The notes under the pieces: model-generated
What the model saw: only the letters and a program-made list of their open reading frames with translations
The model's database searches: none
What the model was told of the DNA's origin: nothing
Shown: positions 1 to 64,000 of the stretch, piece by piece
Numbering within the stretch: the stretch's first letter is position 1
How the letters are laid out: the number at the start of each line of letters is the position of its first letter
From: Chloroflexota bacterium
GTDB taxonomy: Bacteria; Chloroflexota; Limnocylindria; Limnocylindrales; CSP1-4
Assembly (NCBI GenBank): GCA_026004015.1
Contig: BPIH01000003.1
Coordinates: forward strand, 62,001-126,000
DNA length: 64,000 nt
Direction of reading: 5' to 3'
Made by a program: the position numbers and the translations under genes

Positions 1-621
1 CGGGAAGAAGTCCGTCACCCCGCTCGTTCGTAAGAAGACGGCGAAGAAGAAGATGAGCATGAGGCCGAGCCAGAAGGTCGGCAGCGAGTAGAAGACGTAG
101 GCGAGGAAGGTCATCCCCTGGTCGAAGAGGGAGTAGCGGTGGACGGCGGCGTACGTTCCGATGAGGATGGCGATGCCGACCCAGAGAGCGAGGGCCGTCG
201 TCGTCAGGAGGAGCGTGGCCGGCACCCGCTCGAGGATGACGTCGACGACCGGCCGTCCGGCCCGGATGGAGAGGCCGAGGTCGCCGTGGAGGATGCCGTT
301 GTCACCGCCGCCGAGGGCCGCCGGCAGGACGTTCAGGCCGCCCTGGGCGGAAAAGAAGATCTCGGGAACGGTGTCGCTGTCGCAGTTGAGGACGCCGAGC
401 CAACCGCCGAACTCCTTGAGCATGTTGATCGGCGTCACCTCGGCCTGGAGGCACCAGCGCCGCAGCCACTTCTCGCGGTCCTCCTGGGTGATGCTCTTGA
501 TCCCGGCCAGGGCCGCCTGGGGACCGCCGGGGGCAGCGCGCATGAGGAGGAAGCTGATAACGACGGCCCCGACGAAGAGGGGCAGAAGGCCGAGGGTTCG
601 GCGGATGATGTACTTGGTCAT
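1..621 (-). CDS. Peptide/nickel-type ABC transporter permease, DppB-like (3' end beyond window)
   Basis: This is an inner-membrane permease of the DppB/OppB family, half of the channel that imports peptides delivered by the receptor encoded just upstream. It is missing from the ORF track because it runs off the left edge. The translation starts MTKYIIRRTLGLLPLFVG, the usual first membrane helix of this family, and continues through a periplasmic loop to LLLTTTALALWVGIAILIG and a later helix near AYVFYSLPTFWLG. About 207 codons are present of a usual 310-340, so roughly the last third is missing. ATG is at 621. The receptor gene ends 178 bp upstream on the same strand, so the two are very likely co-transcribed. 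The DppC partner and ATPases should lie beyond the left edge. Confidence 0.88.
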   Translation of the reverse strand, partial: MTKYIIRRTLGLLPLFVGAVVISFLLMRAAPGGPQAALAGIKSITQEDREKWLRRWCLQAEVTPINMLKEFGGWLGVLNCDSDTVPEIFFSAQGGLNVLPAALGGGDNGILHGDLGLSIRAGRPVVDVILERVPATLLLTTTALALWVGIAILIGTYAAVHRYSLFDQGMTFLAYVFYSLPTFWLGLMLIFFFAVFLRTSGVTDFFP

Positions 622-735
622 GGAGGTGGATCGTCTCCGGGGCTCCGTGGCACGGGGTGCTCGACGCCACGATCCGGACGGGGCAGTCGGCTCCCCGGCA
701 GGAGCCGCGATCCCGGACCTTGGGCCCGAGTATAG

Positions 736-771
736 CGAGGCGGCGGCCCGGGGCTCCGGACCGCCGCCTCG
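736..771 (-). terminator. GC-rich hairpin between receptor and permease genes
   Basis: A perfect 11-bp inverted repeat (CGAGGCGGCGG / CCGCCGCCTCG) with a 14-nt loop lies between the receptor stop and the permease start. There is no T run after it, so it is more likely an mRNA-stabilising or attenuating hairpin than a strong terminator. That arrangement is common where the receptor must be made in excess over the permease. Confidence 0.5.
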
Positions 772-798
772 GATCGACCGTCGTCGATCAGCGGCCGA

Positions 799-2658
799 CT
801 ACTGGTCGACCCACCAGTCCTCGACGTTCCAGAAGTCGGAGGAGGTGCTCGGGTTCTTGAAGAAGTTGTGGAGCCGGGTCGAGATGCCGCGGGCCTCGTT
901 CCGGTAGTAGAGGGCGACCTCGGGGACCTGATCGACGTAGATCTCCTGGATCTTCCAGGCGGCCTCGATCTGGTCCTTCGTCAGGATCGCCGCCTTGAGG
1001 GTGTCGAGGGCGGCATCCATCTCCGGGTTGGAGAAGCGGAGGTAGTTGTAGCCGTCGCCGTTGTTCTCTTCGGTCGGGATCTGCTCCGAGTGGTAGCTGT
1101 AGTAGTAGTTCCCGAAGAGGTCGAAGGAGAGGACGTAGGCGAACTCGGCCGTGTCGTACTGCCCGTGGGCGAGGTTGCACTTCGTGTCCGGGGCGACGTC
1201 CGGCCAGTTGGCGAAGAAGACCGCCGTCGAATCGACGTAGTTCTCTTCGAGCTTGATGCCGATCTCCTTGAGGGACTTGGCGAGGAAGGCGCCGCCCGTC
1301 TGGCGGAAGCCGGCCTGGGACGAGCAGTGGACGAAGTCGAGGTTCTCGCCGCCGCCCGGCATGTTCCGGATCCCGTCGCCGTCGGTGTCCTTGTAGCCCG
1401 CGTCGTCGAGGCGCTTGTTCGCCGCCGCGACGTCGAAGGGGAGGCACTGGAGGTTCGGGTTCCGCCAGTAGTTCGTCGGAGTGGCGTTGCTGCAGGCCGG
1501 CTCGTCGGGCAGCGGGCTGCCCGGGAAGACCGTCTGGAACATCGCCACCTTGTCGATGGCCTGGGCGATGGCCCGCCGGACCTCGACGTCCTTGAGGGCG
1601 GGATGGCCCTTGCCACGGCCGAGGCCGGCCTGGTTGAAGTCGAGGTGCTCGTAGAGCCAGGCGGGCTCGAGGATGGCCCGGCCGATGGACGGATCGACGC
1701 CCTTGATGGCGTCGTAGTCGGCCTGGACGAGGTCGACGGCGACGTCGATCTCACCGGCCAGGAAGGCGGCGATCATGCCCTCCTTGTTGTCCGGGAAGAA
1801 CTTGTAGGTCAGCCGATCGAGGTAGGCGAGCCGCCCGCCCTCGCCGGCCTTCCAGTTGTCGTTCCGGACGAGGACGATGGTGTCGGCCGAAGCGGTCTCG
1901 TACTTGAAGGGACCCGAGACGGGGGCCTTCGAGAGGATGGCGCCGTCGACCGGGTACGACTTCGTGTTCGCCTCGGCGACCGGGATCGTCTTCATGTAGT
2001 GCTCGGGCAGCGGCGGGCTGCCGACGAGGAGGCCGAGCCAGCCGGCGTACGGCTCCTTGAAGTGGACCTCGGCAGTCAGGCCGTCGGCCGAGACGTCGAA
2101 GCGATCGATGACGTCCCAGCCGAGGGTCGAGATCCCGGGCTGATTCGGATCGAGGACCCACTGCCAGGTGAACTTGAGGTCGTTCAGGGTGAGCGGCTGG
2201 CCGTCGCTCCAGAGGAGGCCCGGCTTGATGTTGATCTTGACCGTGAAGCCGCCGCCGGAGCTGTCCATGACGACGTCGCCGGCGCTCGCCTTTGGCAGGG
2301 ACTGGGCGAGGTCGGCCTTCCAGTGACCGTCGGCAGTGACGACCCCGAGGGATCGCATCGTGGCGGCGAGGACCTGGCTGTTGGCGAAGGCGTTGCTGTA
2401 GTAGGGGTTCAGCTGGTTCGCCGCCTGCCAGTCGGAGGCGATGACGCTGCCGCCCGGCTTGCCGGGCTCGGGCGAGTACGAGTAGTTGTAGAGGAGCGCG
2501 TCGTAGTCGATCGGTGTCGGTGTCGGGCTCGGTGACGGCGACGCCGGCGGCTGGCTCGGGGCTTGGCTCGCCGGCGCCGGCGTCGGCGAGGCGGCCCCAC
2601 CGCAGGCTGCGGCCACGATTGCCGCGCTCGCGAGCAAGCCGAAAAGACGGTTCCGCAT
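799..2658 (-). CDS. Peptide ABC transporter substrate-binding lipoprotein (SBP_bac_5)
   Basis: This is the extracellular solute receptor of a peptide/nickel-type ABC importer, anchored to the membrane by lipid. The first 20 residues are a lipoprotein signal ending in a lipobox (VAAAC), followed by a Ser/Pro/Thr linker and then a single SBP_bac_5 domain of about 570 residues, giving 619 aa in all. The ORF track begins 53 codons earlier, but the ATG at 2658 is chosen because a strong Shine-Dalgarno (GGGAGGA) sits just before it and the signal peptide starts there. The permease follows on the same strand after a hairpin. The substrate is inferred as oligopeptide from family only. Confidence 0.9.
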   Translation of the reverse strand: MRNRLFGLLASAAIVAAACGGAASPTPAPASQAPSQPPASPSPSPTPTPIDYDALLYNYSYSPEPGKPGGSVIASDWQAANQLNPYYSNAFANSQVLAATMRSLGVVTADGHWKADLAQSLPKASAGDVVMDSSGGGFTVKINIKPGLLWSDGQPLTLNDLKFTWQWVLDPNQPGISTLGWDVIDRFDVSADGLTAEVHFKEPYAGWLGLLVGSPPLPEHYMKTIPVAEANTKSYPVDGAILSKAPVSGPFKYETASADTIVLVRNDNWKAGEGGRLAYLDRLTYKFFPDNKEGMIAAFLAGEIDVAVDLVQADYDAIKGVDPSIGRAILEPAWLYEHLDFNQAGLGRGKGHPALKDVEVRRAIAQAIDKVAMFQTVFPGSPLPDEPACSNATPTNYWRNPNLQCLPFDVAAANKRLDDAGYKDTDGDGIRNMPGGGENLDFVHCSSQAGFRQTGGAFLAKSLKEIGIKLEENYVDSTAVFFANWPDVAPDTKCNLAHGQYDTAEFAYVLSFDLFGNYYYSYHSEQIPTEENNGDGYNYLRFSNPEMDAALDTLKAAILTKDQIEAAWKIQEIYVDQVPEVALYYRNEARGISTRLHNFFKNPSTSSDFWNVEDWWVDQ

Positions 2659-2986
2659 GCGTGGTCCTCCCTGGTGGGTTGTACCCCTTGACTCCCAGGA
2701 CAGCGATTGCTCGTGATCGCCCGTCCCGCCGGGCTCGGTTCTCCTCGGACGGCTCCTCCTCAGGATCTCCTCCGAGGCCGCCGCCGGCACGACGGCGAGG
2801 ACGACGGTCGAGCGCACGGTGAGCAGCAGTCGCTGCGCTGGCCCGTACTATGCGGGTCGCCGCGCCCGGTGTCAAATCGGCGCCATCGCCGGGAGCGCCG
2901 GGCGGGCGTCGGTGCTCGATCGATCCTCGCCTACCGCACCTCCTTTCGTCGTCGGATCCCGCCGGATCGCCGTGGCCCGTCCGGAC
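2659..2986. other. 328-bp intergenic stretch
   Basis: This lies between the receptor gene start and the end of the anti-sigma gene. The listed ORFs here are shadows. It presumably holds the receptor promoter, but I could not find a convincing -35/-10 pair. Confidence 0.5.
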
Positions 2987-3658
2987 TCAGCTCGTCCGCG
3001 GCTCGTTGGGCCAATGGCCGATGGAACGGTCATGCCCGCCGATGCCGAGCCCATCGGGGCCCGGCCAGGCGGGCGTCCCGTCGGCTTCGCTCGTCGGGTC
3101 CGGCCGCTCCGTCCGCCGGCTCGGAGCCGGTGGCGGCGGCTGCGATCGGACCTGAAGCTGCCCGGCAAGGACGGCCGCTTCCTGCCGTTCCTCTTCCTGC
3201 CGAAGAGCGGCGATGTGGCGCGCCTCGACGCCCGCCTCCTGGAGGCTCGTCGGCCGCGGTCGCCACATCGCGCTCGGGGCGACGACGAGGCCGACGACGA
3301 GGCTGCCGAGGACGAGCCCGGCCAGCCCGGCCCGCCAGCGCCAGACCTCGGGAGGACGGGACCGCACCCGGCGGCGGAGGGCGGATCGATCGTCCGGAAC
3401 GGGAGCGCGGCGGACGGCCCGGGCGTAGCGGCGGAGCCGCTGGTCGACGAGGAGCGTGGCCTCGATCATCCGACGGCAGTCGCCGCAGGCCGTCGCATGG
3501 CGGACCGCCCGTTCGGCACGCACCTCGACGTGCCGATCGACGAGCGACCCCGAGGGGGGCGGCCCGGTTCCCGCGGCGGCTCGGGCCTCGGCTCGGGCCT
3601 CGAGGAGCTCGACGACCGCCGCCCGGGCGGCCCGACAGGCCCGGCGTTCCGCCGTCAC
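2987..3658 (-). CDS. Membrane anti-sigma factor with zinc-finger (ZAS-like) motif
   Basis: This probably sequesters the ECF sigma factor encoded directly upstream. It begins with a GTG whose GTGA overlaps the sigma stop codon, which fixes the start inside the longer track ORF (residue 138 of 2987..4069). The product is 223 aa. About residues 55-65 carry HATACGDC, the H-x3-C-x2-C signature of zinc anti-sigma domains. A single membrane helix (WRAGLAGLVLGSLVVGLVV) follows near residue 115. After it comes a charged segment rich in Glu/Arg and a Pro-rich outer tail with no recognised sensor domain. Function is inferred from the motif and the coupling to the sigma gene. Confidence 0.75.
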   Translation of the reverse strand: MTAERRACRAARAAVVELLEARAEARAAAGTGPPPSGSLVDRHVEVRAERAVRHATACGDCRRMIEATLLVDQRLRRYARAVRRAPVPDDRSALRRRVRSRPPEVWRWRAGLAGLVLGSLVVGLVVAPSAMWRPRPTSLQEAGVEARHIAALRQEEERQEAAVLAGQLQVRSQPPPPAPSRRTERPDPTSEADGTPAWPGPDGLGIGGHDRSIGHWPNEPRTS

Positions 3659-4338
3659 CGCTCGGTCCCTCCGGCCGGGAGCGGCCGATCCCGAGCCTGG
3701 GCGAGGGCGCCGAGGGGCTCCGCGAGGGCCGCCCCGAAGCGTTGGTCCGCCTCCAGCCACTCGCGGAGCGCCGCCAGGGCGTAGTGGAGCCGCGACTTCA
3801 CCGTGCCGAGGCGGAGCCCGAGGAGCTCGGCCGTCTCGGCGAGGGACAGCCCCTGGAGGTAGTAGCAGACGACGACGCTCCGCTGCTTCGGCGGCAGGGC
3901 GGCGATCCCCTCCCGGACGAGCTCCTGGAGTTCGGATCGCTCGCTCTCGGCGACTGGCTCGGCGGCGGCGTCGGTGAGCCGCTCCGCGAGCGCTTCGATC
4001 GGTTCGAGGGTCGGCGGGCGGCGAGCGAGGCGTGAGTAGCAGAGGTTGAGGACGACGCGGTGGAGCCACGGCAGCGGCGAAACGTCCCGGCGAAGGAGTC
4101 GCCGGCGCTGCCAGGTCCTGGCGAAGGCGTCCTGGAGGGCTTCCTCGGCGGCCTGGGGATCCCCGAGGAGCCCGAGGGCCGTGCGGTAGACGAAGGCACG
4201 GTGACGCTCGAAGAGCAGCTCGAAGGCCTCGAGATCGTCGGCCGCCATCCGATCGACGAGCTCGGCGTCGCTCAGCCCGGCGGCTCGGGCCGCCTCGGCC
4301 CGCTCTCCCACCACTCGGGACTCGACCTCCATCGTCAT
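3655..4338 (-). CDS. ECF-family RNA polymerase sigma factor
   Basis: This is a sigma-70 family ECF regulator that directs polymerase to a small regulon. The 227-aa product has region 2 (AFELLFERHRAFVYRTALGL through the EEALQDAFARTW helix, about residues 35-85) and region 4 (LPPKQRSVVVCYYLQGLSLAETAELLG and GTVKSRLHYAL, about 145-195) with the short linker typical of ECF factors. The 20-residue N-terminal extension contains a second in-frame ATG three codons in. The anti-sigma gene overlaps its stop by 4 bp, so the two are translationally coupled. The regulon and signal are unknown. Confidence 0.88.
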   Translation of the reverse strand: MTMEVESRVVGERAEAARAAGLSDAELVDRMAADDLEAFELLFERHRAFVYRTALGLLGDPQAAEEALQDAFARTWQRRRLLRRDVSPLPWLHRVVLNLCYSRLARRPPTLEPIEALAERLTDAAAEPVAESERSELQELVREGIAALPPKQRSVVVCYYLQGLSLAETAELLGLRLGTVKSRLHYALAALREWLEADQRFGAALAEPLGALAQARDRPLPAGGTER

Positions 4339-4456
4339 CCCCCGGCTCCGAACAACGATACCGAACCGAGGAGTCGTGGGTTCACGGTCGGCACAGGGGG
4401 CGTCTGGCTTCCGATCCGCGCCATCAGTGCCGACCGCCGGCCCGTTGGCCTCGCCC

Positions 4457-5961
4457 TCAGTCCGGACAGGGCGTCTCGCGCCCCGTGAGGGGCTGCCAGC
4501 GGAGGTTCGGCTTGCGAGCTGCGGCCGCCTCGTCGAGCCGCCGGACGGGGGCCGTGTGGGGCGCCCCGCGGACGAGGTCTGGCGTCTCGCGGGCCTCGCG
4601 GGCGATGGCGACGAGGGCGTCGGCGAAGGCGTCGAGGGTCTCCAGGGACTCCGTCTCGGTCGGTTCGATGAGCATCGCCTCCTCGACCGTGAGGGGGAAG
4701 TAGATCGTCGGCGGGTGGAAGCCGTAGTCGATGAGCCGCTTGGCGACGTCGAGGGTTCGGATCCCGGTCTCGCGGTGGAGGGTCTTCGCCTGGGCGACGA
4801 ACTCGTGCTTGCAGGGTCGCTCGAAGGGGATGTCGTACGAACCGTCGACGGCGAGGCGATGCTTCAGGTAGTTGGCGGCGAGGACCGCGTCCTCGGAGAC
4901 GAGGGCGAGGTCGCGCCCGTGGGCGAGGATGTAGGCGTAGGCGCGGACGAGGACGCCGGTATTGCCGACGAAGCTCCGAAGACGACCGATGGACGACGGG
5001 CGCTCGCCGGGGCGCTCGAGGCGGAACGTTCCGTCGGGCTCCCGGAGGACCCGCGGCGTGGGCAGGAAGGGGACGAGCTTCGGCCCGACCCCGACCGGCC
5101 CGGCCCCCGGTCCACCGCCGCCGTGGGGGGTGCTGAAGGTCTTGTGGACGTTGAAGTGCATGGCGTCGAAGCCGGCCTCGCCGGGCTTGAAGCGGCCCAT
5201 GATCGCGTTCAGGTTCGCCCCGTCCATGTAGGCCAGGCCGCCGGCGGCGTGGACGAGCTCGATGAGCTCGCCGATCCGGGGTTCGAAGAGGCCGAGGGTC
5301 GACGGGTTGGTGATCATGACGGCCGCCGTGCGGGGCCCGAGGACGGCCCGGAAAGCGTCGAGGTCGACCCCGCCGTCAGGGGCCGAGGGGACGTTCACCG
5401 TCCGAAAGCCGGCCATGGAGGTCGTAGCCGGGTTCGTGCCATGGGCGGAATCGGGGACGAGGACCTCGGTCCGCTCCAGGTCGCCGCGGCTCCGGTGGTA
5501 GGCCCGGATCATGAGGATCCCGGTCAGCTCGCCCTGCGCTCCGGCCGCCGGCTGGAGGGTGACCGCCGCCATGCCGCCGATCTCGGCGAGGGCCTGCTCG
5601 AGGGACCAGAGGAGCTCGAGGGTCCCCTGGGCGATCCTCGTCCGGCGCGTACGGGTGGAGGCGGGCGAAGCCCGGGCAGGCGGGCCGCCCACTCCCCGAG
5701 CTTCGGGTTGTACTTCATCGTGCACGAGCCGAGGGGGTAGAAGCCCGTGTCGACGGCGTGGTTGAGCTGGGAGAGGTTGACGAAGTGGCGAACGACCTCG
5801 GGCTCGGCGAGCTCGGGCAGGCCGGGCGGGGCGGGTCGGCGGTGTTCGGCCGGGATCCGGTCGAGGGCGTCGCTCGGCGGATGCGGAACGGGGTAGCCGC
5901 CGCGGCCCGGCCGCGAGAGCTCGGCGAGGGTCGGCTGGAGGCGCGGCCCGGTGACGCTCAT
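4457..5961 (-). CDS. gcvPB: Glycine dehydrogenase (decarboxylating) subunit 2, frameshifted
   Basis: This is the C-terminal half of the P-protein in the two-subunit glycine cleavage system. It decarboxylates glycine using PLP and passes the aminomethyl group to GcvH. The N-terminus (MSVTGPRLQ..., with [20 protein letters not shown]) is read in one frame, and the rest from [18 protein letters not shown] in another. A short middle piece ([11 protein letters not shown]) is in the third frame, so two 1-bp insertions lie within about 5640-5690. The PLP lysine is in [16 protein letters not shown]. The start is the ATG overlapping the gcvPA stop (ATGA). Full length would be about 500 aa, normal for the family. 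The double insertion looks like an assembly error, because both flanks are perfectly conserved in sense. Confidence 0.88.
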
Positions 5962-7370
5962 CGGCCACCTCCCGCCCCGGCGGTCGTCGGCTGCCGACGT
6001 GGAGCGGCGGCGCCGAGGACCTCGCCGAGGGCCCAGGCGAAGAGCTCGATCTCCTCGTCCGTCGTCACCTCCGTGGCGCAGACGAGGAGGCCGTCGGCGA
6101 GGAGCGGGTCGTCGGGTTCGACGAGGGCGAGGGGCAACCCGGCGAGAACGCCGTGGTCGAGGAGGCGCCGGTGGACCGCCGGCGCCTCGGGGACCCGGAC
6201 GACGAACTCGTCGAAGTAGGGACCCGGGAAGAGGCGTTCCACCCCGACCTCGGTGAGGGCCCGTTCGAGGGCCGCTGCCCGGGCCGCCGAGCCGGCCGCC
6301 ACGTCCCGGAGGCCGTGGGGACCGAGGGCGGCGAGATAGACGGCGGCGGCCAGGGCGAGGAGGGCCTGGTTCGTGCAGATGTTGCTCGCCGCCCGCTCGC
6401 GCCGGATGTCCTGCTCCCGGGCCCTGAGGGTCATGACGAAGGCGCGCCGTCCGTCGAGGTCGGTCGTCTGGCCGACGAGGCGGCCCGGGATCTGGCGGAC
6501 GAGGGCGTTCGTGCAGGCGAGGAGGCCGAGGTAGGGCCCGCCGTAGGAGAGGGGGATCCCGAGGGGCTGGCCTTCCCCGGCGGCGATGTCGGCCCCATAG
6601 GCACCGGGCGGCGCGAGGACGGCGAGGGAGACCGGCTCGACGACGGCGACGAAGAGGCCGCCGGCGGCATGGATCGCCGCCCCGAGCTCGGCCATCGGCT
6701 CGAGGAGGCCGAAGAAGTTCGGCTGGGCGGCGATGAGGCCGGCCGGAGGACGGGCGCTGTCGGCGAGGGCGCGCTCCAGGGCGGTCCGGTCCGTCGTCCC
6801 GGCCGCTGGCCCCTCGCCGACGACGGGGACCTCGTCGACGGCGACGCCGGCCCCGGCGGCGTAGGTTCGGAGGGTCTCCCGGTACTGGGGGTGAACGGCT
6901 CGGGAGACGAGGATCCGGTCGCGCCCCGACGCCCGGCAGGCCATGAGGGCCGCTTCCGCCGTCGCCGCCGCCCCGTCGTAGTGGGAAGCCGAGACGACGT
7001 CGAGGCCGGTCAGCTCGGCGATGAGGGACTGGAACTCGTAGATGCTCTGAAGGGTGCCCTGGCTGACCTCGGGCTGGTACGGCGTGTAGGCCGTGTACCA
7101 CTCGCCCCGGAGGAGGATCTGGTCGACGAGGGGCGGCGTCCAGTGGCGGTACGCCCCCGCTCCGAGGAAGGACGCGAGGTCGGTCCGGTTCCGGGCGGCG
7201 AGGCGTTCGAGGCGGGCGGCGACGCTCTGCTCGGGCAGGGGCGGCGAGAGCCGGAGCGGGCTCGAGCGGAGCTCGGGTGGGATGTCGGCGAAGAGGGCGT
7301 CGACGGATTCGATGCCGAGGGCCTCGAGCATCCGGCGCCGGTCGTCGTGGGTGTGCGGCGCGTAGCCCAT
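5958..7370 (-). CDS. gcvPA: Glycine dehydrogenase (decarboxylating) subunit 1
   Basis: This is the N-terminal half of the split P-protein of the glycine cleavage system. It pairs with GcvPB to form the PLP-dependent decarboxylase. The 470-aa product is intact and begins [20 protein letters not shown], the expected start for this subunit. It contains the conserved [20 protein letters not shown] segment and the [13 protein letters not shown] region. It is followed by gcvPB with an ATGA overlap and preceded by gcvH 11 bp upstream, so these are one transcription unit. The split PA/PB form is typical of Gram-positives, Chloroflexota and archaea rather than Proteobacteria. Confidence 0.95.
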
Positions 7371-7381
7371 CGCCCGCCCCC

Positions 7382-7765
7382 TCAGGACTCGCTGACGAGC
7401 TGCTCGTAGGCAGCCGCGTCGAGGAGGGCCTCGACCTCGGCCGGGTCGCGGGGTTTGATCCGGATGAGCCAGCCCTCGCCGTAGGGGTCGTTGTTCACGA
7501 GCTCGGGGCGGTCGGCGAGGGCCGTGTTGACGGCGACGACCTCACCGGAGATCGGGGCGTAGAGGTCGGAGACGGCCTTCACCGACTCGACGACGCCGAA
7601 GGTGGCGAACTGGTCGAGAGACCGGCCCATCTCCGGCAATTCGACGAAGACGATGTCGCCGAGCTGTTCGGCCGCATAGGCGGTGATGCCGACGGTCGCC
7701 TCGTCGCCGGCCAGGCGGAGCCATTCGTGCTCCTTCGTGTAGCGCAGCTCGGGCGGGACGGACAC
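7382..7765 (-). CDS. gcvH: Glycine cleavage system H protein
   Basis: This is the lipoyl carrier that shuttles the aminomethyl intermediate between the P, T and L proteins. The 127-aa product is full length and carries the lipoylation lysine in [17 protein letters not shown], plus the N-terminal [10 protein letters not shown] typical of the family. It is intact, unlike the gcvT and gcvPB genes on either side. A purine-rich AAGGAGG precedes the start on the minus strand. It lies between gcvT (80 bp upstream) and gcvPA (11 bp downstream). No L-protein gene or glycine riboswitch is seen in the window. Confidence 0.96.
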
Positions 7766-7845
7766 CGGCAGAACCTCCTTCCGCTTGTCCGACCCCGCCG
7801 CCGGGCCCGGCGGCCTGCTCGAGGGTCCGGCGGGCGCTCGTCCGG

Positions 7846-8984
7846 TCAGCGGGGCCGGCGATAGAACGGCAGTGGGACGACCCGGGCCGGGACCCGCGTC
7901 CCGCGGATGCCGACCGCGAGCATCGTACCCGGTTCGGCGTCGCCCGGGGCGACGTAGGCCATGGCGATCGGCACCCCGAGGGTCGGCGAAAGTGCGTCCC
8001 CGACGTCACGGCGCCCGTCTCGACGGTCGCCGGCGTAGACCGGGTATGCCCGTGGCGGGCGATCCCCCGGCCCGTCGACGACGAGCCCGACCCGCCGCCG
8101 CGCCGGGCCGGCCGCGGCCACCCGCTCGAGGGCCGCCCGACCGACGAAGTCGCCGGGCTTGTCGAAGCGGACGACGTGGCCGAGTCCCGCCTCGAAGGGA
8201 TTCGTCGAGCCGGGTCGAGCTCGTTGCCGTAGAGGGGCATCCCGGCCTCGAGGCGGAGGGTGTCGCGAGCGCCCAGGCCGGCGGGGACGAGACGCCGTCT
8301 CGCGCCCGGCCTCGAGGAGCGGCGTCCCAGAGGCGACCGGATGACCTCGCCGGTGTCGACGAAGAGCTCGAAGCCGTCCTCGCCCGTGTACCCGGTCCGG
8401 GCCACGATCGCCGGGCAGGCCCGGCCACCGCGCCCTCGGCGGCGCCGTAGGAGCGGACGGCCGTCGAGGTCGAGGTCGGTGAGTGGGGCGAGGATCTCGG
8501 CGGCCCGAGGGGACCCTGGACGGCGACGAGTCCCGTGGCGAGGGTCTGGTCGTCGACGATCGCCGAGAACCCGGCGACCCGCTCCGCCAGGGCGTCGGAG
8601 ACGAGGACGGCGTTCGCCGCGTTCGCGACGACGAGGAAGCGATCCTCGGCGAGGCGGTAGACGATGAGGTCGTCGAGGACGCCCCCGTCGGGCGCGCAGA
8701 GGAGCGAGTAGCCCGCCCGACCGACCCGTAGGGCCGACGGCCACGAGACGAGGGCCCGATCGAGGGCCCGGTCCCGCCTCGGCGCCGACGACGACGATCT
8801 CGCCCATGTGGCAGAGGTCGAAGAGCCCGGCCCGCTCCCGGACGGCCCGGTGCTCGTCGAGGATCGACGCTGTACTGGAGCGGCATTCGCCAGCCGGCGA
8901 ACTCGACGAAGCGGGCCCCGAGGGCCCGGTGGCGCTCGAGGAGTGGGGTCTCGTGGGGCGCGCGGCCGTCGCCGGATCGGTCAT
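7846..8984 (-). CDS. gcvT: Glycine cleavage system aminomethyltransferase (T protein), multiply frameshifted
   Basis: This is the tetrahydrofolate-dependent T protein, which releases ammonia and forms 5,10-methylene-THF. Recognisable pieces appear in three frames: [10 protein letters not shown] at the start, [64 protein letters not shown], and the C-terminal [19 protein letters not shown] ending at 7846. At least five frame changes are needed over about 1.1 kb, by far the densest indel cluster on this side of the window. The start (ATG 8984) is in frame with the upstream Nudix ORF with no stop between, which I also attribute to an indel. The gene order gcvT-H-PA-PB supports the identity. It could be a true pseudogene, but the intact neighbours argue against that. 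Confidence 0.82.
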
Positions 8985-9608
8985 GGGAGGCTCGGCTCCC
9001 GACCGCCGCCGGCGCTCAGTCCGGAGCTCCGGGTCGCGGAGCCCGGATCGAGGGGTCGCGCCGCCGGCCGCCGGTCCCTCGGCTGGCCGCGGACGTCCGG
9101 CGCCCGACTCCCGGGGTGAACCGACCCCGACCGGCTCGCGACCCCCACCGGACACCGCCGCGCCCCCGAGGCTGCCCTCCCGAAGCAGCTGGGCGACCCG
9201 AGCGACGAGCTCGCGCTCCGTTTCGAAGGTCAGGAGGCCCGGGGCCGCCTCGAGGTCGACCCAGCGGACCCGGGCGAACTCCTGGTCGTGGCGGGCAAGG
9301 TGCCCACCGCACGGTTCCATGAGGAAGTAGTGGACGGTCTTCGCGATCCGCACGTCGTCGACGGTGAAGGAATAGCGGATCGAGCCGATCGGACGCCGGA
9401 TCGCGACCTCGAGGCCCGTCTCCTCCCCGACCTCGCGGATCGCCGTCTCGGCGAGGGTCTCGCCCGGTCGCGGCGTCCCTTTCGGGAGCGTCCAGGTAAC
9501 GCCCCGCTCGCGCCGTCGCATCCCGACGACGATCTGGATCCGCCCGTCGCGAACCCGGACGACGATCCCGCCGGCGGAGGTCGCTCGTTCCTTTCTCAGG
9601 CGTGCCAC
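8985..9608 (-). CDS. Nudix hydrolase
   Basis: This is a small Nudix-family pyrophosphohydrolase; the substrate cannot be told from sequence. It starts with GTG at 9608 ([18 protein letters not shown]...) and shows a complete Nudix box around residues 40-65 ([20 protein letters not shown]). It follows the family fold to about residue 145 ([16 protein letters not shown]). After that about 60 residues of low-complexity Gly/Pro/Arg sequence run straight into gcvT in the same frame without a stop. The real stop is probably hidden by an indel and the protein is probably about 150 aa. The upstream small ORF overlaps its start by 13 bp. Confidence 0.8.
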
Positions 9609-9910
9609 GGGGCCGCCGCCGTCCGGTCGTCGCGGCCGCGGCCGGCGTTCGCCCAGTGCATCCGCACGGCGGGCCGGAGGACGCCCGACGACGGCCGCGC
9701 CACCCGCGCCGGAGTGATCGCCCGCCAGCTCGACCGCAGCGCAGCGTACGGGCTGTCGTCGCCCCGCCGGAGCACCGTCGCCCGGCTCGGGGCCGGCTGG
9801 AAGGACCCGAAGGCCCGCAGCCCGAGCTTCGGCATCCGAGCCCGGGATGCCGGGGTGATAAAGCGCGCCGGGGGACGAGCCGCGTACTTGGCGGCGATGC
9901 TGTGCTGCAT
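9596..9910 (-). CDS. Small hypothetical protein, apparently leaderless
   Basis: I do not recognise this 104-aa protein. The support is contextual. A promoter-like TTGCAA-N16-TAGGAT lies on the minus strand with only 7 nt between the -10 element and the ATG at 9910, so the transcript would begin at or next to the start codon. Third codon positions are almost all G or C, as in the real genes here, and the ORF ends overlapping the Nudix start by 13 bp. The product is basic with many Arg/Pro residues and no membrane segment or signal peptide. The longer track version from 10138 is not favoured. Confidence 0.45.
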
Positions 9911-9917
9911 AGCCGCA

Positions 9918-9945
9918 ATCCTACCCGGGCGCCGCCGCTTTGCAA
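9918..9945 (-). promoter_or_regulatory. Promoter TTGCAA-N16-TAGGAT
   Basis: The -35 TTGCAA is at 9940-9945 and the -10 TAGGAT at 9918-9923 on the minus strand, with a 16-bp spacer. The ATG at 9910 begins 7 nt past the -10, which predicts a leaderless mRNA for the small ORF and possibly the Nudix/gcv genes after it. Confidence 0.55.
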
Positions 9946-10871
9946 GCACCGCGCCCGACGCGGGACCGCCCGGCCCGAGCTGCCCGGCCCGGATCAGCCG
10001 CCCGACGGCAGCGGGAAGCTCGGCAGTGCCCGGGCACTCGGCAGTGCCTGGACCGGGATACGGCGGCTCGAAGGATGCGTCCCCGACCCGCTCGTCGAAG
10101 CTCGTCGCCTCGCCTTCGAACGTGCTCGTCCGAGGCACGCGTCCGGGCTACAGGAGAAGCCGTCGGGACTGAAGCAGCCGTGCGCCTGCTGCCCCGTCGC
10201 CCGGTCCTCCACCTCCCAGCAGGTCGTCGGCGACCCGGCCGACGTGCGCGGCGTGGACGGCGGAATTCGATGCCGGCAGCGCCGCCGCCGAACGTCTGCT
10301 CGAGGTAGTCCGGGAGCCAGATCATCGCCGGGAACGGACGAACGGCACGGCGCCCGCGCCCAGGCCGCCGGCACCGCGATGCACTGCGATCGGGTGAGCA
10401 CCGAGCCATCGATCGGCAGCGCGATCAGGACCCGCCGTCACCGGCGGTCGGCCGGAGTCGACGGCCCAGCGCTGCCGCCCGGTTGCCAGAAGAGCTCGAA
10501 GCCCGGCCCGGCCCTCGAACCCGCCTCCGCCCCGGTCCGGACCCGCCGGAGCATTCGTCCCGCGAATAGCTGCAGGAGGCGTGCAGCCTGCCACGAGCGG
10601 GGCGGCGGCGGCGTCGCGGCCGCACGCCGGCGTGGCGGACCCGGAGTGCTCGCGCTGGCGCCTGAAGCCGCGGCGCCCTGCCGGCAGCCGGCCACGCGCG
10701 AGCCACGCCGGGCCGCGGAGCCGCCGCCCGGGCGCAGGTGGCGACCGGCGCGGCCAGCCGGGCCCCACGAGGCCGCACGCGGGCCAGGCTCGCCGCGTGG
10801 GCCCCCTCGCCGAGCCGCTCCCGCCCCGCGCCGGACGGCCCCCCGCACCCCCGCCGGCCACCTGCCGGCAC
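9946..10871. other. Unresolved 0.9-kb stretch without a recognisable gene
   Basis: ORFs exist in all frames but none gives a recognisable family or a continuous protein. The minus strand contains scraps that read like protein (IWLPDYLEQTFGGGAAGIEF), and a GTG at 10875 overlaps the presumed DUF2520 stop in the usual GTGA style. A gene broken by indels may therefore lie here. 10440-10870 is extremely GC rich. Short repeats such as CGGCAGTGCC occur near 10018-10050. Confidence 0.4.
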
Positions 10872-11982
10872 TCACCCCGTCGGGCCGCCACCTCGCCGAG
10901 GACCTCCCGCAGCCGGGCCGCCCGCTCGCCGTCCAGCGCCCCTCGCCGGACCGCCACCCCGATCTCCCGCTCGGCGAGGACCCGGTAGAGCCCGACCAGC
11001 CCCGGAGCGTGCCGGCCGAGCGCCTCGAGGTGGCGCCGGAGCGTCCCGACGTCGCCCCGCACGATCGGCCCCGTCAGCGCCGCCTCGATCCCGAGGGCTC
11101 GGACGTTCGCCAGCGTCTGCTCGGCGAGCCGGCCGTAGACGGCGAGCGCGCCCGGCCTCGTCGAGACCGGCGACCCGCCCGAGCTCGACGATCCCGTCGA
11201 GGAGGCCGACGAGCCCGCCCGCCGCCAGGACGGCCGCCGCGTGGTACGCCGCCTGCGAGCCCGGCGGCAGCCGCACCGGCACCGCCCCGAGCGCCTCGGC
11301 CATCTCGGCCAGCAGCCCCGCCAGGTCCGGGTCCGCCTCGATCGCCATCGGTCGCCCCGCGGAGCGCCTCGACCGACGCGCTCCACCTCGGCGAACGCGA
11401 CGAGGGGGTGGAACGTCCCCGCCTGGGTCCCCGCCGCCCGGGCCGGCTCGAGGACCTCGGGCCCGAGGGCGCCCGAGGTGTGGACGATCGCCTGGCCGCT
11501 GTACAGCCGGAGGCTTCCCGCCAGAGCCGGCGACCGCGTCGTCGGGGACGCAGAGGACGACGAGCTCGACCTCGTCGAGGACGGCCTGGGCCTCGGCGAA
11601 GGCGCGGGCCCCACCGACGAGCTCGACGAAGCGGGCCCGCCGGCCCGGGATCCCGGCTCGCCACGGCCACGACCGGCCAGCCGGCCCGCGCGAGGGCGAC
11701 CCCGAGGGCCGTCCCGACCGGGCCGGCGCCGACGATCCCGATGAACGGCCGCTCGCCCGGCTCGCTCCGGCGGTGGGGATGGACGTGGTCGCTGGGGTGG
11801 ACGACGTCGCCGTGGCGGTGGAAGCCGGCGGGCGCGTCCGCCTCGTCGGCCCCGGCGGTTCGCCGGGCGGCTCGCTCGGCGGGCGGCAACGGGTCGAGGT
11901 CGACGCCGGCCGCCTCGAGCTCGGCGAGGGCCTCGTCGGTCGGCTCCGGCGGCTCGGGTTCGAGGGCGTCCCAGATCCTCAT
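10872..11982 (-). CDS. Rossmann-fold DUF2520 protein (ProC/TyrA-like dehydrogenase family), frameshifted
   Basis: This encodes an NAD(P)-binding protein of the 'Rossmann-like and DUF2520' family; its reaction is unknown. The nucleotide-binding motif is clear (FIGIVGAGPVGTALGVALARAGWPV). The next parts continue in other frames: SLRLYSGQAIVHTSGALGPEVLEPA, GTFHPLVAFAEVER, then VPVRLPPGSQAAYHAAAVLAAGGLVGLLD, and finally EAALTGPIVRGDVGTLRRHLEAL. At least four frame changes are required. The stop is taken as the TGA at 10872. The ATG at 11982 adds about 70 residues before the Rossmann motif, unusual for the family, so the true start may be later. In many bacteria this gene precedes panC, but no panC is seen here. 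Confidence 0.7.
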
Positions 11983-12287
11983 CGAGCGCGTCGTCGGCGA
12001 GGGACGGTCAGCGGCGTCGTCGATGCGGCCCATCGGCACCACGCCGCCGGCGACTCCGACGGGACGCGGCCGCCGACGCGGCACCGGCCCACCGCCAGCC
12101 CGGCGATTCGGCCGGCCTCGGGCCGCCGGCAGGGTACTCTTGCACCCGACGAGTGTAGCGAGCGAGGCGTTCGCCGAACCCGGACGGACGAACCCGACCG
12201 GACGAACCCGACCGGACCGACGCGAGACGCCCCAGCCGAGCAACGCAGCCCGACGCGAGCCACCAGCCCGACGAGGACGGAGACACC
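11983..12287. other. 305-bp divergent intergenic region
   Basis: This separates the minus-strand DUF2520 gene from aconitase on plus, so it should hold promoters for both. Near 12178-12235 it contains short tandem repeats of a CCCGACCGGACGAA-like unit. I see no clean -35/-10 pair. Confidence 0.45.
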
Positions 12288-15127
<2,840 letters not shown>

Positions 15128-15187
15128 CGGGGGCGCCGGACCCGACACCCGTGCCGGCTCCGGGCGACGCCCGTGGGGCGGCCGCCG

Positions 15188-16327
15188 TCAGATCGTCCGC
15201 AGGACCTCGACGGGGTCCCGCCAGGCCGCGGCGACGGCGGCGGGGACCGAACCGGCGACGGCCGCCAGGGCGAGGAGCCAGCCGACGGCCGCCAAGAGGA
15301 CCGGATCGGGGGCGAGCCCGGTCTGAACGACGACGAGGGCCGCGCCGACCGCCGCCCCGAGGACGACCCCGATCCCGCCGAGGATCGCCGACTCGAGGAC
15401 GACGATGGCGCCGATCGTCGACCGGGTCGCCCCCTGCGACCGCCGGAGGCCGAACTCACGGCGTCGCTCGTCGACGGCCCCGAAGCGGAGCGCCGCGACG
15501 AGCGCCGCGGTCGTGGCAAGCGCCCCCCAGAGGACCGCCGCATCGAGCGCCCCCGCGTCGGCTGCGAGCGCCTCGGTGAGTGCGGCGAGCTCGGCGGCTC
15601 GCTCGATGCCGAGCGGCCCCTCGCGGCTCGGCACGAAGTCGCCGAGCCTGGCCACGAAGGGCTCGACGTCGCGGCTCGTTCGCAGGAGGACGAGGAGCTC
15701 GGTCACCGCCGTCCCCGGACCGCCCCGGACGAGGGCGTACGCGTCGAGCCCCTCGACGCCGCGGTCCGCCTCGACCACGCCGACCACCGCGACCTGCGCC
15801 TGACGATCGTCCTCGACCGTGCCGAAGCCGTCGGCGAGGCCGAGGGCCCGGGCCGCCGCGGCGCCGACGACCGCCTCGCCGATCTCCGGTCGTCGGCCGG
15901 ATGCGAGACGGAGGAGCGGTCCGCCGAAGAGGTCGCCAACGTAGGCGCGCACGCCGACGGCGTCGGCTCCGAATCCGCCCCGCGACGCCGCGAGGGTGGC
16001 GTTCCGTCCGATCGGTCCGACCTGGCCCAGGCCGATCGCCCACTCGACGGACCCGAGGGCCCGGAGTTGCTCGACCGTCGCCGCGGAGAGGCCCGCCGAT
16101 CCTGCCCGATCCACGATCCGAACGACGCGGAGCGCCGGCGCCTCCAGAGCCGCCAGGAGGGTGCGACGCGTCGCGTCCGTGCGGCCGCTCGTGTCGACGA
16201 CGACGAGGCAGGCGAGGCTCATGACAAACATCGTGACGAGGGACCGCCGCCGATGCCCGCGAAGGCCGGCAGCGACGATGTGGAGGAGGACCCTCGGCCG
16301 GATCCCGGGCAAGGCTGCCGCACTCAT
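15188..16327 (-). CDS. FtsX-like (MacB-type) ABC transporter permease
   Basis: This is the membrane subunit of a MacB/LolCDE-type ABC exporter. The product is 379 aa, starting at the ATG that overlaps the ATPase stop (ATGA). The topology is one N-terminal helix (SLVTMFVMSLACLVVV), a large extracytoplasmic domain of about 200 residues, then three C-terminal helices around residues 265-375, which is the FtsX fold. DERRREFGLRRSQGATRSTI is the usual cytoplasmic coupling segment of this family. It is the last gene of a four-gene unit with a lipoprotein, adaptor and ATPase. The substrate is unknown and may be a peptide or lipid. Confidence 0.85.
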   Translation of the reverse strand: MSAAALPGIRPRVLLHIVAAGLRGHRRRSLVTMFVMSLACLVVVDTSGRTDATRRTLLAALEAPALRVVRIVDRAGSAGLSAATVEQLRALGSVEWAIGLGQVGPIGRNATLAASRGGFGADAVGVRAYVGDLFGGPLLRLASGRRPEIGEAVVGAAAARALGLADGFGTVEDDRQAQVAVVGVVEADRGVEGLDAYALVRGGPGTAVTELLVLLRTSRDVEPFVARLGDFVPSREGPLGIERAAELAALTEALAADAGALDAAVLWGALATTAALVAALRFGAVDERRREFGLRRSQGATRSTIGAIVVLESAILGGIGVVLGAAVGAALVVVQTGLAPDPVLLAAVGWLLALAAVAGSVPAAVAAAWRDPVEVLRTI

Positions 16328-16971
16328 GCCAGCAGGACGGTTCGATCGCAGGCCTCGGCGACCGCCGGGCTGTGGGTCGCGACGACGACGCCTGCCCCGT
16401 CGTCGGCGGCCGCCCGGAGCCCCTCGATGACGGCCGCCGCGTTCTCCGGATCCAGGTTCCCGGTCGGCTCGTCGGCGAGGACGAGGCTCGGATCGCGGAC
16501 GAGGGCACGGCAGAGGGCCGCCCGCTGGGCTTCGCCCCCCGAGACCTGGACGGCCCGCCGTTCGGCGAGACCGGCGATCCCGTACCGTGTCATGAGGGCG
16601 AGGGCTCGGGCCCGAGCGGCCCCGTACGAGGCGCCACCGTAGAAGGCACCCTCGGCGACGTTGTCGACGAGGGAGGCGTCGGGATGAAGACCCGCGTCCT
16701 GGAAGACGAACCCGATCCGGTGGGCCCGGAGGCGGCTCCGCTCCCGGTCGCCGAGGCTCGTCGTCTCCTGCCCGTCGAGGCGGATCGAGCCGCCGTCCGG
16801 TCGAAGGTAGAGGCCCAACAGGTAGAGGAGCGTCGACTTCCCAGACCCCGACGGGCCCCTGACGGCGACCATCTCGCCGGCGGCGACCGACAGGTCGAGG
16901 TCGACGATGAGGCCCGGGACGTCGCGGTACCCGAAGCGAAGCGAACGGACGAGGAGGCGAGGGCCGATCAC
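16324..16971 (-). CDS. ABC transporter ATPase, MacB/LolD type
   Basis: This is the nucleotide-binding subunit energising the FtsX-like permease that follows. The product is 215 aa from a GTG whose GTGA overlaps the adaptor stop, which sets the start inside a much longer track ORF. Motifs are complete: Walker A GPSGSGKST, Q-loop in FVFQDAG, signature VSGGEAQR, Walker B with LVLADEPTGNLD, and switch His in ATHSP. The length matches LolD/MacB-type ATPases without fused permease domains. The tight overlaps on both sides indicate one operon. Confidence 0.92.
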   Translation of the reverse strand: MIGPRLLVRSLRFGYRDVPGLIVDLDLSVAAGEMVAVRGPSGSGKSTLLYLLGLYLRPDGGSIRLDGQETTSLGDRERSRLRAHRIGFVFQDAGLHPDASLVDNVAEGAFYGGASYGAARARALALMTRYGIAGLAERRAVQVSGGEAQRAALCRALVRDPSLVLADEPTGNLDPENAAAVIEGLRAAADDGAGVVVATHSPAVAEACDRTVLLA

Positions 16972-18074
16972 GGCAGGAGGATGGTCTCGCCCGCCTCGAC
17001 GCCGTCGACGACCGCCTGGCCCCCCGACACGACCCGAACGGTAACCGGGCGCCGCGATCCGTCCGGGAGGAGAACGAAGGCGCCGCCCCCGGCGTCGCTC
17101 TGGAGTGCCGCGACCGGCACGACGGGCCCCGAGGTCGGCGGAACGATGATCCAGTCGACGGGGACACCGGTGGCCCCCTCGACCGGCACGAGGTCGAGGC
17201 AGTCGTCCACTCGGCACAGCAGCCCGTCGGCGGGCCCGACCCGACCGGTCACCCGCCCCCCGGTCGTCTCGATCGCCGCAAGAACGACGCCCCGCCGACC
17301 GCCGTTCGCGAAGGCGGCCTCGCCCCGGAGGCCCGGGACGAACTCCGCGGGAGCCGTCGAGCCGAAGTCGATGGTCAGGACCGGCTGATCGGCCAGGACT
17401 TCGACGATCGGTGCGCCGGCGGCGACCGGGGCCCCGAGTGCCACCTCGCCCACCCAGCGGGTCGGTGCCCCGAGGACGGGAGGGGGTACGAAGAGGACGT
17501 CGCCGAGCGCCACGCTGCCCGTCGGCGGGAGTCCCAGCGACCGCTGCCACTCGCGGACCGCCGCCGCAGTGACGCTCGTGAACCGCTCGAGGTCGTCGTC
17601 GACGACGAAGCCGGCCCCGCGAAGGTACCGCTGGAGCGACGCCACGTCCCGGCCCCGGGCGCCCAGCTCGAGGGGCCGGTAGGCGGCGATCTCGCCGGGG
17701 ACCACGACGATCGGGCGCTCGTCGACGCGGATGAGGACATCGCCGGCGTGGAGGACGCCCGGCGAGGCGGCGGCCTCGGTGATGATCCCGCTCGTCGGCG
17801 CGTAGAGCCGGCGGACCGTCGGCCACTCGGCCGTTGCCAGCGAGCGAAGGGTGCGGCTGAGTGTCGCCGTTCGCACGACGACGGTCTGCGGGGTTGGGGA
17901 GGGAGCCGTGGCCGTCGGCCGGTCGGCGACGTACGAACCCGAGGCGGCGCCCAAGGCGAAGGCGACGAGGAGGGCGATGAGCCAGGCCAGCGACCCCGCG
18001 TCGCCGCGCACCTTCGGGGCAAGGGCGGCCAGACGACGCCGGCGGCTCGAGCCCGGAGGGCTGCTACTCGTCAA
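16968..18074 (-). CDS. Efflux periplasmic-adaptor-like protein with inserted peptidoglycan-binding domain
   Basis: This is a membrane-anchored HlyD/MacA-like adaptor for the ABC exporter downstream. After a short basic N-terminus there is one membrane helix (LAWLIALLVAFALGAASGSYV), then a biotinyl-lipoyl-like segment (LYAPTSGIITEAAASPGVLHAGDVLIRV). A peptidoglycan-binding repeat follows (GARGRDVASLQRYLRGAGF to EWQRSLGLPP) and then barrel-like domains to the C-terminus. The start is uncertain. I use a TTG at 18074 that overlaps the upstream stop; the track uses another TTG at 18158. The peptidoglycan-binding insert suggests attachment to the wall instead of an outer-membrane channel, fitting a monoderm. 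Confidence 0.82.
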   Translation of the reverse strand: MTSSSPPGSSRRRRLAALAPKVRGDAGSLAWLIALLVAFALGAASGSYVADRPTATAPSPTPQTVVVRTATLSRTLRSLATAEWPTVRRLYAPTSGIITEAAASPGVLHAGDVLIRVDERPIVVVPGEIAAYRPLELGARGRDVASLQRYLRGAGFVVDDDLERFTSVTAAAVREWQRSLGLPPTGSVALGDVLFVPPPVLGAPTRWVGEVALGAPVAAGAPIVEVLADQPVLTIDFGSTAPAEFVPGLRGEAAFANGGRRGVVLAAIETTGGRVTGRVGPADGLLCRVDDCLDLVPVEGATGVPVDWIIVPPTSGPVVPVAALQSDAGGGAFVLLPDGSRRPVTVRVVSGGQAVVDGVEAGETILLP

Positions 18075-18618
18075 GGAACGTCGGGCGCTCGGGGACGGCC
18101 TGGCATCGGACGAGGTCGGCGTGGTCGAAGTCGATGCCCCGAGTTCGGAGATCGGCAAAGGGGTCGAAGGCCCGATCGGAGTCGACCCAGACCTGGAACG
18201 GCGGCGGATCGGAGACCGGGTACCCGGCCTGCCGCATGCAGTCCGTTTCGGCGACGACGTACCGATAGAAGGCGAGGAGCTGCTCGCTCGTCAGGGGCGG
18301 GGGCGGCAGGAGCCGCGCCGGGTCGACGGCTTCGACGCAGGCCCGGCTCTCCGCCCGAAGCTTCGTCGGGTCGTCTGTCACGCCGTCGACCTGATGCACG
18401 CCGCATGCCTGGCCGTCGACCCGGGCCGGATAGCCCTTTTCCTGGAGGCACGATGCCCACGGCGAGGACGAACTCCCGACGCCGGACTGACGGTACGTGG
18501 GCCGGGGACTCCCGTCGGGCGACGAGCCCTCCGGTCCGCCAGCTCCACACGCGAGAACGGCGAACGACACGGCCGCCAGGGCGATCGCGCTCTTCCGGAT
18601 CAATCGACCGAAACCCAC
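18064..18618 (-). CDS. Cys-containing lipoprotein of the ABC exporter operon
   Basis: This is a secreted lipoprotein of unknown function, 184 aa. It has a signal peptide and lipobox (SFAVLAC at about residue 24), then a Ser/Gly/Pro linker and a globular domain with five further cysteines (CLQEKGYPA, GQACGVHQ, ESRACVEAV, TDCMRQAG and VRCQAV). A GTG at 18618 is used; an in-frame TTG six codons later is possible. It is the first full-size gene after a clear promoter, and its 3' end overlaps the adaptor start. The co-occurrence suggests a role as substrate receptor or accessory of the exporter, but no known family is recognised. Confidence 0.72.
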   Translation of the reverse strand: MGFGRLIRKSAIALAAVSFAVLACGAGGPEGSSPDGSPRPTYRQSGVGSSSSPWASCLQEKGYPARVDGQACGVHQVDGVTDDPTKLRAESRACVEAVDPARLLPPPPLTSEQLLAFYRYVVAETDCMRQAGYPVSDPPPFQVWVDSDRAFDPFADLRTRGIDFDHADLVRCQAVPERPTFLDE

Positions 18619-18631
18619 GGGGGCAGCGGAC

Positions 18632-18754
18632 TTAGCTGGAGGCGCAGTAGCCGACCCACCAGGACGGAGACGTCAACAGCGACGACGGCTCGCCCCAGGG
18701 GGTTCGTGATGCCCCACGCGAGCCCTCCTCTCGGCCACCAGAGATCAACGACAT
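18632..18754 (-). CDS. Candidate leaderless 40-aa peptide upstream of the exporter operon
   Basis: This ORF is below the track's size cut-off. An ATG at 18754 lies 10 nt past the -10 element of a strong promoter, so the mRNA would start within a few bases of it. It encodes MSLISGGREEG... ending SWWVGYCASS, a Ser/Gly/Trp-rich peptide with one Cys near the C-terminus. Codon use is less GC-biased than the neighbours. It may be a substrate peptide, a regulatory leader peptide or a chance ORF. Confidence 0.3.
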   Translation of the reverse strand: MSLISGGREEGSRGASRTPWGEPSSLLTSPSWWVGYCASS

Positions 18755-18764
18755 CCGCTGAGGG

Positions 18765-18792
18765 AACATACCACCGCCGTTGACGGTGTCAA
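18765..18792 (-). promoter_or_regulatory. Promoter TTGACA-N16-TATGTT of the exporter operon
   Basis: The minus strand has a consensus -35 TTGACA (18787-18792) and -10 TATGTT (18765-18770) with a 16-bp spacer. It points into the lipoprotein/adaptor/ABC operon, whose first full-size gene starts about 140 nt downstream. Confidence 0.7.
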
Positions 18793-18983
18793 GCGCCAGG
18801 CGGCGTTCTTGACGCGCACATCCCCTCCGATGTGGAGAGCCCCGTCAGCTGCTCGGGCGTGTCGTCGGTGTTGCCGGTGCCGTCGACCGCAAGGAGCCGA
18901 GGCCGCAGCGGCGGGGCCGATGCCACCGGCCGCCCGTCACGGGGCTGCCGGGCTCGAGGCCCTCGCCCCGGTAACCGTCCGGT

Positions 18984-19844
18984 TCAGCTTCCGCGTCGGC
19001 CGTCGCGGCGGGCGTGGAGCCGGCCGTCCGCGGCCAGCTCGAGGGTGAGCGGGACGCCGAAGGCGGCCGAGAGCATCGCCCCGCTGAGCGTCGTCCCGAC
19101 CGGCCCGGCCCCCACGATCCGCCCCGCGCGGAGCAGGACGACCCGGTCGAAGGAGGGTGGGATCTCCTCGACGTGGTGGGTGACCAGGATGATCGCCGTC
19201 GGCGCGCCGTCGCTCGCCAGCCGGTCGAGGGCGGCGACGAGCTCCTCCCGGGCCCCGAGGTCGAGACCGGCGGCCGGCTCGTCGAGGAGGAGGAGTTCCG
19301 GTTCCGGCATGAGCGCCCGGGCGATGAGGACCCGCTGGCGCTCGCCGGTCGAGAGCGTCCCGAAGGGGCGCTCGGCGAGGTGGTCGACCCCGAGCCGCGC
19401 GAGGAGCGAACGCGCCCGGTCTCGATCGGCCTCGGTCCAGGCGTGCCACCACGGTCCGAAGGCCGCGGCCCGGGCGGTGACGACGAGCTCGAGGGGCGTC
19501 AGGCGGCCGTCGAGGAGCGGCTCCAGCGCGGGGCTGGCGTGGCCGATCCGGCGCCGGAGCTCGCGGACGTCGACCCGGCCGAGGCGCTCGCCGAGGATCT
19601 CGACGCTCCCGGCCGTCGGGGCGAGCCAGCCGCCGGCGACGGCGAGGAGGGTCGTCTTCCCCGAGCCGTTGGGACCCAGGACGACCCACCGCTCGCCGGC
19701 AAGGATGGTCCAGTCGAGGGGGCCGAGGATCTGCCGTCCCGAGCGGCGGACGGCGACACCCCGGAGCGCGACGACGGGCGCCGGCTCGGGTCGTGGCTCT
19801 GGTGTCGGGGGCTCGCGGTCGTGGGCAATCGGATCGGCCGACAC
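18984..19844 (-). CDS. Stand-alone ABC transporter ATPase
   Basis: This is an ABC ATPase with no permease beside it. From the GTG at 19844 the product is 286 aa. Walker A is GPNGSGKTTL, the signature region is GTLSTGERQRVLIARALM, Walker B is LLLLDEPAAGLD, and the switch His is in VTHHVEEIP. The overall sequence resembles ModF/YlmA-type or iron-siderophore-type ATPases. The N-terminal 30 residues are Pro/Glu-rich. The start is uncertain because no clear ribosome site is seen. It is divergent from the crystallin-ABC locus, so a functional link is possible but unproven. Confidence 0.82.
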   Translation of the reverse strand: MSADPIAHDREPPTPEPRPEPAPVVALRGVAVRRSGRQILGPLDWTILAGERWVVLGPNGSGKTTLLAVAGGWLAPTAGSVEILGERLGRVDVRELRRRIGHASPALEPLLDGRLTPLELVVTARAAAFGPWWHAWTEADRDRARSLLARLGVDHLAERPFGTLSTGERQRVLIARALMPEPELLLLDEPAAGLDLGAREELVAALDRLASDGAPTAIILVTHHVEEIPPSFDRVVLLRAGRIVGAGPVGTTLSGAMLSAAFGVPLTLELAADGRLHARRDGRRGS

Positions 19845-20095
19845 GGCGGCAATCGTACCGTTCGCCGGTTCGGGACCTGACAGAAAAGCGGCGACGCCCC
19901 CGGGAGGAGGGCGGGGGCGTCGTCCTGGTCGTGAGAGGAGGACCGTCAGTGCTGACGAACGAGACCAGCTGCGTGTGACGTGTCGGCCGCTGACGAAACA
20001 CAAACCCCGAGTTCGACGAAGGCGGTCGCGTCCGCCGGAGGTCGCCCTTGACAGGCTGGGGTAACATTGATGGGCACGGGGTAAACTCCGTGGCC

Positions 20096-20530
20096 ATGGA
20101 CGAGGGAGGAGGCAGTCATGACACACACACACACACACACCGACAGGGCTTCGTCGCTGACGCGATCGCCGCAGCGGCGTGGCTTGCTCTCGCCACGGGC
20201 ATCGTCGTCGTCGCCGCCCAGCCGACCCGCGCCCTGAGCGGCAACGAGCTTCTTCTCTTCCGTGACGCGGGCAACGGTGCCCTGTATACCTACTGCGACA
20301 GCTCCTCGTCGCCATACGGGCAGCCGGTCCTGTACCTGACCCAGGCAGTCAACTCGCTCGGTGCGTACGGTTGGAACGATGTCGCCTCCGCGTACAAACA
20401 ATCCGGCGGGTGGACGCTGTACGAGAACAACAACTACAGCGGAGCGGCGCTCCAGACCGTGTACACGGGCGACTGCAACCTTGGTTCGCCCGAGAACTGG
20501 AACGATCGCGTCTCCTCTGCCGCTCCGTGA
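20096..20530 (+). CDS. Secreted beta-gamma-crystallin / peptidase-inhibitor I36-like protein with a repeat at its start
   Basis: This encodes a secreted protein with two Greek-key beta-gamma-crystallin motifs. A signal-like hydrophobic stretch (AIAAAAWLALATGIVVVAAQ) is followed by the mature domain. The motifs end in GWNDVASAYK and NWNDRVSSAA, matching the Ca-binding (N/D)(N/D)-x-x-S pattern, and LYENNNYSGAAL is typical of I36/crystallin domains. The ATG at 20096 is in frame but has no ribosome site. The ATG at 20118 has a perfect one (GGGAGGAGG) yet is out of frame because an (AC)10 tract follows it. Loss of one AC unit would put it in frame. Known relatives include the Streptomyces metalloproteinase inhibitor SMPI and the killer-toxin-like protein SKLP. 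Confidence 0.72.
   Translation: MDEGGGSHDTHTHTHRQGFVADAIAAAAWLALATGIVVVAAQPTRALSGNELLLFRDAGNGALYTYCDSSSSPYGQPVLYLTQAVNSLGAYGWNDVASAYKQSGGWTLYENNNYSGAALQTVYTGDCNLGSPENWNDRVSSAAP
20121..20140. repeat. (AC)10 dinucleotide tract directly after a start codon
   Basis: Ten perfect AC units follow the ATG at 20118-20120. Each unit gained or lost shifts the frame of the downstream crystallin-like protein. A simple dinucleotide run this long is striking in a 70% GC genome. Confidence 0.97.
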
Positions 20531-20548
20531 GCCCCGACGAGTGAGGCA

Positions 20549-20869
20549 TTGGTCGTCTCCCTTCGTACTCTGCGTCGACCGATCGTGCCGATCGTCCTCC
20601 TCGCGGCTCTCGGTCTGTGGCTGGCGGCACGGTCGAACCTCGAAGCCCCGTACGTCTCTTACCGGGGCGAACGTCTACCGGCTACAGAGGCAGGACGGTA
20701 CGTCTGCCACGATCTCGCCCTGCCCGAGATCCGTTGCTTCGATTCGGTCGAAGAGCTCATTCGGGATCTGGATCTCCGCTTCCCCGGGCACGCCGACCGG
20801 TTTCGCCGCCTCTGGCTCGCGACATGGCCTCCCCAACTGATACCCGAACCGGCCAACCCCCGGCCCTAG
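20549..20869 (+). CDS. Small membrane-anchored protein of the crystallin-ABC locus
   Basis: This is an unrecognised 106-aa protein. It starts at TTG 20549 just after a purine-rich GAGTGAGG, 18 bp past the crystallin gene stop. An N-terminal helix ([16 protein letters not shown]) precedes an extracytoplasmic domain with two cysteines ([20 protein letters not shown]). That segment resembles short conserved patches in other secreted actinobacterial proteins, but I cannot name a family. Its position between the crystallin-like protein and the ABC ATPase, and the overlap with the ATPase start, suggest one operon. It could be an immunity or accessory factor; that is inference only. Confidence 0.6.
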
Positions 20870-21756
20870 CCGCGACACAACTCACGAAGATCTTCAAGAC
20901 CCGCTCGCGGTCGGTGGTAGCCCTGGACGACGTCACCCTCGCTGTCCCTTCGGGCGCCATCACCGGTCTCGTCGGACCGAACGGGGCGGGCAAGACGACC
21001 CTCATCCGGTGCTGGGTCGGGTTTGAGCGGCCGACCTCCGGCATTGCCCTCGTCGACGGCCGACCGGCACCGGACGGCGCGACCGATTCGGGGTGGGTGG
21101 CGTATCTCCCACAGCAAACCCGGCTTGTACCGGACGCTGTCGGCCGACGACCACCTCGTCCTGGCCCGAGCCTTGCGGCCGGGCTTCGATGCCGCCGCGG
21201 CGGCTGACTTCCTGGCACGGCGGAGCATTGAGGGCCGCCGGCCCGTCGGTCAGCTCTCGGGCGGCCAGCAGGCCCAGGTCGCCATCGCCATCGCCCTTCA
21301 CGCCGGTGCCACGACGATCCTCCTCGACGAGCCCCTGGCCAGCCTCGACCCCCTTCAGCGCGCCTACCTCTCGCGGACATCAAGGCGACCGCTGCCCGTG
21401 GTGTGACGGTTCTCGTGTCCTCCCACATCGTCGGGGATCTGGAGGGCACCATCGATCGCATCATCGTGCTCCGGTCGGGCCGCGTGATCCTGTCCGACCG
21501 GGTCGGCGATCTCCTCGATGCGCACCGAGTGGCGCCCGGGGGCGTCGTCGCCGACGGCGCCCGTCCCATCGGACCGATCCCGGGCGACGCCGAGTCGGGT
21601 GACCTGCTCTGGGCCCTTGACGCGACGGTATCCGGTCCGACCGCGGACGCCTGGCGGAGACCGACCCTGAACGAGCTCATCCTCGCCTATCTGGCCGCCG
21701 ATCTGCCCGGCGGACGTGGCAACGTCGACGGGCCGCCGATGAGGACCGGACGATGA
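20824..21756 (+). CDS. ABC transporter ATPase of the crystallin locus, two frameshifts
   Basis: This is the nucleotide-binding subunit of a DrrA/CcmA-type ABC exporter. Walker A is [10 protein letters not shown] in the first frame. A +1 insertion near 21110 leads to the second frame with [19 protein letters not shown] and Walker [14 protein letters not shown] 1-bp deletion near 21373 leads to the third frame, beginning [15 protein letters not shown] and continuing through the C-terminal regulatory part to 21756. The corrected length is about 310 aa, normal for the family. The start overlaps the small membrane protein by 46 bp, and the stop overlaps the permease start (ATGA). Indels are probably technical, but decay of an accessory locus cannot be excluded. 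Confidence 0.82.
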
Positions 21757-22690
21757 TCGAGGCGGCGAAGATCTATGTCTTCCGAACGGCCCGCCTCGAG
21801 CTCCTGCTCGCTGTGGTCGCGGTCGGGGCACTCACCGCGGCACAAGCTTGGACGGCCCTCCAGGTGGTCGGCGTCGCGCTGGATCCGGGTGTCTCCTCCA
21901 GGTCACCCAAGCCTGCGACCCGAACCTCGTCGTCCAGTACAGCTCGGCCTTCGTGAACGGCCCCATCATCCAGGCGGCCGGGCTCGGCGTCGCCGTCGGC
22001 GTGGGAACCCTCCTCGGAACGATGGCCGTCGCGAGTGAGCTGGAGTCGGGCACCGTTCAGACGGCGTGGTGGCTCGACCCGAAACGGAGCCGCTGGCTCA
22101 GGTCGCGGTTGGTCGCCTTCGGCACCGCCACCCTCGTCCTCCTCCTGGTGCTCGCCGCTACCTCACACTGGTTCGAGGCGCTCCGGCGCCCGATGTTCGA
22201 CCCCGGCGCGAGCTTCCAGGCCTACCGCTTCCGAGGGCCGGCTCTCCTCGGCGCCGGGCTCGCCGCCTTCGCGGTCGGATCCTTCGTCGGCGCCGTCGTG
22301 GGACGGACGCTGCCGTCGATGGTCATCGCCGTCGTTGTAGCGCTCGGCCTCCTCGGAGTGAGTCATGCGGTCGTCTTTCCGAACCTGGCGGAGATCGTCC
22401 CCCTCCTCTCGAGCGCCGCCGACACCCCCGACGCGATCGTTGCGAGTCGCTATCTCGATGCGTCGGGTTCGGTTCTCACGCTCGACATGGTCAAGGCCCG
22501 CTCGCCCTTCGACACCTCGAAGCAAGACTTCTGGGACTGGGCCAGCACGACCTTCCGGGAGGTTGCCGCTGGGTACGAGGGGCGTTCCTATTGGACCGTG
22601 GCACTCCGCGAGTTCGCCCTCTGGCTCGCCACCGCCGCGGCTCTCATCGGGGCCACGTGGAGCGTGGTGAGGCGTCGGCGCCCGACGTAG
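21753..22690 (+). CDS. ABC-2-type permease of the crystallin locus, one frameshift
   Basis: This is the membrane partner of the preceding ATPase. The N-terminus ([20 protein letters not shown] with a first helix) is read in one frame to LDPG, and from there CLLQVTQACDPNLVVQYSS onward in another. A single G missing from a GGGG run near 21890 explains the break. The corrected 312-aa product has about six hydrophobic segments in the ABC-2 pattern, including IIQAAGLGVAVGVGTLLGTMAV, ATLVLLLVLAATS, LLGAGLAAFAVGSFVGAVVG and VIAVVVALGLLGVSHAVVF, and a long extracytoplasmic loop before the last helix. The substrate is unknown; the crystallin-like protein has its own signal peptide, so it need not be the cargo. 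Confidence 0.8.
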
Positions 22691-22807
22691 CGATCCTTCG
22701 CGACGCCACGAGCACGCCCGAGGCTCTGCTCACGTCCGGCGCGCTGCCCGCGGTGCCGTATCTCCTCAGGGGAGCCGCGGCGGGACGGACGCGGTACGAA
22801 GGACTGG

Positions 22808-22881
22808 TGGGCGATACTGGACTCGAACCAGTGACCTCGCGGATGTGAACCGCGCGCTCTGACCAGCTGAGCTAATCGCCC
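22808..22881 (-). tRNA. tRNA-Val (anticodon CAC)
   Basis: A 74-nt cloverleaf on the minus strand has the acceptor stem GGGCGAT/ATCGCCC, D arm GCTC-AGCTGGTCA-GAGC, anticodon stem-loop CGCGG-TTCACAT-CCGCG and T arm ACTGG-TTCGAGT-CCAGT, with discriminator A. The anticodon CAC reads GUG valine codons. CCA is not encoded (the DNA continues with CC then A, C). Confidence 0.95.
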
Positions 22882-22952
22882 ACGCGGTCGGCCCCGGCGC
22901 TGCGGGGTCGGACGGCGACGATGATAGCGCCTCGGAGATCCCGACCCCGAGC

Positions 22953-23198
22953 TCAGAGGGCGAGGCCCGGAAAGCGCGCCGCCAGCTCCTCGGGCCGGAT
23001 CCCTTCGACGGCGACGAGCTTCCGTCGGCCCGTCGCTCCGGCGACGAGGCGGACGGCGCGGCGGGGCAGGCCGAGCTCGGCGGCGAGGAGCCGGAGGAGC
23101 GCCTCGTTCGCCGCCCCGCCGGTCGGGGCCGCCGTGACCCGGACCCGGAGGGCACCCTCGACCACCCCCTCGATCCCATCGACCGCCGAGCGCGGCAC
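22953..23198 (-). CDS. DUF167/YggU family protein
   Basis: This is a small conserved protein of the YggU (UPF0235) family with no established activity. The 81-aa product from GTG 23198 shows the family core: LRVRVTAAPTGGAANEALLRLLAAELGLP, then VRLVAGATGRRKLVAVEG. The N-terminal strand of the domain (FEVRVVPR) lies just upstream in frame without ATG/GTG/TTG, so a CTG at 23237 overlapping the yggT stop may be the true start. It sits directly after yggT, a common pairing in the ylm region next to ftsZ. Confidence 0.85.
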   Translation of the reverse strand: MPRSAVDGIEGVVEGALRVRVTAAPTGGAANEALLRLLAAELGLPRRAVRLVAGATGRRKLVAVEGIRPEELAARFPGLAL

Positions 23199-23233
23199 GA
23201 CGCGGACCTCGAAGCGGACCCCCGTCGGCCGGC

Positions 23234-23482
23234 TCAGAAGCGCACCACCCGGAGGATGACGCCGAGGATGAGCATGAGGATGAGCGGCGAGAAATCGATC
23301 ATCCCCGTCGGCGGCAGCATCCGGCGGATCGGGGCGAGGAACGGTTCCGTCGTCTGGATGAGGAAGGCCGAGAGGGCGTTCCGACCGAGGGGATCGACCC
23401 AGGAGACGATGACCCGGCCGAGGACGAGGAGCCAGAGGACGAAGACGAGGAGCGAGACGAAGTTCGCGAGGAAGGCAGCCAC
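23234..23482 (-). CDS. YggT family membrane protein
   Basis: This 82-aa integral membrane protein has two hydrophobic hairpin segments ([21 protein letters not shown] near the N-terminus and [15 protein letters not shown] at the C-terminus) and the family motif [22 protein letters not shown]. YggT proteins occur beside ftsZ in many bacteria, including Gram-positives and cyanobacteria, where they are linked to division or osmotic tolerance. Here it lies between yggS and yggU in that conserved order. The sepF gene usually found in this position is absent. Confidence 0.92.
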
Positions 23483-23528
23483 CCTTCGAGTCTAGCAGCG
23501 CCGCTCGGCGACGCGGCCGCCCGACCCG

Positions 23529-24291
23529 CTACCCCGCCGGCCGCTCGCCGAAGATCGCCCGCCCGATCCGGACGATGGTCGCCCCCTCCTCGACGGCGAC
23601 CTCGAAGTCGTCGGTCATCCCCATCGAGAGCTCCGGCCCCAGCGGCAGCCCGCTCCGACGGAGCCGCTCGCCGAGGCGCCGCAGGGCCCGGAAGGTCGGT
23701 CGGGCGGCCTCGGGCTCGGCGACGAGCCGACCGATCGTCATGAGGCCCCGGACCTCGAGGCGAGTCAGCTCGCCGATCCGCTCGAGGGCCCAGGCGACGG
23801 CCTCCGGATCGAGCCCCGCCTTCGCCGGGTCGCGGTCGACGTTGACCTGGAGGAGGACGGGGAAGCGGGTGCCCGGCCGCAGCTCGCCGACGATCCGGTC
23901 GAGCCGGACGGCGAGGTCGACCGAATCGACGGTCTCGATGGCGTCGAAGAGCTCGACGGCCCGGCGAGCCTTGTTCGACTGGAGGGGACCGACGAGGTGC
24001 CAGCGGGCGCCGGGGACCTCGGGGACCTTCGCCGCCGCCTCCTGGACCCGGTTCTCCCCGAGGAGGTCGAGCCCGGCGGCGACGGCCGCCCGGAGCCGCT
24101 CGGCCGGCACGGTCTTGCTCACCGCGACGAGGGCGACCTCGCCCGGATCCCGGCCGACCCGCCGGCAGGCGGCGGCGATCCGCTCGAGGACCCGCTCCGG
24201 GCCGCTCCGGAGCCGCTCGACCTCGGCGGGATCGAGGCCCGGGTCGAGGAGCGACCGAGGTCGGAGCGTCGGGCTCGAGTCGGGTCGCCAT
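23529..24291 (-). CDS. YggS/PLPBP family pyridoxal-phosphate homeostasis protein, N-terminal frameshift likely
   Basis: This is a PLP-binding protein thought to keep free vitamin B6 and amino-acid pools in balance. The track ORF begins at GTG 24122, but that puts the PLP lysine (VAVSKTVP) at residue 3, whereas it is near residue 36 in the family. The missing helix ([36 protein letters not shown] in outline) is present upstream in the same frame but lacks a start codon. An ATG at 24291 lies in another frame, so one indel near 24250 is likely. The rest is normal: [30 protein letters not shown] and [23 protein letters not shown]. Confidence 0.88.
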
Positions 24292-24347
24292 CGTTCCTGC
24301 CGCCGATCGGATCGGGTCGAACGGTCCGCGATCGCGACCGGTCGCCG

Positions 24348-25547
24348 TTACCGCCGCCGGAGGAAGCTCGGGATCTCGAGGTCGTCGGCGTCGTAGGCGC
24401 GCCGGACGCTCGGGCTCGGCTCGGCGGTCCGGTCGACCCGGATCGAGGCCGCCGAGCGATCGTCGGTCGCCGGGCGCTCCGCCTCGGCGGCCTGCCGCTG
24501 GCGCTCGAGCTCGGTCAGGAAGTCGCGCTCCCGGACGGGCCGCGCCGTCGGCTCGCTCGCCAAAAGCTGCTCGGCCCGGTAGCCGGCCTGGCGCGGTCGG
24601 CCGTCGAAGCCGGTGGCGATGACCGTGATCTGGACCTCGTCGCCGAGCCGCTCGTTGAAGCTCGCCCCGAAGATGATGTTCGCCTCCGGATCGGCGGCGG
24701 CCCGGATCTCCTCGGCCGCCTCGGTGACCTCCCAGAGGGAGAGGTTTGACGAGCCGGTGATGTTGAAGAGGATCCCCTGGGCGCCGGTGATGTTGACCTC
24801 GAGGAGGGGGCTGGCGATGGCCTGGCGGGCGGCTTCCACGGCCCGGTTCTCGCCGCTCGCGCGGCCGATCCCCATGAGGGCCGACCCGGCGTCCTTCATG
24901 ATCGCCCGGACGTCGGCGAAGTCGAGGTTGATGAGCCCCGGGACCGTGATGATGTCGCTGATCCCCTGGACGCCCTGGCGGAGGACGTCGTCGACGATCT
25001 TGAAGGCGTCGAGGACGCTCGTGTTCTTCTGGACGACGTCCCGAAGGCGGTCGTTCGGGATCGTGATGAGGGTGTCGACCTTCGCCTTCAGCTCCTCGGC
25101 CGCCCGCTCGGCGACGAGCTTGCGACGGTTGCCCTCGAAGCTGAACGGCTTCGTCACGACGCCGATGGTGAGGGCTCCCAGCTCCTTGGCGATCTCGGCC
25201 ACGACCGGGGCCGCCCCGGAGCCGGTCCCGCCGCCGAGCCCGGCGGTGATGAAGACCATGTCCGAATCGCGGAGCGCCTCGGCGATCTTCTCGGAATCCT
25301 CCTCGGCCGCCCGCTGGCCGATCGAGGCGTCGCCGCCGGCCCCGAGGCCGCGGGTGATCTTGTCGCCGATCCGGATCTTGTGGGGGGCGTCGGACTGGAG
25401 GAGCGCCTGGGCATCGGTGTTGCAGGCGATGAACTCGACGCCCATCATCTCGGCCCGGATCATCCGGTTGACGGCGTTGCTCCCGCCGCCACCGACGCCG
25501 ATGACGCGGATCAGCGCGAAGTTCTCGGAATCGGATCGCAGCGGCAT
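24348..25547 (-). CDS. ftsZ: Cell division protein FtsZ
   Basis: This is the tubulin-like GTPase that forms the division ring. The 399-aa product is intact. It has the N-terminal [14 protein letters not shown] nucleotide motif, the tubulin signature [16 protein letters not shown], the T7 loop with [13 protein letters not shown], and a 70-residue variable linker. It ends in [12 protein letters not shown], the FtsA-binding tail. A GGAGGAGAGGCG ribosome site precedes the ATG. Unlike most genes of the cluster it has a 200-bp leader after yjbQ with a TATACT element, so it may have a promoter of its own. yggS-yggT-yggU follow. Confidence 0.98.
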
Positions 25548-25651
25548 CGCCTCTCCTCCGGGCTGGCGGTGAGCGGTCTGGTTCGGTTCGTCGCGAGCGC
25601 CTCCCGGGGCTGCTCCGAGCTCCGGGCGGCGTTCGTCCGGGGCTGGGGGTC

Positions 25652-25657
25652 AGTATA
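25652..25657 (-). promoter_or_regulatory. Possible ftsZ -10 element (TATACT)
   Basis: TATACT lies on the minus strand about 105 bp before the ftsZ ATG, in an otherwise gene-free 200 bp. No good -35 is seen 15-19 bp upstream, so this is a weak call. Confidence 0.35.
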
Positions 25658-25750
25658 GCCAGGCCCGCCACCGCGCGGCACGGCGAAGTGGGCACGCTGG
25701 AGTCGGGGATCAGGCCGCGCGGCGCCGGCCGACACCTTGGGTGACGCCGC

Positions 25751-26164
25751 TCAGCCGGCGACGAAGGTGAGGCGGACCCGGCGGGTCGGGTTGTCGGGGT
25801 TCGGATCGAGGAGGCAGATCGACTGCCAGGTCCCGAGGGCGAGCCGCCCGCCGACGATGGGGATGGAGAGGGACGGTGGGGCGAGGAGCGGGAGAACGTG
25901 GTCGGCGCCGTGGCCCGGTGAGCCGTGTCGGTGGCGCCAGCGGTCGTCGCGGGGCAGGAGCCGATCGAGGGCGACCATGACGTCCTCCTCGGAACCCGCG
26001 CCCAGCTCGACGACGACGAGGCCGGCCGTGGCGTGGGGGAGCCAGACGTTGAGGAGCCCGTCCCGGCCGGCGGCGACCTCGGCGACGAAGCGGGCGCAGC
26101 GGTCGGTGAGGTCGACGAGGCCGCGGCGGCGGCCGGTCTCGAGGCTGAACTCGGTGGACGGCAT
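25751..26164 (-). CDS. YjbQ family (UPF0047) protein
   Basis: This is a small metal-coordinating enzyme-like fold, annotated in relatives as a secondary thiamine-phosphate synthase; the physiological role is unclear. I start at the second ATG (26164), which has GGAGCACC upstream and gives 137 aa; the track start is nine codons earlier. Family motifs are complete: LLNVWLPHATAGLVVVE near residue 40, HRHGSPGHGADHVLPLL with the conserved His residues, and RLALGTWQSICLLDPN. It sits between ftsA and ftsZ, an unusual place. Confidence 0.88.
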   Translation of the reverse strand: MPSTEFSLETGRRRGLVDLTDRCARFVAEVAAGRDGLLNVWLPHATAGLVVVELGAGSEEDVMVALDRLLPRDDRWRHRHGSPGHGADHVLPLLAPPSLSIPIVGGRLALGTWQSICLLDPNPDNPTRRVRLTFVAG

Positions 26165-26227
26165 CGGTTCGGTGCTCCGATCGCTCGGCAACGGCAGGGA
26201 TGCGGGAAGGAGGCTACGGGAAGCGGG

Positions 26228-27460
26228 CTACGGGAAGATGCTCCGGAGGGCCTCCCGGAGGCGGGCGAAGAGGCCGAGGGCGGGGGTCGACTCGAAGCGG
26301 AGCGACTCGCCTGCGCCGAGGCCGCCGGCGCCCCAGAGGAGGAGGCCGATGCTCGTCGCGTAGGCCGGGGTGAGGAGGGTGTCGACGAGTCCGCCGATCC
26401 CGGACGGGGCGGCGATCCGGACCGGGAGGCCGAGGACCTCCCGGCCGAGCTGGCCCGCTCCGGCGAGCTGGGCCGCACCGCCGGTCAGGACGACCCCGGC
26501 CGGCAGGAGCCCCGGCCCGGCCGAGGCGAGCTCGTCCCGGAGGAGCTCGAAGGTCTCCCGCATCCGGGCCTCGATGACCTCCGAGAGCTCGCGGCGGCTC
26601 ACCGTCCGACCGGCCTCGTCCCCCAGGACAGCGACGCTGATCGCCTCGTCGTCGTCGACGGCGGCGAGATCGCACGTCCCGTGGCGGATCTTCAGCTCCT
26701 CGGCCGCCTGGAGGCTCGTCTTGAGGACGGCGGCGATGTCGTTGGTGACGTTGATCCCGCCGACGGGGAGGACGGCGGTGTGGAAGGGCGCCCCCTCCCG
26801 GAAGAGGGCGAGGTCGATGGTGCCGGCCCCGATGTCGGCGACGGCGACCCCGAGGTCCTTCTCGGTCTCGGTGAGGACGGCTTCGGCCGCGGCGAGGCCG
26901 CTGACGACGAGCTCGTCGATCTTCACCCCGGCCGCGGCGACGCACTTCGAGAGGTTCTGGACGGCCGTCGCCGAGGCGGTCACGATGTGCGTTTCGACCT
27001 CGAGCCGGAGGGCGCTCATGCCGAGGGGGTCCTTCACCCCCTCCTGGCCGTCGACGATGAAGCCCCGCCGTTCGACGTGGAGGACCTCCCGGTTCGAGGG
27101 GATGGAGACGGCCCGGGCGACCTCGATGGCCCGGTTGACGTCCTCCCGGGTCACCTCCCGGTGGTGGGCGGTGACGGCGACCTGGCCGGTGGAGTTGAGG
27201 CTCTCGATGTGCCCGCCGCCGACGGACACGAAGGCGCGATCGATCTTCCAGCCCGAGAGGCGCTCGGCCCGCTCGACGGCGTCGGCGATGGAGCGGACGG
27301 TCTGGTCGATGTTGACGACGACCCCCTTCCGGAGGCCGGAGGCCGGGACGGTGCCGTGGCCCATGATCGTCAGCCGACCGTCTCGGCTGACCTCGCCGAT
27401 GAGGGCGCAGACCTTCGAGGTCCCAACGTCGATGGCGACCAGGACGGCTTCTCGTTCCAA
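26228..27460 (-). CDS. ftsA: Cell division protein FtsA
   Basis: This is an actin-like ATPase that tethers FtsZ to the membrane. The 410-aa product starts at TTG 27460 with GAGGAG upstream. The phosphate-1 motif is VAIDVGTSKVCALIGEV, the SHS2/1C insert spans about residues 85-165, and the phosphate-2 motif is VADIGAGTIDLALF. The adenosine motif region is GVVLTGGAAQLAGAGQLG. The C-terminus (FARLREALRSIF) is an amphipathic helix, the expected membrane anchor. The small basic protein gene is 42 bp upstream. Confidence 0.97.
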   Translation of the reverse strand: MEREAVLVAIDVGTSKVCALIGEVSRDGRLTIMGHGTVPASGLRKGVVVNIDQTVRSIADAVERAERLSGWKIDRAFVSVGGGHIESLNSTGQVAVTAHHREVTREDVNRAIEVARAVSIPSNREVLHVERRGFIVDGQEGVKDPLGMSALRLEVETHIVTASATAVQNLSKCVAAAGVKIDELVVSGLAAAEAVLTETEKDLGVAVADIGAGTIDLALFREGAPFHTAVLPVGGINVTNDIAAVLKTSLQAAEELKIRHGTCDLAAVDDDEAISVAVLGDEAGRTVSRRELSEVIEARMRETFELLRDELASAGPGLLPAGVVLTGGAAQLAGAGQLGREVLGLPVRIAAPSGIGGLVDTLLTPAYATSIGLLLWGAGGLGAGESLRFESTPALGLFARLREALRSIFP

Positions 27461-27502
27461 CGTACTCCTCGTCTCCGCTACGTCCGGCTGATCGACCGCC
27501 GG

Positions 27503-27826
27503 CTACAGGAAGTGTCGCCGAATGAGGGCGACGTTGTTGAAGATTCGGAACCCGAAGCTGATGAGGGCGACGAGATAGAGGTCGAGGCTGAGGCGGTCGC
27601 CGATGAAGGTCAGGGCGACGGCGACGAGGGCGTTCACGACGAAGCCGCTGACGAAGATTCGGTTGTCGTAGACCCCGTCGAGCTCGGCCCGGACCGCCCC
27701 CAGGACCGAATCGAGTGCGGCGAGGATCGCGACGGCCGAGTAGCGACTCAGCTCGAACCCGACGGTGACGTTGAGGAGCAGGCCGGCCAGGACGCCGAGC
27801 AGGAGCCCCGCGAGTGGGAGGAACAC
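27503..27826 (-). CDS. sbp: Small basic protein (Sbp, DUF1290 family)
   Basis: This 107-aa integral membrane protein is found next to ftsA/ftsQ in Gram-positive and Chloroflexota division clusters; its function is not established. The start is the GTG at 27826, inside a much longer track ORF; a GAGGGC purine run precedes it. Three hydrophobic stretches are seen (LPLAGLLLGVLAGLLLNVTVG, IFVSGFVVNALVAVALTFIG, LYLVALISFGFRIFNNVALI). LSRYSAVAILAALDSVLGAVRA is the conserved middle of the family. Confidence 0.88.
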   Translation of the reverse strand: MFLPLAGLLLGVLAGLLLNVTVGFELSRYSAVAILAALDSVLGAVRAELDGVYDNRIFVSGFVVNALVAVALTFIGDRLSLDLYLVALISFGFRIFNNVALIRRHFL

Positions 27827-27972
27827 GGTAGCGACGCCCTCGATCCGGTGGATTTCCCAAAGGCTACCCGACGCCGACGGGCCCGAGCAAGCCGGATCGG
27901 TCGACGGCACGCCCCGGACGCGGGGCGGCCGGCTGGCGGCGGGGAGGCCGACCAGCCCGGGGTCCGGCGCGG

Positions 27973-28887
27973 TCACGGCGCCCCCCTCCCCTCCTCCGGC
28001 GACGGGCTCGGCCGGGGAACGAAGGTCCCGTCGGTCTCGGAGGCGAGGACGACCCGGGCGACGGTCGGCTCGCGGTCGCGGAGGAGGCTGCGGAGGAGGC
28101 GGACCTGGCCGGGGATCATCGTCGTCGGCCGGAGGGTCGGCGTGTAGAAGCCGAAGACGGCCGTCCAGGCGGGCGCGCCGCTCGTCGTTCCGTCCGTGTC
28201 GGCCCCGGTCCTCGCCTGGAGGGGCCGGAGCGTCCAGCCGTCGGCGTCGTCGACGGCGACGAGGAGGCCCGGCGCCGCCGAGCCGACGTCGACGGGTCGG
28301 AGGGAGCCGAGCCGCCGAGCCGCGTCGAGGTCGACGCCCGAGAGGGTCCCGCCGAGCCGCAGTCCGGCGCTCCCGGCTCGCCGGTCGTCGACGAGGGGCA
28401 CGGCCGACCCGCCGGCCGGGGCCACCGCCGCCCCCGCCCCCGGGTCGGCGATCCGGGCGAGGAGGACGCCGTCCGCGTCGACGAGGTACGTCGCCCCGGC
28501 CGTCCGCCAGGCCAGGATCGGACGCCGCTCGACGAGGTCGACGACGACGGTGTCGGGGAGGCGGACGACGACGGCGACCCGCTCGACGGCCGGCAGCGCG
28601 GCGAGCCGCGCCTCGAGGCGATCGACGGCGAGGCCGAAGACGCTCTCCCCCCGCTGGAGGCCGAGGGCCGTCTCGATGTCGGCGCGGCTCGTGAAGCGGG
28701 CGCCGTCGACGACGAGCCGCTCGAAGCCGAAGATCGGCGAGGCGACGAGGCCGTAGAGGACGGCCCCCGACCCGAGGGCGACGAGGGCGGCCGCCGCCCG
28801 GACCGGCGAGGGGCGGGCGCTCCGGCGCCGGATCGGCCGGACGGAGCGGGCCTGGCGGAGGCGGGCGACCGCGGGGCGCCGGGTCAT
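27973..28887 (-). CDS. ftsQ: Cell division protein FtsQ (POTRA domain)
   Basis: This is a bitopic divisome protein linking early and late components. From ATG 28887 the product is 304 aa: a basic cytoplasmic tail, one membrane helix (AAALVALGSGAVLYGLVAS), then a POTRA domain (GFERLVVDGARFTSRADIETALGL to VRLPDTVVVDLVERRPILAWR) and a beta domain with a Pro-rich tail. The track ORF runs on upstream into Ddl with no stop. However, the ATG is followed by A, giving an ATGA whose TGA would end Ddl in another frame, the junction style used throughout this operon. I therefore call two genes. Confidence 0.92.
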   Translation of the reverse strand: MTRRPAVARLRQARSVRPIRRRSARPSPVRAAAALVALGSGAVLYGLVASPIFGFERLVVDGARFTSRADIETALGLQRGESVFGLAVDRLEARLAALPAVERVAVVVRLPDTVVVDLVERRPILAWRTAGATYLVDADGVLLARIADPGAGAAVAPAGGSAVPLVDDRRAGSAGLRLGGTLSGVDLDAARRLGSLRPVDVGSAAPGLLVAVDDADGWTLRPLQARTGADTDGTTSGAPAWTAVFGFYTPTLRPTTMIPGQVRLLRSLLRDREPTVARVVLASETDGTFVPRPSPSPEEGRGAP

Positions 28888-30044
28888 CGGACCCCTCGGG
28901 GCAGGTCGGCCGGGCGGAGGGGGCGGCCGGGCGCGTTCGGCAGCCCGCTCGACGGCGAGCTCGACGATCCGCTCGCAGACGGACCGGAAGTCGTAGCCGC
29001 CGGTAGCCGCCATGGCCGGGAAGAGGCTGATCGGGGTGAAGCCCGGGATCGTGTTGATTTCGGAGACGAAGACCGCTTCGCCGACGGCGAGGAAATCGAC
29101 CCGGGCGAAGCCGGCCGCGCCGACGGCCGCGTACGTCGCCTTCGCCAGCTCGCGGAGGCGGGCCGCCGTCGCCTCGGGCAGCTCGGCCCGCGGCGTCGTC
29201 TTCGAGAGCCCCGGCGTGTACTTCGCCTCGTAGTCGTAGAACTCGCGGCCCGGCCAGACCTCGCCGGGGCCGTAGGCCTCGAGGCGGCTCGGCTCGTTGC
29301 CGATGACGGCGACCTCGAGCTCCCGGGCGCCGGCGAGGTAGCGCTCGACGAGGGCCCGCTCGTCGAAGCGGAAGGCGAGCTCGAGGGCAGCTCCGCGCTC
29401 GGCCGGCCCGTGGGCGAGGGTCATGCCGACCGAGCTGCCGAGGGCCGGCGGGCTTCACCATGAGGCGGGGCTCGCCGTGGGCGGCGGCGAACGCCTCGAG
29501 CTCGGCGAGGACGCGCCGTCGGCTCGGCGAGCCAGCGGCGGCGGGAGACCTCGAGCCAGTCGACGACGGGCAGGCCGGCGCCCCGGACGAGCCGCTTGAA
29601 GCGGGGCTTGTCCATGCCGATGGCCGAGGCCCCGACCCCGGAGCCGGTGTAGACGAGGCCGGCGGCCTCGAGGAGGCCCTGGATGGTCCCGTCCTCGCCG
29701 AAGGGACCGTGGAGGGCGACGAAGACGACCGGCGGGGATGCTCGTCGGGCGAGCCGGTCGACGGCTTCACCGGTCGTCAAGGGCCCCTCGGCCCCGAGCC
29801 CGGCGGGCTCGTCGTAGCGGGCCGGGTCGGGCAGCGCCGCGAGCTCGGCGGTCGGAATCCACCACCAGCGGCGGTCGAGGTCCACGAGGACGAGTTCCAC
29901 CGGCCACCCCCCGTCGGCAAGGGCCCGGGCGATGGCGAGGCCGGAGACGATGGAGACGTCGTGCTCGGCTGACGGCCCGCCGAAGACGACGGCGACGGGG
30001 CCGCTGTCCGGACGGCCGTTCGGGGCTGGAGGCGGAGGGGTCAT
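28884..30044 (-). CDS. ddl: D-alanine--D-alanine ligase, frameshifted
   Basis: This makes the D-Ala-D-Ala dipeptide for the peptidoglycan stem. Pieces in order are VAVVFGGPSAEHDVSIVSG, VVFVALHGPFGEDGTIQGLLE and SGVGASAIGMDKPRFK in the first frame. LAELEAFAAAHGEPRLMVKPA follows in a second frame, and GMTLAHGP through VFVSEINTIPGFTPISLFPA in a third. Two indels near 29450 and 29525 are needed, plus a third in the C-terminal 60 bp if the protein is to stop at the TGA overlapping ftsQ. The start overlaps the murB stop by 4 bp (ATGA). The corrected length is about 385 aa. Confidence 0.87.
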
Positions 30045-31153
30045 CGATCGACCTCCGATGGGCGCTTCGGGAGGGGGCTCGGTGGCGGATCCATGAGGCC
30101 CTCGTCCGGGCCGTCGGGCTCGTCGTCGGCCGGCCAGTCGCCGAGGAAGACGACCTCGTACTCGAGCCGGATCCCGAAGCGCTCCTCGACGGCCGCCCGG
30201 ACCCGCTCGGCGAGGCGGCGGACGTCGGCCGCCCGGGCCCGGCCGTCGGTGACGATGAAGTTCGCGTGCCGCTCCGAGACCCGTGCCCCGCCGACCTGCC
30301 AGCCCTTGCAGCCGGCGGCCTCGACGAGGCGCCCGGCGGCGTCGCCGGGCGGGTTCCGGAAGACGCTGCCCGCCGACGGCAGGCCGAGGGGCTGGTGCTC
30401 GCGCCGCCAGCGGCGGATCTCGTCGAGGCGGGCCCGGATGGCGGCCGGATCGTCGGGCCGGAGCCGGAAGGCGGCGGCGAGGACGACCTCCGTCGGGGCC
30501 GCCGCCCGACCGGGCGGGGTGACGTCGGACGGCCCCGAGGGGACCTTGAGGCGGCTCGTGCGGTAGGCGAGGCCGAGCTCCGAGGGCCCGAGCTGGACCT
30601 CGCGTCCGTCGGCGGTGAGGACCGTCGCCGATTCGAGGACGGCGGCGACGTCGGCGCCGTGGGCCCCCGCGTTCGCCCAGACGGCCCCGCCGACGGTGCC
30701 CGGAATGGCGAGACCGAACTCGAGGCCGGCGAGGCCGGCGGCGCTCGTCTCGGTGGCGGCCCGGGCCATCGGGACGCCCGCCTCGGCGAGGTAGCGCTCG
30801 CCCTCGATCCGGCTCCCCTCGGCCCGGACGGCGATGACGAGGCCCCGGATGCCGGCGTCGGCGACGACGACGTTGCTCCCCCGGCCGAGGAGGACGTGGG
30901 GGATGTCCCGGCTCCGGGCGAAGCGGACGAGGGCCCGGAGCTCGAAGGCGTTCCGGGCGACGACGTAGAGGTCGGCCGGCCCGCCGACCCGGAGCGTCGT
31001 CAGCCGGGCAAGGGGCTGGTTCCGAACGACCTTGACCCCGATCCGCCGGCCGATCTCGGCGGCGACGGCGGCGGGATCGAACCCCGGCGGCGTGGCCGGC
31101 GACCCGGCGCTCGCCCGGGCCGCCGCGGCGTCGTGGTCCTCCACGGCGCTCAT
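30041..31153 (-). CDS. murB: UDP-N-acetylenolpyruvoylglucosamine reductase
   Basis: This is the FAD- and NADPH-dependent enzyme that completes UDP-MurNAc. The ATG at 31153 is chosen, 7 bp after the murG stop; the track start is 37 codons earlier inside murG. The 370-aa product contains GRGSNVVVADAGIRGLVI and IPGTVGGAVWANAGAHGAD in the FAD domain, then SAGSVFRNP with the catalytic Ser, GGARVSERHANFIV and a C-terminal Glu region. There is an approximately 45-residue Ala-rich N-terminal extension and a 30-residue Pro/Asp-rich tail. murC, its usual neighbour, is not between murG and murB here. Confidence 0.95.
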   Translation of the reverse strand: MSAVEDHDAAAARASAGSPATPPGFDPAAVAAEIGRRIGVKVVRNQPLARLTTLRVGGPADLYVVARNAFELRALVRFARSRDIPHVLLGRGSNVVVADAGIRGLVIAVRAEGSRIEGERYLAEAGVPMARAATETSAAGLAGLEFGLAIPGTVGGAVWANAGAHGADVAAVLESATVLTADGREVQLGPSELGLAYRTSRLKVPSGPSDVTPPGRAAAPTEVVLAAAFRLRPDDPAAIRARLDEIRRWRREHQPLGLPSAGSVFRNPPGDAAGRLVEAAGCKGWQVGGARVSERHANFIVTDGRARAADVRRLAERVRAAVEERFGIRLEYEVVFLGDWPADDEPDGPDEGLMDPPPSPLPKRPSEVDR

Positions 31154-31160
31154 CGTCCCA

Positions 31161-32312
31161 TCAGTCGGCGGAGCCTGTGGCGAGGCGCTCGACGGCCGCC
31201 GGCTCCGGCAGCGGTCGGCGGAGGGCGAGGGCCAGGACGAGCTCGGCCACGGCCTCGGCGGCACCGACGCGGGCCAGGCTCCGGGCCGCGGCGGCCATCC
31301 GGGCGTGCTCGGCCGGCCGGTCGAGGAGACCGGCGGCGTCGAGGAGGGCGGCGGCGTCGAAGGCCTCGTCCGGAACGAGCCGTCCCGCGCCGGCGGCGAC
31401 GACCCGCTCGGCGTTTGCCAGCTGGTGGCCAGCGGCGTGGGGATAGGGAACGATGACGACGGGAAGCCCGAAGGCCGCCGCCTCGGCGAGGGTCGAGGCG
31501 CCGGCCCGGCCGACGAGGAGGTCGGCGGCGGCGAGGGCGTCGGTCATCTCCTCATGGAGGAAGGGGTACGGGCGATAGCGCTCCCGCCGCTCGGCCGGCA
31601 GGCGCTCCCGGGCGGCGAGGGCGGCGGCGTAGCCGTCGGTTCCGCTGACGTGGAGGACCCAGACCCGCTCGACCAGCTCGGGGAGGGCGGCGAGGACGGC
31701 CTCGTTCAGCCGGCGGACCGCCTGGGAGCCGCCGAAGACGAGGAGGGCCCGCCCTCCGGGCGGAATCTCGAACCGGCGGCGGGCGGCCTCCCGGTCGACG
31801 CCCCGGACGTCTCGGATGGGCGTGCCGGTCACGTAGCAGCGGCCGGCCCGGCCGAGGGCGCCGCAGGTCGCCGGATCGGCCACGGCGACGACCCGGGCCA
31901 GGCGGGCCGTCGCCCGGACGCTCCGGCCCGGGACGACGTTGCCCTCCCAGAGGAGGGCCGGGAGGCCGAGGAGGCGGGCGGCGACGAGGACCGGGATGCT
32001 CGCGTAGCCGCCGGTGGCGAGGACGGCCGCCGGCCGCTCGGCGAGGAGGATCGCCAAGGCCTGCGGAAGCGAGGCGACGAGCCGGACCGGATCGAGGACG
32101 AGGTGAACGTCGCGCTCGACCGTCCGCAGGGACCGGAGGAGGAGCCGTCGGAGCCGGATCCCGGCCGCCGGCACGAGGCGCGCCTCGAGGCCCCGGTGGC
32201 CGCCGACCCAGACGAGCTCAAGCTCGGGCAGCCGGGTCCGCAGGACTCGGGCCACGGCGAGGGCCGGGTAGATGTGCCCGCCCGTGCCGCCGCCCGCCAG
32301 GAGCAGACGCAT
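31161..32312 (-). CDS. murG: UDP-N-acetylglucosamine--N-acetylmuramyl-(pentapeptide) pyrophosphoryl-undecaprenol GlcNAc transferase
   Basis: This is the membrane-associated glycosyltransferase that converts lipid I to lipid II. The 383-aa intact product has the N-terminal GGGTGGHIYPALAVA loop, GLPALLWEGNVVPGRSVRATARLA, and the donor-binding VFGGSQAVRRLNEAV and RAGASTLAEAAAFGLPVVIVPYP. The start is ATG 32312. The upstream ftsW frame continues 95 bp into this gene without a stop. Confidence 0.97.
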   Translation of the reverse strand: MRLLLAGGGTGGHIYPALAVARVLRTRLPELELVWVGGHRGLEARLVPAAGIRLRRLLLRSLRTVERDVHLVLDPVRLVASLPQALAILLAERPAAVLATGGYASIPVLVAARLLGLPALLWEGNVVPGRSVRATARLARVVAVADPATCGALGRAGRCYVTGTPIRDVRGVDREAARRRFEIPPGGRALLVFGGSQAVRRLNEAVLAALPELVERVWVLHVSGTDGYAAALAARERLPAERRERYRPYPFLHEEMTDALAAADLLVGRAGASTLAEAAAFGLPVVIVPYPHAAGHQLANAERVVAAGAGRLVPDEAFDAAALLDAAGLLDRPAEHARMAAAARSLARVGAAEAVAELVLALALRRPLPEPAAVERLATGSAD

Positions 32313-33504
32313 CGTTCCAGGTACCTCGTTCTACGGTCTCGCGGCTGATCGACAGGAGGATGCCGACCGCCGTGAAGCTGACGATGAGGGACGATCCACC
32401 GGCCGAGATGAAGGGGAGGGTGATGCCGGTGATCGGAAAGAGGGCGACGACGACACCGATGTTGATGAAGGCCTGGATCGTCAGCCAGGCCGTGATCCCG
32501 GCCGCCAGGAGGGCGCCGAAGGTGTCCGGGGCGCCGAGGGCGACCCGGAAGCCCTGATAGGCGAGGACGGCGAAGAGGAAGATGACGACGACGCCGCCGA
32601 GGAAGCCGAACTCCTCGCCGATGACGGCGAAGACGAAGTCGTTGCTCGCGTTCGGCAGGAAGAGCCCGCCGGCCAGCCGACTCTCGCCGAGTCCCGCCCC
32701 GATGAGGCCCCCGAGGCCGAGGGCGAGGAGGCCCTGGATCGTGTGGAAGCCGATGGTATCGGGATAGGCCCAGGGGTCGAGCCAGGCCCGGATCCGGTCG
32801 AGCTGGTAGTCGCGCAGGAAGAGGAGGGCGACGGCCGGCACAGCCCCGGCCCCGAGGAGGCCGAACCAGAGGAGGTTCGCCCCGGCGACGAAGAGCATGA
32901 CGAGGGCCGTCAGGCCGATGACCGTCGCCGTGCCGAGATCGGGCTCGCGGAGGACGAGGACGACGACGGGGCCGGCGATGGCGAGAAACGGGAGGAGGCC
33001 GCTCCGAAGACCCCGAACGGCACCGCCCCGGCGGGCGAGCCAGTGGGCGAGGTAGACGACCAGGGCGAGCTTGGCAACCTCGGCCGGATGGATCGCCGGC
33101 AGGGGGCCGAGCTGGAGCCAGCGGGCCGAACCACCGACCCGGATCGGCTGGAGGGGCCCGAGGGGCGGCAGGAGGACGAGGACGAGGAGGACGACGGCGA
33201 GCCCGAAGAAGGGCACCGAGACGAGCCGGAGGTACCGGTAGTCGATCCGACTGGCGACGATCATCGCCACGAGACCGATGGCGGCCCAGACGATCTGGGG
33301 GCCGACGACCCGGAAGGGGTCGTCGGTGGCGAGATAGGCCTTCATCGCCGAGGAGCTGTAGACCATGAGGATCCCGATGGAGGCCAGGGCGACGACGGCG
33401 ACGAGGATCGCCGAGTCGGCCTCGTGGCGCTCGCGACGGAGGACCGTCTTCCGCTCGGCCGGGAGCGGTCGGACCTGGCTCAGGCGGGTGGTGGCGCTCG
33501 TCAT
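32218..33504 (-). CDS. ftsW: SEDS-family septal peptidoglycan glycosyltransferase FtsW
   Basis: This is the polytopic membrane enzyme that polymerises lipid II at the septum together with FtsI. The ATG at 33504 has a strong ribosome site (GGGAGGAGGAGC). About ten helices are seen, with the SEDS motifs ARWLQLGPLPAIHPAEVAKLALVVYLA, REPDLGTATVIG, LPNASNDFVFAVIGEEFGFLGG and LPFISAGGSSLIVSFTAVGILLSIS. After that the frame continues about 30 residues into murG, longer than typical, so a nearer stop may be masked. The same frame is also open back through murD. Confidence 0.95.
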   Translation of the reverse strand: MTSATTRLSQVRPLPAERKTVLRRERHEADSAILVAVVALASIGILMVYSSSAMKAYLATDDPFRVVGPQIVWAAIGLVAMIVASRIDYRYLRLVSVPFFGLAVVLLVLVLLPPLGPLQPIRVGGSARWLQLGPLPAIHPAEVAKLALVVYLAHWLARRGGAVRGLRSGLLPFLAIAGPVVVLVLREPDLGTATVIGLTALVMLFVAGANLLWFGLLGAGAVPAVALLFLRDYQLDRIRAWLDPWAYPDTIGFHTIQGLLALGLGGLIGAGLGESRLAGGLFLPNASNDFVFAVIGEEFGFLGGVVVIFLFAVLAYQGFRVALGAPDTFGALLAAGITAWLTIQAFINIGVVVALFPITGITLPFISAGGSSLIVSFTAVGILLSISRETVERGTWNDASAPGGRRHGRAHLPGPRRGPSPADPAARA

Positions 33505-35205
33505 GCCTGCTCCTCCTCCCGGGGCGGGGCCGACGACGTGGTCGGCGGCGGCGACGCTGGCGGGGGCCGACGACGTGGTCGGCGACGGCGAGCCGACCTC
33601 GCCCGAGTCGGTCACTGCGGCGCTCGCTCCGGCGACCGCCACCCCGTGGGCGCGGGCGATCTCGGCGACGGCCGCCTTGAAGGCGCGGCCCCGGTCGGCG
33701 TAGTCGACGAACATGTCGAAGGAGGCAGCCGCCGGGCTGAGGAGGACCGTCGCCTCCCCGCCCCTCGACTCCTCGCGGGCGGCCCGGGCGATGCCGTCGG
33801 CCCGCCGGACGGCGGTCGGCAGATCGGGGGCTCGCTCGACCCGGGCGAGGCCGGCGGCCCGGAAGAGGGCCTCGAGCTGAGGAGCGCTCTCGCCGATGAG
33901 GACGGCGCCGACGGCCCGCTCGGCGACGACCGGTCCGAGGGGCGACAGGTCGACGCCCTTGTCGCGGCCGCCGGCGATGAGGACGATGGGCGGCTCGAAG
34001 GCGCGGAGGGCGGCCACGACGGCGTCGGGCTGGGTGCCCTGGGAGTCGTTCACGAAGCGGACCCCGTCGACGACGGCCACGACCTCGAGGCGGTGCTCGA
34101 CCCCGGCGAAACCGGCGACGGCCCGTCGGATGGCGTCGGGGGCGAGGCCGAAGAGGAGCCCGACGGCGACGGCAGCGAGGGCGTTCGAAACGTTGTGGGC
34201 GCCCGGTAGACGGAGCTCGCCGAGGGGGAGGATCCGGCCGCCCGGCCCACCCGTCGCCACCCCGCCGCCGACGAGGGGGAGCCGCTCGACCCCGGCCGCG
34301 ACGATCCAGTCGTCGACGACGCCGACGCCGCCCGGGATCGGAACGCTCCGGCGGTACATGACCGTCGGGGCGCCGCCGAGACCGGCCAGAGCGGCCGTGA
34401 CCGGATCCTCGGCGTTGAGGACGAGGGCCCCCGTCGGATCGACGAGCTCGGCCAACCGCCGCTTGACCCGTCGGTAGGCCTCGACCGAGCCGTGCCGGTC
34501 GAGGTGATCGGCGGTGACGTTCGTGTAGACGGCGACCGTCGTTCCCCGGGACAGGGTCGGCAACTGGAGCTCGGAGATCTCGACGACGACCCGGTCGTCG
34601 GGGCTGAGCGCGAGGAGCTCCTCGACGAGGGGTCGCCCGATGTTCCCGCCGAGGACGACCCGGTGGCTCGGGTCGGCGGCGAGGACGGCGGCGATGAGGG
34701 CGGCGGTCGTCGTCTTGCCCTTCGTCCCCGTCACGCCGACCGTCGGGGCCGGGCAGAGGCGAAGGAAGAGATCGAGCTCGGAGACGAAGGCAGGCGCCGT
34801 CGGATCCCCTGCCGCCCGCCGCCGAACGAGCTCGCCGAGGGCGGCCCGGAGGCGCGGCTCGGCGGTTGGGAAGTCGGGCTGGATGGAGGGCGAGGTCGCC
34901 ACGAGGGCCGCCCCCTGCCAGGTGCTCGCCGGATCGACGTCGGGGCCGAGGCGGAGGGTGAGCGGTCGGTCGCCGAGGGCCTCGATGGCCGGTCCGAGCT
35001 CGGCGGCCGGACGGCGGTCGTAGACGGTGACCCGGGCCCCCAGGGCCGAGAAGAAGCGGGCCAGGGCGAGGCCGCTCCGGGCGAGACCGAGGACGGTGAC
35101 CGGACGCCCCTCGAGGAGCCCGGCTCGAAGGTCGGCCAGGGTCAGCCGATCGGGGTCGATGGGCGGGGCGCTTACGGCTCGGCGGTCCGTCGTCGGCGTC
35201 GTCAT
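33505..35205 (-). CDS. murD: UDP-N-acetylmuramoylalanine--D-glutamate ligase (read-through into ftsW)
   Basis: This adds D-Glu to UDP-MurNAc-Ala. The second ATG (35205), after mraY, is preferred to 35235. Motifs are VTVLGLARSGLALARFF at the N-terminus, the ATP loop VGVTGTKGKTTTAALIAAVL, VVEISELQLPTL, YTNVTADHLDRHGSVEAY, HNVSNALAAVAVGL, and VNDSQGTQPDAVVAALRAF with IAGGRDKGVDLSPL. Usual MurD has N, not Q, in NDSKATN-type motifs, a mild variation. The catalytic domain ends near AFKAAVAEIARA, followed by a Ser/Ala/Pro tail containing a 37-bp-period duplication. No stop occurs before ftsW. Confidence 0.92.
33526..33584. repeat. 22-bp perfect direct repeat, 37-bp period, in the murD tail
   Basis: GGGGCCGACGACGTGGTCGG(CG) occurs at 33526-33547 and again at 33563-33584. 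Because 37 is not a multiple of three the two copies are read in different frames. Removing one unit restores a murD stop as TGA overlapping the ftsW ATG. Confidence 0.9.
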
Positions 35206-35221
35206 CGGCGTCTCGTCGACC

Positions 35222-36223
35222 TCAGCGGAGGGCATCGATGGAGGCCAGGAAGAGGGTCACCCCGAGGAGCCCGGCCAGGACGGCGACGATCCAGAAGCGG
35301 AGGGTGATCTTCTCCTCGTCCCAACCGGCGAGCTCGAAGTGGTGGTGGAGGGGGCTCATCCGGAAGAGGCGACGGCCGCCGGTGAGCTTGTAGTAGCCGA
35401 CCTGGAGGATGACCGAGGCCGTCTCGATGACGAAGACGAAACCGATCAAGGGGAGGACGAGGAGCTGGCCGGTGATGATGGCGATGACGGCCAGGGTCGC
35501 CCCGAGCGAGAGGGATCCCGAATCGCCCATGAAGATCTGGGCCGGGTGGACGTTGAACCAGAGGAAACCGAGGAGGGCACCGATGAGGATGGCGCAGAGG
35601 AAGGCGACGTTCGGCTGGTTGCCGATCCCGCCGCCGGGCAGCGGGACGGGGTTCAGGAGGGCGACGATGAGGAAGCAGACGAAGGCGATGACGAGGGTCC
35701 CACCGGCGAGGCCGTCGAGGCCGTCGGTGATGTTCACCCCGTTGCTGGCGGCGACGATGGCGAAGGCGGCGAACAGGACCCAGGCCGTGGGATCGATGAC
35801 GACGTCGCCGACGAAGGGGACCCGGAAGCCGGTCAGACCGTAGGTCTGCTGGATCTGCCAGGCGAAGAAGAGGGCGAAGACGCTCTGCCAGAGGAGCTTC
35901 TGGCGGGCCCGGATCCCCTCCCCCGTCCGGGCGTTGAGGATGTCGTCGACGGCCCCGAGGACGCCGACGATGGCGAGGGCCGCCAGGGGCGGGATGATGC
36001 CGCCCTCGACCCGGCCGAGGAGGAGGTAGAGGGCGAGGGCGACGCCGATGACGAGGAGGCCGCCGAGGGTCGGCGTGCCTTCCTTGACGAGGTGGCTCTC
36101 GGGACCCTCGAGCCGGATCTGCTTGCCGAAGCCGAGGTAGCGGAGGAGGCGGATGTAGGGCGGCATGAGGATGACGACGAGGGCGAAGGCGAGGAGGAGG
36201 CCCTGGATGAGCTCGATGGTCAC
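35222..36223 (-). CDS. mraY: Phospho-N-acetylmuramoyl-pentapeptide transferase
   Basis: This is the integral membrane enzyme that forms lipid I from UDP-MurNAc-pentapeptide and undecaprenyl phosphate. The 333-aa intact product has about ten helices and all signature motifs: KEGTPTLGGLLVI, GVLGAVDDILNARTGEG, NITDGLDGLAGG, FMGDSGSLSLGATLAVIAI and MSPLHHHFELAGWDE. The start overlaps the murF stop by 4 bp. It is followed by murD after 16 bp. Confidence 0.98.
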   Translation of the reverse strand: MTIELIQGLLLAFALVVILMPPYIRLLRYLGFGKQIRLEGPESHLVKEGTPTLGGLLVIGVALALYLLLGRVEGGIIPPLAALAIVGVLGAVDDILNARTGEGIRARQKLLWQSVFALFFAWQIQQTYGLTGFRVPFVGDVVIDPTAWVLFAAFAIVAASNGVNITDGLDGLAGGTLVIAFVCFLIVALLNPVPLPGGGIGNQPNVAFLCAILIGALLGFLWFNVHPAQIFMGDSGSLSLGATLAVIAIITGQLLVLPLIGFVFVIETASVILQVGYYKLTGGRRLFRMSPLHHHFELAGWDEEKITLRFWIVAVLAGLLGVTLFLASIDALR

Positions 36224-37818
36224 CGTCGACCTCCGGCGGGGTCTTCGCTCCCGGGGCCGGCGAGGGCCGCGGCGAGCTCGGCGACGAGGGCATCGAGGGC
36301 GATGCCCCGGGAGGCCTTGACGAGGACGACGTCCCCCGGCCGGAGGAGGTCGAGGAGGACGGAACGGGCCGCCTCGCGGTCGGCCACGGTCGTCAGCCGC
36401 TCGGGCGACAGGCCGGCCGCCAGGGCGCCTTCGGTGATCCCTCGGGCGCCGTCGCCGACGACGACGAGGTGGTCGACGACGGCGGCCGCGGCCACCCCGA
36501 CGCTCCGGTGACCGCGATCGTGGGCCGGGCCGAGCTCGAGCATCTCGCCGAGGACCGCGATCCGTCGCCCCGGCAGGCCGGCCAGAAGGTCGAGGGCCGC
36601 CCGGACCGAGCCCGGCGAGGCGTTGTACGCGTCGTCGACGAGGGCGACGCCGCCGGCCCGGACGATGGTGCCCCGGTGCTCGACGGACCAGCCGCCAGCG
36701 AGGCCGGCCGCGATCTCGTCGATCTCGAGGCCGAGGGCCGAGGCGACGGCCGCCGCCGCCAAGGCGTTGTGGACGCCGAGGCGGCCGAGCACCGGCAGGC
36801 GGACCGGGGCGGCCAGCCCGTCGACGACGAGCTCGAAGGCCATCCCCTCGAAGCCGAGCGGGCGAACCGCCCGGGCCGTCACGTCGGCTTCCGGAGCGAA
36901 GCCGTAGGTGCGGATCGCCGCCGCCGTCCGCTTCCGCATCCGGGCGACCCGTTCGTCGTCGGCGTTGAGGATCGCCAGGCCCCCCTCGGCCGCCGGGGGG
37001 AGAGCCTCGACGAGCTCGGCCTTCGCCGCTTCGATGGCGTCGAGGGAACCGATCCGCGACAGGTGGACCTCCTGGACCGCCGTGACGACCCCAAGACGGG
37101 GCCGGGCGATGCGAGCCAGATCGGCGATCTCCCCGCCGACGTACATCCCCATCTCGAGGACGGCGACCTCGTGCTCGGCGTCGAGGTCGAGGACGGTGAG
37201 CGGAAGGCCGATCTCGTTGTTCAGGTTGCCCGGGTTCTTCAGGGTTCGGAAGCGACGGGCGAGGACCGTCGCGATGGCCTCCTTCGTCGAGGTCTTGGCG
37301 ATGCTGCCCGTGACGCCGACGACGACGGGCTCGAAGCGACGCCGCCAGGCCGCTGCCAGGGCGTGGAGGGCGGGCAGGGTCTCGGGGACGGCGCAGATCG
37401 TCGCCGAGGCCGCCGCGGCGGCCTCCAGATCCGTCGGCGCGAGGGGCCAGTCGGCCCGGACGAGAAGGGCCGCGGCACCCCTCGCCAGCGCCTCGCCGAG
37501 GAAGCGGTGGCCGTCGGTCCGCTCGCCGGGCAGGGCGACGAAGAGCCGCCCGGGCGTGACGAGGCGCGAATCGACGGCGGCACCCCGGATCGGCCGTCGA
37601 CCACGGAGGACGAGCCGGCCGCCGACGATGGCGGCCAGTTCGTCGGGATCGAAGGCCGAACGCCGGAGGGGCTCGGCCCGGGGAGCGAGGTCCACGGCCT
37701 CCAGTGTCGCATACCCGTCCCGGCGCGACGGCCGGCGGGCCCCGACCGAGAGCCCCGCGCCGACGTCGGCGACCCGGACCGGGTCGACCGCCGGAGCGGG
37801 GTCAGCCGCCGGAGCCAT
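36220..37818 (-). CDS. murF: UDP-N-acetylmuramoyl-tripeptide--D-alanyl-D-alanine ligase
   Basis: This adds D-Ala-D-Ala to the muramyl tripeptide. The 532-aa product has an approximately 50-residue N-terminal extension, then the substrate domain (GGRLVLRGRRPIRGAAVDSR, LFVALPGERTDGHRF), the central ATPase domain (LKNPGNLNNEIGLPLTVL, VLEMGMYVGGEIADL) and the C-terminal domain (DDAYNASPGSVRAALDLL, VLGEMLELG). Its P-loop reads GVTGSIAKTSTKE; most MurF proteins have G before the Lys, so the A is a deviation. The start overlaps ftsI by 17 bp. murE, which usually precedes it, is absent. Confidence 0.95.
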   Translation of the reverse strand: MAPAADPAPAVDPVRVADVGAGLSVGARRPSRRDGYATLEAVDLAPRAEPLRRSAFDPDELAAIVGGRLVLRGRRPIRGAAVDSRLVTPGRLFVALPGERTDGHRFLGEALARGAAALLVRADWPLAPTDLEAAAAASATICAVPETLPALHALAAAWRRRFEPVVVGVTGSIAKTSTKEAIATVLARRFRTLKNPGNLNNEIGLPLTVLDLDAEHEVAVLEMGMYVGGEIADLARIARPRLGVVTAVQEVHLSRIGSLDAIEAAKAELVEALPPAAEGGLAILNADDERVARMRKRTAAAIRTYGFAPEADVTARAVRPLGFEGMAFELVVDGLAAPVRLPVLGRLGVHNALAAAAVASALGLEIDEIAAGLAGGWSVEHRGTIVRAGGVALVDDAYNASPGSVRAALDLLAGLPGRRIAVLGEMLELGPAHDRGHRSVGVAAAAVVDHLVVVGDGARGITEGALAAGLSPERLTTVADREAARSVLLDLLRPGDVVLVKASRGIALDALVAELAAALAGPGSEDPAGGRR

Positions 37819-39643
37819 CGCCCGCGCCGCTCCCGCCCGGTACGGCCGTGCGGCCGCCGAGGTCGAGGATCGTCATGGCGTCGGTGGCCACCCGCCGGAA
37901 GAGCTCGAAGGACATGACCGGCATCTCGAGGTGCCCGACCTTGATGACCGTCGGTCGGGCCCGGGCGATCCGGACGGCGACGATGAGCTCGGGCTCGCTC
38001 CGGCCGATGTAGCCGACGAAGCTGTAGTTGTAGACGTCGGGGAGCCAGCCCCCCGCCCCGTCGTTCAGGCTCGCGTCCCAGATCTGGGCCGTGCCGGTCT
38101 TGCCGCCGACGACGTAGCCCGGGACGAGGGTCCGATTCCGGTAGAAGGGAACCTCCTCGACGACGTGGGCCATGAGCCGGACGAGCTCGTCGCGGAGGGT
38201 CGGCTCGACGAGGTCGCTCGCTCGCGGGGTCGGGATCACCTCCTGGTCGCCGACGGCGGCCACGACGTGGGGCGTGACGAGGATCCCGCCGTTGACCATG
38301 GCCGCGTAGGCGGTCGCCAGCTGGATGAGGGTCACCGCCACCCCCTGGCCGAAGGAGGCGTTCGCCAGGTCGATCTCCCGCCAGGTCGAGATCCGCGGGT
38401 CTCGGGCGAGCCCCACCACCTCGCCGGCCACGTCGATGCCCGTCGGCGAACCGATCCCAAAGCTCGTCCAGGTGTCGTAGAGGGCGACGGCGGCGTCGCG
38501 GACCGTGGGACCGAGGAGGAGGGCGACCCGAGCCGCCCCGACGTTCCGCGAGTAGGCGATGACGTCCTGGAAGGGGATCCGGCCCATCCCCTTCTTGTCG
38601 GCGTTGGCGACCGAGGTCCGGCCACCGTCGAGGGTGAGGGAGGCCGTGTCCCGGATCGGCGTTTCGAGATCGACGACCCCCCGGCCGAGGGCGGCGACGG
38701 CGGTGAACATCTTCATCACGGAGCCCGGCTCGTAGACCTGGGCGACGACGGGATCGACGAACCGGGCCGGATCGCTCGCCGCGACCTCGGCGAAGGCGTT
38801 GGCGTCGTAGGCCGGGACCGAGGCCGAGGCGTAGATCGCCCCCGTCGCCGGGTCCATGACGACGGCCGAGACGCTCGCCGCCCGATCGGCGACCCAGGCG
38901 GCGAGGACCTCCTGCTCCACGGCGAGCTGGAGGCCGGCGTCGACGGTCAGCCGCAGGTCGAGGGCCGGCGTGCCCGGATCGACGACCCGAGCCGTGTCGG
39001 GGATCGGCCGGGACGACGCGTCCTGCTGGGCGACGACGACCCTGGGCGCCCCGGCGAGGACGTCCTGGTACCGCTGCTCGACCCCGTACTGCCCGACTCC
39101 GTCGCGGTTGACGAAGCCGAGGAGCTGGGAGGCGAGGGAGGTCTCGGGCGCGCCGCCCGGTTGGGGGTAGACCCGGGCCGGCGTCGGTTCGAGGCTGACG
39201 GCGCGCAGGCGCCCGGCCGTCATCGCCTCCCGGAGCCGTCCGGCCGTCGTCTCGTCGACGTCGCGGGCGACGACGACGTACGGGCGCCCCGTCGCCAGTC
39301 GCTCGGCGAGGGTCGAGCGAGCGGTCGCGTCGAGGTCGAGGAGGTCGCCGAGGCGATCGACGAGGGTCGCCCGCCCCTCGACCGTCAGCCGGTCGGCGGC
39401 GACGGCGACGGTGTAGCGATCGACGGTCGTGGCCAGGACCACCGTCCCGCTCCGGTCGAAGATCTCGCCCCGGCGGGGCGGCTCCTCGATCCGGATCGTC
39501 GTCTGAGCCCGGGCCTGGGCGGCCAGGGTCCCGCCTTCGACGAGCTGCCAGTAGCCGAGGCGCGCCACGAGGCTCGCCGCGAGGACGACGAGGACGGCGA
39601 GGACGACGAGGTGGCGGAGGCGGGAATCGGTCCGGCCGAGCAT
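37802..39643 (-). CDS. ftsI: Septal penicillin-binding protein FtsI (class B transpeptidase)
   Basis: This is a bitopic class B PBP that cross-links septal peptidoglycan with FtsW. The 613-aa intact product has an N-terminal helix (HLVVLAVLVVLAASLVARLG), the dimerisation domain starting PPRRGEIFDRSGTVVLAT, and a transpeptidase domain. Catalytic motifs are SVMK (about residue 300), SRN (about 354) and GKTGTA (about 540). No PASTA domain is present at the C-terminus, which ends in Gly/Ser/Asp. ftsL lies 21 bp upstream. Confidence 0.96.
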   Translation of the reverse strand: MLGRTDSRLRHLVVLAVLVVLAASLVARLGYWQLVEGGTLAAQARAQTTIRIEEPPRRGEIFDRSGTVVLATTVDRYTVAVAADRLTVEGRATLVDRLGDLLDLDATARSTLAERLATGRPYVVVARDVDETTAGRLREAMTAGRLRAVSLEPTPARVYPQPGGAPETSLASQLLGFVNRDGVGQYGVEQRYQDVLAGAPRVVVAQQDASSRPIPDTARVVDPGTPALDLRLTVDAGLQLAVEQEVLAAWVADRAASVSAVVMDPATGAIYASASVPAYDANAFAEVAASDPARFVDPVVAQVYEPGSVMKMFTAVAALGRGVVDLETPIRDTASLTLDGGRTSVANADKKGMGRIPFQDVIAYSRNVGAARVALLLGPTVRDAAVALYDTWTSFGIGSPTGIDVAGEVVGLARDPRISTWREIDLANASFGQGVAVTLIQLATAYAAMVNGGILVTPHVVAAVGDQEVIPTPRASDLVEPTLRDELVRLMAHVVEEVPFYRNRTLVPGYVVGGKTGTAQIWDASLNDGAGGWLPDVYNYSFVGYIGRSEPELIVAVRIARARPTVIKVGHLEMPVMSFELFRRVATDAMTILDLGGRTAVPGGSGAGDGSGG

Positions 39644-39664
39644 CGACGGCGAGGTCGGCTGGCT

Positions 39665-40045
39665 TCAGCGGGCCGGCAGGACGATGGGGTCGCCGAGGGG
39701 GACGAGGCCGAGATCGATCGCCTGCTTGCGGACCGCCGGCTCGCGGCCGAGACGGTTGAGGTCGGACCGGAGGTCCCGGGCCCGGGCATCGAGCTGCTCG
39801 AGCTCGGTGGCGAAGCGTTCGGCTTCGTAGCCGGTAGCGGCCACCCGAACCGTCTGGGAGAGGGAGAAGAAGGCGAGGAGGAAGCCGACGACGATCGCCC
39901 CGAGGAGGAGGCCGAGCCGCTGCGGGCGCCGGCGGGCTCGAACGGCCCCCCGCAGCCGTCGCCGCGGGACGGCACCGGCGCCGACGGCCGGACGCCGAGG
40001 CAGGAGGAGGCCGGGTCGGGGACGCGCCCCTTCGTAGACGGCCAT
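39665..40045 (-). CDS. ftsL: FtsL-like divisome bitopic protein
   Basis: This is a small bitopic coiled-coil protein that bridges FtsQ/FtsB-type partners to FtsWI. The 126-aa product has a basic Arg-rich cytoplasmic region of about 45 residues, one helix (LGLLLGAIVVGFLLAFFSL), then a heptad-rich stretch (AERFATELEQLDARARDLRSDLNRL) and a hydrophobic tail. Assignment rests on topology and its position between rsmH and ftsI; sequence identity of FtsL is low in general. Its ATG overlaps the preceding stop by one base. Confidence 0.8.
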   Translation of the reverse strand: MAVYEGARPRPGLLLPRRPAVGAGAVPRRRLRGAVRARRRPQRLGLLLGAIVVGFLLAFFSLSQTVRVAATGYEAERFATELEQLDARARDLRSDLNRLGREPAVRKQAIDLGLVPLGDPIVLPAR

Positions 40046-40263
40046 CAGTCGGCCACCGGGGTCCCGACGGCCTCGTGGCCGACGGCCCAGACGGGCAGCC
40101 CGAAGGCGTCGCCGATCGGCGCGAGGCCGCCTTTCCAGGCATCCCCGGCGACGGCGAACCAGCGCTCGAGGTCCTCCCCCCGGCGTCGACTCCGGCGTTC
40201 GTGGAGCTCGTGCTGGCGCGGGCCGTAGGCCCGGCGACGGCGAGCCTGGTGACGCTTGGCCAT
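40045..40263 (-). CDS. Small basic hypothetical protein between rsmH and ftsL
   Basis: This unrecognised 72-aa protein has a very basic N-terminus (KRHQARRRRAYGPRQHELHERRSRRRG) followed by a short amphipathic or hydrophobic part (LERWFAVAGDAWKGGLAPIGDAFGLP). It has no membrane helix. Its stop overlaps the ftsL start (TGATG), so it is translationally coupled and probably real. The basic N-terminus could bind nucleic acid or acidic lipids, but this is speculation. Confidence 0.65.
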   Translation of the reverse strand: MAKRHQARRRRAYGPRQHELHERRSRRRGEDLERWFAVAGDAWKGGLAPIGDAFGLPVWAVGHEAVGTPVAD

Positions 40264-40342
40264 CGTGCTGCTCCTCCCGTATGTCGCCCCGTCCCGGCCG
40301 CCCGCCGGCCGGGTCGTGGCAGGTGCTCTTGCTGGGCGTCCG

Positions 40343-41291
40343 CTAGGCGGCGAGGCGTTCGGCGGCCCGAAGGCGGGCGCTTCGGGCTCGGGGGTTCGTG
40401 AGGACTTCGACGGAGCCGGGACGAAGGGGGCGTCGGGTCAGCGGCCGAAGGCGCGGCCGGCGACCGCAGACGCAGACCGGCGCCTCCGACGGGCAGGTGC
40501 AACCGCGCCGTTCGGCGGCGATGAAGCGCTTGACGATCCGGTCCTCGAGGGAGTGGTAGGAGAGGACGACGAGCCGACCGCCGGGTCGGAGGAGATCGAC
40601 GGCGGCGACGAGCCCCTCCCGGAGCGCCTCGAGCTCGTCGTTGACGGCGATCCGGAGGGCCTGGAAGACGCGGGTCGCCGGGTGGATCCGGCGCCGGCCG
40701 CGCACGGGCGCCGGGACGGCCGCCTCGACGAGGGCGGCGAGCTCCTCGGCCCGCTCGATCGGCGCCGTCCGCCTCGCTTCGACGATGGCGCGGGCGATCC
40801 GATCGGCGAAGGGCTCCTCGCCGTAGCGCCGAAAGAGGGTCCGGAGCTCGCGCTGGCCGAGGTTCGCCAGGAGCTCCGCCGCCGGCGCCCCCCGGCTCGG
40901 GTCGAAGCGGAGATCGAGGGGGCCGCCGGTTCGGATCCCGAAGCCGCGGCTCCGGTCGGCGAGCTGATCCGACGACAGCCCGAGATCGAAGAGGCAGCCT
41001 TCGACGGCGGTGAAGCCGGCCTCTGGGGCGACTCGCCCGAGGTCGCGGAAGTTCGCCCGTCGGAGGACGAGGCGATCCTCCGAAGCGAGCGAGGCGGGCC
41101 CGGGTCCGCTCGATGGCGGCCGGGTCGGCGTCGAGGCCGAGGACCCGACCATCGGGGCTACTCGCCTCCAGGATCCGCTCGGTGTGCCCACCGCCACCGA
41201 CGGTGGCGTCGATGTGCCGGCTGCCGGGGACCGGCGCGAGGATTTCGACGACCTCGTTCGCCATGACCGGCAGGTGCCCGTCCGTCACCAC
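40343..41291 (-). CDS. rsmH: 16S rRNA (cytosine(1402)-N4)-methyltransferase, one frameshift
   Basis: This SAM-dependent methyltransferase (MraW) modifies C1402 of 16S rRNA. The first 65 codons, from GTG 41291 after GGAGG, contain GHLPVMANEVVEILAPVPG, the SAM motif DATVGGGGHTERIL and LGLDADPAAIER in one frame. A single indel near 41095 shifts to the frame of the track ORF with FDLGLSSDQLADRSRGFG, FRRYGEEPFADRIARAIVEAR, VFQALRIAVNDELEAL and VVLSYHSLEDRIVKRF. The corrected length of about 315 aa is normal. It follows mraZ after 58 bp, as in nearly all dcw clusters. Confidence 0.94.
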
Positions 41292-41349
41292 GGCACCACC
41301 TCCGGTGGTCGGTACCCGAGCGGACCCTGGAAGCGCATCTGGTGGCCCC

Positions 41350-41778
41350 CTAGATCCCAAGCCCTTCGAGCCGATCGGCGAGGGCGGCGGGATCGGTCAG
41401 CTCCCGGCGCACCGCCTCCCAGCGCTCGGGCGCCCAGATCTCGGCGTGATCGCGGGCGCCGAGGACGACGGCCTCGCTCGTCAGCCCCGCCCACTCGCGA
41501 AGGTAGGCGGGCACGAGGACCCGGCCCTGGCGATCGAGCTCCGCCTCGATGGCGCCGCCGAAGAGGAAGCGGGCGAAGGCGCGGGAGCCGGGATCGGCAA
41601 TGGGGAGGGCGGCGACCTTGGCGGCCAGGTCGTCCCAGGCCGGGGCGGGGAAGATCGCCAGACAGCCGTCGATCCAGCGCGAGACGTAGGCGCCGCCCGC
41701 GAGCTGGGCGCGGAAGCGGGCGGGGACGGCGATGCGTCCCTTCTCGTCCACCGAGTGCCGGTACTCGCCGGTGAACAC
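41350..41778 (-). CDS. mraZ: Transcriptional regulator MraZ
   Basis: This is a double-AbrB-fold DNA-binding protein that regulates its own division cluster. The 142-aa intact product starts MFTGEYRHSVDEKGRIAVPARFR and repeats the fold with GGAIEAELDRQGRVLVPAYLREWAGL; both DxKGR/DRQGR motifs are present. It is the first gene of the leftward cluster. Three AGTGG repeats spaced 10 bp apart lie 64-88 bp upstream, a convincing operator, and a sigma-70-type promoter sits beside them. Confidence 0.97.
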   Translation of the reverse strand: MFTGEYRHSVDEKGRIAVPARFRAQLAGGAYVSRWIDGCLAIFPAPAWDDLAAKVAALPIADPGSRAFARFLFGGAIEAELDRQGRVLVPAYLREWAGLTSEAVVLGARDHAEIWAPERWEAVRRELTDPAALADRLEGLGI

Positions 41779-41841
41779 CTTCGGGTCGTCCTCGTCTGGG
41801 CTGGCGACGGCGCCCTGGCCGCCGGGCTATGGGCGGATGCC

Positions 41842-41866
41842 CCACTTGGCACCACTTTGTGCCACT
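41842..41866 (-). promoter_or_regulatory. Triple MraZ operator (AGTGG x3, 10-bp period)
   Basis: On the minus strand AGTGG occurs three times at exactly 10-bp spacing (plus-strand CCACT at 41842, 41852 and 41862). Known MraZ sites are short direct repeats with about one helical turn spacing (TGGGA in E. coli, AAAGTG-type in mollicutes). The sites cover the predicted transcription start, which suits repression. Confidence 0.8.
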
Positions 41867-41873
41867 CGGCTGC

Positions 41874-41901
41874 ATTCTAGTCCCTCAGAGCCGCCCGTCA
41901 A
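41874..41901 (-). promoter_or_regulatory. dcw cluster promoter TTGACG-N16-TAGAAT
   Basis: The -35 TTGACG is at 41896-41901 and the -10 TAGAAT at 41874-41879 on the minus strand, spacer 16 bp. Predicted transcription begins near 41867, right at the MraZ repeats and about 90 bp before the mraZ ATG. Confidence 0.72.
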
Positions 41902-42593
41902 CCCCCAAATCGGCTCAGTTGGGACCGGCGTCGGGCTCCCTCGGGTTCTCGCGAGCCGGTGGCCGCCCCTTCCGCCCGCCCTCGGCTTCTTCCTTCGTCG
42001 TCGGCGGTCCCGCCGACGGCCCTCCGCCGCTCCTCCCAACAGCCTGCGCCTTCCCACCCGACGGCCTCCGCCGCCCCTTCCAACGGCCTCTGCGGCCATC
42101 CCGCCGCCGCTGCCGACCCCCTCCCGCCGCCGTCACCGACCCCGCCCCTCCCGCTGCCCTCGGCCCGCCCCTCCCATCGCCCTGGGCCCACCCCGGTGTG
42201 CCTCCCACGCACATCCTGGCGGCCACCCGAGCCGTCTGACCCGGCCCGCCTGCCGATTCCGTGCGCCTGGGGTCACGGATTCGGCGGCCGGGGACGCCGG
42301 CGACCGGTCCGACCCTGGAGCCGAGCGTCCGGAGTTCTTCGGCGAGGCCGTCGCGACCGCGCCGCCGGCCTGCCCCCGTGCAGGATGTGCGTCCCACGCA
42401 CGCCGGTGCAGGAACGGTGGCGCGTCAGTCACGGAATCGACGAGGTTGCGAGAGGTCGTCCGCGGGGGAGCGAGAGGTGCTCCGCGGGGCGACGTGCCCG
42501 GGCCCACGGGGAGCGCGGGGGCCGACCGTCAGCGATGGAGCCTGGGGTGGCGGTACGGCCGGACGACCGACGGCCCTGAGCGGAGCGGGCCGA
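41902..42593. other. 0.7-kb gene-free region upstream of mraZ
   Basis: All ORFs here look like chance frames in pyrimidine-rich, low-complexity DNA with imperfect copies of GACGGCCTCCGCCGC. Two elements stand out: ACGCACATCCTG at 42207-42218 with its inverse CAGGATGTGCGT at 42381-42392, the latter forming part of the palindrome GTGCGT-CCC-ACGCAC (42387-42401). No gene is supported. Confidence 0.6.
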
Positions 42594-43442
42594 CTACCGA
42601 GTCGGAGGCGGCAACACGAGCTCCTGGCCCGCCCGGAGGCCCGTCGTTCGCGCCCACGGGTTGAGCTCGTAGATCGTCGCCAGCGGGACCCCGAAGTAGT
42701 TGCCGATGCTCCAGAGGTTGTCGCCCTGGCGGACCGTGTAGATGTAGCAGGCGGGCCGGTCAGGGCACGGCTTCAGAAGGGCATACCGATCGCTCGTCGG
42801 GCTGGGGGACGGTTCGGGCGAGGGCGGCACACTCGGCGAGGGGCTCGGCGACGGACTCGGCGAGGGCGTCGGGCTGGGGGACGGTTCGGGTGAGGGCGGC
42901 GGTACGGTCGGCGAGGGGGCCGGAGTCGGCGACGGCGGCGGTACGGTCGGCGTTGCAGCGGGCGATGGCGCCGAGGTCACGGTCGGGGTCGGCGAGGCGA
43001 GCAGACCAGCGACGGTCAGGCCGCCGGGCCGAAGGGTTCCGGCGGCGGCGACGAAGACGGCCACGACGAGGACGGCGAGGGCGGCCGCACGGGCTCGAGG
43101 CAGGCCGGCGAGGGCGCTCCCGACGGCGATGGCGGTGAGCCGGACCGGAGCGCTCCCCTGCCCCGCTCCGGGTGAACGTTCCAGGGTCGCCTCGGGCGCC
43201 GGCGGACGGCGGCCGCGGCGGACGGCGGCGACGAACCGGGGGCAGTCGGCCTGCCGCTCGGTCCGGCAGACGAGCTCGACCTGGAGCCTCGCCAGATCGA
43301 TCGGCCGCTCGCCCGCGAGGCACAGACGGACGTCGTGGACCGCGGCCGGGCCCGTCTCGCCGGCCAGGAACGGGCAGACCGCGGGAAGCACCGGTGCCTC
43401 CGGCGCGGACGTCGCTTCGGGTTCGGAGGCCGGATCGCTCAC
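42594..43442 (-). CDS. Membrane-anchored LysM-domain protein with Cys-rich N-terminus
   Basis: This 282-aa protein has three parts. The cytoplasmic N-terminus holds four spaced cysteines (VCPFLAGE, RLCLAGE, ELVCRTE and ADCPRF), a pattern I associate with several Chloroflexota membrane proteins and which may bind metal. One membrane helix follows (ALAVLVVAVFVAAAGTL). The outside part is a long Pro/Ser/Thr spacer built of SPSPTP- and PSPEPSP-type repeats and a C-terminal LysM domain (YTVRQGDNLWSIGNYFGVPLATIYELNPW). LysM should bind peptidoglycan, so the spacer probably spans the wall. Its location beside the division cluster suggests a wall or division role; this is inferred. Confidence 0.85.
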   Translation of the reverse strand: MSDPASEPEATSAPEAPVLPAVCPFLAGETGPAAVHDVRLCLAGERPIDLARLQVELVCRTERQADCPRFVAAVRRGRRPPAPEATLERSPGAGQGSAPVRLTAIAVGSALAGLPRARAAALAVLVVAVFVAAAGTLRPGGLTVAGLLASPTPTVTSAPSPAATPTVPPPSPTPAPSPTVPPPSPEPSPSPTPSPSPSPSPSPSVPPSPEPSPSPTSDRYALLKPCPDRPACYIYTVRQGDNLWSIGNYFGVPLATIYELNPWARTTGLRAGQELVLPPPTR

Positions 43443-43692
43443 CGGGAACGCTGGGCTCGGGGCGGGCGACGGTTCGACATCGCCGCCAGTCTAGCCGGGC
43501 CCGTCGCGGGGAAGCGTCCCGACGACGGCTCTCCATGGCGGGACGGCGGTCCCGACCAGGGTGCGCGGCCGGCCCGCGCGGGCCGGCCCGGTGTCAACGG
43601 ACGGCGGTGCGCCGGCCCGAGCGGTGCAGCCTGGATGGGGTCCCGAGCAGGCCGGGTAGTACCTTCGGCGCGCCCGGCCGACCATCTTCGCC
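43443..43692. other. Divergent intergenic region between the LysM gene and the small Cys-rich gene
   Basis: With the adjoining promoter this gap is 354 bp and separates two outward-facing genes. I find no further gene; overlapping ORFs have no ribosome sites or recognisable content. Confidence 0.5.
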
Positions 43693-43722
43693 TTGCCCGA
43701 CGCGAAGGGAAGGTGCTAGGCT
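43693..43722 (+). promoter_or_regulatory. Possible promoter TTGCCC-N18-TAGGCT
   Basis: The -35-like TTGCCC (43693-43698) and -10-like TAGGCT (43717-43722) face the small Cys-rich gene 75 bp downstream. The -10 resembles the TAGGAT/TAGAAT elements seen elsewhere in the window. Confidence 0.45.
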
Positions 43723-43796
43723 CGGCCAGGCGAGCCAGCCCAAGGCCGGTTCCAAGGTCCGTTCGTCGCTCCCGAACACCGCTCGAAGGAAGAACC

Positions 43797-44039
43797 GTGG
43801 CGCTCCCCCTCCCGGTCGCCCCGCCCGACGCCCAACCGCAGACCCTGGCCCCCCAGCGGATCCGCCGCTGCACGTTCCGGCGGATGAGCAACCTCGGCCG
43901 GGCCGGCGACGGCCTCTACGTCGTGGAGTGCCTCTACCCGAACCGTCGGCGACCCCTCCCCCTCGGCGACCTCGAGTCGGCGACCCCGATCTGCAACGCC
44001 TGCACGGCGGCCCACATCTTCCGCCCGGACGAAGACTGA
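43797..44039 (+). CDS. Small Cys-rich (zinc-ribbon-like) protein
   Basis: This unrecognised 80-aa protein starts at GTG 43797 with a clear ribosome site (GAAGGAAG). It is missing from the track as a separate ORF because a longer upstream frame swallows it. Four cysteines are arranged as RRCTFRR, VVECLYP and ICNACTAAHIF, with a final C-x2-C and a following His, suggesting one structural zinc. It is soluble with no signal peptide. It sits between the LysM gene (divergent) and the RNase P RNA gene (convergent), with no operon partner. Confidence 0.72.
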   Translation: MALPLPVAPPDAQPQTLAPQRIRRCTFRRMSNLGRAGDGLYVVECLYPNRRRPLPLGDLESATPICNACTAAHIFRPDED

Positions 44040-44094
44040 CCGCCGACCCGACCGGTTCAGACGGGCGAGCGTCGCCGAGCACGGGGAGGCCAGC

Positions 44095-44438
44095 GAGCGC
44101 GATCTGTAAGCCGAGTTCTGTACCGCGCCCGACGGCGCGGCGACGGTCATCCATCTAGGCCGCCGGTTACCCGACGGCTCGAGCGGCCGACCCGAGGGCT
44201 GGGCAGCGCTACCTCATCCCCCGGCACCGAAGCGCCGGGTTGCGCCCTCCTACTTGGCCTTGCTCCGGGTGGAGTTTGCCGCGTTTCACTCCGGCCGAGC
44301 GGCCGGCATCGTCACTGTGGCACTCGTCCTCGCCTCACGGCGGACGGGTGTTACCCGCCACCCTGCGCTGCGGAGCTCGGACTTTCCTCACGCTCGGTCC
44401 CCGATGCGGGAGCGAGCGCGCGACCGTCCGATCGCCTC
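44095..44438 (-). ncRNA. rnpB: RNase P RNA, bacterial class A
   Basis: This is the catalytic RNA that matures tRNA 5' ends. On the minus strand the conserved blocks appear in order: GAGGAAAGTCCGAGCTCC (P4/J3-4 region), CAGGGTG, GGCGGGTAACACCCGTCCGCC, GAGTGCCACAG, AGTGAAACGCGGCAAACTCC, and near the 3' end GGATGACCGTC and ACAGAACTCGGCTTAC. P1 is formed by GAGGCGATC at the 5' end and GATCGCGCTC at the 3' end, which gives the boundaries used. The length of about 344 nt is typical for type A. Confidence 0.95.
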
Positions 44439-44538
44439 GCTGGCGCCCCGATTCTACCGGTTCTCCCGGCCGACCCCTCCGAACGACGACGTCACTCGGG
44501 CCGCCGACTCCTCCGAACGCCGACTCCGAACGCCGACC

Positions 44539-45018
44539 TCACTCGGGCCGCCGGACGACCGAGGCCGGCCCGCCCCGGGCCACCCGGTCGAGGGCGGCGT
44601 TTGCCAGGGCGTCGGCGGCCCGGTTCTCGGCCCGCCGGACGTGCCGGGCCGACCAGCGCTCGAAGCCGGCCAGGGCCCGCCGCGTCGCCGTCCAGAGCGG
44701 AACGAGCTTCGGGTCCCGGACCCGCCACCGGCCGAGGAGCTGCTCGACGACGAGCTGCGAGTCGAGGAGGAGGTCGACCTCCCGGGCGCCGAGCTCGCGG
44801 GCCAGCTCGAGACCGCGGAGGACGGCGGTGTACTCGGCGACGTTGTTCGTCGTCCGACCGAGGGCCTCCGAGATCGTCGCCAGGGCCTCGGCATCCGGCG
44901 CCATCGCCCCCGGGGCCGCGGCGTCGACGAGGACGACCCCGATGGCGGCTGGCCCCGGGTTGCCACGGGCTGCGCCGTCGGCTCGGAGGACGAGTCGACG
45001 GGCCGGAGGCACCGTCAT
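44539..45018 (-). CDS. RNase HI family protein
   Basis: This is a ribonuclease H fold enzyme that cleaves RNA in RNA-DNA hybrids. The 159-aa product contains the catalytic carboxylates in RADGAARGNPGPAAIGVVL (first Asp), NNVAEYTAVLRGLELA (Glu), LLLDSQLVVEQLLGRW (second Asp) and RRAENRAADALANAAL (third Asp). The arrangement matches the short RNase HI-like proteins of Gram-positives, without the E. coli basic handle. It is followed by rnpB on the same strand and preceded by the sdh genes. Confidence 0.92.
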   Translation of the reverse strand: MTVPPARRLVLRADGAARGNPGPAAIGVVLVDAAAPGAMAPDAEALATISEALGRTTNNVAEYTAVLRGLELARELGAREVDLLLDSQLVVEQLLGRWRVRDPKLVPLWTATRRALAGFERWSARHVRRAENRAADALANAALDRVARGGPASVVRRPE

Positions 45019-45049
45019 CGGGACCGGGCGAGCCTCGCTCGGTGCCCCG

Positions 45050-45757
45050 TCACGTCCGTCGCTCGACGATGGCCCCGCTCACCTCGAGGATGGCCTGGGT
45101 GATCTTGATCCCCCGCGGACAGGCGTCGACGCAGTTGAAGATGGTCCGGCAATGCCAGACCCCGTCCCGTTCGGCGAGGATCTCGAGCCGCTCGTCGGCC
45201 GCCTCGTCGCGGGAATCGAAGATGAACCGGTGGGCGTTCACGATCGCCGCCGGCCCGATGTACTCGGGCTGGGCCCAGAAGGATGGGCACGACGAGGTGC
45301 AGGCGGCGCAGAGGATGCACTTCGTCGTGTCGTCGTAGCGGGCCCGTCCTCGGCCGGCGACTGGCGCCGTTCCCGCTCCGGAGCCGGCCCCTCGGCGACG
45401 AGGAAGGGCATGACCCGCCGGTACTTGGCGAAGAAGCCCTCCATGTCGACCACGAGGTCCTTCACGACCGGCAGACCCGGCAGCGGGCGCGACGGTCATC
45501 CGGGCCCCGACCGAGCTGATCGAGGCGGACCTTGCAGGCCAGCCGTTGCGGCCGTTGATGAGCATCGCGTCGGAGCCGCAGATGCCGTGGGCGCAGGAGC
45601 GGCGGAAGGTGCAGGCGTGCCGTCCTGGTCGCACTTCACCTCGGTGCAGGAGGTCGAGGACCCGGTCCGTCGGCTCGGCCTCGACCTTGTAGCGCTCCCA
45701 GTGCGGCCGCGTGTCCTGCTCGGGATCGAAGCGGAGGATCCGGAGGTCGACCTGCAT
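45050..45757 (-). CDS. sdhB: Succinate dehydrogenase iron-sulfur subunit, multiply frameshifted
   Basis: This subunit carries electrons from SdhA to the membrane quinone site through three iron-sulfur clusters. The track ORF keeps one frame throughout, but the middle is nonsense in it. True segments are VDLRILRFDPEQDTRPHWE, FRRSCAHGICGSDAMLINGRN ([2Fe-2S] ligands), then in other frames VVDMEGFFAKYRRVMPFLV, and again RYDDTTKCILCAACTSSCPSFW and FNCVDACPRGIKITQAILE (the [4Fe-4S] and [3Fe-4S] ligands). At least four frame changes are needed in 0.7 kb. The corrected length is about 240 aa. Confidence 0.9.
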   Translation of the reverse strand: MQVDLRILRFDPEQDTRPHWERYKVEAEPTDRVLDLLHRGEVRPGRHACTFRRSCAHGICGSDAMLINGRNGWPARSASISSVGARMTVAPAAGSAGREGPRGRHGGLLRQVPAGHALPRRRGAGSGAGTAPVAGRGRARYDDTTKCILCAACTSSCPSFWAQPEYIGPAAIVNAHRFIFDSRDEAADERLEILAERDGVWHCRTIFNCVDACPRGIKITQAILEVSGAIVERRT

Positions 45758-45777
45758 GGCGCTTCGCTCCCTCGGGG

Positions 45778-47535
<1,758 letters not shown>

Positions 47536-47545
47536 CGTGGCCTCC

Positions 47546-47938
47546 TCAGCGGGTCCCCGGCAGGGGGAGAGTCATGACGACGATGGTGCCGAGGACGAAG
47601 AGGACCGCCGCGAGCAGGTAGAGCCCCGTCACGAGGACCGTCCGGAGACCACCCTTGGCGTAGTCGAGGACGACCGTCCGAACACCCATGAAGCTGTGGA
47701 AGAGCACCATCTGGAGGAGGAGCCAGTCGAAGGCCCGCCAGAAGAGGCTGCTCCAGCGCTCGTTGATGATGAACTCGCTCGTCTGCTCGGCCGGATCGAA
47801 GATGAAGTGGAGGATGGCGAAGTGGGCGAGGGCGAGGACGAAGAGGGCGAGCCCCGAGAGCCGCATGAGGTACCAGACGGCGAGCTCGAAGCCGCCACTC
47901 TGGGGACGGGGTCGTCCGGATCGGGTCCAGAGCGTCAT
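47546..47938 (-). CDS. sdhD: Succinate dehydrogenase membrane anchor subunit SdhD
   Basis: This is one of two cytochrome b556-type anchors that bind haem and quinone. The 130-aa product has three helices: [49 protein letters not shown] and [21 protein letters not shown]. The His residues in LAHFAILH and LFHSFMG are positioned as haem and quinone-site ligands. It is intact and lies 10 bp before sdhA, with sdhC 10 bp upstream. Confidence 0.9.
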
Positions 47939-47948
47939 CGTCGCGACC

Positions 47949-48311
47949 TCAGGGAGCGAAGATCGGGCGGAGGATGATGAAGGCCCCCGGCAGGCCGACG
48001 GCGGCGAAGACGACCCAGGAGGCGTACCAGAGCTGACGGTGGTAGTGGGTCAAGGCCGGCCAGAAGTCCATGAGGATGATCCGCAGCCCGTTCAGGGCGT
48101 GGTAGAGGAGGGCGCCGCCGAGGAGGACTTCACCCACCCGACCGGCCGGGCTGGCGTAGATGGCGAGGAGCTCGTCGTAGGCCTCGGGGTTGCCGCCGAC
48201 GAGGTAGATGTCGATGACGTGGAGGATGACGAAGAGCCAGATGGCGACCCCGGAGATTCGGTGGAACGCCCAGGCGAGCATCCCTTCGCTCCCCCGATAC
48301 CGGAACAGCAT
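47949..48311 (-). CDS. sdhC: Succinate dehydrogenase cytochrome b556 subunit SdhC
   Basis: This is the other membrane anchor of complex II and the first gene of the sdhCDAB operon. The start is ATG 48311 with GGAGGG just upstream, well inside the longer track ORF. The 120-aa product has EGMLAWAFHRISGVAIWLFVILHVIDIYLVGG, the HRxSG motif of the family, then LYHALNGLRIILMDF with the haem His, and a third helix (WYASWVVFAAVGLPGAFII). Confidence 0.92.
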   Translation of the reverse strand: MLFRYRGSEGMLAWAFHRISGVAIWLFVILHVIDIYLVGGNPEAYDELLAIYASPAGRVGEVLLGGALLYHALNGLRIILMDFWPALTHYHRQLWYASWVVFAAVGLPGAFIILRPIFAP

Positions 48312-48889
48312 CGACCCTCCTTGCCCGCTCGCGTCGGCCCGAGGTGTCGGGCGGCGGAGCCTGCCTGGCGGGCCGGTCGGCCGGCGACGATGCTCGGCCA
48401 CCGACCCCGATCGAATGACCTCCGAAGGCGCGGCCCTCGACCCCGTCGACCCGAGGGGACCGGGCCGCTCGATTCGGTTTCCCGTCCGTCCACCGAGGGG
48501 CGCAGCCGGCGGCCCGGCGACCCGCAGCGGCGACGGGGAGTGGGACGAGGGGCATTCTATGCCCTCGGGGCCGTCGTCGGTGCGGCCGCCGGCCATCCGA
48601 CCCTCGAGGCGGGCTCCGCCGTGCCGGAGGTCTGCCTCGAAGGCGGCCGAGGCGTGGCCGGGGTACGGTCGAGAGGGGCCGCGGAACGGTCGAGGAGGCC
48701 GAGGAACGGTCGCCGGGGGCCGGCCGGCTCCGGTACCATCGAGCGACCGAGCTCATCGCCGCGCCCCGACCGGCACCCGAGCATTGCCCGACCGCACCGG
48801 CGGGCCAGGCGCCGGCCCGGCCCTCGAGTGACGATCCGATCGCCCGAGCCCTCCCGAAGGGCCGCCAACGAACGGGAGGTTCGACCTTC
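48312..48889. other. 0.58-kb divergent region between sdhC and sucC
   Basis: No gene is supported; the ORFs are shadows. The minus strand has TAGAAT (48554-48559), a candidate -10 for sdh, with a poor -35. The plus strand has TACCAT near 48736, a weak candidate for sucC. An imperfect CGGTCGAG(G/A)(A/G)GGCC(G) repeat appears at about 48667-48705. Confidence 0.5.
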
Positions 48890-50098
48890 GTGAAGATCCA
48901 GGAAGCCGATGCCAAGTCGCTTCTCGCCGCCCAGGGGTTGCCCGTCCCGCCATGGCAGGTGGCCCGGGACCCCTCGGCGGCCCGAGCCGCCGCCGAGCGG
49001 TTCTTCGCGGCCGGCGCCGAGCGGGTCGTCGTCAAGGCCCAGGTCCTCGTCGGCGGACGCGGCAAGGCCGGCGGTGTCCGCCTGGCGGCGACCCCCGACG
49101 AGGCCGAGGCCGTCGCCCGGGCCATCCTCGCCTTGACGATCAAGGGCATCCCAGTCCGGAAGGTCCTCGTCTCCCCGGCCGCCGACATCGTCGCCGAGTA
49201 CTACCTGGCCGCCCTCGTCGACCGCTCGGCCCGCCGGATCCTCGTCATGGGTTCGGCCGAGGGTGGCGTCGAGATCGAGGAGGTCGCCGCCCGGAACCCG
49301 GCCGCCATCGTCCGGATCCACGCCGACCCGTACCTCGGGCTCCTCGACTGGCAGGCCCGCCGGATCGCCTTCGCCCTCGGCCTCGGCGCCCACCTGCGGG
49401 AGGCCGTCGCCATCGCCAAGGGCCTCGTCGCCACGATGCGGGCGAACGACGCCGACCTCGTCGAGGTCAACCCCCTCGCCCTCGTTCGCGAGGTTGGCCC
49501 CGAGGGCATCCCGACGGAACGGCTCGTCTGCCTCGACGCGAAGGTCACCCTCGACGACTCCGCCCTCCCTCGCCACCCGGAGCTCGAGGCGATGCGCGAC
49601 CTCGACGAGGAGGACCCCGTCGACCTCGAGGCTCGCCGGCACGACATCAGCTACATCCGCCTCGACGGCACCATCGGCTGCATGGTGAACGGGGCCGGGT
49701 TGGCGATGACGACCATGGACCTCGTCAAGCGAGCCGGCGGGGAACCGGCGAACTTCCTCGACATCGGCGGCGGCGCGCGGGCCGATCGGGTCGCGGCGGC
49801 GATGCGGCTCATCCTCGCCGATCCGAACGTTCGGGCGATCCTCGTCAACATCTTCGGCGGCATCACCCGGGGCGACGAGGTCGCTCGGGGGCTCCTGGAG
49901 GCTCGGGCCGCCCAGGCGCGAACGGTCCCCATGGTCGTCCGGATCGTCGGCACGAACGCCGACGAAGCTCGGCGGATCCTCGAAGCGGCCGACGTCGAGA
50001 CGGCGACGAGCCTCGACGAGGCCGCCGCCAAGGCCGTGGCCGCTGCCGCCCGGGTGGGGCCGATGGCTGCGGCAGAACCCTCGGAGGCGAACCGATGA
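48890..50098 (+). CDS. sucC: Succinyl-CoA synthetase beta subunit
   Basis: This is the nucleotide-binding subunit that, with SucD, converts succinyl-CoA to succinate with ATP or GTP formation. The 402-aa product starts at GTG 48890 after GGGAGG. The ATP-grasp part begins [19 protein letters not shown] and has [17 protein letters not shown]; the CoA-ligase part has [30 protein letters not shown] and [16 protein letters not shown]. It is intact and overlaps sucD by 4 bp (ATGA). Confidence 0.97.
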
Positions 50099-50979
50099 GC
50101 ATCCTCGTCGGGCGGTCGACCCGCCTCGTCGTCCAGGGCATCACCGGCCGGGAGGGTGAGTTCCACGCCCGGGCGATGCTCGAGTACGGGACCCCCCTCG
50201 TGGCCGGGGTCACCCCGGGCAAGGGCGGCCAGCGGGCCGTGGACGGTCGGGTCCCCGTCTTCGATACCGTCGCCGAGGCCGTCGAGGCGACCGGCGCGAA
50301 CACGTCCTGCATCTTCGTCCCGGCCGCCGGGGCGCCCGACGCCATCCTCGAGGCGGTGGCGGCCGGCATTGGGACGATCTTCTGCATCACCGAAGGGATC
50401 CCCGCCCTCGACATGATCCCCGTCGTCGCCGCCGTCGAGGCCGCCGGGGCCCGCCTCGTCGGCCCCAACTGCCCCGGGGCGACGTCCCCGGGCGAGGCGA
50501 AGGTCGGCATCATCCCGGGCGCCATCCATCGCCCCGGTCGGGTCGGCGTCGTCTCCCGTTCGGGGACCCTTACGTACGAGGCCGTCCAGGCGATGACCGA
50601 CGCCGGGATCGGCCAGAGCACCTGCGTCGGCATCGGCGGCGATCCGATCGTCGGCTCGAGCTTCGTCGACGTCCTCCGGCTCTTCGCCGCCGATCCCGAG
50701 ACCGGGGCCATCGTCCTCATCGGTGAGATCGGCGGCTCGGCCGAAGAGGAGGCCGCGGCCTGGGCGGCCGACCACCTCGCCGACCGCCCGAAGGTCGCCT
50801 TCGTGGCCGGCCGGACGGCGCCCGAGGGCCGACGGATGGGGCATGCCGGGGCGATCATCTCGGGCGGCCGCGGAACGGCGGCCTCGAAGGTCGCCGCCCT
50901 CGAGGCTGCCGGCTTCCTCGTCGCCTCGTCGCCGAGCGAGATCCCGGCCCTCCTCCGGTCGGCGGGCGTCCGCGACTAG
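50095..50979 (+). CDS. sucD: Succinyl-CoA synthetase alpha subunit
   Basis: This is the CoA-binding and phosphohistidine subunit. The 294-aa product begins [25 protein letters not shown] and contains [69 protein letters not shown] and the active-site [18 protein letters not shown] with the phosphorylated His. It starts in the ATGA shared with sucC and lies inside a longer track ORF. Confidence 0.97.
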
Positions 50980-51018
50980 CGGGTCGGCGCCGAGCGACGG
51001 CGAGCGAGCCGGGTCGCC

Positions 51019-51642
51019 ATGGACGGAGCCGACACCCGTCGGGTCGTCGGGCTCGGCGGGCCGGATGGGGGCGCGAACCTCGATCTCGTCGCCGGGGAGG
51101 TTCGCGAGATCCTCCTCACCCTCGCCGTCGGCGATCGGGCTGGCCTCGCCGACCCCGACCGCTTTGTCGCCTACCTCCCCCTCGGCGACCTCGATCCGAC
51201 CTGGCTGGACGCCCTGACCCGTGCCCTGGGCGACCGCGGCAGCCGCGGTCCGGGGAGCTTCCGGGCGGCCCTCCGTCCCCTCGGCGATCGCCTGGCGGCA
51301 GCCCTCGACGAGGACGTCGGCCTCGTCGACCGGGCCTGGCTCGAGGCCTTCGCGGACCTCGACGAGGCAGCCCTCGAGCCGATCGCCCGACGCTGGCTGG
51401 CGGCCATCGCCGGATCGGACGAGACGACGGTCGAGGCCAGTCGGACCGAGGTCGAGCTGGCCGTCGAGCTCCTCGGGGCCGTGGTCCGCTTCGCTCGCCG
51501 GGCCCGCGAAGCGGGAGCCGTCGTCTGGGCGGCCTCGCCGCCGATCCCGGCGGCCCGCGACGTGCCCGACCCGGCTCAGCCGAGGCGGACGGCCGTGCCG
51601 GAGGCGGTCACCATGAGCATCGAGCCGCCGACCGTCTCGTAG
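51019..51642 (+). CDS. Hypothetical protein downstream of sucCD
   Basis: This unrecognised 207-aa protein is acidic and Ala/Leu/Asp-rich, apparently all helical, with no membrane segment or signal. It follows sucD by 39 bp on the same strand, with GAGCGAGCC before the ATG. Codon use matches neighbouring genes. The last 67 bp overlap the convergent ybjQ gene, which is unusual for this genome and suggests the real stop might be a little earlier, or that the two genes truly overlap tail to tail. Confidence 0.6.
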
Positions 51643-51899
51643 TCGATGTCGACGCCAACGACGGCGTTGGCCCCGAGGTCGACGGCCGCCGCGGCGAGCT
51701 CCTCGAGGGCGATGGAGCGGGCCCGCCGCAGCTCGCTCTCGTAGGCGCCCGAGCGTCCGCCGACGATGTCGCGGATCCCGGCGAAGAGGTCCTTGAAGAC
51801 GTTCGCCCCGAGGATCGCCTCTCCCGAGACGACGCCGAGATAGGCCTCGATGGGGCGACCCTCGACGGTCGGGGTCGTGGTGATGAGGAGCTTCGGCAT
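51576..51899 (-). CDS. YbjQ family (UPF0145) heavy-metal-binding-fold protein
   Basis: This 107-aa protein belongs to the YbjQ/DUF74 family, which forms pentamers and has no firm function. The full domain is visible: [69 protein letters not shown] and [13 protein letters not shown]. It converges on the hypothetical gene from sucCD and lies 85 bp downstream of the epimerase gene, in the same direction. Confidence 0.92.
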
Positions 51900-51984
51900 C
51901 TCGTCCCTCCTGGCATGCCGTGCGCGCCGCGTCGGGCGTCGGTCCCGGTGCGTCGGTTCGGGCGCCGTCCCCGGGCGCCCGGCT

Positions 51985-52461
51985 TCAGCCGTGCCGATCG
52001 TAGCCGAGGGCCGCCCAGGCCGGACCGCCCGGGGCCTCGATGAGCTCGACGAGGACGCCGTGGCAGGAGCGCGGGTGGAGGAAGGCGACGGGGCCCTCGG
52101 CGCCGCGGCGGGGAGCGGTGTCGATGAGCTCGATCCCCTCGATGGCGAGCCGCGTCAGCGCCTCGGCGACGCTCGGCACCTCGAAGCAGACGTGGTGGAC
52201 CCCCTCGCCGTGCTTGGCGAGGTAGCGAGCCACCCCGGTCGTGGCATCGGTCGGCTCGACGAGCTCGATCCTCGATTCGCCGACCGGGAGGAAGGCGATC
52301 CGGACCCGGTCCGACGGGATGTCGGCGACGTGCTCGAGGGGGAGGCCGAGGACGTCCCGCCAAAAGCGGAGGGCGTCGTCGAGGCTCCGGACCACGACGG
52401 CGACGTGATGGATCCGGCCGATCCGACGGACGGCCTCGGGGACGGACGGGGTCTCGGGCAT
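51985..52461 (-). CDS. mce: Methylmalonyl-CoA epimerase
   Basis: This interconverts the S and R forms of methylmalonyl-CoA between the carboxylase and the mutase. The ATG at 52461 with GAGGAGGAAG upstream gives 158 aa. The glyoxalase-fold VOC motifs are present: [26 protein letters not shown] (first metal His), [33 protein letters not shown] with the second His, and LVELIE with the metal Glu. It lies 167 bp after the mutase gene, same strand. The longer track ORF (468 aa) is an upstream extension without coding sense. Confidence 0.95.
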
Positions 52462-52628
52462 CGGCTTCCTCCTCGGCTCCCGCTTCGGCGCTCGCTGCGG
52501 GGCGCGCTGGGGGGCTCGTCGCGGCGCGCTGTTCGTGGGCGGTGGTCCGCCCGTCGGCGGGTTCACGCTCCCTCGGGGCTCCTCGCCGGACTCCGTGCCG
52601 GGCCCCTCGGCACCGATCGGCACCACCG

Positions 52629-54314
<1,686 letters not shown>

Positions 54315-54402
54315 CGCCGCAAAGCCTACCCGACGAGCTCGTCCTCGGAACGCTCCGACCGCCCCGTCCCGGCCGCCAGTCCGCCCGCGCTCGCTCGGTC
54401 GC

Positions 54403-55238
<836 letters not shown>

Positions 55239-55251
<13 letters not shown>

Positions 55252-56888
55252 CGGTCCGGCCACCGATCGAGGGCCGCCTCGCGGCCCGCCCGTCGCCAGG
55301 GATGGGGATCGCGTCTCGTTCGGGCGCCGGACACGCTCGTCGATGGAGCGGTCGGGCTGCCGGGGTCCCCGCCGATGGGGCTCCCTGCGGAGGCTACGGG
55401 AGCTGCGGCAGCCAGGCGCGGCCCTATGGCGGCCAGGCCGGCAGCAACGGCAGCGACCCGGGCGGCTCGGAGCCAATCACCTCGCGGGTCGTAGCGTTCG
55501 GCGACCCAGTCGGTGGAGAGCTCGGCTGCGGCAAAGGCGGGATCGGCCGCCACGGCCCGGTGGAAGGGCAGCGTCGTCTGGATCCCGCTGATCTCCGCCT
55601 CGCCGAGGGCACGCCGGAGCCGGGCGATGGCCGTGGCCCGGTTCGGGCCGACGACGATGCACTTGGCGATGAGGTTGTCGTACTCGGGCGGAACCCGCTC
55701 CCCCGCCTCCATGGCCGTGTCGACCCGGACCCCGGGGCCCGCCGGCATCCGCCACACGCCGACCCGGCCGGGCGTCGGCACGAAGTCCCGCCCGGGATCC
55801 TCGGCCGAGATCCGGACCTCGATGGCGTGCCGGTCGGGATCGAGGGCCCGCTCGGCCGCCTCGCGGACCGCCGCCGAGAGCGGGGCCCCTGCCGCGAGCC
55901 AGAGCTGCTCGTGGACGATGTCGACGCCCGAGACGAGCTCCGTCACCGGATGCTCGACCTGGAGCCGGGTGTTCACCTCGAGGAACCAGAACCGCCCCGC
56001 CTCGTCCCGGAGGAACTCGACGGTGGCCGCGTTGGCGAGCCCGGCCGCCCGGCCGAGGGCGACCGCGCGTTCGTGGAGGGTGCGCCGTTCGTCGGGGTGC
56101 AAACCTGGCGCCGGCGCTTCCTCGACGAGCTTCTGATGGCGCCGCTGGATCGAACAGTCGCGCTCGCCGAGGGCAACGACCTCCCCGAAGCGGTCGCCGA
56201 GGAGCTGGACCTCGACGTGGCGAGCGGGCCGGATCTCGCGCTCGAGGTAGACGGACCCATCGCCGAAGGCCGAACGGGCTTCGGCGGATCCGGCCGCCAG
56301 GGCCGCCGGCAGGTCCTTCGGCTCGCCGACCCGCCGCATCCCCCGGCCGCCGCCCCCTGCCGCTGCCTTGACGAGGAGGGGAAACCCGACCTCCTCGGCA
56401 GCAGCGAGGAGGGCGTCGAGGTCGCCGGCGGCATCGACGGGGGCCGGCTCGAGGGTGCCGGGGACCGGTTCGACGCCGACGGAGCGGGCCAGGCGCCGGG
56501 CGGCGAGCTTGTCGCCGAGGGCTTCGATGGCCGCCACCGGTGGACCGACGAAGACGAGCCCGGCCGCCTCCACAGCGCGGGCGAACGCCGCCCGCTCGGA
56601 AAGGAAGCCGTAGCCGGGGTGGATCGCCTCGGCCCCGGTCCTGAGGGCGGCCTCGACGATGGCCTCGATCCGAAGGTAGCTCTCCGTCGGCGGCGGCGGG
56701 CCGATCCGGACGGCGGCGTCGGCGAGGCGGACGTGGAGGGCGGTAGCGTCGGCGTCGCTGTAGACGGCGACGGTCTCGACCCCGAGCTCCCGGCAGGCCC
56801 GGATGATGCGGACGGCGATCTCGCCGCGGTTGGCGACGAGGACGCGACGGAAGGGCGGTCCGCTCCGGGCCGACGGCCTGGGCTTCAT
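55239..56888 (-). CDS. Biotin carboxylase subunit of acyl-CoA (propionyl-CoA) carboxylase
   Basis: This ATP-grasp enzyme carboxylates biotin. The 549-aa product begins FRRVLVANRGEIAVRIIRACRELGV and has ESYLRIEAIVEAALRTGAEAIHPGYGFLSE, the ATP loop LLVKAAAGGGGRGMRRV, ERDCSIQRRHQKLVEEAPAP, FLEVNTRLQVEHPVTELVSGVD and AIEVRISAEDP. The usual domain ends near residue 460; the remaining 80 residues are an Ala/Pro/Ser-rich tail. A perfect 18-bp palindrome lies 23-40 bp before the ATG, probably a regulatory or segregation site. Confidence 0.94.
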
Positions 56889-56910
56889 CGGCTGGCCTCG
56901 GGGTCGGGCC

Positions 56911-56928
56911 CGTCTTTGCGCAAAGACG
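56911..56928. promoter_or_regulatory. Perfect 18-bp palindrome CGTCTTTGCGCAAAGACG
   Basis: This perfect inverted repeat sits just upstream of the biotin carboxylase gene. Related but imperfect copies (TGTCCGTACGCAAAGACA) occur upstream of the carboxyltransferase gene and inside parB. It is either an operator for the carboxylase genes or a parS-like site. Confidence 0.7.
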
Positions 56929-57017
56929 AGCCGGCTTGGCGCAGGCCGCCGGCGCGGGCTGGCGTCGGCCCTCCCGCCACCGGTGACCGGCGGCCTCCTC
57001 GATCGGCGGCGAGCCGC

Positions 57018-58565
57018 TCAGAGGGGGATGTTGCCATGCTTCTTGCGGGGGTTCGTGTCGCGCTTGTCGGCGAGGACCTCGAGGGCTCGAACGAGCCGCC
57101 CTCGGGTCTCGGAGGGTCGGATGACCTCGTCGATGTAGCCGCGGGCCGCCGCCACGTACGGGTTGTTGAACTCGGCCTCGTACTCGGCCACGAGCCGCGC
57201 CCTCGTCGCCTCGGGATCCGGGGAGCGGGCGATCTCGTCGCGGAAGATGATGTTGACGGCCCCCTCGGCCCCCATGACGGCGATTTCGGCCGTCGGCCAG
57301 GCGAAGTTGAGATCCCCCCGGATGTGCTTGCTGCTCATGACGTCGTAGGCACCCCCGTACGCCTTCCGGGTGATGACGGTCACCTTCGGGACCGTCGCCT
57401 CGCAGTAGGCGTACAGGAGCTTTGCGCCATGGCGAATGATCCCACCGTGCTCCTGGGCGACGCCCGGGAGGAAGCCGGGCACGTCGACGAAGGTGACGAG
57501 GGGGACGTTGAAGCAGTCGCAGGTCCGGACGAAGCGGGCCGCCTTCACGGAGGCGTCGATGTCGAGGGCGCCGGCCAGGACCGACGGCTGCTGGGCGACG
57601 ATGCCGACGCTCCGGCCGCCGAGTCGAGCGAAGCCGATGATGATGTTCTGGGCCCAGGCGGGCTGGATCTCGAGGAAGACGCCGTCGTCGACGACCCGGC
57701 CGATGACGGTCCGCATGTCGTAGGGCTTCCGCGGATCCTCGGGCACGATCTCGTCGAGGAGCGGGTCGGCCCGATCGGGCGGGTCGTCGGTGGCGACGAT
57801 GGGCGGGTCGTCGAGATTGTTCTGGGGGAGATACGAAAGGATGCGGCGAACGAGCTCGAGGGCGCTCGCCTCGTCGGGAGCGGCGAGGTGAGCGACGCCG
57901 CTCTTCGTCGTGTGGGTCGTCGCGCCGCCGAGGTACTCGCTGTCGACGTCCTCGTGGGTCACGGTTCGGACGACGTTCGGGCCGGTCACGAACATGTAGC
58001 TCGTCCCTTCGACCATGATGGTGAAATCGGTCATGGCCGGCGAGTAGACGGCGCCGCCGGCGCAGGGACCCATGATGACCGACAGCTGGGGGACGACGCC
58101 GGAGGCGAGGACGTTGCGGAGGAAGATCTCGGCGTAGCCGCCGAGGGAGGCGACCCCCTCCTGGATACGCGCCCCGCCCGAGTCGTTGAGGCCGATGATC
58201 GGCGCCCCGACCTTCATGGCAAGATCCATGATCTTGCAGATCTTCTCGGCGTAGGCCTCGGACAGGGATCCGCCGAAGACGGTGAAGTCCTGGCTGAAGA
58301 CGAAGACGAGGCGGCCGTCGATGGTCCCGTGTCCGGTCACGACGCCGTCGCCGAGGATCCGCTCCATCTCGAAGCTCGTCGTTCGGTGGGTGACGAAGGC
58401 GTCGAGCTCGACGAAGGAGTCCGGATCGAGGAGAAGCTCGAGCCGCTCCCGGGCGGTCAGCTTGCCGGCCGCGTGCTGGCGGTCGATCCGCTCCTGACCG
58501 CCGCCGAGCCGCGCCTGGGCCCGCAGTCGCTCGAGGAGCTCGAGTCGTTCCCGGTTCGTCGGCAC
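57018..58565 (-). CDS. pccB: Propionyl-CoA carboxylase beta (carboxyltransferase) subunit
   Basis: This transfers the carboxyl group from biotin to propionyl-CoA, giving methylmalonyl-CoA. The GTG at 58565 with GGGAGGAC upstream gives 515 aa, the normal size; the track start is 49 codons too early. Key segments are [120 protein letters not shown] and [16 protein letters not shown]. Propionyl preference over acetyl is inferred from the Asp near the active site (FVDVPGF) and the mutase/epimerase neighbours. Confidence 0.95.
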
Positions 58566-58591
58566 CGCCGTCCTCCCTCGTGTCGGGTTCG

Positions 58592-58612
58592 TCGTGTCCG
58601 TACGCAAAGACA
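58592..58612. repeat. 21-bp repeat, copy 1 (core TGTCCGTACGCAAAGACA)
   Basis: This is identical over 21 bp to the sequence at 60319-60339 inside parB, and a degenerate version of the palindrome at 56911. It lies 27-47 bp upstream of the pccB start. Confidence 0.9.
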
Positions 58613-58791
58613 GGGCAACATCATAGAGGTCGGCGGCCTCGCCTGGCCGCGCCGGGGGCAGCGGGCGGAGCAGCGCCTGTGAACGTCGCATGGCCGAAGC
58701 GGCACCGAACACCTGGTCCGGAAAACCGACGCGGCACTGACGAGCTCACAGCCGAGCGGCGGACGAGCCACCGACCACCGTCGTCGCCGAC

Positions 58792-58834
58792 ATATCCACA
58801 GCAACGGTGAATAAGTCCTCGAAGCTGTGGATAA
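58792..58834. other. Cluster of three DnaA-box-like sites
   Basis: TGTGGATAA at 58826-58834 is a perfect DnaA box (reverse of TTATCCACA). ATATCCACA at 58792-58800 matches 8 of 9. GGTGAATAA at 58806-58814 matches 7 of 9. They fall within 43 bp in a locally AT-richer patch upstream of parA. This may be part of an origin or a DnaA-controlled promoter. Confidence 0.55.
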
Positions 58835-59008
58835 CCACGCTGCCCGAGGCCGGCCGGCCTGGGGTAGGATGAGGGCCCGGGGCGAGGTTCGCGCGACGGC
58901 CGACGCGCGACGGCCGAGACGACGAACGTCCGCCTCGACAGCCCCGAGCCCCGGCGGCTGGGGATCGGCAGCGACGTTGGAAGCGACGAGCCACGAGGTG
59001 AGTCCCGG

Positions 59009-59765
<757 letters not shown>

Positions 59766-59779
<14 letters not shown>

Positions 59780-60788
59780 CTTCCGGGCCGCCGCCGCGCG
59801 GCGCCTCTCCGAGGAGCGCGAGCTCTCCCCCGCCATCGTCAGCCTCCTCTCGCCCGAGGGCGCCGGCCGGAAGCAGGGCGTCCGCCTCATCCCCCTCGAT
59901 CGGATCGAGCCGAACCCGGACCAGCCGCGGATGGAGTTCGACGAGGCCTCCCTCGAGGAGCTCGCCGCCTCGATCCGCGAGCACGGTGTCCTCCAGCCGA
60001 TCCTCGTTCGTCCTCGGGAGCAGGGACGCTACCAGCTCGTCGCCGGCGAGCGTCGCTGGCGGGCATCCAAGCGGGCGGGCCTCGACACGATCCCGGCCCT
60101 CATCGAGGAGATCGACGACGACACGGCCCTCGAGATCGCCATCATCGAGAACCTCCAGCGCGAAGATCTCTCGCCCCTGGAAGAGGCGATGCTCTACGAC
60201 CGGATGGTCCGCGAGCACGGCTACTCGATCCGCCGCCTCGCCCAGAAGCTCGGCAAGGACAAGGGCTACCTCGAGAACCGGCTCCGCCTCGCCGACGCGC
60301 CACCCGAGATCAAGGAGCTCGTGTCCGTACGCAAAGACACCCTCAGCCATGCCTACGAGCTCCTGAAGGTCGACGACCCGAAGCGACGGCGGCGCCTGGC
60401 CGAGCAGGTCGCCCGGGGCGAGCTCAGCCTCGTCAAGCTCAAGGAACGGATCGAAGGGATCCGGCGCCGCCGAGCTCCAGCCGGCGACGGGGTCGAGGCT
60501 CCCGCCCCAGCGACGACCCCGGCCGACGGCGGCGACGAGGAGTCGTGGACGGCTCGACCGGCCTCGACGAGCGAGCTCCGGGACGACTCCCTTCTGGCCG
60601 CCAAGCGCCAGCTGGCCGAGGCCGTCGAGGAGCTCGTCGGCGTCCTCCAGAACCCGGCGGTCCTGGCCGAGATCGGCGAGGTGGACCGGGCCAACCTCGC
60701 CAAGTACCTGACCATCGCCAAGCTGAAGCTCGAGAACGCGATCGCCCTCGTCCGGAGCGGGATCCCGTCCGAACATCGCTCGACCTAG
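59766..60788 (+). CDS. parB: Chromosome partitioning protein ParB (Spo0J)
   Basis: This is a CTP-dependent DNA clamp that loads at parS sites. The TTG at 59766 gives 340 aa. The N-terminal domain has IPLDRIEPNPDQPRMEFDEASLEELAASI, GRYQLVAGERRWRASKRAG (the GxxRxxA CTP-binding box) and IIENLQREDLSPLEEAMLYDRM. The helix-turn-helix is SIRRLAQKLGKDKGYLENRLRL. The C-terminal 100 residues hold a Pro/Ala linker and a dimerisation helix. A 21-bp repeat lies in codons for VSVRKDT (60319-60339), where the rare codons GTA and AAA are used. Confidence 0.96.
60319..60339. repeat. 21-bp repeat, copy 2, inside parB
   Basis: This is identical to 58592-58612. It uses two codons (GTA, AAA) that are rare in this GC-rich genome, hinting that the DNA sequence itself is conserved rather than only the protein. 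Confidence 0.9.
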
Positions 60789-60830
60789 CGGGCCCCCATC
60801 GGGGTCAGCGAAGTCCTCCGGGAAGACACG

Positions 60831-60860
60831 AAACGGCCGGCGCCGCTGCGCCGGCCGTTT
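60831..60860. terminator. Bidirectional rho-independent terminator
   Basis: AAACGGCCGGCGC and GCGCCGGCCGTTT form a 13-bp perfect stem with a CGCT loop, ending in TTTCTCGTT on the plus strand. It sits between the convergent parB and the secreted-protein gene and could stop transcription from both sides. Confidence 0.85.
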
Positions 60861-60904
60861 CTCGTTGCGGCTCTCGTATCGCCCCAGGGGCGACGTCTTC
60901 GGCC

Positions 60905-61354
60905 CTACGGCCGCCCGACGCCCTCGGGCTTCCCGCCGGTCGGATGGGCGGGCGTCTGCGGCTTCAGGCGACCCCCGTTGGCGACGGCCTCCTCGGGAGC
61001 CGGATCCCCAGGCTCGGCGAGTCCACGGGCGACCGCCGAGACGTAGGCGCCGTGGTTCGCCCAGCCCTCGGGCGTCTCGCCCTGGGCCGCCTCGGAGACC
61101 TTGGCGCCGTGGTTGTCGGGGTGCTCGGAGGGCTCCGGGGACTCGGCAGGCTCTGGCGCCTCCGACGGCTCCGGCGCCGCGGAGGGCTCCGGCGCCGCCG
61201 GTGGGGGCGACGCCGGTGGGACGGTCATGCCGGACGCCTCGCCGGCCGTGGCAAGGCCCTGGTCGGCGGCGGGCGGCGGATCGGCGCCCAGGACGACCCC
61301 CGCCGAGAGGGCGAGGGCGGCGAGGGCGGCGAGGATCGTTCGCGGTCGGTGCAC
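60905..61354 (-). CDS. Secreted Pro/Glu/Ser-rich hypothetical protein
   Basis: This unrecognised secreted protein is 149 aa from GTG 61354, which follows a GGGAGGAACC ribosome site; the track start is 18 codons earlier. The signal peptide is HRPRTILAALAALALSAGVVLG. A low-complexity region of EPSxAPEP-type repeats follows (about residues 50-85), then a short region with NHGAKVSEAAQGETP and NHGAYVSAVARGL, a duplicated NHG(A)xVS motif. No cell-wall anchor is seen. Function is unknown. Confidence 0.7.
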   Translation of the reverse strand: MHRPRTILAALAALALSAGVVLGADPPPAADQGLATAGEASGMTVPPASPPPAAPEPSAAPEPSEAPEPAESPEPSEHPDNHGAKVSEAAQGETPEGWANHGAYVSAVARGLAEPGDPAPEEAVANGGRLKPQTPAHPTGGKPEGVGRP

Positions 61355-61546
61355 GATGGCGGTTCCTCCCGTCTGGCTCGAAACCCTTCGAGGGTAGGGA
61401 CGGATCATTCGGCGACACCGACGGATGCCGGCTCACCCTCCGAAACGAACCGCCAGCGGATCCGTTAGGTCCCTGCGGCCTCGATGCCCCGCCCGTGGCG
61501 CCGCCGAGCACCGTCCGGCGCGTCGACCCGTGGGAGCCGGCGCGCC

Positions 61547-62440
61547 TCAGATCGATCCCGTCGCCTGGAGCGCCGCCAGCCAGCCGACGGCGACGAGGGC
61601 GAGGCCGACGGCCTGAACCTCCCAGGCACGCGCCGCGGCCGGGAGACGGAGTCCGACGGCGAGCACCCCGATCCCCGCCGCGACGAGCCCGAGACCGATC
61701 CCTCTCCCACCCCAGACGAGGAGACCGGCGAGGACGGGGCCGAGGGCGGTCGCGTACGCCAGGACCGCCACCCGGTTGCTGGCTGGTCCGAGACGGACGG
61801 CGAGGCTCGTCCGTCCGACCGAGCGGTCGGCCGCGACATCACGACGACCGTTGGCGATGGCCAGACCGAACCCGGCCGGCGCAGCGGCGAGGGCCAGGAG
61901 GATGACGGGCCCGCCGACGGACCCCGCGCCGCCGAACCAGCCGTAGAGGACGAGGAGCGGCAATCCGACGCCGAAGGCCAGCCAGCCGAGGCCCAGGCTC
62001 CGCAGACGAAGGTCGTAGGCGAGGCCGACGGCGAGCCCCACCGCCGCCAGTCCGGCGACGAGGGGGCTGATGGAGGCAGCGAGGCCGAGGCCGCCGATGG
62101 CCGCCCCGGCGGCGAGCATCGTGGCCGACCCTCGCCCGAGGAGACCGAGGGGGAGCGGTTTCCGCCGGCCGGCGGCGCCGTCCCGTTCGGCGTCGACGAG
62201 ATCGTTCGTCGCCCCGATGGCGAGCTGGAGCGCGGTCATGGCCAGCCCCAGCCGGAGGGCGAGGCCGGCCTCGGCGCCGGCGACGAGGGCGATGGCGGCC
62301 GCGGTGAGGCCGTTCAACACCGATGGTCCCGGGTGGCCGACCCAGACGAGCCCGACGGCGCTCCGAAGGAGCCGGGACAGGTCGGTCGATTCGGGCAGGA
62401 GGCCGCGGATCCCCGGCCCGCGGGAGGCTCCGTCCCAGCC
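61547..62440 (-). CDS. UbiA-family prenyltransferase
   Basis: This integral membrane enzyme transfers a prenyl chain to an aromatic or other acceptor. About nine helices are visible. The first Asp-rich motif is ATNDLVDAERD, and the second region includes LAYDLRLRSLGLGWLAFGVGLPLLVLYGW and NGRRDVAADRSVGRTSLAVRLG. The substrate (menaquinone, haem or lipid precursor) is not evident. The start is unresolved. No ATG or GTG occurs in frame at the right place, so the approximate start at 62440 is a placeholder, and CTG initiation or an indel is likely. It follows the small unknown gene immediately. Confidence 0.82.
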   Translation of the reverse strand, partial: GWDGASRGPGIRGLLPESTDLSRLLRSAVGLVWVGHPGPSVLNGLTAAAIALVAGAEAGLALRLGLAMTALQLAIGATNDLVDAERDGAAGRRKPLPLGLLGRGSATMLAAGAAIGGLGLAASISPLVAGLAAVGLAVGLAYDLRLRSLGLGWLAFGVGLPLLVLYGWFGGAGSVGGPVILLALAAAPAGFGLAIANGRRDVAADRSVGRTSLAVRLGPASNRVAVLAYATALGPVLAGLLVWGGRGIGLGLVAAGIGVLAVGLRLPAAARAWEVQAVGLALVAVGWLAALQATGSI

Positions 62441-62444
62441 CGAG

Positions 62445-62810
62445 CTAGACGTACACCAGCTCCTCGAAATTGGCGACGAGGTAGTCGATGAGTCGCTCGC
62501 GGGCGTCCGGCACAAGGGTGCGCAGGCCGGCGACCAGGGCGTACAGGGTGATGGCCGGCACGACGAGCCGTCCGGCCGGATCGCGGCCGACGGTGGCCGG
62601 CGGCCCCCCGCCGGCAGCGAACACCCGTTCGAATTCCCGTTCGCTGAGGCCGGTCGTCCGGAGCACATCCTCGACGACCCGGGCCACGCCGCGCCGGATG
62701 GCGACGTCCCGCATGAGCTCGGCGGCCCAGGCGTCGATCTGGGCGTCGGGTTGCTCGGCGAGGCGGGCTCGGTATTCCTGGGGGCTGGCGGAGAGTCCGG
62801 TGACGGTCAC
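62445..62810 (-). CDS. Small hypothetical protein before the UbiA gene
   Basis: This unrecognised 121-aa soluble protein starts at GTG 62810 after GGGAGGAATCT. It is helical, with DAWAAELMRDVAIRRGVARVVEDVL and LVVPAITLYALVAGLRTLVPDARERLIDYL. No signal or catalytic motif is seen. It is the first gene of a pair with the prenyltransferase, whose start lies a few bases after its stop, suggesting translational coupling. Confidence 0.65.
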   Translation of the reverse strand: MTVTGLSASPQEYRARLAEQPDAQIDAWAAELMRDVAIRRGVARVVEDVLRTTGLSEREFERVFAAGGGPPATVGRDPAGRLVVPAITLYALVAGLRTLVPDARERLIDYLVANFEELVYV

Positions 62811-62911
62811 AGATTCCTCCCTGGGGACGATGCTGCTCCTCTGGAGTATGCCAGTCCGCCCGCTCGGGCGCGCCCGTACCCAGGGAGCAGTTGCCCCGCC
62901 TCGGGTCGGCC

Positions 62912-63595
62912 TCAAGGTCGCCGACCGCCGGGCCAGTCGTTGAAGAGGTCCGTCAGCCAGCGACCAACGGGTCCCGGGGGCGCCAGGTCGGGGGCGTCGG
63001 CGACGAGTCCGAGGAGCTCGTTCCGGCACGCCTCACTCAGACCGTCGACGGCGGCCCGTCGCGCCGGCCCCCGGGGCGGAACGATCGGTCGTCCGACGCG
63101 GATCCGGACCCGCCGGCCGAGGGCGAGCCAGGTCGTCCCGATGATGGCCACGGGGACGAGGGGGACCCCGGCTCGAATGGCCAGATGGGCAGGACCGTCG
63201 AGGAGGGGCAGGATCTCCCGTTCATGGGCGTGGATCCGGCCCTCGCCGGCGATGGCGAGGCGCTCGCCCCGAGCGAGGATCGCCTCGGCCCGCCGAAGGG
63301 CCGCGAGGGGACGCCCGGGCGGTGCCGGGACGGCGAGCGCCGACAGGGTGATCAGCCGGTTGCGGACCCCCCTCGACATGTCGGCCTCGAGGGGGCCGAA
63401 GAAGTACGTCGTCGGTCGAGACGGCAGAGCGGCGAGGAGGACGATCGGGTCGGCCCAGTTGGCGTGACTGAAGCAGAGGACAGCGCCGCCCGGTGGCAGG
63501 TGCTCGAGCCCTTCCACCCGGACCCGAAGGTAGGCGCGGGTCAGGAGACGAGCAACGAGGCGGGCGAGGGCCTGGCGGAGGCCCGCCCCAGACAC
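62912..63595 (-). CDS. 1-acyl-sn-glycerol-3-phosphate acyltransferase (PlsC) family
   Basis: This acyltransferase is probably involved in phosphatidic acid synthesis. The GTG at 63595 gives 227 aa; the track ORF extends upstream without coding sense. The catalytic HX4D motif is [17 protein letters not shown], block II/III is GRPLAALRRAEAILARGERLAIAGEGRIH, and block IV is AIRAGVPLVPVAIIGTTWLALG. A hydrophobic N-terminal helix (LARLVARLLTRAYLRV) is typical. It follows the edge gene by 14 bp. Confidence 0.88.
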   Translation of the reverse strand: MSGAGLRQALARLVARLLTRAYLRVRVEGLEHLPPGGAVLCFSHANWADPIVLLAALPSRPTTYFFGPLEADMSRGVRNRLITLSALAVPAPPGRPLAALRRAEAILARGERLAIAGEGRIHAHEREILPLLDGPAHLAIRAGVPLVPVAIIGTTWLALGRRVRIRVGRPIVPPRGPARRAAVDGLSEACRNELLGLVADAPDLAPPGPVGRWLTDLFNDWPGGRRP

Positions 63596-63609
63596 CGTCG
63601 CTCGCCGCT

Positions 63610-64000
63610 TCAGTCGCGCGCGGGCATCGCCCGACCGCGTCGCCCGGCCACGGCGGTCGCTGCCGTGCCGGTCTCGGGTACGCCGCGGCCGTCGACGGCG
63701 TCGAGGAGCCGTCGAACGAAGGCGGTGATCCGGTCGGCCTCGGCATCGACACCTCGGAGGACGATGCCCTCGACCTGGAGGCTGACGAACCGATGGCCGC
63801 CCTGGCTCTCGACGGCGAGGTCGCCGATCTGGACCCGCGACCAGCGAACGAGCTTCGCCGCCACCCGCGGCCCCTCCCCGGGGACGCTCACCCGGACGTT
63901 GGCCTCGACGAGGCCAGCGGGCGTCGGGGCGAGGAGGGTCCAGCGAACGCCCGGATCGTCGCCCCAGTGGATCCAGCACTCGGGATCGCGGCCGGCTCCG
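63610..64000 (-). CDS. Conserved hypothetical protein (5' end beyond window)
   Basis: The frame is open to the right edge, so this gene is partial; the track shows only the part from 63891. The visible 130 residues (CWIHWGDDPGVRWTLLAPT, VEANVRVSVPGEGPRVAAKLVRW, IGDLAVESQGGHRFVSLQVEGIVLRG, ITAFVRRLLDAVDG) look like a mixed alpha/beta domain of about 110 residues. No family is recognised. It is upstream of, and co-directional with, plsC. Confidence 0.65.
   Translation of the reverse strand, partial: GAGRDPECWIHWGDDPGVRWTLLAPTPAGLVEANVRVSVPGEGPRVAAKLVRWSRVQIGDLAVESQGGHRFVSLQVEGIVLRGVDAEADRITAFVRRLLDAVDGRGVPETGTAATAVAGRRGRAMPARD

Follow-up and report, generated by a model that had tools for sequence, protein, structure and literature searches.

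Host-adapted pathogens provide the best-studied cases of repeat-based switching. The mmyCImod gene of Mycoplasma mycoides is out of frame with an (AG)12 tract and in frame with (AG)10, and a clone with a different repeat number is known (PMC3498834). In Haemophilus influenzae, phase variation of hifA/hifB acts through the promoter spacer, with TA repeats between the −10 and −35 elements, and a poly-G tract in the promoter spacer has the same role for Neisseria porA (PMC3899988). Both kinds of device considered below, coding dinucleotide repeats (PMC3498834) and promoter-spacer repeats (PMC3899988), are therefore already known.

The DNA analysed here is a 64 kb stretch of an uncultured environmental genome (hereafter the window), in which a small gene for a putative secreted protein carries an AC repeat behind its probable start codon. 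The gene is followed by a partner ORF and then by an ABC transporter operon.

20096–20098, plus strand: alternative ATG, in frame with the domain at 10 AC units, giving the acidic N terminus MDEGGGSHD
20104–20112, plus strand: Shine–Dalgarno sequence GGGAGGAGG, 5 nt 5′ of the ATG at 20118
20118–20120, plus strand: probable true start ATG, served by the ribosome site; joins the domain frame at 9 or 12 AC units
20121–20140, plus strand: (AC)10 simple sequence repeat, codons 2–8 (like the Shine–Dalgarno element, read directly from the sequence)
20141–20233, plus strand: signal-peptide coding part, by translation HRQGFVADAIAAAAWLALATGIVVVAAQPTRA
20234–20530, plus strand: beta-gamma-crystallin-like domain and stop codon (TGA at 20528–20530), from profile, structure-sequence and homologue matches
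20549–20869, plus strand: partner ORF, membrane or secreted protein, related to the domain found at the N terminus of the crystallin homologues
20851–21756, plus strand: ABC ATPase, with two frameshifts at about 21115 and 21362–21385
21753–22690, plus strand: ABC permease, with one apparent frameshift at about 21882–21947

The ribosome site GGGAGGAGG of ATG 20118 is perfect and the (AC)10 tract starts directly after the codon; every coordinate that the first-pass annotation had given for this arrangement was confirmed in the sequence. Translation from ATG 20118 with 8, 9, 10, 11 or 12 AC units gave products of 12, 136, 39, 14 or 138 amino acids, showing that the number of units sets the reading frame of the product. 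Across this range the signal peptide and crystallin domain were reached only at 9 and 12 units, as had been claimed, and the N terminus then reads MTHTHTHRQGFVADAIAAAAWLALATGIVVVAAQPTRA, a plausible signal peptide followed by the crystallin-like domain. At the present length of 10 units the domain frame is open from ATG 20096, again as annotated, and it contains GTG 20090 and TTG 20048 in addition; inspection of the sequence 5′ of ATG 20096 identified no good ribosome site. A crude signal test was positive from ATG 20096 or from the (AC)9 form and negative from ATG 20118 at (AC)10.

We propose that the crystallin locus is a slipped-strand contingency gene, a reading to which we give a probability of roughly 0.48. 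According to this model, translation would begin at ATG 20118, pass through the AC repeat (Met-Thr-His-Thr-His...) and continue into the signal peptide and crystallin-like domain. Unit numbers divisible by three (9 or 12) would yield the full protein of 136 or 138 residues, and 8, 10 or 11 units would lead to an early stop at 12, 39 or 14 residues, such that replication slippage by one unit would turn the protein on or off. Use of ATG 20118, secretion of the crystallin-like protein and changes of tract length in cells are predictions of the model, and the tract is known at one length, (AC)10, from one assembly.

The tract itself is unusual. It is the sole dinucleotide tract of at least five units in the window (GC 73%), where a first-order Markov estimate gives 2e-11 such tracts by chance. 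A second (AC)9 was absent from the 1.37 Mb of the genome searched, and ATG(AC)8 was absent elsewhere from 177 class genomes and 400 phylum genomes. The earlier claim of rarity thus stands in that the tract is unlikely by chance and its ATG(AC)8 context unique among the genomes searched, but it has to be qualified by other long dinucleotide repeats in the same genome. The genus is represented by one genome, the source genome itself; an orthologous locus was not found in the class genomes or in genome_contigs, and none of the class homologues (30–40% identical) carries an AC-like repeat. We rejected the idea that the AC repeat is the spacer of a promoter (ATGACA-17 nt-CGACAG): its second hexamer does not resemble a −10 element, and no in-frame start codon lies between it and the mature domain.

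The other repeats of the genome fall into a consistent pattern. Non-CG dinucleotide tracts of at least five units number eight in 1.32 Mb here versus none in 1.06 Mb of relatives, and apart from the AC tract all are AG/GA. Every AG run of at least 10 nt (seven of seven) sits 0–8 nt 3′ of TTGAC(A/G) on the same strand; the runs end 13–20 nt behind this hexamer, six of the seven at 17–20, and the clearest promoter reads TTGACA-17 nt-GATAAT. A search for the TTGAC-AG pattern returned seven sites in this genome, three in 176 other class genomes and none in the reversed control.

AG promoters outside the window: L014:9994, L138 275 (minus strand), L059:8909, L059:10464, L052:8641, L052:13483 and L135:11321

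The first gene downstream of an AG promoter was signal-peptide-like in seven of seven cases, one of them subtilisin-like, a figure that is somewhat generous, as these genes were judged and chosen by eye after the pattern was known. An automatic rule found a signal-peptide-like gene behind six of the seven; the background in the genome is 12% of called genes, or 19% with any early start allowed. At several of these loci a second small lipoprotein gene follows. L059:8909 and L059:10464, 1.5 kb apart, have a common leader, GGCTGAAGCATGGGGG, which points to duplication of the leader or to a family of genes. The AC tract and the seven AG repeats all lie at exported-protein genes, and repeats at the 5′ end of such genes therefore appear to be a trait of this genome. 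The AG repeats are a parallel to the AC tract rather than the same device, being located in promoters and not after a start codon. What makes the AC repeat a good candidate translational contingency switch is mainly that the genome places long dinucleotide repeats at exported-protein genes, and not the frame in which it was assembled.

The product, as annotated, was a beta-gamma-crystallin. Its domain of about 98 residues is matched by solved gamma-crystallins at E=8e-5 (gamma-crystallin D) and by the Ciona beta-gamma-crystallin at E=7e-4, in keeping with that assignment, but the match is weak by profile, with Pfam PF00030 below its cut-off (E=0.0021). A single-sequence structure model of the protein had a mean pLDDT of 42 and was uninformative about a Greek-key beta-sandwich fold. 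Homologues occur in six class relatives (L004, L006–L010), and that of L004 passes the cut-off of the inhibitor I36 profile PF03995. The protein thus resembles bacterial beta-gamma-crystallin and peptidase inhibitor I36 proteins (PF00030, PF03995) in being small and putatively secreted, and shares conserved GWND...SS repeats with L004 and L006–L010; it differs in falling below the Pfam cut-offs. Complete homologues in the relatives have an extra N-terminal domain with the motif C-H-x4-6-P-x-[IV]-R-C-F, which in the window is a separate gene: the partner ORF matched the homologues by blastp at E values of 6e-9 (L006), 1e-8 (L008) and 2e-8 (L010). Because the two domains are fused in one protein in relatives and occupy adjoining genes here, their sequences suggest that the crystallin-like and partner ORFs probably act together.

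What weighs most heavily on the frame of the AC tract is the state of the assembly. Protein alignment revealed 33 frameshift sites over 140 kb of aligned DNA, versus one over 120 kb of three relatives put through the same procedure; per aligned kb this is about 0.24 versus 0.008, a rate some 30 times higher. Likewise, a codon-usage frame scan detected 21 strong switches within the window and another 22 in 100 kb from the rest of the genome, versus six in about 260 kb of relatives. Core genes are affected: the RsmH/MraW family gene is broken (PF01795 profile positions 3–67 and 74–308 in different frames), as are an SdhA-like gene (PF00890 positions 1–42 and 56–123 in different frames) and a DUF2520 gene of the window, and a 1062-residue ORF that we take to be aconitase-like from gene order, without a profile match, is spread over three frames by two +1 shifts (12847 and 13966).

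Frameshifts in conserved genes of the window: 11143–11154, 12847, 13966, 21115, 21362–21385, 41068–41082 and 47380–47395

Because no living cell would tolerate this whole set of lesions, we infer that most of them must be assembly errors. Homopolymer compression was considered as a sign of a bad assembly and rejected, as run lengths resemble those of relatives. The high frameshift load may also lower the completeness estimate of the assembly.

Errors of this kind are likely to fall in dinucleotide repeats, and the (AC)10 may be a misassembled (AC)9 or lack one base nearby. An alternative to switching is accordingly that translation starts at ATG 20118 and runs through a fixed tract that is truly (AC)9, or is followed by a missing base (for example CCC read as CC just 3′ of the repeat). 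The genome-wide frameshift counts, the frame switches in codon usage, the broken RsmH/MraW, SdhA-like and aconitase-like genes and the three frameshifts of the ABC operon (21.1–21.95 kb, all within 1.8 kb of the AC tract) all point this way, and a fixed nine-unit tract would look the same as a switch locus. Nevertheless, such an error accounts for the frame and not for the rarity of the tract or for the repeats at exported-protein genes; moreover, all 18 precisely placed indels are +1 or −1, but gain or loss of an AC unit alters the length by two. We regard a fixed tract as the main rival explanation, although on balance less likely than a switch. In either case, in so indel-rich an assembly the out-of-frame AC tract is uninformative about an OFF state. 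The annotated contingency gene is therefore retained for its layout, its rarity and the repeats at other secreted-protein genes, but its argument from the out-of-frame start is not.

Were the assembly correct at this point, the (AC)10 form could also be functional as it stands, with constitutive translation from ATG 20096 or from GTG 20090, possibly leaderless. With ten units nothing interrupts this frame, and it still includes the signal-peptide segment. Yet ATG 20096 is preceded by no ribosome site, signal peptides do not typically begin with an acidic stretch such as its MDEGGG, and the frame would enclose a near-perfect ribosome site that goes unused, which makes this explanation unlikely. 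Less probable still, and in our view quite improbable, is that the crystallin gene and the ABC operon are pseudogenes of a decaying island. Positions 15.2–22.9 kb of the window have no counterpart in an otherwise collinear relative (G005), where unrelated genes occupy about 2.3 kb instead, and the ABC ATPase aligns with an intact 339-residue homologue in three successive segments divided between two frames (query 49–134, 135–216 and 213–328), which with the permease makes three frameshifts in the ABC genes. These are better read as errors, however, because frameshifts are equally dense in the core genes of the same assembly. The contingency gene thus remains our preferred reading of the crystallin locus.

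The AG-spacer arrangement extends beyond this lineage. When genome_contigs was searched for TTGACN{0,8}(GA)7, the matches listed came from many phyla (L157–L236). They include 73 usable sites, picked by the pattern itself in a scan run without a reversed control. Among the matches listed, a signal-peptide-like gene lies within 250 nt of 23 of the 73 sites; for random positions the share is 6.6%, and for the other TTGAC sites of this DNA 3.5%. A TANNNT element stands at the tract end in 27 of the 73, versus 8.6% of random positions. Three Caldisericales loci among them, from related genomes (L177, L203, L225), have near-identical flanks and repeat runs of 16, 26 and 28 nt. More tentatively, and as a conjecture on which we would not yet bet, the source genome may carry a set of exported-protein repeat switches, comprising one start-codon AC repeat and at least seven AG promoter spacers, and the TTGACA-(AG)n-TATAAT type may be a widespread, little-noticed class of phase-variable promoter that serves secreted-protein genes in uncultured bacteria.

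The open-licence papers searched contained no account of repeat-based switching in the lineage. If the proposal is correct, a GC-rich uncultured lineage with several repeats at its exported-protein genes, together with the AG-spacer promoter in many phyla, would mean that environmental bacteria commonly hedge their bets on secreted proteins through replication slippage. The case is equally a warning that reading frames in indel-rich metagenome assemblies are no evidence for phase variation.

Compared with the described systems, the crystallin locus is most like mmyCImod, in that a dinucleotide tract lies in the coding region and its unit number sets the frame. It differs in encoding a putative secreted protein rather than a methyltransferase, and in being known with one tract length only, from an indel-rich assembly. 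The AC tract, unlike the repeats of hifA/hifB and porA, does not lie in a promoter of that type. It is the seven AG repeats that resemble those promoter-spacer systems, standing behind a TTGAC box and in one case forming exactly TTGACA-17 nt-GATAAT; they depart from hifA/hifB and porA in consisting of AG units, in occurring at many loci and in belonging to an uncultured environmental genome, where they are known from sequence alone.
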